Shown here piece by piece: positions 1 to 40,066 of a DNA stretch of 40,066 nucleotides; position 1 is the first letter of the stretch, and every line of letters starts with the position of its first letter. The stretch is from Gammaproteobacteria bacterium. GTDB taxonomy: Bacteria; Pseudomonadota; Gammaproteobacteria; Arenicellales; JAANXG01. Made by a program: the position numbers and the translations under genes. Where the stretch lies: assembly GCA_024639325.1 (NCBI GenBank), contig JAHEIO010000029.1:1-40066 (forward strand), in the 5' to 3' direction. The notes below the pieces were generated by a model, which was not told where the DNA came from, searched no databases, and worked only from the letters and a program-made list of their open reading frames with translations.

Positions 1-452
1 CCAAATTGAAGTGGTCGTTGCGTTCAAACGAACGCGGACTTCATGCTCAATGCCGAAATTTCAAAGTCGTTTCATTCCTAGCTTAACCTACGGCGCGCGG
101 ACGCGATAATATTCTGAATATTGTCTGAGTCTTTTCGTACAATAAAAAGACAATAGATTGTGATGTCCACTCCTTTCCCATGGGTAGTGGATTGATTTCA
201 GCCCTTGTTTAATAAAATCTGGCCCGTGTCAGAATATGTCACGCAGCTGTTTGGATTCATTGACGTGATACCATTGGATGGCACGTCCTTTACACTATGT
301 ATAGCTTGCATAGTTCTTCCCTTTTTCCCGTGGAGACTAGTAACAAGTGCGGACTCAACGCATTTTTCTGTCGGTGGGAAAGGATCACGGTGTACATTGG
401 GCGTTGAATGAGAGGGATCAGAGACGATGGACCGTGATCGTAGGAGAATCAA
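1..452. other. Upstream region without a gene
   Basis: No convincing coding region is seen; the short open frames on both strands have no recognisable product. The last part is the leader of the cupin gene and carries a 9-bp inverted repeat and a good ribosome binding site (TAGGAG, 7 bases before the ATG at 453). Confidence 0.5.
383..439 (+). promoter_or_regulatory. 9-bp inverted repeat in the cupin gene leader
   Basis: GATCACGGT (383-391) and ACCGTGATC (431-439) are perfectly complementary, 39 bases apart. The second arm ends two bases before the TAGGAG ribosome binding site of the gene at 453. In mRNA this could form a stem beside the binding site; on DNA it could be a widely spaced operator. 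Seen directly; the function is inference. Confidence 0.35.
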
Positions 453-1139
453 ATGCACGAATCACTCAACGGTGATCTGACAATAAAGGTATGTGTTGAT
501 ACTGCTTCGATACCTTGGGCTCCGAGCCCAAGTCGCACTGTATGGCGAAAGCGAATTCATCTCGTCGGCCCACCGGAGTCTGGCCAGGTCACTTCAGTCG
601 TTCGTTACGAACCGGGTTCCACGTTCCCAGCCCACGATCATCCCGACGGCGAGGAAATCCTCGTTCTCGAAGGCGTCTTCTCAGACGAACACGGGGACTG
701 GCCCGCAGGTACCTATCTGTTGAATCCCGAAGGATTTCGCCACGCCCCGTTTTCCGAAGACGGTTGCGTGCTCTTCGTTAAGCTACGGCAGTTGCCGGGT
801 CGCGAACGCCGGCATGTGGCCGTTCAGACCGATACACTGCCATGGGAGCCGACCTCGACGCCCGGTGTCGAGAGCAAGGTGCTGTATGAGCAGGCGGGTT
901 ATACGGACACGATGCGGATGGAACGCTGGGCCACAGGTGCGGCGCCGAGTGAATCCAAGTATAGCGGTGGCGCTGAGATATTCGTTATCGACGGTGTCCT
1001 CAGCAATGAGTTGGGCCAGCACGGGGCCGGTAGCTGGCTCAGATTCCCCGAGGGCGACAAGCACGCACCATCGCCAGATTCCGGTTGCACGCTATATGTG
1101 AAGACAGGAGGGTTGCGATACCTCGATTCGGCCGAGTAG
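453..1139 (+). CDS. Double-cupin protein, ChrR cupin-like
   Basis: 228-residue soluble protein made of two tandem cupin barrels of the type found in the C-terminal half of the anti-sigma factor ChrR. The first barrel (about residues 40-115) carries the metal-binding pattern HDHPDGEEILVLEG followed by a distal His (FRHAPF). In the second barrel (about 130-222) the matching region reads SKYSGGAEIFVIDG, so the two upstream His are gone, while the distal KHAPS is kept; that barrel is probably metal-free. There is no N-terminal zinc-binding anti-sigma domain, so this is not ChrR itself. Stand-alone proteins of this kind are common in proteobacteria and are usually thought to bind or modify small molecules. 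The start is supported by TAGGAG 7 bases upstream. It stands alone; the next gene is 240 bases away. Family call good, function unknown. Confidence 0.85.
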   Translation: MHESLNGDLTIKVCVDTASIPWAPSPSRTVWRKRIHLVGPPESGQVTSVVRYEPGSTFPAHDHPDGEEILVLEGVFSDEHGDWPAGTYLLNPEGFRHAPFSEDGCVLFVKLRQLPGRERRHVAVQTDTLPWEPTSTPGVESKVLYEQAGYTDTMRMERWATGAAPSESKYSGGAEIFVIDGVLSNELGQHGAGSWLRFPEGDKHAPSPDSGCTLYVKTGGLRYLDSAE

Positions 1140-1378
1140 TCCGAGGCAGGCGCGCCCGGGCTCATCTCTCTGGCTACTGGACCCCATCGCTACGTTAGCT
1201 ACCTTGGGCCTCCCCAAAATGACTGATCGGAACCGCCAGCAGGGCCATCTTTGATTAGACCGGCTCTGGACGGCCAATAGGCTTCGAGAGTTCTGTATAA
1301 TCTAACAGCGTCGGGGCATCTACGCCGTCAGTCCTGAGTTTAGACCGAATATAACCTCAACAAGGGGAGTGAAAAGCC

Positions 1379-1816
1379 ATGTCACATAAGTATGCCGGGG
1401 GATGCGATCACGTTCATACTCATTCTAACAACGAACCAGTAGACAACCACACTTGCCACTGCTCTGTCTGTAAAAGCGTTACCGGGCAGGATACTACTCA
1501 CGTCGTCTTCTTTAAACACGCAGACCTGGAAGTAGACAATCTGGACGGCCTGAATCGTCAGCCGTTCAACGCGAATAATCCCGATGGGCCATTGGAACTG
1601 TGTACATGCTCAAGTTGCGGCACACCTATCATGCTTGATGACAAGCAACGGCGAATCCGGGTGATCGTCCCGAACCTGATGGGATATGATCCAGATAGCA
1701 TGCCAGCGACTTACCATGCTTTTTTTGATCCGGCCACAGGCGTTCCGACTCCTGAAGATGGCCGTCCTGTTCACGAAGGCTTGCGCCCCGAATTTGTCTG
1801 GCCAGATCCCACTTGA
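1379..1816 (+). CDS. GFA/CENP-V family zinc-binding protein
   Basis: 145-residue protein of the glutathione-dependent formaldehyde-activating (GFA, CENP-V) fold. The family's Cys clusters are visible as CHCSVC (residues 26-31) and CTCSSCGTP (75-83), which normally hold structural and catalytic zinc. The first cluster, usually CxC, appears only as GGCDHVHTH, so one Cys may be replaced by His; this could change zinc binding. Members of this family act on or bind small thiol adducts, and most have no proven reaction. A strong ribosome binding site (GGGGAG) precedes the ATG. The IF1-like gene follows 97 bases downstream on the same strand and could be cotranscribed. Confidence 0.85.
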   Translation: MSHKYAGGCDHVHTHSNNEPVDNHTCHCSVCKSVTGQDTTHVVFFKHADLEVDNLDGLNRQPFNANNPDGPLELCTCSSCGTPIMLDDKQRRIRVIVPNLMGYDPDSMPATYHAFFDPATGVPTPEDGRPVHEGLRPEFVWPDPT

Positions 1817-1913
1817 GCTGAATAAGCACACCCCAACTGCGGACGGAGCATCGCCTAAAACCTCGAGGATTCTAGGACCGCTGAATACTCATTCCGGACA
1901 ATTAGGAGATTAC

Positions 1914-2210
1914 ATGTCTACATTCCCAGAGCAGCTCAAGCTAAAGGAGCGCGCCGAAGAAGATATCTATTTCGCTAGACGAGACCGGGAGCTGGTCAAG
2001 GCGCTTCGTGAGAAGGAACTCGCCGGGGCGGTTGGGGCTAAAGAGAAGAAACAAAAGAAACTCGCCAAGTCCTTTGAAAAGAAATTCAAGCGCGTCACCA
2101 AGGCACACAAGAAGAAACCCAAGAAGCTTCTAAAGGCGTATCGGAAGCTGCTTGACAAGGTAATCGTGGCATTTCGCCTGAGAGAAAAAAAGGGCAAACC
2201 AAAGAAGTAG
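1914..2210 (+). CDS. Small basic protein with ATPase inhibitor IF1-like N-terminus
   Basis: 98-residue, very lysine-rich protein. The start at 1914 is chosen because AGGAG sits 7 bases upstream; an open frame extends further up but overlaps the GFA gene. Residues 13-26 (AEEDIYFARRDREL) and the following KALREK match, without gaps and at about ten of 24 positions, the inhibitory segment of mitochondrial F1-ATPase inhibitor IF1 as I recall it (AEEERYF....RE..AALK). In IF1 this alpha helix enters the catalytic beta-subunit interface and blocks ATP hydrolysis. Downstream, IF1 forms a dimerising coiled coil; here residues 38-98 are instead a highly basic helical tail (KEKKQKK, KKFKR, HKKKPKK) that could bind membrane lipids or nucleic acid. 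The function as an F1 regulator is inference. The alternative is an unrelated basic helical protein. Confidence 0.65.
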   Translation: MSTFPEQLKLKERAEEDIYFARRDRELVKALREKELAGAVGAKEKKQKKLAKSFEKKFKRVTKAHKKKPKKLLKAYRKLLDKVIVAFRLREKKGKPKK

Positions 2211-3466
2211 CGGCTGCCTCTCAGTGAGGATATGACGCTGGAATGCTGGTCCACGGTGAATACAATAGGTTTTCCCCCGCGTCACCGCCGTGTCCCCGGA
2301 ATTGGCGGTAGCTGATGGCGGCGATGAACATATAGTTGAGATTTCCATGCTTCACGCCGATCGCAAAACCATGGGCAGTATCCTCGAATAACTCTTCTTC
2401 AATGAGACAGCGGGTGAAGAAGTCCGCTCCCAAGGGAGGATAGCCAATCTGCGAGTGCCCACAATGATAACGCGTAAGATCTACTACTAGCCTGGAGTAT
2501 GACCCTTTTGAGACTCTTTCAGGCGGGACAGACAACAGTAAGGATCTCAAATATTTCATATTCGGTTTCTATTCCACCAAACCACTTTGCCGTAAGAATA
2601 TAGCTAGCTTATGCCTAAGCCGCTTTGCTCTCTTGTATCGCCCTGTTCCGCTAAGGGTCGAAGCCCGTGAAACTCAAAGATGTTCTCAGGGAGCCCAGAT
2701 CCGGTGTGGGCTTTGAGCTTGACTACACTTACGTCAAGTACTCTCGGTATGCGGATCGACGCTAGTGCACCGGGCCATACTGCACTCTTTGGACAGGTGT
2801 GACCATGAGGTATCGGGCCCTCCGTAGATTCATCGCCGCGGCTACGCTTTTATAGGCGCTGGTAAGATGGCGTGCGTTTAGTATTTCCAGCCACTTCGAG
2901 CATAGTACCTTGGGTACGGTCATGGACGTCGCACCGTTGGTCATCCTCGCTCTCGCTGCTGTCGCATTCGTTCATCGGAAACATATCAAGCCAAGGCCCT
3001 TATAACGCCCAAATATTCAAGGTTGTCGTATATCCGCGGCGTGTGAACTCGATTCATTTGAGATAGTCTACTGGCCGGGCATGTTACTGGCGATCAAGCA
3101 CGATTCTGGGATCGACTGGTTTAGATCGCCAGCCAAACGCTGTTTCTGCGCCGCTACAGTTTTAAGGCGGGTATCCGCAATGGAGCGGTCAACTGTCGTT
3201 CGATATCTTGATTCGTGATCAGGTAGTGCTGCGGTGCACTAGCCCACAACCGGACCCAGTGCTATCGAACGACGAATTGAGCTGACCGGCGGCAACTCGT
3301 TACGGTCATTAGTAGGCAAATGGTAGAGGCAGGCATCAACTCTTCTCGAACCATCTGGATAGGCTCTATCCGTATAGAGGAAAATCTAGCGTATCTGACA
3401 CCGCTGCCGGCCAGCTCAGCCCAATGGATGATTGTTCACTATGGGCCATATCTGGTGGATTACATA
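2211..3466. other. 1.26 kb stretch without a convincing gene
   Basis: The longest open frame is on the minus strand (2221-2559, 112 codons); its composition is protein-like but I recognise no family and see no ribosome binding site. On the plus strand near 2665-2765 a frame ending at the TAG of 2763 reads GVGFELDYTYVKYSRYADR, an alternating aromatic pattern like an outer-membrane strand, so a barrel gene remnant is possible. The rest shows only short frames. The region looks like eroded sequence. Confidence 0.4.
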
Positions 3467-3685
3467 TTAAAGAGCAAGTTCAATGATCATGTTTATCATC
3501 TCTTCCTTAGAAATGACGTTATCATGGTTTTCATCAAAACGATTGAAAATATCGCTACTAAAATTCAAGCCTTTTTCGTGTAACAGGCATTGAGCTAACT
3601 CGACAAACTCACCTCGGGATATCACGCCATCTTTATTTGTGTCGAAGATATCGAATAACTCGGCCAACATTTGCTCGGTATTCAT
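3467..3685 (-). CDS. Two-EF-hand calcium-binding mini protein
   Basis: 72-residue protein consisting almost only of a pair of EF-hands. Loop 1 is residues 15-26 (DTNKDGVISRGE) and loop 2 is residues 51-62 (DENHDNVISKEE). Both have acidic or polar ligands at positions 1, 3, 5 and 9, Ile at 8 and Glu at 12, so both should bind calcium. Loop 2 has Asn instead of Gly at position 6. No signal peptide or membrane segment is seen, so it is a cytoplasmic calmodulin-like protein. The start is supported by GGGAG 8 bases upstream of the ATG. It stands alone between non-coding regions, with no neighbour that tells its partner. Confidence 0.85.
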   Translation of the reverse strand: MNTEQMLAELFDIFDTNKDGVISRGEFVELAQCLLHEKGLNFSSDIFNRFDENHDNVISKEEMINMIIELAL

Positions 3686-3887
3686 TCTAATGACTCCCGT
3701 TAATACGAGGCTGTGCCAGCGCGGCTGATGCGTTCGGCTTCAGTTTATATCCATAAGAAACATACTATATGAATAATCCGGGTGAATGATAAGTATTGAC
3801 TGTATTGGGAAGGGCAGGGCCCGCACGCTGGAGCGGCTATGCCGCTATATCGCCCGTCCGGCCGTAGCCATCGACCGGCTGGAAAGG

Positions 3888-3931
3888 ACAATTTACGAGC
3901 GTAGCGTGATCGGTTAGCGACCGGCAAGAAT
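3888..3931 (+). repeat. Possible fragment of the dispersed repeat
   Basis: The stretch GCGTAGCGTGATCGGTTAGC followed by GACCGGCAAGAAT resembles the start of the dispersed repeat copies at 14458 and 16224 (GCGTAGCGTGCTCTGGTTGC, then GACCGGCAAGAATG). Only about 35 bases match, so it is either a fragment or chance. Confidence 0.3.
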
Positions 3932-4025
3932 TGTTAGGGAATTGGTACCCGGAATCGGTAGAAGTTTGCCGGTCGTTCCAGGGGAAGGTTCCCAGTTCGC
4001 CCTGGCCAGTTTGATCGATCCGAGG

Positions 4026-5696
4026 CTATCCATAATATTCCTTTCGGAACGACTCGATCAACGCGGCGGCATCCTCCTCAAAGAGACCCATGGTGTTGAG
4101 CACCGCCCCACCAATCTGCAGGCTTGCTTCCAATGATTCTGAAATCGCGATGGTTGCGCCGGCCTTCAACAGTTCATCGCAGTGCTGTCGGTCACGCCCT
4201 CGGGCATGGATGGCGATGCGTCGGTACCGTTGTCGCAGGATATTAACCAGCCGCACGGCAGGCACCTCTTTGTCAAGCGTGCATACCAAAGCGCCTGCCT
4301 GTCCGGCACCTGCCGCCTTCAGCACATCGAGCTGGCTGGCATCACCGTAGAATACCGAGAAGCCGTCTTGCCTCCCTTCCAGCACTCGGTCTGCATTACT
4401 TTCGATGGCTAGGTATGGCACTTCACTGGCTTCCAGGATCCTTGCTACCCGGCGTCCCACGCGGCCGAATCCGGCAATGATGACATGCGGTTGGTCGGCA
4501 TCAATATGGTCAGTACTGACATCATGCCGAACTGCCGCTTTGGTCAGGTACCTGTTGAGATATTCGCTCAGATTCGCCATCAACGGCGTGGTGGCCATAG
4601 TCAGCGCCACCAGCAGTGTCAGGATCTGGAAAAGATCCTCGGGCAGCACGCCGCTCACGGTCGCCAGCCCGAACAGCACAAAGCCAAACTCACCACTCTG
4701 TGATAACAGCAGCGATACTCGTATTGCATCCGGTCTGCCGATCCCCATTATTCGGCACAGCCCCCAGTTAATCGCTGACTTGAGCAGTAACAGGCCGAGC
4801 ACCAGGCCAGCAATCAAGATACTCTGCCTGCCGAGCAGTCCAAAATTGATCGACATGCCAACGGCCATGAAAAACAGGCCAAGTAGGATGCCTCGAAACG
4901 GTTGGATATCGGCTATCACTTGGTGCCTGTAGTGGGAGTCCGCCATCATCAGCCCGGCGAGAAATGCACCCAACGCCAGCGACAGGCCGACCTCTTCCAT
5001 AAGCCACGCTGTGCCCAGCACTGCGAACACGGCTGCGGCAGTGAATACCTCCGTCGTCCGGCTGGTCGCCACAAGACGCAGAATAGGGGACAGGAAAAAC
5101 CGTCCAACGAGGATGACGAAGGCAATAACGAGCACGGCTTCCAGTATCGCGAACTCGATGCCTTCAAGCAGTGGGGTTTCAGCGCCGAGCAGTGATACCA
5201 GTGTCAGCAGCGGCACGACAGCCAGGTCCTGCAACAGCAGCACGGAAAAGGCGGTGCGGCCGTGTTCTGTCGCCATTTCACCGCGGTCGGTCAGGATCTG
5301 GAGGCCAAACGCCGTCGAGGAGAGCGCCAGACCGAAACCGATGATCACGGCGGTGCTAAGCGGCTGGTCGAACAGCACGGCCAGACCAGCGATGACCAGC
5401 CCGGTCACCATAACCTGTGCAGTGCCCAAACCAAACACCATGCGCCTCATGGCCCACAGGCGAGCGGGTTGTAGTTCTATACCGATTATGAACAACAGAA
5501 AGACAACGCCGAACTCGGCGATGTGCCGGATTTCCTCGACCTGGTCGAAAAAACCGAGTCCCCAGGGGCCAACGATAACGCCGGCAGCCAAGTATCCCAG
5601 CACAGAACCGAGGCGCAGCCGTTGGAAGACTGGAACGGCGATGACCGCCACCGCTAACAAGACCAGTATGTCTGCGAGGTAATCAGTTTCAGTCAT
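4026..5696 (-). CDS. Kef-type monovalent cation:proton antiporter (CPA2)
   Basis: 556-residue inner-membrane protein. Residues 1 to about 385 form the CPA2 antiporter domain with a dozen hydrophobic segments. Early landmarks are LGYLAAGVIVGPWGLG and the acidic GIELQP loop after HIAEFGVVFLLFIIG, as in KefB/KefC. Residues about 405-525 form a TrkA-N/RCK nucleotide-binding domain starting with HVIIAGFGRVGRRVA (GxGxxG) and the Asp-rich FYGDAS. It is shorter than E. coli KefB/KefC (about 600 residues) because the tail after the RCK domain is short. The family exchanges K+ or Na+ for H+ and is often gated by nucleotides or glutathione adducts. No KefF/KefG-like partner lies next to it, so glutathione gating is not assured. 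It appears monocistronic. Confidence 0.92.
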   Translation of the reverse strand: MTETDYLADILVLLAVAVIAVPVFQRLRLGSVLGYLAAGVIVGPWGLGFFDQVEEIRHIAEFGVVFLLFIIGIELQPARLWAMRRMVFGLGTAQVMVTGLVIAGLAVLFDQPLSTAVIIGFGLALSSTAFGLQILTDRGEMATEHGRTAFSVLLLQDLAVVPLLTLVSLLGAETPLLEGIEFAILEAVLVIAFVILVGRFFLSPILRLVATSRTTEVFTAAAVFAVLGTAWLMEEVGLSLALGAFLAGLMMADSHYRHQVIADIQPFRGILLGLFFMAVGMSINFGLLGRQSILIAGLVLGLLLLKSAINWGLCRIMGIGRPDAIRVSLLLSQSGEFGFVLFGLATVSGVLPEDLFQILTLLVALTMATTPLMANLSEYLNRYLTKAAVRHDVSTDHIDADQPHVIIAGFGRVGRRVARILEASEVPYLAIESNADRVLEGRQDGFSVFYGDASQLDVLKAAGAGQAGALVCTLDKEVPAVRLVNILRQRYRRIAIHARGRDRQHCDELLKAGATIAISESLEASLQIGGAVLNTMGLFEEDAAALIESFRKEYYG

Positions 5697-5900
5697 TTCA
5701 CACCGGTGCCAGGATGCCGCTAGCGCTGTTAATCATAACGCGCGGATACGACACCAAGTTGGAATTGCTACTGCAAACTGTAGCGCGATAACTAATGAGC
5801 GCGGCGCAGCGCGCAGGTCTCCCAACATCAGAGGCTCGAGCGCCGGCGTTCGGAGATTAGCTTAGCCAGCGATCAACGCCGCCAGGGGACAAGGCTGCTG

Positions 5901-7166
5901 CTATCCGGGCTCCGGAGCCTCCTTGGCCGACCCATCGGCTTCAGCCTTTTCCAGCGTCACCCGGTCGATGCGCCGGCTCGACGCCTTCTCGACGATCACC
6001 CTCAAACCGTCGCTGATGAACTCTTCCCCCGCCCGGGGTATGCGCTCCGCGTGGCTCAAGATCCAGAAACTGATGGTGTCGGTCGGCTTGCCCGGAAGAT
6101 CGATGCCGAAGTGCTGCTCCACCACCCGCACTTCGGCTGTTCCATCGACGCAGATCGCCCCGTCCCGCATCGGCGTGATTTCGGCCGTGGTCTCGTCGCT
6201 CTCATCATAGATCTCCCCAAGCAGTTCCTCCAATAAGTCCTCCAGCGTCGTAACCCCGCGAACCGTCCCAAATTCGTCCACGACAACGGCCAGATGGCGC
6301 TTCCTGCGCTGCAGCGTGGCAAAAAGCTCGTCGATGGGCTGATACTGGGATACGAATACCGTTTCATGGGCGATATCCTTCAACTTTGCGTCGTCCTTGC
6401 CCTCGGCCTTTGCCTTCAACACGTCCCACAGAAACAGCACGCCGCGAATCTCATCAGGCTGGCCTACAAAGATAGGTATCCGCGAATAGGATTGCAACAT
6501 GATCTCGGGGAGCGCGTCGTTCACTGTACGCTCTCCCTCCAGGGCAAACACCTGGCTGCGGGGTGTCATGACATCGCGCACCGTCAGATCATTGAAGGCG
6601 AATACGCGTTCGATCAGCTCTCGTTCGCCTTGCTCGATGGTCCCCTCCTTTTCGCCATGGTCGGCCATTCTGATGAGCTCCGCTTCCGTGACCATGGGGT
6701 CTCCCTCAATACCAGTGCGATCGTGCACCCAGGCGGTGAAGCGGCCGAACAACCAGACCAGGGGATACAACAAGCGCATCAGGCCCAGCATTAACGGTGC
6801 AATGACCAGGGAAATCCGTTCGGAATAGCGGGTGGCAAGGCTCTTTGGCGTGATCTCTCCGAAGATCAGGATAAACACGGTCAGCACTCCCACGGCGATT
6901 CCGGGGCCTAAATGACCAAACCAGTCCGTGGCCAACACGGTCGCCAGCGAGGCCGCCGCGATATTCACCAGGTTGTTGCCGATGAGGATGGTGATCAGCA
7001 TCTTGGAGGGGTCGCTCTTTAGCTTGAGCAGGGCCATGGCGCCGCGGCGCCCCCCCTCCACCAGGCTCTCCACCCGCGCCCTAGAGACCGAGACCAGCGC
7101 CGTCTCGGAGCCGGAGAAAACGGCGGACAGCACCAGCAGGATGAACAATGTAATGAGTTCGTTCAA
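5901..7166 (-). CDS. CNNM/CorC-HlyC family transporter with CBS pair
   Basis: About 421-residue membrane protein of the CNNM (DUF21) family. Order: DUF21 transmembrane domain (roughly residues 1-180, with FSGSETALVSVSRARVE after the first helix), a pair of CBS domains (roughly 200-320, VRDVMTPRSQVFAL then PIDELFATLQRRKRHLAVVV) and a C-terminal CorC_HlyC domain (roughly 335-410). The family is linked to Mg2+ or Co2+ efflux and homeostasis. I prefer a TTG start at 7166, giving MNELITLFILLVLSAVFSG, which is how relatives begin and has AAGAG 7 bases upstream; an ATG at 7232 would add 22 residues with no clear binding site. Its 3' neighbour on the same strand is the Kef antiporter, 204 bases away. 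Confidence 0.9.
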   Translation of the reverse strand: MNELITLFILLVLSAVFSGSETALVSVSRARVESLVEGGRRGAMALLKLKSDPSKMLITILIGNNLVNIAAASLATVLATDWFGHLGPGIAVGVLTVFILIFGEITPKSLATRYSERISLVIAPLMLGLMRLLYPLVWLFGRFTAWVHDRTGIEGDPMVTEAELIRMADHGEKEGTIEQGERELIERVFAFNDLTVRDVMTPRSQVFALEGERTVNDALPEIMLQSYSRIPIFVGQPDEIRGVLFLWDVLKAKAEGKDDAKLKDIAHETVFVSQYQPIDELFATLQRRKRHLAVVVDEFGTVRGVTTLEDLLEELLGEIYDESDETTAEITPMRDGAICVDGTAEVRVVEQHFGIDLPGKPTDTISFWILSHAERIPRAGEEFISDGLRVIVEKASSRRIDRVTLEKAEADGSAKEAPEPG

Positions 7167-7388
7167 AGTAGCACTCTTGACTCGATATCGTAAGTTTAAA
7201 CTGTTTTCCCGGCAGTGACGATCCGCGACCATTGGGTAATTTGCGTTTCAGTATGAATACTGCGTGCCCCATAGTCCAGAGATGAGAAAGCGTTATGAAG
7301 TAGTACCCCAATCGACGGTGTGTTACTGAAGCTACCAGAAACTACGGATCATTAATCCCACTCTATGCGTCAGCTTTTTGCGGAATGA

Positions 7389-7445
7389 GCTTAACGTTCT
7401 AGCTTACGGGCACCGCCCGGCGGCCCGAGCAGCGATTTGTTAGGC
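7389..7445 (-). other. attC-like recombination site 1
   Basis: Read on the minus strand, the 57 bases start with GCCTAAC (matches RYYYAAC) and end with GTTAAGC (matches GTTRRRY). Inside are a 5-base spacer, an L''-like arm GCTGCTCGGGC, a loop, a complementary L'-like arm GCCCGTAAGC and a 6-base spacer. This is the architecture of an integron attC site. The TAA stop codon of the DUF123 gene lies inside GCCTAAC, as is common in integron cassettes. Confidence 0.7.
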
Positions 7446-7933
7446 GATAAGTTCACGAGTTACCTGCAATTCTCGAATGCTCGCGCAGCTGGGCCGCACG
7501 TTTCTCATGCGGCGTCGAAAGTTAGACAAAGTAGGGAGTCTGTTTGCCGCGAGCAAATGCGATTGACAACGACAATCAGACGATCCAAATCGCGAGACCG
7601 GCGAAACACTGCGATGTGCCAAAGCGGCATTGGCCCAAGTACATTCCAGCCGTCCCTTGTCAGGGCTATACCAGACGCCAAGGATGTCTGCCTTATGTCG
7701 GAGATAATCGATGTGCCAGTGGACGCGGCGTGCGGGCTGCAAATGATGTCTGATACGGGCTTTCAGACCGCCGGGACCGAAAGCGCTGCCAAAGTACAAA
7801 TAGAACGGCGAGTCAAATCGAATTCGGCCAAGGCGCCCAATTTGTAGTTCGGCAGGCGCTTGAAGTGCGAGAAGAAGTGCGTATGTTCCTGGTGTTGAGT
7901 CCAATACGTGATCCATGGGAGCTTGCCGCTTAA
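7395..7933 (-). mobile_element. Putative integron gene cassette carrying DUF123 gene
   Basis: The two attC-like sites end, on the minus strand, in the same core CGTTAAGC. With recombination between G and TT of that core, the mobile unit would be 539 bp and would hold exactly one gene in cassette orientation, with its stop inside the attC. No intI-type integrase is in the window. It would be a lone cassette of a larger or lost array. Inference from site structure. Confidence 0.55.
7440..7916 (-). CDS. DUF123 (GIY-YIG-like) domain protein
   Basis: 158-residue protein of the DUF123 family. The conserved blocks are all present: GTYALLLAL at the start, IGRLGRIRFDSPFYLYFGSA, FGPGGLKARIRHHL, the WHIDYLR motif, RLECTWA and GSSDCRCQSHL near residues 105-115. 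The fold is related to GIY-YIG nucleases, and in some archaea and bacteria it is fused to or found near endonuclease III; its activity is not established. The start at 7916 is taken because homology begins there; the frame stays open to 8033 across the attC-like site. No clear ribosome binding site precedes it, which is frequent in cassettes. The last 35 residues after the domain are not conserved in my view of the family. The stop codon lies in the attC core. Confidence 0.85.
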   Translation of the reverse strand: MDHVLDSTPGTYALLLALQAPAELQIGRLGRIRFDSPFYLYFGSAFGPGGLKARIRHHLQPARRVHWHIDYLRHKADILGVWYSPDKGRLECTWANAALAHRSVSPVSRFGSSDCRCQSHLLAANRLPTLSNFRRRMRNVRPSCASIRELQVTRELIA

Positions 7934-8007
7934 CGTATTCGCTAACCGGCGCCCCGCCGACGTTGCCGCGGAAACGCGCCGCACGAGTTAGCGGCGTCCG
8001 GTTCTGC
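7928..8007 (-). other. attC-like recombination site 2
   Basis: On the minus strand: GCAGAAC (R''-like, with AAC but an atypical centre), a 5-base spacer, CGCTAAC...GGCGCG, a loop, CGCCGGTTAGCG, a 5-base spacer and GTTAAGC (R'). The inner arms GCTAAC and GTTAGC pair perfectly and are extended by CGGCGC/GCGCCG-type pairing. The 5-base spacers on both sides and the R' identical to that of site 1 support attC over chance dyad symmetry. Confidence 0.6.
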
Positions 8008-8143
8008 GTATTGTTATCTGACTTGATCTTCATTAATCCTCGATGGCAAAATGTTTCTTGTGAAATATCTCCGCTAGTTTCATTGCCTCATCGATCACTG
8101 CTACTGATTTGGCTTTTCCCCTAGGGATATCCCTGTCCCCCAA

Positions 8144-8626
8144 TTACCCGTCCCGGTGAGGCGAGACGTTCCCCGACTGGTCTTGCTGCAGCTCGCGGAG
8201 CAGCACAAGGACCTCTTCAGCCGCTGATGCGATGCCTTTCGCAACAGCCTGCGAGAGTGGGCCGTCGCCGGTGACGCTACCCTCGATCCCGACAATTTCG
8301 ACGCGATGTGGGAGTCGCCCGAGCGCCTTCGCCAGCTCCAGCGCTTCGGCCACGCTGAGGTCGTGGCTCGAAAAGCCTCGCTGGGATTGCAGCGAGTCGA
8401 GTGGGATCCGGCGGACCGTTCCCGCGGGCCTGCCCGACTGCATCGCGTCTACAATCACCACGGCATCGGCGCCGCACATCTCATCCAGGAGATCGAGTCC
8501 GGGCCGGTGGCAGGCGACGACGTCGACGTTTGCCGGTAGCGAAACCCATCTCAGGCGATTGGCGACGGTGAGACCTGCAGAATCCTCTCCCTGTTCGCTG
8601 CCGACGCCGATTACTCGGATGCGCAT
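8144..8626 (-). CDS. NiFe hydrogenase maturation protease
   Basis: 160-residue cytosolic endopeptidase of the HyaD/HycI family. It removes the C-terminal peptide of the large subunit once nickel has been inserted. The N-terminal RVIGVGSEQGEDSAG is the family signature (GxGN/S..GDDxxG) with the nickel-sensing acidic residue as Glu or Asp at 13-14. AVVIVDAMQSG contains the second acidic metal ligand (Asp), and SSHDLSVAEALELA the conserved His. Its start overlaps the end of the large-subunit gene by 16 bases, so it is translated from the same message and is dedicated to this enzyme. It closes the operon; no hypABCDEF genes are in the window, so those accessory functions must be elsewhere. Confidence 0.92.
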   Translation of the reverse strand: MRIRVIGVGSEQGEDSAGLTVANRLRWVSLPANVDVVACHRPGLDLLDEMCGADAVVIVDAMQSGRPAGTVRRIPLDSLQSQRGFSSHDLSVAEALELAKALGRLPHRVEIVGIEGSVTGDGPLSQAVAKGIASAAEEVLVLLRELQQDQSGNVSPHRDG

Positions 8627-9924
8627 GCAGCATCCCGCCGCTCGATGTCGAGCTTAAGGAAGTGGGTGGCGCACGATATGCAGGGGTCGTAGTCGCGGAT
8701 TGCCGCTTCACAGGCGCGGCGCGCTTCGTGCTCCGGCAGGTTCACAATGCCGGGCGCGAGCGCGCGCAGGTCGTCCTCGATACGGGCCTGATTCTGCGCG
8801 GTGGGCGGGATGATGCGGATCTGGAGGACATGACCCACGGCATCCGTCTGCACTGCGTTGTACAGGATGCCCCGGGGCGCTTCCGTGACCCAGCTGGCGG
8901 AGCCGGCCTTCGGCGACCAGTCTGCGGCGGGGGCCGGCGGCGGCTCGAACGAGTCGATCACGTGGATCGCCTCGTCGATTGCCTGGAGGACCTCGATGCC
9001 GCGCGCGAAGACCGATGCCGCCGGGTCCGGCGTAGCGAAGCGGTCGCTTAGCTCCGCGAAGGCGGCCGCGGCCGTGGGCGCCAGGCGGTCCGCATTGAGC
9101 ATGACGCGCGCGAGCGGGCCGACCATATAAGCGCCACGCCCGTGAATTCGCCAGTGCATGGCCGTCGAGTGCGGCACCTGCTTTTCCTCGAAGGCCTGGT
9201 CGAACTCGGACGCTGCCAGCGCGAGTCCGTGCGACGAGACGATACGGCCCTCGTTCATCGGGTACTCGTCCGCGTGGCGCATCGCGACGAGCTCGATGTC
9301 TTGTGGTCGCCGGGGAACCGGGAGGGACGCGAACCAGTGCAGCAGCGCCTCGGCGCCGCCGCGCTCGCGGCGCAGATCCTCGGCCAGCGCGTTGAGCTCT
9401 GCGCGGCTCGGCAGGTTCCAGAATCCGCCGATGCGAACGCCGACCGGATTGACCGACCGACCGCCGAGCATTCTCAGGATGCGATTGCCGAGGTCACGAA
9501 GTGTCAGCGCCCGGTTGACCTCGGCGGGATGCACGCGGGCAATGCCCATTACATCGTCGAGGCCGAGGAAGTCCGGGGCAGCCAGGAGCATCATGTGGAG
9601 GAGGTGGCTCTCGAGCCACTCGCCGGCGTAGTACAGGCGGCGCAGCGCCCGAACCTGGGGATGCACTTCGACCTGGAAAATCGCCTCCAGCGCATGGACG
9701 ACGCTCATCTGGTAGGCGGCGGGGCAGATGCCACAGATGCGTGTGACGAGGTCGGGCAGTTCGCTCACGTCGCGGCCGCGCAGGGCTGATTCGAAAAAGC
9801 GCGGCGGTTCGAAGATCTCGAGCCGCAGATCGGTGACGCGCGTACCCTCAACGGTGAGGTGCAGGGCGCCGTGGCCTTCCACCCGGGTGACCGGATGTAC
9901 GACGAGGGTGCGTGTCTCACTCAT
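8611..9924 (-). CDS. hydA: Group 3b NiFe hydrogenase large (alpha) subunit
   Basis: 437-residue catalytic subunit holding the NiFe(CN)2CO site. The N-terminal nickel-binding motif is RICGICPAAYQMSVVHALE (about residues 63-81) and the C-terminal one is DPCISCATH near residue 418. Behind the final His remain 16 residues (FLKLDIERRDAACASE), the peptide that the downstream protease should cut off. The length and the gene set (beta, gamma, small and large subunit) match the cytosolic NADP-linked 3b enzymes first described as Pyrococcus sulfhydrogenase. The enzyme couples H2 oxidation or evolution to NAD(P)H and may reduce elemental sulfur or polysulfide. The start at 9924 gives MSETRTLVVHPVTRVEGHG and overlaps the small-subunit stop by 8 bases. 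Confidence 0.95.
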   Translation of the reverse strand: MSETRTLVVHPVTRVEGHGALHLTVEGTRVTDLRLEIFEPPRFFESALRGRDVSELPDLVTRICGICPAAYQMSVVHALEAIFQVEVHPQVRALRRLYYAGEWLESHLLHMMLLAAPDFLGLDDVMGIARVHPAEVNRALTLRDLGNRILRMLGGRSVNPVGVRIGGFWNLPSRAELNALAEDLRRERGGAEALLHWFASLPVPRRPQDIELVAMRHADEYPMNEGRIVSSHGLALAASEFDQAFEEKQVPHSTAMHWRIHGRGAYMVGPLARVMLNADRLAPTAAAAFAELSDRFATPDPAASVFARGIEVLQAIDEAIHVIDSFEPPPAPAADWSPKAGSASWVTEAPRGILYNAVQTDAVGHVLQIRIIPPTAQNQARIEDDLRALAPGIVNLPEHEARRACEAAIRDYDPCISCATHFLKLDIERRDAACASE

Positions 9925-10699
9925 CGCGGTTCTCGAGTCGGTCTGCGAGGCGGCGGAACGCCGGCTCGTTGCCGGTGATGCCGCGGAATCTTCGCGCCAC
10001 GTTGCGCCGCCGCAGGCCCAGGGCCAAAAGCTGGTCGGCCAGCGCATCGACATTCGGGTCGTCGGTCGGCCCGAAGCAGGCGTAGCAGTCGCGTCCCATC
10101 GACGGGCAGATTGCGCCGCAGCCGGCCCGGGTCACCGGGCCCATGCACGGCATCTGCCGGGCGACCATCACGCACACATTGCCTTGCCGCTTGCACTCGA
10201 GACACACGCTGCTTCCCGGCAGGTCCGGCGTGGCGCCGAGCAGCGCGCGGGACAGCACGCGGAGTACCTGCAGCTTGTCGACGGGACACCCATGAATTTC
10301 GGAGTCCACCGGCACGTGCGCGCTGATTGGGGTGGATTTCTCGAGCGCGTCGATCCAGTTGGGATGGGGATAAGTTTGTTCCCGCCACTCGGCCATGTTG
10401 GCGACGTTGCGGAGCGCCTGGATGCCGCCCGACGTCGCACAGGCGCCGATGGTGATCAGCTGGGCGGCACCAGCCCGGATACGGCGGATCTGCTCGACCT
10501 CGTGCTCCGTCGACACGCTCCCTTCAACAAGAGCGACGTCATAGGGCCCGTCTTCCAGGCGGCTTGATGCCTCCACAAAGTACGCGACGTCGAACCGCTC
10601 AGCGAGCTCGATTAGCTGCGCATCAAGATTCAGAATCGATACCTGGCAGCCGTCGCACGAGGTGAACTTGAAAATGCCAAGGCGCGGGCGCTCGCTCAT
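9917..10699 (-). CDS. hydD: Group 3b NiFe hydrogenase small (delta) subunit
   Basis: 260-residue FeS subunit that carries electrons from the NiFe site. It begins MSERPRLGIFKFTSCDGCQ, where CDGC supplies two ligands of the proximal 4Fe-4S cluster; further ligands are in GACATSGG and HGCPVDK. The C-terminal half has CLECKRQGNVC, PCMGPVTRAGCG and CPSMGRDCYACFGP for the medial and distal clusters. It lacks a twin-arginine signal and a membrane anchor, as expected for a cytosolic group 3 enzyme. The start codon overlaps the gamma stop codon (ATGA at 10696-10699), so the two are translationally coupled. A longer frame running upstream to 10909 is inside the gamma gene and is discarded. Confidence 0.94.
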   Translation of the reverse strand: MSERPRLGIFKFTSCDGCQVSILNLDAQLIELAERFDVAYFVEASSRLEDGPYDVALVEGSVSTEHEVEQIRRIRAGAAQLITIGACATSGGIQALRNVANMAEWREQTYPHPNWIDALEKSTPISAHVPVDSEIHGCPVDKLQVLRVLSRALLGATPDLPGSSVCLECKRQGNVCVMVARQMPCMGPVTRAGCGAICPSMGRDCYACFGPTDDPNVDALADQLLALGLRRRNVARRFRGITGNEPAFRRLADRLENRDE

Positions 10700-11556
10700 A
10701 GCCCCTGCACTCCAAAGAACGAAGCGATGCGTCGGTAGGTAACGACCGGGCCATCTTTGCAGGCAAACGTCGGTCCGAACTGACAGTGACCGCAGAATCC
10801 GACCGCGCACTTCATGTTGCGCTCTATCGAGATGAATATCCGATCCTCCGAGATCCCCTGGCTTCGCAGCACTCGGGTTGCGGACACGACCATCGGCTCT
10901 GGGCCACACATGAACACCACCCGGTGACTGGGGTCGAGTTCGACCTCGTCGAACAGCGCCGTGACGTAGCCGACGTGCTCGCGCCAGCCGCGATCGGGCT
11001 GGTCACATGTCAGATGAACCTCGGAGTTTGGCTCCCTCCGCCAGTCTTCGAAGCGTTGGCGGTGGATGAGATCAGCCGGCTCCTTGACGCCGTGGAGCAC
11101 GCTGATGCGCCCGTAGTTGGAGCGTCGCCGGAACATGTAGTCAATGGCGCCGATAACGGGCGCGCTGCCGAGGCCGCCGGTGATGACCAGGACGTTTTTC
11201 CAGCGCGCCTCCTGTAATGGCCAGGGCGTTCCGTACGGGCCTCGCAGCCCCAGGATGTCGCCCTTCTCCAGCTTGCCAATCACGCGCGTCGTGCGGCCCA
11301 CGATACGGATGATGTGTTCGAGGTCTTCCTCTTCCGGATCCGAGGCAATGGAGATCGCGACCTCGCCGACGCCGGGCACGTAGACCATGTTGAACTGGCC
11401 CGGCAGGAAATCGAAGCAGCGGCGTACGGCGGGATCGCGGAACCGCAGTCGGTAGGAGTGAATATCCGGCGCAAAAGAGCGCTTCTCGACGATCTCCACC
11501 TGTTGGGGAACGAGGCATTGCGCCGCGCTCTCCACCGTCTCCACCAACTCCGTCAT
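10696..11556 (-). CDS. hydG: Group 3b hydrogenase gamma subunit, FAD/NAD(P)-binding
   Basis: 286-residue ferredoxin-NADP reductase-like diaphorase subunit. It has an N-terminal FAD domain (FLPGQFNMVYVPGVGEVAISI, where FAD-binding RxYS is replaced by AISI as in this subfamily), then an NAD(P) domain (LVITGGLGSAPVIGAI, VVFMCGPEPMVVSATRVL) and a C-terminal 2Fe-2S motif C-x4-C-x2-C (CAVGFCGHCQFGPTFACKDG). It passes electrons between the cluster chain and NAD(P). Its start overlaps the beta stop (ATGA at 11553-11556), and the same 4-base overlap occurs with the small subunit downstream. An in-frame upstream ATG at 11643 lies inside the beta gene and is less likely. Confidence 0.94.
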   Translation of the reverse strand: MTELVETVESAAQCLVPQQVEIVEKRSFAPDIHSYRLRFRDPAVRRCFDFLPGQFNMVYVPGVGEVAISIASDPEEEDLEHIIRIVGRTTRVIGKLEKGDILGLRGPYGTPWPLQEARWKNVLVITGGLGSAPVIGAIDYMFRRRSNYGRISVLHGVKEPADLIHRQRFEDWRREPNSEVHLTCDQPDRGWREHVGYVTALFDEVELDPSHRVVFMCGPEPMVVSATRVLRSQGISEDRIFISIERNMKCAVGFCGHCQFGPTFACKDGPVVTYRRIASFFGVQGL

Positions 11557-12695
11557 CGCCGCGTTCTCCGAATGGCGTCGATCTCCTCGATCGGATCGAT
11601 CCCGACCGGACACCAAGTGACGCAGCGCCCGCAGCCGACGCATCCCGACGTTCCGAACTGGTCAATCCAGCTCGCAAACTTGTGCACCAGCCATTGTCGA
11701 TAGCGATCGCGAATGAAGGGGCGGTGGTTCATGCCGTTGACCTGGGCGTGGTCGCGATCGAAGCAAGAGTCCCACTCGCGCACCCGCAGGGACGTGCTGC
11801 CGTCCAGGCTCGGCTCGTCCCGTTCGTCGTGGCAAAAGCAGGTGGGACAGGTCATGGTGCAGTTGCCGCACGAGAGGCAGTGTGCCGCGACGTCCTCGAA
11901 GCGCGAGTGCTTGAGATTCTCATACAAGAGTGCGGGCAGGTCACTCGTATCGAAGCGGCGCTGCATCTCGTTGGCGCACCTTGCGAGATCTCGCCGCTCC
12001 TGGAGCAGGGCCTCGGCGCTTGCTTCGGGCAGCGCCAGGAGGCTAAGGATTTCTTCACCGGCCGGGCTGCCGGCGCGGACGACGAAACCGCCGTCGAGTT
12101 CAGTTAGAGCGAGGTCGAAGCCCGCGCGGGCTTCCGGGCCCGTGTCCATCGAGGTGCAGAAGCACGTCGAGACCGAGCGCGTACAGTTCACGGCAACCAG
12201 AAAGAGGCCACGGCGGCGCACCGCGTAGTACGGATCCGGATAGCGGTCATTCAGGAACACGCGATCCTGGATCGCGAGTGCGGCCAGGTCGCACGCGCGC
12301 ACGCCAAGCACGGCGACCCTGGCCGGCTCCGGCAGCGTGGGGCCGGCGGTGAACGATTCGCCCGGACCGTGTATCTCGACCTCGACCAGTGACTCCCGCG
12401 GCGCGAATACCAGTCGTTTGAGCGAGCAGGGTCCGTTCACGACACCGAACGCGCGCTCGTCGCCGGCAGGCTCCAGGGAATAGGAGCCGGCACTCTGGGT
12501 GTCGCGCTGGCCGATCGGCAGGTCCTCGACGGTATGGATTTCGTCAAGGACGACCGCGCCGTCCCGGACGGTAGGGCCAAGGACCTGGAAGCCGTGCTCG
12601 TGAAGGACGTCCCTCAGGCGCTCCAAGCCGCGCCGTTCCAGCCATAGTGAATTCTTGTCGTTTACCACAGCGGCCCTCGGGCGCCGAGACGGCAC
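11553..12695 (-). CDS. hydB: Group 3b hydrogenase beta subunit, 4Fe-4S protein
   Basis: 380-residue electron-transfer subunit. The C-terminal third has two ferredoxin-like motifs: CLSCGNCTMTCPTCFC and CVGCGRCVTWCPVGIDP. The middle has additional Cys (RACDLAALAIQDRVFL, NCTRSVSTCFCTSMDTGPEA), typical for the HydB/AsrA-like family. It links the diaphorase to other electron partners, possibly sulfur or polysulfide. It is the first gene of the five-gene operon. The listed start is a GTG with GGAAC upstream; a GTG at 12668 with GAGGG in front is equally plausible and would remove nine residues. No obvious FNR-type box was found in the 200 bases upstream; a TATAGT hexamer on the minus strand at 12820-12815 is the best -10 guess. 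Confidence 0.92.
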   Translation of the reverse strand: MPSRRPRAAVVNDKNSLWLERRGLERLRDVLHEHGFQVLGPTVRDGAVVLDEIHTVEDLPIGQRDTQSAGSYSLEPAGDERAFGVVNGPCSLKRLVFAPRESLVEVEIHGPGESFTAGPTLPEPARVAVLGVRACDLAALAIQDRVFLNDRYPDPYYAVRRRGLFLVAVNCTRSVSTCFCTSMDTGPEARAGFDLALTELDGGFVVRAGSPAGEEILSLLALPEASAEALLQERRDLARCANEMQRRFDTSDLPALLYENLKHSRFEDVAAHCLSCGNCTMTCPTCFCHDERDEPSLDGSTSLRVREWDSCFDRDHAQVNGMNHRPFIRDRYRQWLVHKFASWIDQFGTSGCVGCGRCVTWCPVGIDPIEEIDAIRRTRR

Positions 12696-12978
12696 CGTTC
12701 CAGTGCGCCAGTGCGCCGTTTTGTCACGGCGGCACAGTTGGCGCTAACCGGTGTGCCCGAGGTTGCCGGAAGATTCCCCATTGTGGTTTGACAGCGCAAT
12801 ACAAACAGATAGTAACTATAAACCCCATGTCTTGTATTGAAAAGGGCGTTGTTTGGGGATGAGGGTGTATCCGTCGCTGTCGAAACGCGTTGTTTTAGAT
12901 GTGATTTTCGATTTAATCTGAAACGGGGATGGTTTACGGTGAGCCTGCAGGTTATTCACAGATATTTTTTCTTTCCCG

Positions 12979-13246
12979 GCACGAGCCCGTAAGCACGATG
13001 GCATACTGTGCATCGCTTGAGCAACTGCATGGATTTGTGTCCGGAGATCGCGGCGACTTACTGATTGCCGGGACTGGCCTCGATCAGACGGGAGACGGCC
13101 TCGTGACGCAGGTCGTGAAAGCGGAACCTCTTTATGACCAGCTCGTTCAGTGTGCGGTGCCAGGCCGGGCGGGATTCATAGGGTCGGCGTTGGCTGTCGT
13201 GGCCGGGTTCACCCCGTAAGAGAGGATACTTATCCAAATGCCGCAC
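12979..13246 (-). pseudogene. Tyrosine recombinase C-terminal remnant with nonsense codon
   Basis: The minus strand reads FRFHDLRHEAVSRLIEASPGNQ up to a TAA at 13060-13058, and directly in the same frame continues VAAISGHKSMQLLKRC. These are the box II Arg (HDLRHEA) and the His/Lys region (SGHKS.QLLKRYTH) of phage-type integrases, with the correct spacing. The catalytic Tyr region is lost: Tyr of RYTH reads Cys and the following frame degenerates. Nothing recognisable remains upstream. The gene is dead and truncated; it may mark an old genomic island end next to the hydrogenase operon. Confidence 0.75.
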
Positions 13247-13619
13247 GGGATTGGAGAGTTTTTAACAGCCCTGGAGATGGGTCTTCTCCTCGTCGGCAGT
13301 CAGGCGCCGATCACGTCCCTGGGTGGGCGCTGGTTTGCGGATGTTGGCTACGGGATTGTAAAACAGCCCCACGCACTCCGGAGCACAGGTGTTCCGATTG
13401 ACCGTCGGCATAGCTTTGATTGTTTTCTAAACAACGATCTGTAATCGATTTTGTCATTTTGATTCTTCCAAATGAGATTGGTGATCCGAGCAATTTATAC
13501 TTTAGTCATCCCCCTCCCTTGTTCTACCAAGTACGTAGTCCGATGCCGCGAACAACCTTGGACGGACGTACCTTTAAGCCGTCGGGCTATTGTCGGCAGT
13601 AATTCCCACTGAGCACTAA
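13247..13619. other. Intergenic, nothing recognised
   Basis: Only short open frames without family resemblance. It separates the recombinase remnant from the secreted lectin-like gene. Confidence 0.4.
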
Positions 13620-14270
13620 TCAGTCGGCTGCGAAGCAGTAAAAGTAACCGTTGCCTCCTGTGCTGCGCAATCCTTCCTGGCTACAACCACGGGACCCATG
13701 AGCTGAGTTCCACGAAGTGTTGCCGCCGCCGTGGCGATCATGGTGGCCCACCTGGGCACTACCCTCATCGCTGCTAGTCCAATTGTTACAAGTATGATCC
13801 TGGTCGTCCGGGAAATAGGCCGTACCGTCAGCCTGCGTTCCAGTGAGAATGTCGTGCTCATTGCGGTCCGCGTACCGGCCTTTGACCGGATTACCGTTCT
13901 CGTCCAGCGCCGTCTCCAAGGTAATGGTTTTGTTGTATAGATGTAAATCAGTGAGGTTGGCAGCAATAAGTACACCGTGCGCGTTGTACCACGGTCCCTG
14001 GCCAACACGGTTACGGGCGAACACGCCGCGCTTTGTCGATTCTTCGGTGCTGAGATAAGCACGCCAAGTGCGATTGCCCGCACCAGCGGCCATCGCCAGC
14101 TTCTGGCAGTGTGCATCAGCACCCTCCAACCCGCCTAAGTCCGCACCATTGCCCATACCTACGCTGGTGACGAAGAAGCTCATCGACCTGTCTTCCCCTT
14201 GGCCTAGGGCTATACCAGGCAGTAGAACTGAACTTAAGAATAAAGCTGCAATTGGCGCTTTGCGTTGCAT
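13620..14270 (-). CDS. Secreted lectin-like (endostatin/C-lectin fold) protein
   Basis: 216-residue exported protein. It starts with a Sec signal peptide (MQRKAPIAALFLSSVLLPG, cleavage near ALG-QG). The mature part begins SFFVTSVGMGNGADLGGLEG and continues with GADAHCQKLA, RTWRAYLST, GPWYNAHGV and a C-terminal YFYCFAAD. This pattern, with few Cys and a conserved WRAYLST, belongs to a family of bacterial secreted proteins with a C-type-lectin or endostatin-like fold; no enzyme activity is known to me. The Cys at CNNWTSS, GCSQEG and YFYCFA probably form disulfides. I take the second ATG (14270) because the signal peptide starts there; an ATG at 14291 would add seven polar residues. Function unknown, possibly carbohydrate or surface binding. 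Confidence 0.75.
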   Translation of the reverse strand: MQRKAPIAALFLSSVLLPGIALGQGEDRSMSFFVTSVGMGNGADLGGLEGADAHCQKLAMAAGAGNRTWRAYLSTEESTKRGVFARNRVGQGPWYNAHGVLIAANLTDLHLYNKTITLETALDENGNPVKGRYADRNEHDILTGTQADGTAYFPDDQDHTCNNWTSSDEGSAQVGHHDRHGGGNTSWNSAHGSRGCSQEGLRSTGGNGYFYCFAAD

Positions 14271-14457
14271 TGAATGTTCTCCTCCATACATCGTTTTAAA
14301 GCTAAGAAGAATAAACCACTTGTCGAAGGAGCGAAAGGGGCCTTTAGCACGCTGACTGGATGCAAATTACACGGTATAAGTTGCGATACCTAGGTTGGCA
14401 CTATGGCCGCATCCGCAAACTATGGGTGAATCGTGGAACTTCCGGTCAAGGCAATTT

Positions 14458-14742
14458 GAGGGTGCAGCGTGCTCTGGTTGCGACCGGCAAGAATGTATCA
14501 AGTCCAGTCTATCCTGCCAGCACTGATATTGCCTGAGCTCGACTGGCCGCTGTCCGCGCCATGGCGGACCGAGCAAACAGACCTTGGGCATATAGGTTTC
14601 TCTGTACCGCGTGAGGCCGGACCCGGCCAACTGCGGCCACTGGAGGTAAGTGGCACGACAGGCTTCTCCATACTCGGACTAAGCGAATTATTGGGGCGGC
14701 CGGTCGGAACCCGACCGACAGCAAGCATAGAGATGTTTTAGA
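14458..14742 (+). repeat. Dispersed repeat copy A
   Basis: About 280 bp. It shares with copy B (16224-16415) the blocks AGCGTGCTCTGGTTGCGA, CGGCAAGAATGT, CTGAGCTCGAC, TATAGGTTTCTCTG and CCGCGTGAGGC, in the same order without gaps over more than 50 codons' length. An open frame (14469-14741) runs through both copies, but the differences are spread over all three codon positions, so protein coding is not shown. Confidence 0.65.
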
Positions 14743-15276
14743 GGGCAACAGCTTTTCTCTGGGCAACTCACTTCAATGATCCCGGTCTGTGTTTCTGCAT
14801 TCGGTAACCCTCCAATAACTTAACGATATTCGCCTTACTTTAGAAGGCGAAATCAAATCCATTACGCAACCGTTTGTCGGGTAACTGTGGATTTTGTTGT
14901 GGTATTAAAATATTCTAATTATGTGGGAACAATTCCCACAATTATTATAATATAAATAAACGAACAGCGGAAAACAGAACCATTATAAGAAAACACCCAA
15001 GGAGCTGAGTCCCAATGCACGATTGCAATATTAACCACGGTTCGCGCCGTTTTTGACTTCGTACATCGGAAATTCTTGCACACGCGGTCACAGTCGCAAT
15101 CAATATCTTAAACATCGCAGCGACGCTATTTCCGCACGCCCGTGAAATAGTCTAGGCACGCCATGTCTGTAAACGACAGACGTTTCAAGAAACTCGTTTT
15201 CCGACGAAACTGACAAGAAATGATGTGAAACAAATATGGAGATGGAGGTCAGGCGTACTGCCATAGAGGACCAGTC
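14743..15276. other. AT-rich leader region upstream of the Crp/Fnr-type gene
   Basis: 534 bases without a normal gene. It holds the palindrome/-10 unit at 14922-14951. Downstream is a 13-codon open frame (15015-15056) with GGAG 10 bases before its ATG, which could be a leader peptide, though this is weak. The remainder up to the regulator start shows no structure that I can name. Confidence 0.4.
14922..14951 (+). promoter_or_regulatory. Perfect 8-bp palindrome overlapping a promoter
   Basis: TGTGGGAA-CAA-TTCCCACA (14922-14940) is a perfect dyad with a 3-base centre. Six bases later is a consensus -10 hexamer TATAAT (14946-14951), so the dyad covers the -35 position. This is the geometry of a repressor operator. 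The promoter would point at the Crp/Fnr-type gene 325 bases downstream. The cognate factor is unknown; the sequence is not a canonical CRP (TGTGA-N6-TCACA) or FNR site. Confidence 0.5.
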
Positions 15277-15999
15277 GTGGCCGTAAGCACTCGAACTCAG
15301 AGATCAGATTTTAGCTCTGAATCGTCCGTAACCGAAAAGGCCTTACCGTGCCCGCCCTACTTGGAGCGTATACGAGACCTCGTTTGGTTTGAGGCACGAA
15401 CTCATGTGCAAACCAAAAACCTGTCTATCGGCGCACACTTGTATCGTGCGGGTGACGAATGCAACCACTACGTTTTATTGTCGGAGGGCCGTATTCGAGT
15501 ATCCACGACTTCCCGCGCCGGCCGTCAGATCGTGCTATACCGCCTCGAGGCTGGGCAGAGTTGCCCGTTGTCCACCGCAACACTGTTTACTGGCGGGCGC
15601 TTTCCGGCCGACGCTGTGGCCGAGAAAAACTCCGTTGTTGCGTTGCTGCCTGCAAAGTCGTTTCGGTTGGCGTTCGACGGCTCGCCTGGGTTCCGGCAGT
15701 TTGTGTGTATGAACTTTGGTAAACGAATATTAGATAGTGTAGTTTTGTTGGAAAATGCCGCATATCAACGCGTCGATATGCGACTTGCGCAATGGTTGCT
15801 CAGTTATGCGAGCGGGGATTCGACACCGATTGACATTTCGCAAATAGAGTTGGCCCGCGAACTCGGTACTGCTCGAGAGGTCGTTGGGCGGATTTTGAAG
15901 TCATTCGAGCGTAACGGATGGGTCCGGTTGAGCCGCCGCAAAATCCACGTTACCGATCGAGTCGCGCTGGAAGCGTTGATATCCCGCAATCTTGGATGA
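15277..15999 (+). CDS. Crp/Fnr family transcriptional regulator
   Basis: 240-residue DNA-binding regulator. Residues about 45-135 form a cyclic-nucleotide-type beta barrel and residues about 165-228 a winged helix-turn-helix of the Crp type (ISQIELARELGTAREVVGRILKSF). The recognition helix carries REVVGR at 200-205, which matches the RETVGR of CRP and not the ETISR of FNR, so TGTGA-like half sites are expected. The barrel lacks the phosphate-binding Arg-Ser/Thr of CRP (here CPLSTATLFTGGRFPADA), so cAMP is unlikely. Only one Cys (25) is near the N-terminus, so it is not an FNR-type 4Fe-4S sensor; Cys 62, 96 and 144 could be redox sensors. The GTG start has AGAGGA 6 bases upstream. No target operon is adjacent. 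Confidence 0.9.
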   Translation: MAVSTRTQRSDFSSESSVTEKALPCPPYLERIRDLVWFEARTHVQTKNLSIGAHLYRAGDECNHYVLLSEGRIRVSTTSRAGRQIVLYRLEAGQSCPLSTATLFTGGRFPADAVAEKNSVVALLPAKSFRLAFDGSPGFRQFVCMNFGKRILDSVVLLENAAYQRVDMRLAQWLLSYASGDSTPIDISQIELARELGTAREVVGRILKSFERNGWVRLSRRKIHVTDRVALEALISRNLG

Positions 16000-16223
16000 C
16001 CCAACGAGCGGATTACGACAGCGAAAATCGTGGGATTGAATCTAACGAATGAGCAGGACTTGGCTCCCCAAGGTTATTCACGTGAATGATGAGGCGCTTA
16101 CAGCGCGCACTTTACGTGAGCGTTAAGCTCGTCCCCGCGAAAGCGGACGTTAACATCGAAATTAGCGATCAGCAGTTACTCGCCGTTTCAGCATCCTGTA
16201 GTCGAATTATGTATGTCCGTAAA

Positions 16224-16415
16224 GGGCAAGGTGCGGGCGTAGCGTGCTCTGGTTGCGAGCGGCAAGAATGTGTCAGGTACAGTCAATCAGGCTGGTACTG
16301 ATAATACCTGAGCTCGACAGGCGGCTGTCACCGCCAGAGCGGACTCAGCATATAGACCTTGGAGCTATAGGTTTCTCTGCACCGCGTGAGGCGGGAGCCG
16401 ACCCAAAGCGGTCGG
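16224..16415 (+). repeat. Dispersed repeat copy B
   Basis: About 190 bp homologous to copy A (14458-14742) in the same orientation; the shared blocks are listed there. Its far end diverges after CGCGTGAGGCGGGAG. With copy A it brackets the Crp/Fnr-type gene, a direct-repeat arrangement that could allow deletion of that gene. Confidence 0.65.
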
Positions 16416-16805
16416 AATGTTGCTACGCGGCGGGGCGGATGCAACTCTTCCTGGAGTGGTTGAATTTCTCTTGTTTGAGAGTACTAATGTCGAGGCGTCC
16501 CTGGATGCTGATCTGGATTTATTGACTTTTTACGAGAATTCGGTCCTTACTTGTATTTACGGTTTGATACGCACCTAAAGCACGAGTGAGCGCGAAGTCA
16601 AAATTCTACTACCTGTCCTTTAACGACTATAGCGCCCATGTAACGTTCTAAAACACGGAATAACGCTGCGTTATGACGCATCTCGAATTTCTTCGTCGGA
16701 CGATGGGCGGCATCGAAGTGCCGGCGGATTCGCGTAGTGACCTGTTCTCGTACTACACTAAGAAACTTCTTAGCGTTAGGCAGTTCTAATCTTGAAAAAT
16801 AAACC
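16416..16805. other. Intergenic, no supported gene
   Basis: A minus-strand frame of 69 codons (16598-16807) looks protein-like (FEMRHNAALFRVLERYMG) but has no family and overlaps the patatin start. GTTAGGC at 16775-16781 resembles an attC core, but no partner site could be paired with it. Confidence 0.35.
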
Positions 16806-18054
16806 ATGAGTCAACCTGAGGTAGAGGCACTTTCTAACGATAAAAGTGCAGTGAGTAATTTTAGTTTGGACACATGTCGGCGAAAGTCCATTCTCGTTAT
16901 ATTGTTGATATTGACGGTTGCTGTACAAGGTTGCGCTTCGACACCCGTTCGAAATCCGCTTCCAAAAGAATTGTAAGCCCAGGCCGAAGTTCCAGGCGTG
17001 CCGCGTGCACGTTTTTGGGGCGATGAGCCCCCACCTTATCTTCAGGACGTGTTGGCCCTGTCGCAGGCTGACCTCGAGGCGAATTTTTCGGGAATACTCG
17101 GGCGAACACCATTACCTGGCCGTCTCCGGTGGGGGAGCCAGGGGAGCCTATGGTGCCGGTGTTCTCGTCGGTTGGAGTGAAGCGGGAACGCGGCCCGAGT
17201 TCACCATCGTCTCCGGCGTCAGCACGGGTGCGCTGACCGCGCCGTTTGCCTTTCTCGGATCGGACTATGACGATGAACTTAAGGTGTACAGTAAATACTC
17301 TACAAAGGACTTGGTCAAAAAATCCAACGCATTAACCGTCTTTTGGCGAGACTCCGCAGTCAGCAGCGCGCCGTTAAGGGCTCTGATTGCGCAATATATC
17401 GACGAGACCGTCCTCAGGGCCGTGGCGGAGGAACACCGCAGGGGCCGACGTCTTTGGATTGCAACCACGAACCTCGATGCCGGCCGGCCCGTCTTATGGA
17501 ATGTGGGGGAGATTGCCGCCAGCGGCAGCCCGCAGGCATTGGAACTCATGCGCGACGTGGTGCTGGCCTCTGCCTCCATACCGGGTGCTTTCCCACCGGT
17601 TTATACCGAGGTTGAAGTTGATGGTGAACGTTACGATGAGATGCACGTCGATGGGGGGACAACGACCCAGGTCAATTTTTATCCTATTGGAATAGATTGG
17701 CGAGAAATTACCAAGTTACTCGGCGTGAGAGGACGGCCCACTGTTTACGTCATTCGCAATGCGTCGCTTGATTCGGACTACAGACCGGTCACTCCAAGAA
17801 TTGCATCTATTGCAGGTAGCTCAATAAGTGCATTAATCCGTACCCAGGGTATTGGTGATATGTATCGGATCTATCTAGGGGCACGACGTGATCGGGTGGA
17901 TTACCGTCTCACCTTTATCCCGCCAGAATTCACGGCCGAGCCCAAAGAAATGTTCGATCCAGACTACATGAAGTCGCTGTTCGAGCTGGGTCGTCAACGA
18001 GGCAGAGATGGCGCAGCCTGGCAAAACGCGCCTCCTGGTGTGAAGGAGCTGTAA
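16806..18054 (+). pseudogene. Patatin-like phospholipase lipoprotein, broken
   Basis: The ATG at 16806 opens a lipoprotein signal (SILVILLILTVAVQGCAS, lipobox VQG-C). The frame meets TAA at 16974-16976 after 56 codons. The same frame continues beyond it as family sequence (VPGVPRARFWGDEPPPYL, then LSQADLEANFSG) until about 17103, where a change of frame is needed to join HHYLAVSGGGARGAYGAG. From there the catalytic domain is intact: oxyanion GGGARGAYG, nucleophile GVSTG, and DGG (HVDGGTTT) with the catalytic Asp. It ends normally at 18054. Two independent lesions mean the exported lipase cannot be made as one chain; only an internal start could yield the catalytic part. Family members are periplasmic or outer-membrane phospholipases of marine proteobacteria. 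Confidence 0.8.
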
Positions 18055-18297
18055 CCTTTCTATCACAGAGGCCAAGAGCGTGAACAGTCAACAGTCGAAG
18101 TGAATAGTTACAGGGTGCTGAATTTTGCTTCGACTCTCCCGGTTTATCTGTTTGCAATTTGGACTGATTCCTGCAGGCATCCCCCACGTGAATTGCTTTT
18201 CAAATTTACTAAGCCGTTAATCACGCTGGTAACCGATTGAGAAGGCTGTTTTGAACAATCCCGGGTTCAACAAACGATAAGTTCAATCAGGGATGTC

Positions 18298-18793
18298 TTG
18301 CGATCGCTGTCATACACTCCTCGTTGCTCTAGCCCGCATTTCTCACCAGGATCCCGAGCGATTGCGCAGGACAGGAGCAGCAACCTCGGGTGGACGCAAG
18401 CTCGTTTCGGTGACGAGGATTTCGACAAGTACAGCGCCTCCCTTTTACTCGCTTTGCAGTTGACAACCCGCCTGAGCGGTTATGCTGAGGCTTATGTGTT
18501 CGATCGGGAGAGGCCGAGGGGGGGGATCGGCCAGCTTCGCCGATATGGGGCTGATCTATCTGATTAAACGCACTCTCACGGTCGATGCCACCGCGGATTT
18601 TGGACTGAGCGGCACCGAAACCGACAACTTCTCTAACATTGGCCTCGGCAAGCGCGGTTTGCGGTCATATTCCAATCGGGAGACGGGAAGTGGCGGCTTT
18701 GGTCAAAGCACATTGTCCATCCGGCAGGCGGGCGATATCAAGCGGCCCGCGGCCCGCCTCCATTCATTCGGATCGTTTTTGAGCTATTTGTAA
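18298..18793 (+). pseudogene. Outer-membrane barrel (MetA-pathway transporter-like) fragment, frameshifted
   Basis: Frame 1 from 18298 reads DKYSASLLLALQLTTRLSGY followed by AEAYVFDRERP; the sequence then has to shift by one base at a run of eight G (18518-18525) to continue as SASFADMGLIYLIKRTLTVD and ATADFGLSG. The pieces match the second half of the outer-membrane channel family named after the phenol MetA pathway. The N-terminal half and signal peptide are absent. With seven G the frames would join, so the lesion is a single-base gain in a homopolymer, or a sequencing error. It lies downstream of, and convergent with, the sulfatase locus that has its own barrel gene. Confidence 0.6.
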
Positions 18794-18962
18794 AACTTCA
18801 TTTACCAGCGCGCGCCTCGGAAGCGTAGTTCAGGCCGTAGAGAGCCGGCACCTGTAAACAGTAATAAACCTTAGCTTTTGCCAATGTTCATGAAGTCCTA
18901 ACGTGTTTTGACCTCAATTGTTTCAGGCATTCGTCGATACGATCTCCCAGTTGCGATACGGT

Positions 18963-21281
18963 TCAACGCGAGTGATCGATTTTCACCGTCAGCTTCCTGA
19001 GTCCCGCCGATCGAAACGGTACGGCATAGGTGTCCTCGATGATCGGTGAACCCGTGTCCTCGCCGACATCGAAGGTCTCCTCGATCGAGAACGTTGCGGG
19101 CACGGTCTTGTCGATGCGCGCCTTACCAACGCTGTTGCCGTTGATGAACAGCTCGGCGTCGCCCTCGAAGTTCCCGGTCTTGGTGAACTTCATTGATACG
19201 ACCGATTCACCGGGCGGCACTTCCTCAGACGACGTGATGATCGTCCTGTCGATGCCGATGTAGTTGTAGACGTACATCAGCCGGTTGTTCTTGATGAACA
19301 GTCCGTACCCGGCAGTCCTGCCGCCGGCCGTCACGAGCATGCCGTCACGATTGTCGGCGAGCAGATCCAGTTCCGCGACGAGCTCGTGCGACTTGTTCTT
19401 GAGGGGCGGCGACACGGATTCATGCACTCGAATCGCGGCAGGCGGATAGTAGACCAGCTCCGGTTCCTGTGGCGCGGCCCTTGCCTGCATCGCAGCGAGC
19501 CGCGGCCCGACGTCGCCGTCCAGGGGATAGACGTTGTTCTTCTCCGCCTCGACCTCGAACAGCGCCTGCAATTCGGCAAGCTTCTCGGGGTGCTGATCGG
19601 CGACGTTGCGGCTCTGCGAGAAGTCCTCCTCGAGGTTGTAAAGCTCCCAGACGTCGTCTTCGAGCGTGCCTTCGGCGTTCAACACCCAGGGTCGCTTGTT
19701 CCTGTGCAGCGTGACCGCCACCCAGCCGTCGGCATATATGGCGCGATTGCCAAACAGCTCGTAGTACTGCACCGTTCGGCGGTCTTCCGCCTCCGGGTCG
19801 TCGAAGGTGTAGTTCAGCGGGATGCCGTCGAACGACATCTGCTCGATGCCGTCGACGATCTTGGGTGGCTCGACACCTGCGGCTTCCAGAATCGTCGGCG
19901 TAATGTCGATCACGTGGCTGTACTGCTGGCGAATAGCGCCGTTGTACTGCTCTGGGATGCCGGAGGGCCACGAGATGATCAGCGGGTCCGCGTTGCCGCC
20001 GCGGTGGGCGGATTGCTTGTAGTACTGGAACGGCGTGTTGCCCGCCTGGGTCCAGCCCGCCGTCACGTGCCACACGCCAACGCGGTTGCCCCACTGTTCC
20101 ATGTACCTGCTGTTGACTTCGTAGGGGATGTTCGGCACGCCGTTGAAAAAGCCGTTTTCGTTGAACGTGCCGTGCAGTCCGCCTTCGGCGCTGCCGCCGT
20201 TGTCGGACGTGAAGATAATGAGGGTATTGTCGAGCTCCCCGATCCGTTCGAGGTAATCGACGATTCGGCCGAACTCGTAGTCGGAGTATGCAAGCTGCGC
20301 GGCAAATGCCTCCATCTGCCTCGCGTAAAGCGCCTTCTCCTGCTCATTGAGCGTGTCCCACGCGGGGATTGCCTCGTCGCGTGAAGACAGCCGCGTACCC
20401 TCGGGCACGACACCCATCTGAATCTGCTGATCGAGGATTATTTCCCGGGCCTCGTCGTAGCCCATGTCGAACTTGCCCTTGAATTGCTCTCGCCATTCGC
20501 GTGGGGCCTGGTGCGGTGCGTGCACGGCACCCGTCGCCCAAAACATGACAAACGGTTTCTTGTGTGTGGAAGCGCGCAGCATCGATATCCAGCGGATCGC
20601 GGTATCGGCCATGTCTTCGTTGACGTGGTATCCGGGCTGATCGTAGTTCGGCTGCACCGGCGTGTGATCCACCCACATGATCGGATTGAAGTTGTTCATG
20701 TCGCCCGACATGAATCCATAAAAATGCTCCCAGCCGTCGCCGGATGGCCAGCGGTCGAACGGCCCCGAAAACGTCGACTCCCACTGCGGCGTATGGTCCC
20801 ACTTGCCAATGAACATCGTCGACCAGCCCGCCCGCTTGAGGATGTCCGCAAAGCCCTTGGCCGATTCCGGGGGGTGCGCATTGTAGCCCGGGAAGCCCAT
20901 CGCGGTCAGTGAATGCGAACCCATGCCGATGCGGTGGTGATTGCGCCCGGCGTTGATTACCGCACGCGTCGGCGAGCACAGCGCGGTGGTGTGGAAGTTG
21001 TTGTAGCGCAGTCCGTTGTCGGCGAGCCGCTCGAGGGTCGGCGTCGGCGTCAGGCCGCCGAAGACGCTCGCGTGGCCGAATCCCATGTCGTCGATCAACC
21101 AGACGAGTACATTGGGCGCGCCCTCCGGCGCCTTGACCGGCTCCGGCCAGTACTGCTCTGAATCGGCCAGCGTCTTGCCGATCTTCCCTTTGAACTCCGG
21201 CTCATCCGCTGCCAGCGCTCCGGTGAACATAACCGCGGTGAAGGCAAGAGCGGTGATGAATCTCAATGCTGCAGGTACCAT
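18963..21281 (-). CDS. Secreted type I sulfatase (arylsulfatase family)
   Basis: 772-residue exported sulfatase. It has a Sec signal peptide (ALAFTAVMFTGALA, cleavage before ADEPEF). The catalytic alkaline-phosphatase-like domain covers about residues 50-560. DD at 64-65 binds Ca2+, and Cys102 in LCSPTRAVINAGR is the CxPxR site converted to formylglycine. Later motifs GKWDHT and FTSDNGGS supply the active-site Lys, His and Asp. A C-terminal beta-sandwich (about 620-772) resembles a concanavalin-like lectin domain. The length suits the large arylsulfatases of marine bacteria (betC/atsA type is shorter). It hydrolyses a sulfate ester of unknown substrate in the periplasm. It starts 37 bases behind the DUF3604 gene and is probably cotranscribed with it. 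A formylglycine-generating enzyme is not in the window. Confidence 0.93.
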   Translation of the reverse strand: MVPAALRFITALAFTAVMFTGALAADEPEFKGKIGKTLADSEQYWPEPVKAPEGAPNVLVWLIDDMGFGHASVFGGLTPTPTLERLADNGLRYNNFHTTALCSPTRAVINAGRNHHRIGMGSHSLTAMGFPGYNAHPPESAKGFADILKRAGWSTMFIGKWDHTPQWESTFSGPFDRWPSGDGWEHFYGFMSGDMNNFNPIMWVDHTPVQPNYDQPGYHVNEDMADTAIRWISMLRASTHKKPFVMFWATGAVHAPHQAPREWREQFKGKFDMGYDEAREIILDQQIQMGVVPEGTRLSSRDEAIPAWDTLNEQEKALYARQMEAFAAQLAYSDYEFGRIVDYLERIGELDNTLIIFTSDNGGSAEGGLHGTFNENGFFNGVPNIPYEVNSRYMEQWGNRVGVWHVTAGWTQAGNTPFQYYKQSAHRGGNADPLIISWPSGIPEQYNGAIRQQYSHVIDITPTILEAAGVEPPKIVDGIEQMSFDGIPLNYTFDDPEAEDRRTVQYYELFGNRAIYADGWVAVTLHRNKRPWVLNAEGTLEDDVWELYNLEEDFSQSRNVADQHPEKLAELQALFEVEAEKNNVYPLDGDVGPRLAAMQARAAPQEPELVYYPPAAIRVHESVSPPLKNKSHELVAELDLLADNRDGMLVTAGGRTAGYGLFIKNNRLMYVYNYIGIDRTIITSSEEVPPGESVVSMKFTKTGNFEGDAELFINGNSVGKARIDKTVPATFSIEETFDVGEDTGSPIIEDTYAVPFRSAGLRKLTVKIDHSR

Positions 21282-21318
21282 GGTGTTTCCTCCTTAAAGC
21301 TCTTAAAGATCACCAGTT

Positions 21319-23262
21319 TCACGAACCCGGCGTGTACCAGATTGGTGAGGTATAGGCGCGCTCCTGGATGGTCACCCACACGTTGTCGTCCAGCTTCACG
21401 CTAAAGCGCTTGGCGTCATAGGCTGTCCAGCGCGGCGTGGGTATTTCGATAATCCGTGCGTAGTAGGCGGCGGGGGTTGTTGCATCGAAGTCGGGATCCT
21501 TCCACACGCCGAGCAGCTCGGAGTCTCCGATGGTGTTGGTCCAGGTGGCATTGGCCACGTCCACGGTGTTGCCCACGGGAGGGATCTTGCCCTCACTGTC
21601 CAATTTGCGCTTTTCGGCGTCGCCCCAGACGACGTCGTACACCTTTTCAAAGGTTTTACCGTCCTTGTACCAGACCTTGACGATCTGGGCGCGGTCGAGA
21701 TTGCCACTCAAGGGGTCCTTCAACGCGGCCAGCAGGAAAGTCGGCGATTTACCCGATGGTGCTTTGCGCAATTCACCGCCCATGGGAACGCCCTTTGTAT
21801 AGCCGATCACGGCCGGCAGCCGGTTCTGCGCGTCCTGCTCCTCGAACTCCCACCCGCCAAAAAAGCGCACCAGCATGCGCGGGCCTGTGGTGGCGTAGAC
21901 TTCCCGACGCTCCATGGCGTCCCACAGCGCCTCGCGGGTGTTCTCGGTCGCCCACACACCGGCGTAGCCGGAGGCGGACATCGCCCAGCCGTCGTACTGG
22001 CGGCCGGCAAACTTCGCCATGGGGTGGTTCCAGCGCTCCGGCGAGGGCTCGGTGCCGGCATGCTTGCCGATGTAGTTTTCCTCCTCCACCGCGGACAGTG
22101 CCGTGTGGGTGTCGGACGAACCGACCATGCCGAATTGGTACGGATTGGTGCCCAGCGTGTCTTCCAGCTTAAACCCGTTTTTCAAGGCTTCGCGGGCGTA
22201 TTCATACTGCAGCATGTCTTTTTCCTTGACCACCGTCAGGTTGAGGTTGCCCAGCTCCAGCGTCTCGAAGTCCGCAAACTCGTCGTCCGGCGACAGAAAG
22301 GGATGGGCCTCGCCGTCCCCCTTGATCTGGGTTACCTCATAGAGCGGCTCCCAGCGCGCGCGGGTTTTGGCGTAGTCCCCGGTGAGGGGCTGGCCGGAGG
22401 CCGGGTTGGTTTCCACCGGAAACATGATGCCGTTCGACATGTTGCCGTTGTGAGCGATTGCCAGCACCCTGCCGCCGGTGTGTTGTTCGTAGTTGGCCAT
22501 CCACTTCCACAGTTCCTCCGGGTTGAAACTCTCGGCGGTCGTGTACGGCACGATCTTGCGCGCCTCGTCCCCGTCGCCGCGGTACAGCACGTTGCGGTGG
22601 AGGTTGTTGCCGTTCTCCGTCGAGGTCCACTCATAGCCGATCATCGCGGTGAACCGGCCGGGATCATTGAACTCCTCGGCAATGTCGATGTACTCGTCCC
22701 ACACGGTCTGCTGGAATTCCCTGTCGAGCACGATCTCGGGGACGTTGCCCTGCGAGAACGCATTGATCACGTCCATGGTCGCCTTGAAAGCGGCCTCGCC
22801 GCCCTCGGCGAACGCGTTGTGCCAGCCCCGTACCGTCGGGTCCTGGAGCAGGCGCGCATTGCCTGCGATGATCTCCTTCATTGCCCCCATGCCGTCGGAA
22901 TGGTCAGCCACCACCAGCCAGTCCAGCGGCCGGCCGAGCTTGAACGCCATGCCGTTGCTGGCGGTGACCTCCTCGCCGCGGGCAAAGCGGTAGGCCTCCT
23001 CCGGACCGATGGTCACACCGAATCCGCGGGCGTCGAGGGAGTTGTCGGTGTGCACGTGGGTGTCGCCCCAGTAGACCCGAGTCGGGAAGTTGCGGCCGGC
23101 ATAGGGCGAATAGCTCGGCGTACGAAGGGTGCCGCGCACATCGTCCTCGGAAGGAGTCAATCCGTAGGTACCCGGCTCCTCGGCGAATGATGTCGCGGAG
23201 ACAGCGCCCATCACAATCGCCGAGACCAGTGCGATTTGCTGTTTAACGTTGAGTGAATTCAT
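21319..23262 (-). CDS. DUF3604 domain exported protein
   Basis: 647-residue protein with a Sec signal peptide (residues 1 to about 27, ending TSFA-EEPG). The body is the DUF3604 family, a PHP-like putative metallohydrolase. YWGDTHVHTDNS (His69, His71) and WLVVADHSDGMG give the metal ligands expected for that fold; more His and Asp lie in LAIAHNGNMSNG and VGSSDTHTALS. The exact substrate is unknown; the family is often beside sulfatases in marine gammaproteobacteria, as here. It is first in a two-gene unit with the sulfatase (37-base gap), and the outer-membrane barrel gene lies 274 bases upstream on the same strand. Together they suggest periplasmic processing of a sulfated compound. Recognition of the family is firm, the reaction is not known. 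Confidence 0.9.
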   Translation of the reverse strand: MNSLNVKQQIALVSAIVMGAVSATSFAEEPGTYGLTPSEDDVRGTLRTPSYSPYAGRNFPTRVYWGDTHVHTDNSLDARGFGVTIGPEEAYRFARGEEVTASNGMAFKLGRPLDWLVVADHSDGMGAMKEIIAGNARLLQDPTVRGWHNAFAEGGEAAFKATMDVINAFSQGNVPEIVLDREFQQTVWDEYIDIAEEFNDPGRFTAMIGYEWTSTENGNNLHRNVLYRGDGDEARKIVPYTTAESFNPEELWKWMANYEQHTGGRVLAIAHNGNMSNGIMFPVETNPASGQPLTGDYAKTRARWEPLYEVTQIKGDGEAHPFLSPDDEFADFETLELGNLNLTVVKEKDMLQYEYAREALKNGFKLEDTLGTNPYQFGMVGSSDTHTALSAVEEENYIGKHAGTEPSPERWNHPMAKFAGRQYDGWAMSASGYAGVWATENTREALWDAMERREVYATTGPRMLVRFFGGWEFEEQDAQNRLPAVIGYTKGVPMGGELRKAPSGKSPTFLLAALKDPLSGNLDRAQIVKVWYKDGKTFEKVYDVVWGDAEKRKLDSEGKIPPVGNTVDVANATWTNTIGDSELLGVWKDPDFDATTPAAYYARIIEIPTPRWTAYDAKRFSVKLDDNVWVTIQERAYTSPIWYTPGS

Positions 23263-23536
23263 CTTTGTTTCATCTTGTCGATTGTTTAATTAGTGATTAG
23301 AAAGTCAGTTCAGACAAACGCCAATTTAGTTATATTCTAACTCGATCTTGGTCGCCTTGGTCGGCCGGATATCTTTGTTAGAAAACTGCACGGACGCATG
23401 CATTCTTTGGGCGCGCCACCAACCATCGAAGGTGTCGTTGAAAACGCGATCCCGTCGCAATCTAGCGACGTCGTATTGCAATCCGCAGGGGGAGGTTTCA
23501 TTGGGGTTGATGCCGCAGGTGCTCATCGAATGGCCA

Positions 23537-24397
23537 TCACCAGCCCGGGGAGACCCGTAGAACATGGTCGGGGGCGCCGTCCGGTTTGGTCACGTTGGAA
23601 TAGGCCTGCATCGATATACCGACCCGGGATGATCCGAAATTGAAGTACTTGCCAAAACCGCCGCCTAAGGGAATCAGCCAGCGCTGATCCGAAGCCGCAT
23701 CCCAGTTTGCGGTGATGATCGGATTGTACACGAAGAACCAGTCTGTTCCGAGTTCACGCCTAATCGATCCGCGCACCAGCAGCTGGTTGATGTCTGCTCT
23801 GTCGGTATCACCGCTGAAAGATTTGAGATTACTGGCCAGCAAGCCGAATCGCCAGCGTCCGGATTGGTAGGCGAGCCGAATAGCCGGGCCCGTGGACCAC
23901 TTGCCGCTTCCGAGGCTCGGGTCGGTCGCAATGGGGATGCCGAAGATGGCACCGATACCCCACTTCAGCCGGTGCGACAGCTTCGGCGTGAGGAGTGCGA
24001 CGGTGGTTAGATCGCCGAGCCCGAACACATGGGGCCCTTGCACCGGTTCCGGGTTGCCGGGGGTTCCGGCAGCTCTCCCAGGCGCATCTGCGATGGTTAT
24101 GACAGTCAAGTTTGTCAGCTGCCAGCGGTCATTGATCGGTAGGGAAAAGGTGGGTAGGAGTCGGCCGATAATGGCATCCCCGTTGGCGGCGCCGCTATCA
24201 GCATCGATCTCTACGTCAGGCAGGAAAAAAGGCCTCTTGGGGGGAGCGTTGCTCTCATCGGCAGCCGCGGTTGCGGACGACGTCAATATAAGGCATGGAA
24301 CAAAGCGTACTAATGACCTCCAGGAGTTACGTTTGCCTTCAATGAACTTCGGTTGATGGGTCCTCAACAAGGGATCGATACTTATATGAAGGCCCAT
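23537..24397 (-). CDS. Outer-membrane beta-barrel, transporter-like
   Basis: 286-residue predicted outer-membrane protein. After an N-terminal stretch that includes a hydrophobic segment (LVRFVPCLILTSSATAAA), the rest alternates polar and hydrophobic residues in strands, for example WGIGAIFGIPIATD, WRFGLLASNLKSF and WFFVYNPIITANWD. It belongs to the barrel family often annotated as neuromedin U-like or MetA-pathway transporter. It does not end in an aromatic barrel signature of the Phe type but in VSPGW. The signal peptide may start at an internal codon, since the first 25 residues are polar. It lies upstream of the DUF3604 and sulfatase genes on the same strand and may be the entry port for their substrate. 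Confidence 0.75.
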   Translation of the reverse strand: MGLHISIDPLLRTHQPKFIEGKRNSWRSLVRFVPCLILTSSATAAADESNAPPKRPFFLPDVEIDADSGAANGDAIIGRLLPTFSLPINDRWQLTNLTVITIADAPGRAAGTPGNPEPVQGPHVFGLGDLTTVALLTPKLSHRLKWGIGAIFGIPIATDPSLGSGKWSTGPAIRLAYQSGRWRFGLLASNLKSFSGDTDRADINQLLVRGSIRRELGTDWFFVYNPIITANWDAASDQRWLIPLGGGFGKYFNFGSSRVGISMQAYSNVTKPDGAPDHVLRVSPGW

Positions 24398-24796
24398 GGT
24401 TCAGAGCTCCGGCAGCATCAATCTGCTGATCCCAGGCTTACGGATATCAGGGACCATCTGGGATAGGCGTCGAACCTGGCTTGCTCCAGAAACGTACCCG
24501 CGTGCGTGAAAGCCTCGACCTCAAATCCCGAAGTACAACGTATGTCATGACCTCGATTTCACGTCCGGTCGGTGTGTCTTGTTGCGACTGATACGTTCAT
24601 CGAATAAGTCCGGTCCACTTTCCGGCCGATTGTCGTTCATCCAAGTATCCCCGCCGGTGGGGTGTATCTTTCGTAAATGGTAAACATACTTCACCTGAGA
24701 GGAATCTGTGTTGATCTACGTCAGGATAAATACAACTAGAGAACTAAGGTGAATCTGGTATGCTTTTGTTCACGATCACGAGCAGTTATCCTCTAC
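24398..24796. other. Divergent intergenic region
   Basis: 400 bases between the minus-strand barrel gene and the plus-strand MscS gene, so it must hold at least two promoters. A small dyad CCCCGCCGGTGGGG lies near 24648-24662; its stem is short and there is no T run, so I do not call a terminator. No coding sequence seen. Confidence 0.4.
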
Positions 24797-24859
24797 AGGA
24801 GTAAAACGTTGGTCTCTGTCTATGGATTTGTAACGGTAGTATTTTAGTTTGCCTGTTGC

Positions 24860-26479
24860 GTGATATTTGTTTTCCTGCTGTGCGCGCCACTCCAATCCTG
24901 GGGGCACGACGAACCCGCAACCGACGTTGCCCCGTTCCAGTTAAAACAGCTTGAGATAGAGCCGGTCGTGGTCAGCGGCCGGAAATTGTTCAGCGTTGCT
25001 GGTCTATCGGCTTATCCCGCCAAACGCCGCGCCCGCGATATTGTTCAGCGCATCGAAGACTTAGCGCGGGACGAAAACTTCGACACTAAACTCCTGCGCA
25101 CCGAAGACACAGGCACTTATCACCGGATCTTTCCGGGTAACAGCCGTCAATACCTCCTGACCATCACCGAGACAGACGCCCGGCTTGAGGGATTCGATCG
25201 AGAGACACTCGCAGAAACGGTAAAGGTGGCTATCACGAACGGTATCGCAGAATACCGAAATGACCGCGATCCGAAAGTTCTGACCGACAATGTTCTGTTG
25301 GCCCTGTTGCGCACCGTGGTGCTCATTGCGCTCGTTGGGGTCGCATGGTGGGGATTCCGGCGTATTAACAAATGGGTGGAGGGTCGCATCAAGCGACGCA
25401 TTCAGAAACTCGAAACCCAGTCCCTCAGCGTTATCAAGTTTGAACAGATAAGTAGCGCTGTCCGGATTGCCTTAAGGGTCCTGGAGACAGCCTTTATCCT
25501 GTTGCTGGTCTATATTTCCATGGCCTTTGTAATGAGCCTGTTTCCATGGACGCGGCGCACCGCCGACGTGTTGCTGGATTGGGTTGTGGATCCGCTTGTT
25601 GACATGGGCACGGCCGTCGTTGACTTCATACCCGATCTGATATTCCTGATCCTGTTGTATTACGTGACATGCTGGGTTCTAAGGGTCATTCGGGCATTTT
25701 TTAGGGCAGTAAAACGCGGGCGCGTGCAGCTCAAGGGCTTCGATCCCGAATGGGCCATGCCCACTTATCGCATTCTATTTGTGTTCGTCATCCTGTTCGC
25801 CGCCGTAATCGCTTACCCGTACATCCCTGGATCGGATTCGCGCGCGTTCCAGGGGATGTCAATCCTCGTCGGTATACTGCTGTCTTTGGGCTCGGCGTCC
25901 GCCTTATCAAATATGATTGCCGGCTACATGATGATCTACCGGCGCGCTTTCAAAATAGGGGACAGGATCAAGATTGGCAATACGGTGGGTGATGTAGTGG
26001 AAAGGCGCGTTGCGGTTACCCATCTGCTGACGCCAAAGAACGAGGAAGTGGTGATACCCAACTCCGTGATCATGAATAGCGAAGTGATCAACTACAGTTC
26101 AAAGTCTCGTGAAAAAAATCTGATTCTGTACACCACCGTGGGAATCGGGTACGAGGTGCCCTGGCGTCAGGTGAAAGCGATGTTGCTGCTCGCGGCTGAG
26201 CGAACCAAAGGTGTACTCAAGGAACCGAAACCCTTTGTGTTGCAGAAGTCCCTGTCGGATTACGCGGTGGACTACCAGCTCAATGTATACTCTGACAATG
26301 CGCAGAAGATGGCATCAACGTACGACGAGCTCCACGGCAACATCCAGGATGTATTCAACGAATATGGTGTACAGATCATGACGCCTTCGTACAGAGCCGA
26401 TACGCCCGATCCAAAGATCGTTCCGCAAGAGAACTGGTACGCGTCGCCTGCTCGTCCCCCTGAACCGGCCGAATCTTAG
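24860..26479 (+). CDS. MscS family mechanosensitive channel
   Basis: 539-residue membrane protein with a periplasmic N-terminal domain (about residues 20-130), then at least four membrane segments and an MscS core. The pore helix is FQGMSILVGILLSLGSASAL followed by SNMIAGYMMIYRRAFKIGDR, with the Gly/Ala packing of TM3 and the start of the MscS beta domain (VGDVVERRV, NEEVVIPNSVIMNSEVINYS). A cytoplasmic alpha/beta domain ends near residue 510. It opens on membrane tension and lets ions and osmolytes out. The listed GTG start lacks a ribosome binding site, whereas AGGAG at 24797 points to an in-frame TTG at 24809 that is followed by an in-frame TAG at 24845. So either the start has moved or the signal sequence was hit by a nonsense change. 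Confidence 0.9.
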   Translation: MIFVFLLCAPLQSWGHDEPATDVAPFQLKQLEIEPVVVSGRKLFSVAGLSAYPAKRRARDIVQRIEDLARDENFDTKLLRTEDTGTYHRIFPGNSRQYLLTITETDARLEGFDRETLAETVKVAITNGIAEYRNDRDPKVLTDNVLLALLRTVVLIALVGVAWWGFRRINKWVEGRIKRRIQKLETQSLSVIKFEQISSAVRIALRVLETAFILLLVYISMAFVMSLFPWTRRTADVLLDWVVDPLVDMGTAVVDFIPDLIFLILLYYVTCWVLRVIRAFFRAVKRGRVQLKGFDPEWAMPTYRILFVFVILFAAVIAYPYIPGSDSRAFQGMSILVGILLSLGSASALSNMIAGYMMIYRRAFKIGDRIKIGNTVGDVVERRVAVTHLLTPKNEEVVIPNSVIMNSEVINYSSKSREKNLILYTTVGIGYEVPWRQVKAMLLLAAERTKGVLKEPKPFVLQKSLSDYAVDYQLNVYSDNAQKMASTYDELHGNIQDVFNEYGVQIMTPSYRADTPDPKIVPQENWYASPARPPEPAES

Positions 26480-26602
26480 TTAATCTTGAATGCTGGGATC
26501 GGATAATCAAACGCTTCGAAGACCTGACAACGTCCCCGAACGGTTGTTCGGGTCGGGCCTGGCTACCCGTCTGCCGCGTTGACCACGCGAGGAACCATCC
26601 AT

Positions 26603-27217
26603 ATGAAAGAATCACTCGTAGCCAAAGCCCTCCGGGGCTTCTTCATCCTGCTGCCCCTCCTGATCGCGTACCTCATGCTGGGGCAACTGGTGGACGTGCT
26701 CCTGGCCCTGACCCAACCGATCATCGACGTCGCGCCCGGCATCGTCTTCCAGACCGAGGGCTGGCGGCGACTCGTGGCCTTCGGGGTTCTGATCGTGATC
26801 TGCATCTTCGTGGCCCTCGCCGCGGACACCGCCCCCGCCCGCCGCATCTGGTCCTGGTTCGAAAACACGGTCATGAGCCGGTTCCCGCCCTACGCCGTGC
26901 TCAAGAGCCTCTCGGGACGGCTGTCGGGAAAAGAGGAAGAGAAGCTGCAGCCGGCGCTGCTCGAGGTGGGCGACGGCGCCCGCGTGCTCGTTGCTATCGT
27001 TGAGAGGCTGTCGGACGGGAGTGTGACCGTCTTCGCCCCCCTGGCGCCGACGCCGGCGCTGGGGATGCTCCAGATCGTCGACCCGAACAAGCTGGAAGAG
27101 CTGCAGTGCTCGATGTCGGACGCCCTGGGTTGGACGATGAACTGGGGCGCGGGCACGCAGGCCCTCCTCAGGGGCGTCAAGGACGGCACTGCAGAGCAGG
27201 GGCCAAGGAGCGCATGA
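26603..27217 (+). CDS. DUF502 family membrane protein
   Basis: 204-residue inner-membrane protein with two hydrophobic segments (ALRGFFILLPLLIAYLMLGQ near residues 8-28, and LVAFGVLIVICIFVALAA near 55-72) and a C-terminal cytoplasmic part of about 110 residues. The conserved PPYAVLKSL and the charged GKEEEKLQPALLEV match DUF502. The family is widespread and its function is unknown. The ATG at 26603 is preceded by GAGGAA and gives MKESLVAKALRGFF; a TTG at 26579 would add eight residues. It follows the MscS gene by 123 bases on the same strand. Its stop codon overlaps the start of a tiny lipoprotein-like frame (ATGATG at 27214). Confidence 0.88.
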   Translation: MKESLVAKALRGFFILLPLLIAYLMLGQLVDVLLALTQPIIDVAPGIVFQTEGWRRLVAFGVLIVICIFVALAADTAPARRIWSWFENTVMSRFPPYAVLKSLSGRLSGKEEEKLQPALLEVGDGARVLVAIVERLSDGSVTVFAPLAPTPALGMLQIVDPNKLEELQCSMSDALGWTMNWGAGTQALLRGVKDGTAEQGPRSA

Positions 27218-27291
27218 TGCGGGCAGTTACAGTTGCGCAGACCCTCTCGGTTATCCTCGCGGCTTGTGTTCATCCCGGACCCTGGTCCTGA
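27217..27291 (+). CDS. Tiny lipoprotein-signal peptide ORF coupled to DUF502
   Basis: 24-codon frame with AAGGAG ending 6 bases before the ATG at 27217, whose A is the last base of the DUF502 stop codon. The product is a short hydrophobic segment ending in a lipobox (SVILAAC) and a tail CVHPGPWS. If translated and processed it would give an eight-residue lipopeptide. The alternative is the front end of a lipoprotein gene truncated by deletion. The binding site and coupling are seen; expression is not shown. Confidence 0.35.
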   Translation: MRAVTVAQTLSVILAACVHPGPWS

Positions 27292-27578
27292 TTGCACTGA
27301 CCATTTCCGACCAGTTCACGGCGAAAGTCCAGGCGCGGCGGGGGCATCGGCTCGGATCGGTCGCCTCCGCCGGCGGACGGTCATCTCCGCGGTCGTCACC
27401 GCTGGCAATGGCCGCTGCGACGGTACAGGCAACGGCGAATACCCATGCCGAAAGCAACGCGGCCATTCGGCGGAGCGAAACGGCGTGATGTGATGAAGCG
27501 AAGCGGGCCCCGAGACACAGGACTGACAACATCCGTTGCAGCTCAACGGACGAGGAGGCGACAGTATAACCGCCCGCT
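27292..27578. other. Convergent intergenic region
   Basis: Between the DUF502 unit and the end of the patatin/VWA gene. Several overlapping short frames occur on both strands; none resembles a known family. No terminator with a clear T run was found. Confidence 0.35.
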
Positions 27579-30500
27579 CTACGTTGGCGAGGAGCGCTGC
27601 TCCTTGAGGATCTTGAGGTCATCGAATTCGTCGTCGTTCGAGAACAGTTTGCTGCCGATGTGATAACCGAGTCCGCGGTACGCCTCGAACCTCGCCTCGG
27701 TGAAGAACTGCTCGCCCGTCGTTTCGTGGGGAAACATCGGGTTTTCGGATCGATACTTTCGAATGTACTCGTACTCGTCCCCGGCCAGCGAAGACTTGAC
27801 GTACAAAAGATGACCGGTCTCGCCATCCGCGTAGCGGATCGTCCCGAGAGCCCATTGTTTCGAGCTGAGCCCTGAGTCATCCTTCCGCAGCGGATCGAGA
27901 TCGATCTTGATCTCGATCCCGAGATCGATCCGCGCATAGAGCATCAGCTTGACGAGGCCGCCGAATCTCATCTCGCTGTCCCTCTCGCCGTCGATGACGA
28001 TGATGAACCGGCAGCGACGGCGCAACAGCTCGAAGATGCCCAGATTCTCGATGTGCCCTCCGTCAGAGACATTCACGTACGATCCATACATATCCAAATT
28101 GCCGAGCGACTCGTTCAACACGTACTTCGGCCCCGGACCCCGGAGCAGAGCGAGTCGCCGCAGGAGTGGGGGGCTTTCGGCAAATCGTGGATTGGGCAGC
28201 CAATACCCAGTCCGTCCGGTCGTCCCAGAGGCTTTCCGGAATGCGAGTGTCAAAAGATTCGGCCAGGTCCAGGTCGGTCTCCCGGTCTCCTTCGCCCTCA
28301 CTGATCATCAACCGGTGCCCGCTTTTTTGGATTGTGTAGTCAAAAGGATCAAGCACCTCCCAGCGCCCCTCACCGCTCTGGATGATCGCAGCCTTCTCGC
28401 TCAGCTCGATCCCAAGGTCGCTCAGCACGTCACGCCAAGGGCTTTCCTCGCCCGTAATGTTCTCCGCGGTGAGGTCGCTGTCACGCAGCTTGGCGCGGAT
28501 CCGGATGCCGTTCTTGGCGCGCGTCAGGTCGTATTGAGTCCCGGTGTTCCTGTCGTTAACGGTTACCTTCCGGAATGGCGACACCAGGTGGCTCCCCCCC
28601 GCCGCCTTGAGCTGCTCCATTGCTTCGAAGAGATCATTGAACCTGAGGCCTGTGCGCGATTCGAATACCGGATAGAACGCGCCGCCCGTCTTCCGCGTCA
28701 GGTTCGCGAAGAGACCGAAGTTGGCTTTCGAGGATAACGCGACTCCGAAAATTCGAATGCCTGCGGCTTCGGCGTCCTGCGCAAACTCTCCTTCGATCCA
28801 GCTCTGGAGATCCGCATCGTGACCCTCCCCGAGGTCAATCACCCCGTCGGTGATTATCGCGATGGACTTTCGCTCCCACTTGCGACCGTGATTTCTCAGC
28901 TCGAGCATCGCGCGGGCCAGAGCAGCGGGGCTGTTCGACTGCTTTCCCTGGAAATCCAAGCGCCGACCTTTCGCGGGTCCGCCACCGTATAGACTCTGCA
29001 TCAGCTTCTGCTTCGACTCCGGGGTGATATCTTTGAAATACATGGCCCTGTGGACGTGCTCGTCGAACCAGAACACCGCCAATCTCACGGTCGGGCGCGT
29101 CGACTCTAGCACTTGGTCTAAAGCGTCCTTGAACGCAGCCCGGAATTCATCCTTGTCGACAAACTGGGGGACAGAGTTGTCCACAAGCAAGACGACATCG
29201 TGAGGACTGCCTTGTTCGACGAACCGCACTGCCTGGGCGAGATCGTCATCCGAGAGCGACACACTCTCATGCAGCAGCACGTCCATCGGCGCCTCTGAGA
29301 TCTGTATGGTGTAGGAGATCGCCTGAAAGACCTCGGCAATGATCGGGCGGGAGACGACTTGCTCCACGGTCCAGGTCGCCATCTGTGGGTCGTGCGTAAA
29401 CCAGAAAATGCGGGAGCCGACGATGCTGTATCGATTGTCACGCAGCTCCGGAACGGATGCAGCCTGAGTCCCCAGCCGATAACCCTTTCGGGCCAGCACT
29501 GTCCGGAGCTCGACGGGGATACTCCCGCGGTTCAGCGCGTACTGATAGTCGGGATGCACGATCACGCCGTCGTGCTCCGATCGTAGCATATAGCCGCGGT
29601 CGCCGTCGTGAAGCAACCACCGCAAGTCGCCCTCGAGCGTGATGACCTCCGCCGCTGCACCGACCCGAACCTGGTTGTCCCGAAACTCGCGCCGGAGCTC
29701 CGGGGTGATTCGGTCCATCTCGCCCAGTTCGTTGGCATATGCCGAATCCAGGCGGAACAGCTCTTTCGGCGAGACGAAGGGCGAGTCGACCTGCAGCACC
29801 AGGAGGGCGAGGAAGACCATGAAGAGGAACGCAGGGCCGATCAGTCCCAGGCCGATCAGCATGATCTTTCCACCCAACCGCGCCACGTTCTTGGAAGCGC
29901 GCCCCGCGAGCATGAACATGACGACCGCGACGAGCACGAGCAGCCACTGGAGATAGTCGCGTGGCTCGAACGGCCGGAGGAGATTGGCCGTGATACGCTC
30001 CTTCATGTCTACCCAGGAAAGGTCTAGGACCTGTCCCACGAGAATGAGCGAGGGCACGATGAACAGAATGGTCAACATGACCAAGAGGACGAGGGTGAAG
30101 GTCATCTCCTCGAAGTTGCGTCGCGCCCAGCTCGATCGAACGCGCAGAACCCGGCTCAAGAGCGGCGACACGACGACGAGAACCAGGAACGCCGCGACAC
30201 CGGCCAGCGCGATGTAGGTGAAGGGCAGGCGCAGCCGGCTTCCGAACTCATAGACGAACTCAGTCAGACCCACCAGCAGCAGGATCATAAACAGGAAGAT
30301 GAGCAGGTTGCTGAGCACGCCCCGCAGCATCACCGCCGGGATGCGAAGCTTGTCCAGGACGCCGCCCGGCGCCAGGTAACGCGCACCCTGGCGCAGGTGA
30401 CCGACGGCGAGCGGCTCTTTCGTACCCACCTCGTAGCGAAGGGGGAAGCGTTCCTGGTCGGGCCCGGTGCTTTTATCGTTGAGCAACGAGCTGAGGCAGG

Positions 30501-30735
30501 ATCCGAGGAAGCCGCCGCCGGACACGGTGGAGAGGTAGTCCACCTTCTTGAGCAAACCTTGCTTGGCGAGCGCCTGCACCACGCCGAGGGCAAACGTGGC
30601 GGAGCGAATGCCGCCGCCAGAGATGGCCAGGCCCACCAGTCCCAGCTTGGCTGAGGGGGCTGCATCGGCCGAAACTTCAGGGAGGCCCAGCTGACTGCGG
30701 CGCTTGTTGATCTCCGCAAGCTCGGCTGGAAACAC
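27579..30735 (-). pseudogene. Giant membrane patatin with inserted VWA-like domain, frameshifted
   Basis: The main frame (GTG at 30735) carries the N-terminal patatin half: oxyanion loop ISGGGIRSATFALG (38-51) and nucleophile block STVSGGGFLGS with Ser72. Five membrane helices follow between residues 140 and 318. Residues about 512-690 look like a von Willebrand A domain (HDVVLLVDNSVPQF, KSIAIITDGVIDLG, IRIFGVALSSKANFG), with the metal-site DxSxS degraded to DNSVP. Near 28209 (after WDDRTD) the frame breaks; one extra T fits. The next frame continues GYWLPNPRFAESPPLLRR and holds the patatin Asp motif SDGGHIENLGIFELLRRR, ending at 27579. The second catalytic residue thus sits 700 residues after the first. 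Codons before 30735 (EQFVRD) also look coding, so the true start may be further up. If the shift is real, the lipase is inactive. Confidence 0.8.
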
Positions 30736-30965
30736 GTCTCGGACGAATTGTTCGGCTCCGTCGGGTTGGCTAATGCGGTTTCAGCGCCTGACCGGTATGC
30801 TGAGGGGCCTTATGTTTCCGCCACCGTTTCTGCTCAGGTCAACGCGCCGCATGCAGCTTAGTGTGTGAATTCAGGCAGAACTCGTAATTAGGCGACCTTC
30901 AGCATTACACCTACATTCAAGAATCTCCTGGCCACCCGAGTCGGTGCTGCCTTTGCGACCTCTCA

Positions 30966-31796
30966 CTACCTGACCCCACCGCCGATCATCAAGTAAGCGA
31001 AGGGGCCATCGTAGGTGTAATTGAAGTTGGATTCCGTGCCCGCCACGGTGATTTTACCGTCGGCGTCGTTATAGAGATAAGCCGCCCCGAAGCCCACGTT
31101 CTTGAACGGGCGCCATTCGATGCCGGCGAAAGCATCGACAAAATCTGCGTCGATATCGCCGATTTCAAGACCCAGGTAGCGGGCGCTGCCCATGAACATC
31201 CATTGCGAAGAAAACGCCTGATGCCAGAACAAACCGATCGAAGGCAGGGGTTCGGTGACGTCATCACTGACGGGGGTGAGGGTCGGTGCGCCCGGGACCC
31301 TAATCCTGACGGTGTTCTTGATCTTGGTAACGGCAACACCCGCCTCAACACCGAACTCCGTTTTTGAGTTTTTTACAAACGCATACTCCAATGCTATCGG
31401 CAAACTGCTCGTCTCGTAATCCAGTGCCAAAGTGGTGCCCGCCGGCACGGTGATGCCGCCTATGGGCGTGCCGGCGCTGAAGGTTGTCGTGTCGTCGCGG
31501 GAAATCTTCGAATACCCCAAGTTCAGATGCAACTTCGGGGTAATACGCCATTTGGCGAACAAAGCAACGGTGGTTTCATCGGCACCCAACAGCGCATCCT
31601 GATCGAAATCCACCCCCTGGACACGGACCTTGGTATCAAAATTTGCGAAGAACGGACCGCCGCGCAGCTGAAAGATATCGTCCAGGCCCGGATTGATGGA
31701 TTGTGCATTCGACACCGAAATGCCGCAAATAAGCAGGAGCAGCGATGTGGCTAGTGTGGCGGATCTCGCGGGTTTGTTTTTACGTTGGGATATCAT
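30966..31796 (-). CDS. FNR-controlled outer-membrane beta-barrel protein
   Basis: 276-residue outer-membrane protein with a signal peptide (ATSLLLLICGISVSNA-QS). About eight strand pairs are seen, such as ALFAKWRITPKLHLNLGYSK, LPIALEYAFVKN and FGAAYLYNDADG, and the chain ends AYLMIGGGVR. I do not recognise a specific family; it resembles OmpW-size or porin-like barrels with unknown cargo. It is alone in its unit. A perfect FNR box lies 152 bases upstream of the start codon, with a TATAAT at the right distance (see that entry), so expression under oxygen limitation is expected. Confidence 0.75.
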   Translation of the reverse strand: MISQRKNKPARSATLATSLLLLICGISVSNAQSINPGLDDIFQLRGGPFFANFDTKVRVQGVDFDQDALLGADETTVALFAKWRITPKLHLNLGYSKISRDDTTTFSAGTPIGGITVPAGTTLALDYETSSLPIALEYAFVKNSKTEFGVEAGVAVTKIKNTVRIRVPGAPTLTPVSDDVTEPLPSIGLFWHQAFSSQWMFMGSARYLGLEIGDIDADFVDAFAGIEWRPFKNVGFGAAYLYNDADGKITVAGTESNFNYTYDGPFAYLMIGGGVR

Positions 31797-31919
31797 TTGC
31801 TCTGTCTCTGAAGTTTCAATGAGATATGTGGATCACACTCTCGGTTCAAATATCTATAGCCCCCTTTAATTCTTTGGCTATGTGCGAGGCTCATAAATAG
31901 AATTATTCAATAAATTTCA

Positions 31920-31961
31920 ATTATAAATCCGTACCTAGTGACCGGGCTTGATCCATATCAA
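31920..31961 (-). promoter_or_regulatory. Class II FNR promoter of the outer-membrane barrel gene
   Basis: TTGATCCATATCAA (31948-31961) is a perfect FNR/Anr box. On the minus strand a consensus TATAAT lies at 31925-31920. Taking the start of transcription seven bases beyond it (about 31913), the box is centred 41.5 bases upstream, exactly the class II activation position known for FNR. The leader to the ATG at 31796 would be about 117 bases. Confidence 0.75.
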
Positions 31962-32244
31962 GCAAATATTTCGATTCTTTGATGCGCAGAGTGGTTCGTA
32001 CTCTACGATGATTTAAAGATTTCCACACGAAAAACGATATCTGGAGACCGTGCACGACAAGATTTTTACGAGTTTACGGCGTCACCGAGTTTTTCAACAG
32101 AATTCACAGAGTGCTGTCGTTCAAGTACTGTCTAGTAAAAACATAGAAACCCATTGAAGAGCCCTTCGTGCTACTTACCCCGAGTGGCCGCACATGGCGG
32201 TTACTGACGGACAGGGTGCAGTGAGACCCACGTGTTCGAGCCCA

Positions 32245-32350
32245 GTTTTCTCGGTCCGCTATGGCGCGGGCAACTGCCAGTCGAGCGAAGGGAGTATCAC
32301 CATTGACTAATAGACCGAACCCGACCCACAGCGGGCATAGAGGTATTTCG
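32245..32350 (-). repeat. Dispersed repeat copy D (partial, inverted)
   Basis: TCGGTCCGCTATGGCGCGGG and CTGCCAGTCGAG are the reverse complement of the middle of copy A (14540-14573); ACCGAACCCGACCCACAGC and GGGCATAGAGGTATTT resemble the end of copy A (14704-14737) in direct orientation. It lies 35 bases from the IS110 end. The mixed orientations suggest that the unit has palindromic parts or is rearranged. Confidence 0.45.
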
Positions 32351-32384
32351 GGGTGGTCGTCTGGAGTGTGCCCAGACTAATGGA

Positions 32385-33760
32385 ATGGTCGCCCCTCTAT
32401 TAACCGGCATCGATGTGCCAAAGTGGTGAATGTGACTACCACTTAACGAGAGAGGCGACCGAGATGAATATTACGACAGTTGGTATGATTTGGCTAAACC
32501 CGTGTTTCAGGTGCATGGAGTTGATGAACGAGGCCAATGCGTTGTTCAAAAGCGGTTGCGACGCAAGCAAGTTTTGATATTTTTTGCGCAGGTGTCTCCC
32601 TGCCTTATTGGCATGGAACCCTGTGCGGGGGCGCACTATTGGGCGCGAAAACTCCAAGGTCAAGGACATTCGGTGAAGCTGATGGCGCCGCAGTTCGTGA
32701 AGCCGTATGTGAAGTCGAACAAGACGGATGTCGCGGACGCGGAGGCGATCTGCGAGGACGGTTACCCGTCCCAATATGCGTTTTGTGCCAATCAAGCGGG
32801 CGGATCAACAAGCGGTGTTGTCTCTGCATCGAGCCCGACGGGGTTTTGTCAAAGCGAGGACAGCGCTGGCGAACCAGATACGGGGCTTGCTCGGCGGATA
32901 CGGTATTACCGTGCCACAAGGCATAAGTTATGTTGCCCGACGCATACCGGAAATCATTGAAGATGGGAAAACGATCTACCGGACGTATTTCGTGGGTTAT
33001 TGCACCGCTTGTGGACTCATTTAAAAGAACTCTACCGCCAGGTTCAAGAGCTGGAAGAGCAGATTAACGCTTGGCATCGATCCAGCGAAGCCAGCCAGAA
33101 ATTGGCCAAGATACCCGGTATTGGACCGCTGACTGCCACTGCCCTGGTAGCATCGATTGGTGATGCCAAGGACTTCAGGAACGGTCGTGAACTGGCGGCG
33201 TGGTTAGGGCTGGTACCCCGTCAGCACTCGAGCGGTAGCAAGGTATTGTTACAGGGGATCAGTAAACGGGGTGATGGGTACCTGAGAATGTTGATGATTC
33301 ACGGAGCGAGATCGGTAATACGCGTTGCCGAGCGCAAAACGACCCTTACGGATAATTGGTCAAAAGAAATGCTCAAGCGGCGTCACAAGAACGTGGCGGC
33401 GGTAGCTCGAGCCAACAAAAACGCTCGCGTTGTTTGGGCATTACTTGCTCATGGACGTGACTACGATGCGGGTTATGAACTCGCAACAACATGACCGCCC
33501 ATAACAGGAACTAGAACACAGGAAAATTTCCACGATTGCTCAGGCGAACATGACATGATGGCAAGACAGGTCAGACCGTGGCAGGCCAAACCTATTTCAC
33601 ACGGGGAGCGAAAAGCTCGTCAGGCTGTAAAGGACCCTGCCAGCAGATTCCATCAGGGGCACGAGGCGCATTGCCTTGATCAAAAGTCCGAATATATGGC
33701 TGCAATCTACACCTGCTCACCATCTTCGATTGAACGCTTGACAATACGAGGGGCGACCAT
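32385..33760 (+). mobile_element. IS110 family (IS1111-type) insertion sequence, inactive
   Basis: The left end reads ATGGTCGCCCCTCTATTA (32385-32402) and the right end, on the opposite strand, ATGGTCGCCCCTCGTATTG (from 33760), so there are short inverted repeats, as in the IS1111 subgroup. A third copy of the arm (TTAACGAGAGAGGCGACC, 32443-32460) abuts the transposase start and can pair with the left end. Between the transposase stop (33494) and the right end are about 250 non-coding bases, where IS1111-type elements encode their guide (bridge/seek) RNA. No target duplication is evident, as expected for this family. Confidence 0.75.
32464..33494 (+). pseudogene. IS110 family transposase with three frameshifts
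   Basis: About 340 codons from ATG 32464 (GAGAGGCGACCGAG just upstream). The product would read MNITTVG, then LAKPVFQVHGVDERGQCV, FVKPYVKSNKTDVADAEAI, RPNMRFVPIKRADQQAVLSL, LHRLWTHLKELYRQVQELEE and IPGIGPLTATALVASIGDAK, ending in YELATT. This covers the N-terminal RuvC-like DEDD domain and the C-terminal transposase-20 domain with its serine region (RQHSSGSK). Single-base losses near 32484, 32757 and 32967 break the frame three times. The first falls beside the first catalytic Asp. The element cannot encode its own active recombinase. The C-terminal 165 codons (33000-33494) are intact. Confidence 0.88.
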
Positions 33761-33818
33761 CTATGTGTAAAAACGTTGTTGGCACTATATTCACCGAACT
33801 TTCGAGGGGTTAAGAAAT

Positions 33819-35273
33819 ATAAAGCGATTTATTGAAGGCGAGCCGCGAGCACAGATCAGTTTGCCACCCGAATGTTTGGATGATTATGTAGATGAAGATA
33901 ACTCGGTCCGGGTTATCGAAGCATTTATTGATGCGCTTGATTTAGGGGAGATGGGTTTTAGTGCAGTGAATCCCCATGATACGGGGAGGCCTGCCTATCA
34001 CCCCTCCGTAATGTTGAAGCTATGTGTATACGGATATCTGAATCGAATTCATTCGAGCCGGTGTCTGGAACGGGAGACGGGGCGTAATGTTGAGCTGATG
34101 TGGTTGACGGGTCGATCAAAGCCCGACTTCGAGACGATAGCCAATTTTCGCTGAACCAACGGCAAGGCAATCCGCAAGGTTTATCGTGAGTTTATTGTCC
34201 GTTGTCGCAAACTGGACCTGCTGAGTCAGACACTGGTGGCGATAGATGGGAGCAACTTCAAAGCGGACAACAATCGGGACCGGAACCTGAATCCGTCGAA
34301 GGTATCACGTCGCCTTAAAGAGATCGAAGGGAGCATCGAGCGATATTTGTATCGTCTGGACAAAGCGGATCAAACAGCTGGAGGCTGAACTCCATAACAC
34401 GCCGGAGAAGCAGATATCACTGACTGACCCGGATGCACGATCCTTGAGAAGCAGAGGAGCTGGGATTGTCGGCTATAATGTACAGGCGGCGGTCGATACC
34501 AAACACCACCTGATTATTGGCCATGAGGTGACGAATGAATACAGCGATCGCGGACAGTTGTTTTCCATGGTACTGCAAGCTCAGGCGGCGATGGAGGTTG
34601 ATGAACTAAAAGTCGTCGCGGATCGGGGTTACTTCAAGAATGTAGAGATTCTGGCGTGTGCCGAAGCGGGTATCGCAGCCGTTGTGCCAAGACCTCAGAC
34701 TTCGAATAATAAAGCAGCAAGTCTTTTTGATCGGGAAGATTTTCATTATGTACCTAAAGATGACGAGTATCGATGTCCGGCGGGCGAACGCCTGCCCAAG
34801 CGGACGACGATGCAACAGGATGGCATGACTTTGTATCGATATTGGAGTTCGAATTGTCAGTCTTGCGAACTGAAATCCCGATGTACAACGGGTAAAGAAC
34901 GGTGCGTATCACGCTGGGAACACGAGGACGTGCTTGAAGCCATGCAGGATCGGCTTGATCGACAGCCGGAGAAGATGCTGATTCGCCGGGACACAGTAGA
35001 ACACCCATTCGGGACGCTCAAACGTTGGATGGGGTCAGAACACTTCCTGACCAGAACTTTCGAGCATGTCAGCACCGAGATGAGTCTGCATGTGCTCGCC
35101 TACAATCTAAAAAGAGTGATGAACATTGTAGGTATCGAGGCACTGATAGGCGCCATCCGCGCCTTATTTATCGTTTTTATGGTCGTAATTTGCGTTATCA
35201 GGCGAGCGTATACGGCATCTGGACGTCATTTGGCGGTCATAAACTGAAACCAATCCAAAACCTTAAAATATAA
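33819..35273 (+). pseudogene. IS1182 family transposase, decayed
   Basis: Where the family starts MKRFIEGE the sequence has ATA AAG CGA TTT at 33819, so the start codon is lost. It continues LPPECLDDYVDEDNSVRVIE, RPAYHPSVMLKLCVYGYLNR and VELMWLTGRSKPDFETIANF to a TGA at 34152, then in frame FIVRCRKLDLLSQTLVAIDG. Near 34360 (RYLYRLDKADQ) part of the linker is missing and the frame changes to QLEAELHNTPEKQISLTDPD. The catalytic middle is intact (IVGYNVQAAVDTKHHLIIGH, ADRGYFKN, HEDVLEAMQDRL, VEHPFGTLKRWMG). A last shift near 35168 ends the match. At least four lesions. It lies directly behind the IS110 element and in front of the cytochrome operon. Confidence 0.85.
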
Positions 35274-35376
35274 ACGTCCATTACCTAGCCCGATAGCTTC
35301 GCCAATTCGCCGCGCTGTTTTTACACGGTCTCTGCCCGAAGCGGGCACCCTGATACCTCTCTATCGTTCAAGAAAC

Positions 35377-35396
35377 TACCTCACAAAAGTGAGGTA
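35377..35396 (+). promoter_or_regulatory. Perfect palindrome TACCTCAC-N4-GTGAGGTA
   Basis: TACCTCACAAAAGTGAGGTA has two perfect 8-bp arms around AAAA. There is no T run after it, so it reads more like an operator or a hairpin than a terminator. It lies 106 bases before the FNR box and just behind the IS remnant, so it could also belong to the insertion sequence end. Confidence 0.4.
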
Positions 35397-35501
35397 TTAC
35401 AAATCGTATGAAGGGTTCTACGAATGGCGGCTTTGGCCTCAATCCAGCCCTCATAATTCGCAATGGTTGAAATCGGGCATCGTATTTAAAAAATGTAAAT
35501 A

Positions 35502-35515
35502 TTGATCTGGATCAA
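35502..35515 (+). promoter_or_regulatory. Perfect FNR box upstream of the cytochrome operon
   Basis: TTGATCTGGATCAA matches the FNR/Anr consensus TTGAT-N4-ATCAA at all ten positions. It ends 82 bases before the cytochrome ATG. This fits an anaerobically induced respiratory gene. The polymerase site is not clear, so activation geometry is unresolved. Confidence 0.7.
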
Positions 35516-35597
35516 ATTAGCTAGAATTATTTGTAATCAAAAAGTTTGTCAATACTGCATAATTAGGGTCGCTAATAACCCCATAGGAAACAAGAAA

Positions 35598-37976
35598 ATG
35601 GTGAAGGTCTTAGCGTCCCCCCTGAAGTTCATAATCGCTCCGTTTCTGTTCCTAATTGCCACACCCGCATTAGCGAACATAGGCTGTTTGAGTTGTCACC
35701 AGGGTATCGAATCGATCCGCCAGGAAAACAGCGCGATGATGCAGTTGATCAAAGCTTTGGCGGTGCCTCATGGAGATGCGGGGGGGTGTGTCATTTGCCA
35801 CGGTGGTGACCCCACGGCGACCGAGGCCGAAGCTGCGCACAGCGGTTCACCCGATGCACTTATGAAGGACAATGGGCCTCAATTGTTCTACCCAGACCCT
35901 GGGGCGATGGATGTAAACAAGTTTACCTGTGGACAAGCGGCCTGTCATAAAGGCTATGGGGAGCGGCTGGAGAAGTCACTGATGAACACAGAGGCCGGAA
36001 AGATCCAGGGAAACTTGCATACCTGGGGTATCCCGGAAGTACAGAATTATCAAGTGCCGTGGGGCAACTATGATGTTACAGATGAAGACGGGCAGGTGCC
36101 TGTCGTCGGTACGGATGAATATAAATCCTATATGCAGGCGATGATCTCTGCACATCCGGATCAGTTTCCCACCGAACTCAAGCAAGTTCCGAATCCGACC
36201 GTGGAGGAAATTGAAGCCGACCCGAAACTGGCCGGTTTTACTTACCAGCGTCAACAGTGCCAGCGTTGCCACGTTACGGTCAAAGGCCGTGAGAAACGTG
36301 GTGATTTTCGCGGCCAGGGTTGTTCATCCTGTCATATTCCCTATGCCAACGACGGTTTCTATGAAGGTGGTGATCCAACCATCAACAAGGACGAACCCGG
36401 ACACCTGTTAACCCACCAGATACAGGGTACGCGAGAAGCCGTGATCAAGCACGGCGACATAGAATACTCTGGGATTCCCGTCGAAACCTGTAATTCTTGT
36501 CACAATCGCGGCAAGCGCATCGGCGTGACCTATCAAGGTTTGATGGAGTTTCCTTACGGTTCGCCATGGACCCACAGCGGCGGCAAGCAGCCCAAGCTGC
36601 ATACGAAGAATTACCTGTTTATTTCCGATGACCTGCATCATCAGATTACGTCCCGGCCGGGTAACCCGGAGGGCGGATTATTGTGCCAGGATTGTCACAC
36701 CACGGTGGATATGCATGGTGACGGAAATATTTTTGGTACAACTCTGGCGCAGGTTGAAATTGAATGTGAAGACTGCCACGGCACACCCGAAAAGTATCCG
36801 TGGGAATTAGCCCTTGGACACGGCGAGGAATTCGATAAAGAACTAACTGATACGCCCAGAGGTCTGTCGGATGCGCCGGGCGCCGAAGCGGGTTTTGGCA
36901 CGCTGTATTCGAAAAAAGACGGCTATCTGAAAACCACGCGTGGAAATCCATTCGGAAATGTGGTGAAAGATGGGGACCGGGTCACTATGCATTCGGCGAC
37001 GGGAAACGATTTCGAAGTTCCGCTGCTTAGAAAGTTGATGGTCGATGACACCTGGAAAAGCCCTGATGCGAAGGTCGCTATGGCCGCAGTGAAAAAGCAT
37101 GCGCAAAACCTTGAATGTTACGCCTGTCATGCTTCCTGGGTCCCGCAGTGTTACGGTTGCCACGTTAAAGTTGACTACGGCAAAGATAAAGACGGTATGC
37201 CGTTACAGGACACCGATTGGGTCGCTTCCGGCACCGAACGGAATCCGGATGGGTCAACCGCGGAGTCACCGCTTGGCGTGAAAGGGATACAGAGCCCGGG
37301 CAAAGTCAGTGAAACCCGTTCGTATCTGCGTTGGGAAGAACCCGTACTGGGAATCAATGGTGAAGGGCGGGTAACGCCTTTGATGCCCGGCTGCCAAGTC
37401 CTTTGGACGGTCATCGATCGCGAAGGTACGACGCTGGTCCATAATGACATCGCAGAATCGGAGGATGAACGCGCGATGCTTGGGCAGGAACGAACCCCAC
37501 TGGGAATCGATATGGCGCCGGTGCAACCCCATTCCGCTCAGCGCAAGGCCCGAACCTGCGAATCGTGCCACAACAACCCGAAGGCGCTTGGTTATGGTAT
37601 TGCCGGCGGTGTATTCCAGACACGCTACCCGGTGGACATCGTGGAAGATTTGATCGACCAGAAAACCGGCAAGGTGATTCCAAAACGTCATCAGATTCAG
37701 GTGGCCAAAATCGAAAAACTGGATTTCGACTGGTCCACAATTGTCAAAGACGATCAACAGGTGCAAACCGTCGGTACGCATTGGCCGTTGTCGAAGGCTC
37801 TGCCCAAGGAAGTGAGGGACGGCATGGAGCGGACCGGCCTGTGTCTTGGCTGTCACCGCGAAATGACGAACGCGGAGTTGTGGGCGAAGGTATCGGAACC
37901 CGGGACCCTTAACGATGCGCAACACATCGAGATGCTGAATAAGATGTTGCGTAGCTACGCGAAAACCAAGGAATAG
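35598..37976 (+). CDS. Twelve-heme periplasmic cytochrome c
   Basis: 792-residue exported multiheme cytochrome. The start at 35598 gives MVKVLASPLKFIIAPFLFLI, a Sec signal peptide cut after PALA, with AGGAAACAAGAAA in front. Heme motifs by Cys position: CxxCH at 30, 64, 221, 242, 298, 363, 390, 507, 518, 654 and 749, plus CGQAACH at 111, a CX4CH type known from some cytochromes c3. That makes twelve predicted hemes. There are conserved-looking pairs CYACHASWVPQCYGCH (507-522) and long heme-free segments (120-220, 395-505, 525-650) that may form a catalytic or docking domain. It does not look like NrfA, octaheme tetrathionate reductase or MtrA, so I cannot name the substrate. An FNR box upstream and the coexported TPR and unknown proteins point to an anaerobic periplasmic reductase or electron conduit. 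Confidence 0.92.
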   Translation: MVKVLASPLKFIIAPFLFLIATPALANIGCLSCHQGIESIRQENSAMMQLIKALAVPHGDAGGCVICHGGDPTATEAEAAHSGSPDALMKDNGPQLFYPDPGAMDVNKFTCGQAACHKGYGERLEKSLMNTEAGKIQGNLHTWGIPEVQNYQVPWGNYDVTDEDGQVPVVGTDEYKSYMQAMISAHPDQFPTELKQVPNPTVEEIEADPKLAGFTYQRQQCQRCHVTVKGREKRGDFRGQGCSSCHIPYANDGFYEGGDPTINKDEPGHLLTHQIQGTREAVIKHGDIEYSGIPVETCNSCHNRGKRIGVTYQGLMEFPYGSPWTHSGGKQPKLHTKNYLFISDDLHHQITSRPGNPEGGLLCQDCHTTVDMHGDGNIFGTTLAQVEIECEDCHGTPEKYPWELALGHGEEFDKELTDTPRGLSDAPGAEAGFGTLYSKKDGYLKTTRGNPFGNVVKDGDRVTMHSATGNDFEVPLLRKLMVDDTWKSPDAKVAMAAVKKHAQNLECYACHASWVPQCYGCHVKVDYGKDKDGMPLQDTDWVASGTERNPDGSTAESPLGVKGIQSPGKVSETRSYLRWEEPVLGINGEGRVTPLMPGCQVLWTVIDREGTTLVHNDIAESEDERAMLGQERTPLGIDMAPVQPHSAQRKARTCESCHNNPKALGYGIAGGVFQTRYPVDIVEDLIDQKTGKVIPKRHQIQVAKIEKLDFDWSTIVKDDQQVQTVGTHWPLSKALPKEVRDGMERTGLCLGCHREMTNAELWAKVSEPGTLNDAQHIEMLNKMLRSYAKTKE

Positions 37977-38004
37977 CCAATCGTCAGACTGACGGGTTCC
38001 GGCG

Positions 38005-38808
38005 ATGTGCGCCAGGCTTAAGTCGAGGGCATTCGGCGCTATCATTGGCAGCATACTGCTGCCAATGATAGTGAGTTGCGACGTTAGTAGTGATCCTGCG
38101 AGTATACCGGCCGACAGCGACCGTCAAGACGTTTCGGAGAGCGACACCCGGTTTGGTTTAGCAAGGCCTCCAGTGCCTTCCGCCCATGGTGCTTATGATC
38201 CGCACAATCAGCTGTCCCCGTCGCAGCATGTCAAAGTCGCCTTGCAACACAAATCGGAAGGGCGATTGCCGATGGCGATTGACACACTGACAAATGCACT
38301 TGACCGTTACGATAACGATCAACTGCTGTTGTCGGTAAGGAGCAGCTTGTATTTGGAAGCCAAACAGTACAGCCCTGCGCTTCAGGATATGAACGTTGCT
38401 CTACAAAAAGCTCCGAGTAATTCATCCTTGCTGATAAATCGGGCGAAGGTGTATTCGCAATTCGGCCGACTAGATGACGCGCTCACCGATTTGAACAAGG
38501 CCATCACCATTGATGAGAATCTGGTTGCTGCCTATTTCAATCGTGGAACGATTCACCATCAAAAGGGCGACTACAAACTAGCTCTCTATGATTTCACCCG
38601 ATGTATCAATATCGATCCGCATATGGCAGGCCCGTATTTTAATCGTGCTGCCACGCTCGATTTGTTGGGAGATAACGGCGCGGCCATTGCCGATATCCAG
38701 AATTTCATCGAACTGACAGACAACGAGGTATGGAAACAGAAAGCCGAGGAGTTGTTGTCGCTATGGCAGCACGCGTCGGAGTCGGAAAGTAACAGCACTG
38801 ATGGCTAA
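38005..38808 (+). CDS. TPR-repeat lipoprotein of the cytochrome operon
   Basis: 267-residue lipoprotein. The signal segment GAIIGSILLPMIVSC ends in a lipobox (IVS-C25). After a 45-residue polar linker, four to five tetratricopeptide repeats follow (about residues 75-250), for example AAYFNRGTIHHQKGDYKLAL and LLINRAKVYSQFGRLDDALT. Such proteins scaffold complexes at the periplasmic face; here it probably helps assemble or anchor the cytochrome 28 bases upstream. The sequence coding for the signal peptide contains a perfect 15-bp hairpin (38039-38071). No strong ribosome binding site precedes the ATG (GGTTCCGGCG), so translation may depend on the upstream gene. Confidence 0.85.
   Translation: MCARLKSRAFGAIIGSILLPMIVSCDVSSDPASIPADSDRQDVSESDTRFGLARPPVPSAHGAYDPHNQLSPSQHVKVALQHKSEGRLPMAIDTLTNALDRYDNDQLLLSVRSSLYLEAKQYSPALQDMNVALQKAPSNSSLLINRAKVYSQFGRLDDALTDLNKAITIDENLVAAYFNRGTIHHQKGDYKLALYDFTRCINIDPHMAGPYFNRAATLDLLGDNGAAIADIQNFIELTDNEVWKQKAEELLSLWQHASESESNSTDG
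38039..38071 (+). other. Perfect 15-bp hairpin inside the TPR gene
   Basis: Arms CTATCATTGGCAGCA (38039-38053) and TGCTGCCAATGATAG (38057-38071) are fully complementary around TAC. This very stable stem begins 34 bases after the TPR start codon and 63 bases after the cytochrome stop. No T run follows. In mRNA it could protect the cytochrome message from 3' decay or dampen TPR translation. Structure seen, role inferred. Confidence 0.7.
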
Positions 38809-38822
38809 GTAAAAGCTAACTC

Positions 38823-39404
38823 GTGACTGATTTGACTTGGCATCTTAGGGTACTTGTCGCTCTATCCTTGCTCTTAACGGGGGGCAGGTTTGCACAGGCG
38901 TTGACATTCGACGATTTACTAGCTGAAGCAGACCTAAAATACCGACAACCTAACGGATTTGGCATTGTCGAGACGCGTGTCAACGAAGTTCTGAGCTATG
39001 AGCAGGCGGTGAGACGGCAGGACAATGCCCTAGAAATCCGCTATTCAATCAGACCCCTTTTAAGAATGACCATTCAATATGAAGATCCGCACAATGCGGC
39101 ACCCGACCCAAACCACCTGTTTCCGAGGTTGTTTCAGTCCGTGGTGGATAACCTCTCGCAAGGCGGGTATGCGCCCGCAACCGAATATCCAATCGAGCAG
39201 GCGAAAGACTACTTCAATGCCGACTGGGCCGCTGCGGCGGTGCTGGATGTATCGCCGAAGTTCAGTCAGGAGTTCAGCCAGGCCTTGGTAGTTGCACTCC
39301 ACAAAAACAAATCGGCTGACGCGTATATGGTGTTCCTGTTCGACGACTACGAGAAAGTCAAAGTCGCTATCAAATCAAATTTGAACAGTCTGAAATTCAG
39401 GTAG
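38823..39404 (+). CDS. Exported protein of unknown function, third gene of cytochrome operon
   Basis: 193-residue protein with an N-terminal signal peptide (LRVLVALSLLLTGGRFAQA, cleavage before LTFDDL). The mature part has an ABC-like mix of helices and strands (EVLSYEQAVRRQDNALEIRY, HLFPRLFQSVVDNLSQGGY, ADAYMVFLFDDYEKVK). It has no Cys in the mature part, so it binds no heme itself. I do not recognise the family. It starts with GTG 14 bases after the TPR stop on the same strand and is the last gene of the operon. It is probably a periplasmic partner, for example a chaperone or docking subunit, but this is inferred from position only. Confidence 0.75.
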   Translation: MTDLTWHLRVLVALSLLLTGGRFAQALTFDDLLAEADLKYRQPNGFGIVETRVNEVLSYEQAVRRQDNALEIRYSIRPLLRMTIQYEDPHNAAPDPNHLFPRLFQSVVDNLSQGGYAPATEYPIEQAKDYFNADWAAAAVLDVSPKFSQEFSQALVVALHKNKSADAYMVFLFDDYEKVKVAIKSNLNSLKFR

Positions 39405-39640
39405 CCCTTCAACTTCTAGTTCTCATCTATAGGACCTGCGAGCCTGTCCTGTAGGGCGTCGCCCTATCCCGTCTACGCATCATTGGTCAACGCAATGGGT
39501 CCCAGCTAGCTGGTTGGCTGAAGACCGGACGCTCGGCATGTCGAGACTCGAACGGCGGTAACGGATTCTGCACCGCGTAACGTATAGAAAAGCTGATTGA
39601 CCGGAGTGAGTAGAGGGTGTGTGAAAAGTCAGAAATTGAG
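39405..39640. other. Region behind the cytochrome operon
   Basis: A short dyad TAGGGCG-T-CGCCCTA near 39452-39466 may help end transcription, but no T run follows. No coding sequence seen. Confidence 0.3.
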
Positions 39641-40066
39641 ATAATCACAAGGAGCTCCACTCGCTGTTTTCTTTTGATGACTTCAGGTGGTAGTTGGAGT
39701 CGCTTCATCTTCGCCCGGCTGCAATTCTTCTCCCGATTGTTCACCGCCCTGAACTTGCTGCCATCAATCGCCACTACCGCTTCCGACGACAGCTTCAGCT
39801 GGCGGCACAACACTACAAACTCTCGTCACACCGCACGGATCGCCTCGCCGTTGTCCTTCCTGAAATCCGCAATCGTCTTGAAATCCGGTGTCAAACGGCT
39901 CGTCAGCCACATCAACTCCACACTACGCTGCGCTTTCCGGTCCAATCGCCGGCTCGACTGCAGCTGATTCAGATAACCGTCGATGTATATCTTCAGCATC
40001 GTCCAAGGGTGATAGGCCGGTCGCTCCATATCGCTTCGTACATCCTTGAACCCCAAACCAGACAAC
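39640..40066 (-). pseudogene. IS1182 family transposase, second remnant, cut by window edge
   Basis: On the minus strand from the window edge: LGFKDVRSDMERPAYHP, MLKIYIDGYLNQLQSSRRLD, VELMWLTSRLTPDFKTIADF and RKDNGEAIRAV, then a TGA at 39828-39826, and in the same frame REFVVLCRQLKLSSEAVVAI and DGSKFRAVNNREKN. The match ends near KMKRL (about 39700), so the gene is nonsense-mutated and truncated. It is related to, but not identical with, the remnant at 33819-35273, and has the opposite orientation. Confidence 0.8.

Follow-up and report, generated by a model that had tools for sequence, protein, structure and literature searches.

What does a cytochrome c with twelve heme motifs do when its gene lies behind a perfect FNR box, and does it belong to any family that already has a name? 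The question is raised by a gammaproteobacterial stretch of 40,066 nucleotides (contig JAHEIO010000029.1), here called the window, near whose end the initial annotation had placed an FNR-linked operon for such a cytochrome and two exported partners. The features of this cluster are as follows.

35502..35515, plus strand: perfect FNR box TTGATCTGGATCAA, 82 bp before the cytochrome ATG
35598..37976, plus strand: cytochrome gene, 792 aa, ATG start, eleven CXXCH motifs and one CX4CH
35928..35948, plus strand: third heme motif, CGQAACH (CX4CH), residues 111-117
37392..37394, plus strand: codon of Cys599, the sole cysteine outside the heme motifs
38005..38808, plus strand: TPR protein gene, 267 aa, lipobox IVSC at residues 22-25
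38823..39404, plus strand: third gene, 193-aa predicted exported protein, GTG start, predicted PsbP/Mog1/DcrB/LpqN fold

The frame 35598-37976 bears out the number of residues and heme motifs given by the initial annotation. Its description of a TPR lipoprotein followed by an exported third protein on one strand also holds: the three genes run head to tail, separated by intergenic gaps of 28 and 14 bp. Export of the cytochrome and of its partners was judged by eye from the N-terminal sequence, and by eye the cytochrome has no lipobox before the first heme motif. Position 35377, where the region described by the initial annotation starts, corresponds only to a terminator-like hairpin of the minus strand; such hairpins do not exceed chance (5 against 4.2 expected).

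The twelve-heme family and its conserved residues

A scan of genome contigs uncovered 107 relatives, and 80 loci were kept. Exactly twelve heme motifs are present in 75/76 of the frames of at least 750 aa, a set in which the window is counted and one contig is represented in duplicate; only L086 deviates, with 11 motifs in a frame whose start coincides with the edge of its contig. One CX4CH is found in 26 of these 76 long frames and the rest contain CXXCH only. The twelve-heme family is characterized by a length of ∼790 aa and its members are labelled in the records as Gammaproteobacteria, Alphaproteobacteria, 'Thermaceae', Campylobacterota, Hydrogenothermaceae, Aureispira, a planctomycete and a Chloroflexi bacterium; many of them are MAGs, whose taxon labels depend on binning. 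The family occurs in 5 of 149 genomes of one alphaproteobacterial family (query genome included), and 5 of 109 genomes of the window's order harbour a match across most of the cytochrome. Among plasmid records, no relative was found at E 1e-20. A full-text literature search, whose reach does not extend to most subscription papers, retrieved no recognisable description of the twelve-heme family.

Conservation was assessed in an alignment of 74 sequences, comprising 73 hits and the window protein, picked for length and twelve motifs; the 15 of 88 hits left out are the window itself (L001), L030 (whose contig is that of L002), two short-form proteins (L007 and L015), ten rows below 750 aa and L086. 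Residue 599 is a cysteine in 74/74 of these long-form members and is embedded in a block, RSYLRWExPxLGxNGEGRxxPxxPGCQ, that belongs to a heme-poor segment. Eight histidines outside the heme motifs are likewise invariant in 74/74 and three more are conserved at 92-99%; H465 is absent from the short 12-heme relatives. Among the ExtM-profile matches that were read, a shorter form of ∼615 aa retains all twelve hemes as well as the equivalent of Cys599 (PGCQ in L099 and L104, VGCQ in L150). Proteins with 11 hemes, spanning 538-658 aa, are devoid of the last heme and have methionine in place of Cys599 in 6/6 cases (L097, L105, L106, L107, L111, L119), and in L127 hemes 10 and 12 and Cys599 are missing together. 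As loss of Cys599 accompanies heme loss, the pattern suggests that residue 599 may serve a heme. Located in the heme-poor segment, Cys599 also represents the best lead to a putative active site.

Pfam recognizes only generic multiheme motifs in the cytochrome, and residues 218-397 resemble domain II/IV of MtrC/MtrF, slightly under the cut-off. A whole-structure search with the predicted model gave no match at E <= 0.001, and a second structure comparison returned short C-terminal helix matches only, with a best Z of 3.1; for a predicted model, this outcome neither proves a new fold nor rules out known families. Sequence searches of the PDB yielded nothing better than E 0.1, that is, chance-level hits only.

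Relation to named cytochromes

The initial annotation had found no family to which the cytochrome could be assigned. This stands for the NrfA, Otr/HAO and MtrA types, none of which is matched at a Pfam or NCBIfam cut-off, but a distant relative can be named. The best NCBIfam match is ExtM (NF040943), at 214.6 bits against a cut-off of 800 (E 2.1e-63): by sequence, the cytochrome is a distant relative of Geobacter ExtM, which is encoded in a selenite/tellurite operon, and at this score membership of ExtM itself is rejected. Close similarity of the whole cytochrome to a characterised family, which the initial annotation had held to be the result that would speak against it, was therefore not observed. 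The ExtM model matches at E <= 0.001 all 39 members of a subset of the 74 aligned sequences picked for spread (A1), and the ExtN and ExtO models also match all 39. When 369 of 400 selected genomes of the class were searched with the ExtM profile, 26 were matched at E <= 1e-20 and 0 over the cut-off; 25 of the 30 listed places were taken as loci for these profile relatives, and neighbourhoods were read for 20 + 10 stretches.

As far as the accessible part of its description goes, Geobacter ExtM (GSU2935) is a 12-heme cytochrome found in periplasm and membranes and is one cytochrome of the ext cluster, which includes a porin and is tied to selenite/tellurite reduction via ExtI, as loss of extI lowers this activity (PMC5877670). 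The two proteins share twelve hemes, homology is strongest over hemes 4-10 and porins lie beside some members of both. In contrast, the length is ∼790 aa here and 599 aa in ExtM, and linkage to FNR and ccm genes is a feature of this family, whereas no ext-type cluster is seen beside the cytochrome: an extHIJKLMNOPQS-type arrangement was not recognised among the neighbours of the window or of its relatives as read. Comparison of Cys599 and of the insertions was confined to 11-heme ExtM-like gammaproteobacterial proteins and did not include ExtM.

Other candidates were considered and rejected. The window protein contains 0 CXXCK motifs and no NrfA family appears among its Pfam/NCBIfam hits at E <= 1; among the 88 hits, CXXCK is present only in L092. 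The analogy with NrfA/NrfEFG lies in a multiheme cytochrome of anaerobic metabolism that is served by its own CcmF/CcmH/TPR heme lyase, reminiscent of the extra set beside many relatives, but NrfA has five hemes rather than twelve and the CXXCK is absent here. SirA/MccA carries eight hemes. It is dismissed as all cysteines except Cys599 fall within the twelve CXXCH/CX4CH motifs, with no long CXnCH and no family hit. OmcA/MtrC is equally discarded, with TIGR03507 at 13.6 bits against 209.3 and no lipobox by eye. SirA is described, in the portion of the source available, as a multiheme reductase with its own CcmF/CcmH/CcmI-type proteins (SirEFG) and control through CRP (PMC6976685). Heme lyase proteins beside a multiheme cytochrome and CRP-type control are thus common to the two systems, but the family dealt with here differs in its twelve hemes and lack of a long CXnCH, and Fe-S and NrfD partners are encountered in one locus only (L064).

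Probable oxygen control, partner proteins and heme lyases

The perfect FNR box reported by the initial annotation is present, and enrichment of such sites extends across the family. The 40 kb contain two perfect matches to the consensus, compared with an average of 0.02 in shuffled sequences; the second precedes a gene resembling, by eye, that of an outer-membrane protein. One FNR homologue is encoded in the same genome at E <= 1e-10, scoring 223.9 bits against a cut-off of 228; it possesses the N-terminal CX2CX5C cysteines, and the FNR of a genome of the same genus (G037) is over the cut-off. In 35/74 loci, gamma as well as alpha, the upstream region contains an FNR-like box that agrees with the consensus at 9 or more of its 10 bases, versus 1.3% of mononucleotide shuffles; 39/74 have no such box. 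A second count gives 39/82 loci versus 1.8% of 1496 segments taken from elsewhere in these loci, in a set that includes near-duplicates; in all these box counts the loci are related, so not independent. The candidate FNR site at the promoter would place the cluster in the FNR regulon. A divergent Crp/FNR-type regulator adjoins the cytochrome in 40/73 loci. The one that was scanned, from L071, has its best scores with FixK/FnrL/Fnr, under the equivalog cut-offs. An N-terminal CX2CX4-5C pattern is displayed by 26/40 of the divergent regulators and is missing in 14/40, L071 included; therefore Fe-S oxygen sensing may not apply to all of them.

The idea that the three genes stay together proved right for a part of the family. 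Partner types are mutually exclusive: among 78 loci flanked by 600 bp or more, a TPR protein is encoded in 21, a Rap1a-type protein replaces it in 47, neither is present in 10 and both in 0. Of the 19 TPR loci whose flank extends to 2 kb or more, 18 also carry the third gene. These neighbour counts rely on profiles built from clusters, each named from one to three representatives, and the Rap1a assignment on PF18602 tested on L044 and L048; family scans of chosen neighbours covered ten in one set, nine in another and five for the L064-type module. A lipobox-like pattern is discernible in 17/42 homologous TPR frames, near-duplicates included.

The third protein stays below the cut-offs of all Pfam and NCBIfam families, its homologues in L028 and L031 have no Pfam hit at E 0.1 and no PDB sequence match emerges up to E 5. 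Its model (pLDDT 91.1, pTM 0.81) matches CyanoP in Foldseek with E 2.9e-05, and in VIA-align superposes on 4pws (Z 12.4, rmsd 3.1, 141 residues) and 2xb3 (Z 11.0, rmsd 3.5, 135 residues), the best 25 rows having Z 9.0-12.4 over 116-147 residues. The protein is thus predicted to share the PsbP/Mog1/DcrB/LpqN fold, a kinship in fold that shows no function.

Genes for cytochrome c maturation are the commonest partner elsewhere. In 44/71 loci with sufficient flank, CcmC, CcmF or CcmH is encoded nearby, no further than 6 kb upstream or 8 kb downstream, and the linkage varies with the partner: 36/45 for the Rap1a type, 8/19 for the TPR type and 0/7 when there is neither. The 36 linked alphaproteobacterial, Rap1a-type loci represent mostly one inherited arrangement and are not independent. 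For loci of the TPR type, to which the cluster of the window belongs, ccm genes are absent from the vicinity in 11/19 cases. The window cluster lies between apparent transposase remnants, with no ccm genes seen beside it in the 40 kb, and its own genome contains one CcmF, on a different contig. Arrangements in the relatives are diverse (CcmB, CcmC, CcmE and CcmG being named by eye). The ccm genes are on the same strand upstream in L026 and L028 and downstream in L128, or on the other strand upstream in L135 and L136 and downstream in L027, L084 and L087; in L031, L069 and L081 the cytochrome gene lies between ccmC and ccmB, on opposite strands, and in L048 and L078 it lies between ccmC and ccmE. 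The common alphaproteobacterial pattern is a divergent set, regulator-CcmF-CcmH-CcmI, and the neighbours in L057 score as NrfE/CcmF, NrfF-like CcmH and CcmI.

Two to three CcmF genes are harboured by 14/14 searched alphaproteobacterial genomes with a separate adjacent CcmF; the 14 are 13 of the 36 such loci plus G514. The wider CcmF search covered 35 genomes for a separate choice of 36 loci (L032 left out). Among cytochrome-negative genomes of the family of G489, 20 of the 144 being examined, more than one full CcmF was found in 2/20 versus 14/14 (Fisher p 9e-08): 17 have one CcmF place, two have two full copies and one has two fragments. A single CcmF characterizes the eight searched genomes whose cytochrome gene is located within or close to a complete or incomplete ccm operon (L026, L027, L028, L031, L048, L069, L078, L081) and, partly overlapping with these, four cytochrome-positive alphas without a separate adjacent CcmF (L045, L048, L078, L093). 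Gene content therefore points to a dedicated CcmFHI-type heme lyase in relatives only, and not in the genome of the window.

Two known dedicated lyases, NrfEFG for NrfA and SirEFG for SirA, are both tied to atypical heme motifs in the available text of PMC6976685. No atypical lyase-requiring motif is present in this family, which contains only CXXCH, plus CX4CH in 26/76 frames. The CX4CH was rejected as the reason for a dedicated lyase, given that L044, L060 and L071 combine an extra adjacent CcmF with twelve plain CXXCH.

Proposed electron flow and competing explanations

Judged on its genes, the cluster likely encodes a respiratory system, as the initial annotation proposed. The reading we favour, with confidence slightly above even, is that the cytochrome is a periplasmic twelve-heme oxidoreductase ending a quinol-fed, oxygen-controlled electron transport chain that operates at low oxygen. 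FNR would switch the cluster on, through the cell's own FNR here and through the divergently encoded Crp/FNR-type regulator in many relatives. Once exported, the apoprotein would receive its twelve hemes from CcmFHI, the general set in this organism and an extra set in many alphaproteobacteria. Small periplasmic partners, either the TPR and PsbP-fold proteins or one Rap1a-domain protein, may assemble or hold the cytochrome. Quinol electrons would reach the heme chain via a membrane quinone module, a linkage encountered only in L064, or via the general periplasmic cytochrome pool, and the site where they exit probably involves the heme-poor, beta-rich segment around Cys599. Heme motifs, conservation, gene linkage and FNR-box enrichment are visible in the sequences, whereas we infer export, this order of electron flow, catalysis and a reducible compound as end acceptor; that the latter is a chalcogen or nitrogen oxyanion is a guess.

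The clues to electron supply come from single loci. On a 5.2 kb MAG contig (L064), the gene of the twelve-heme cytochrome is directly preceded by those of a tetraheme cytochrome, an Fe-S protein resembling DsrO (197.5 bits, under the cut-off of 200) and an NrfD protein resembling DsrP (369.3 bits, over the cut-off of 350). This recalls the DsrJOP/Qrc quinone modules, but no such module is seen beside the cluster in the window, and L064 is the only one of the loci seen that ties a long-form cytochrome to it. A search of 40 cytochrome-positive genomes with the NrfD protein of L064 yielded a good match in G503 (E 2.8e-110) and a weak one in G488 (E 1.7e-17), with none in 20 cytochrome-negative genomes nor in G000; its phylum offers no second case (1/9 genomes, L064 itself). 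A module general to cytochrome-positive genomes is rejected on these figures (1/40 good at E <= 1e-15), although a more distant NrfD would escape such a search. As the L064 NrfD matches well in only 1/40, a single short MAG contig carries the link to quinone. An 11-heme relative, in L131, adjoins a similar tetraheme, DsrO-like and NrfD-like set. Beyond that set lie genes resembling, by eye, those of a rhodanese-type protein and a molybdopterin oxidoreductase.

Co-occurrence with nitrogen enzymes was considered in the alphas. NapA is over the cut-off in 10/18 cytochrome-positive versus 2/20 negative genomes (p 0.004), where the positives span orders and the negatives come from one family. A link with denitrification via NosZ is not supported (8/18 versus 5/20, p 0.31).

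The pattern of conservation between the window and its nearest relative, the marine gammaproteobacterial MAG L030 with a 97% identical cytochrome, bears on whether the cluster functions at all. Nucleotide homology to L030 is limited to 35333-39492 and transposase-like remnants in inverted orientation flank the cluster on both sides (by eye), as would be expected of a mobile or decaying fragment caught between insertion sequences and functionless in this genome. Against such a silent passenger, stop codons are absent and all three frames are open, the FNR box is retained and the cytochrome has a dN/dS of 0.03, with values of 0.23 and 0.24 in the two partners; the low ratio of the cytochrome and the absence of stops indicate strong purifying selection, and make this explanation very improbable. 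A cytochrome that is functional need not be catalytic. It could instead be a conduit, an ExtM-like wire of twelve hemes that leads across the periplasm towards a partner in the outer membrane or an acceptor outside the cell, electrons leaving through a porin. The best named relative comes from a cluster with a porin in the available account of it (PMC5877670), and this explanation also draws on the matches of all 39 A1 members to ExtN and ExtO and on the MtrC/MtrF-like residues 218-397. Moreover, a porin adjoins the cytochrome in seven loci (L026, L027, L084, L087, L135, L136, L146), three of which were tested and match Porin_5. However, porin neighbours are a minority and none of that cluster is seen beside the gene here, no lipobox is apparent by eye, and a wire has no need for an invariant Cys599 or for an extensive segment that is conserved yet poor in hemes. 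The gene picture expected of a pure electron carrier is that of an oxidoreductase, except perhaps for Cys599, and we consider the conduit unlikely, albeit not negligible.

Catalysis might, on the other hand, be restricted to chalcogen chemistry of the kind suggested for the ext cluster, with selenite, tellurite, polysulfide or another sulfur oxyanion as substrate. Kinship with ExtM, the effect of extI loss on selenite/tellurite reduction in Geobacter, the DsrO/DsrP-like quinone module of L064 and the surroundings of the L131 relative, rhodanese-type and molybdopterin oxidoreductase look-alikes included, all lend themselves to this view. Yet the kinship lies under the family cut-off, the accessible part of PMC5877670 gives no activity for ExtM itself and the 11-heme relatives lack both heme 12 and Cys599, so that a chalcogen-specific reductase appears improbable. 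For the low-oxygen oxidoreductase that we favour, the catalytic site is a candidate only, as no solved structure resembles the cytochrome model.

The present analysis adds a definition of the family, the exchange of partners, an invariant cysteine and an FNR signal that runs through the family, along with the linkage to ccm genes and the extra CcmF in alphaproteobacteria. A bolder proposition, put forward tentatively and with less than even confidence, is that these proteins constitute an undescribed family of FNR-controlled anaerobic respiratory reductases, horizontally spread in marine bacteria of many phyla, with an invariant-cysteine catalytic centre by the heme chain and their own heme lyase in spite of lacking an unusual motif. 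If this were true, the reason why dedicated heme lyases exist would need rethinking. If the favoured reading is right, a conserved anaerobic redox enzyme would be present in cultured alphaproteobacteria, going by record titles Tropicimonas, Aliiruegeria, Shimia, Roseibium aggregatum and Rhodobium orientis. The family would also provide a clean case for asking why cytochromes with ordinary heme motifs are served by a private CcmFHI lyase, and which role PsbP-fold or Rap1a-domain partners play for a multiheme protein.

Surroundings of the cluster

The twelve-heme cytochrome cluster is flanked by what appear, by eye, to be transposase remnants, which lie one on each side in inverted orientation and whose arms show complementarities of 71% and 84%. 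These traces, together with an IS110-type fragment and a second perfect FNR box, are located in the window as follows:

31948-31961, second perfect FNR box of the window, 151 bp upstream of the start of the minus-strand gene 30966-31796
32490-32960, IS110-type fragment
33861-35247, apparent transposase remnant
39487-40066, apparent transposase remnant

The product of gene 30966-31796 has the appearance of an OmpW-type outer-membrane barrel, as judged by eye, and an NCBIfam search with this gene returned no match at E 1e-6. Two other genes deserve mention. The minus-strand gene at 28063-30735 encodes an 890-aa protein that looks, on inspection, like a lipase of the patatin type joined to a VWA-like part; NCBIfam gave no match for it. 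The 378-aa protein encoded at 16918-18054 displays a weak match to a CBASS phospholipase (39.7 bits versus a cut-off of 200).

Neighbours of related cytochromes

In the Tropicimonas locus L034 (genome G479), napA is found approximately 7 kb from the cytochrome on the same contig, past the extra ccm genes:

C11:38793-40565, CcmF
C11:44361-46829, NapA

At locus L131 (837-8436), an 11-heme ExtM-like cytochrome adjoins five-heme and tetraheme cytochromes and DsrO-like and NrfD proteins, accompanied by genes whose products look, by eye, like a protein of the rhodanese type and a molybdopterin oxidoreductase. Locus L130 harbours a molybdopterin-type gene resembling that of L131.

Aberrant family members and partial matches

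In two related MAGs (L084:7941-10119 and L087:7941-10072) the twelve-heme cytochrome is broken up into two reading frames, which may reflect either an error or a real break. The remaining cluster genes and ccm genes are present alongside. In loci L009-L014 (family f2, from the window's taxonomic order), open frames of 1040-1340 aa match cytochrome residues 358-528, the region around hemes 7-10. A divergent member, L127:7539-9827, is devoid of heme motifs 10 and 12 and of Cys599, and may be useful for assigning the ligand of residue 599.
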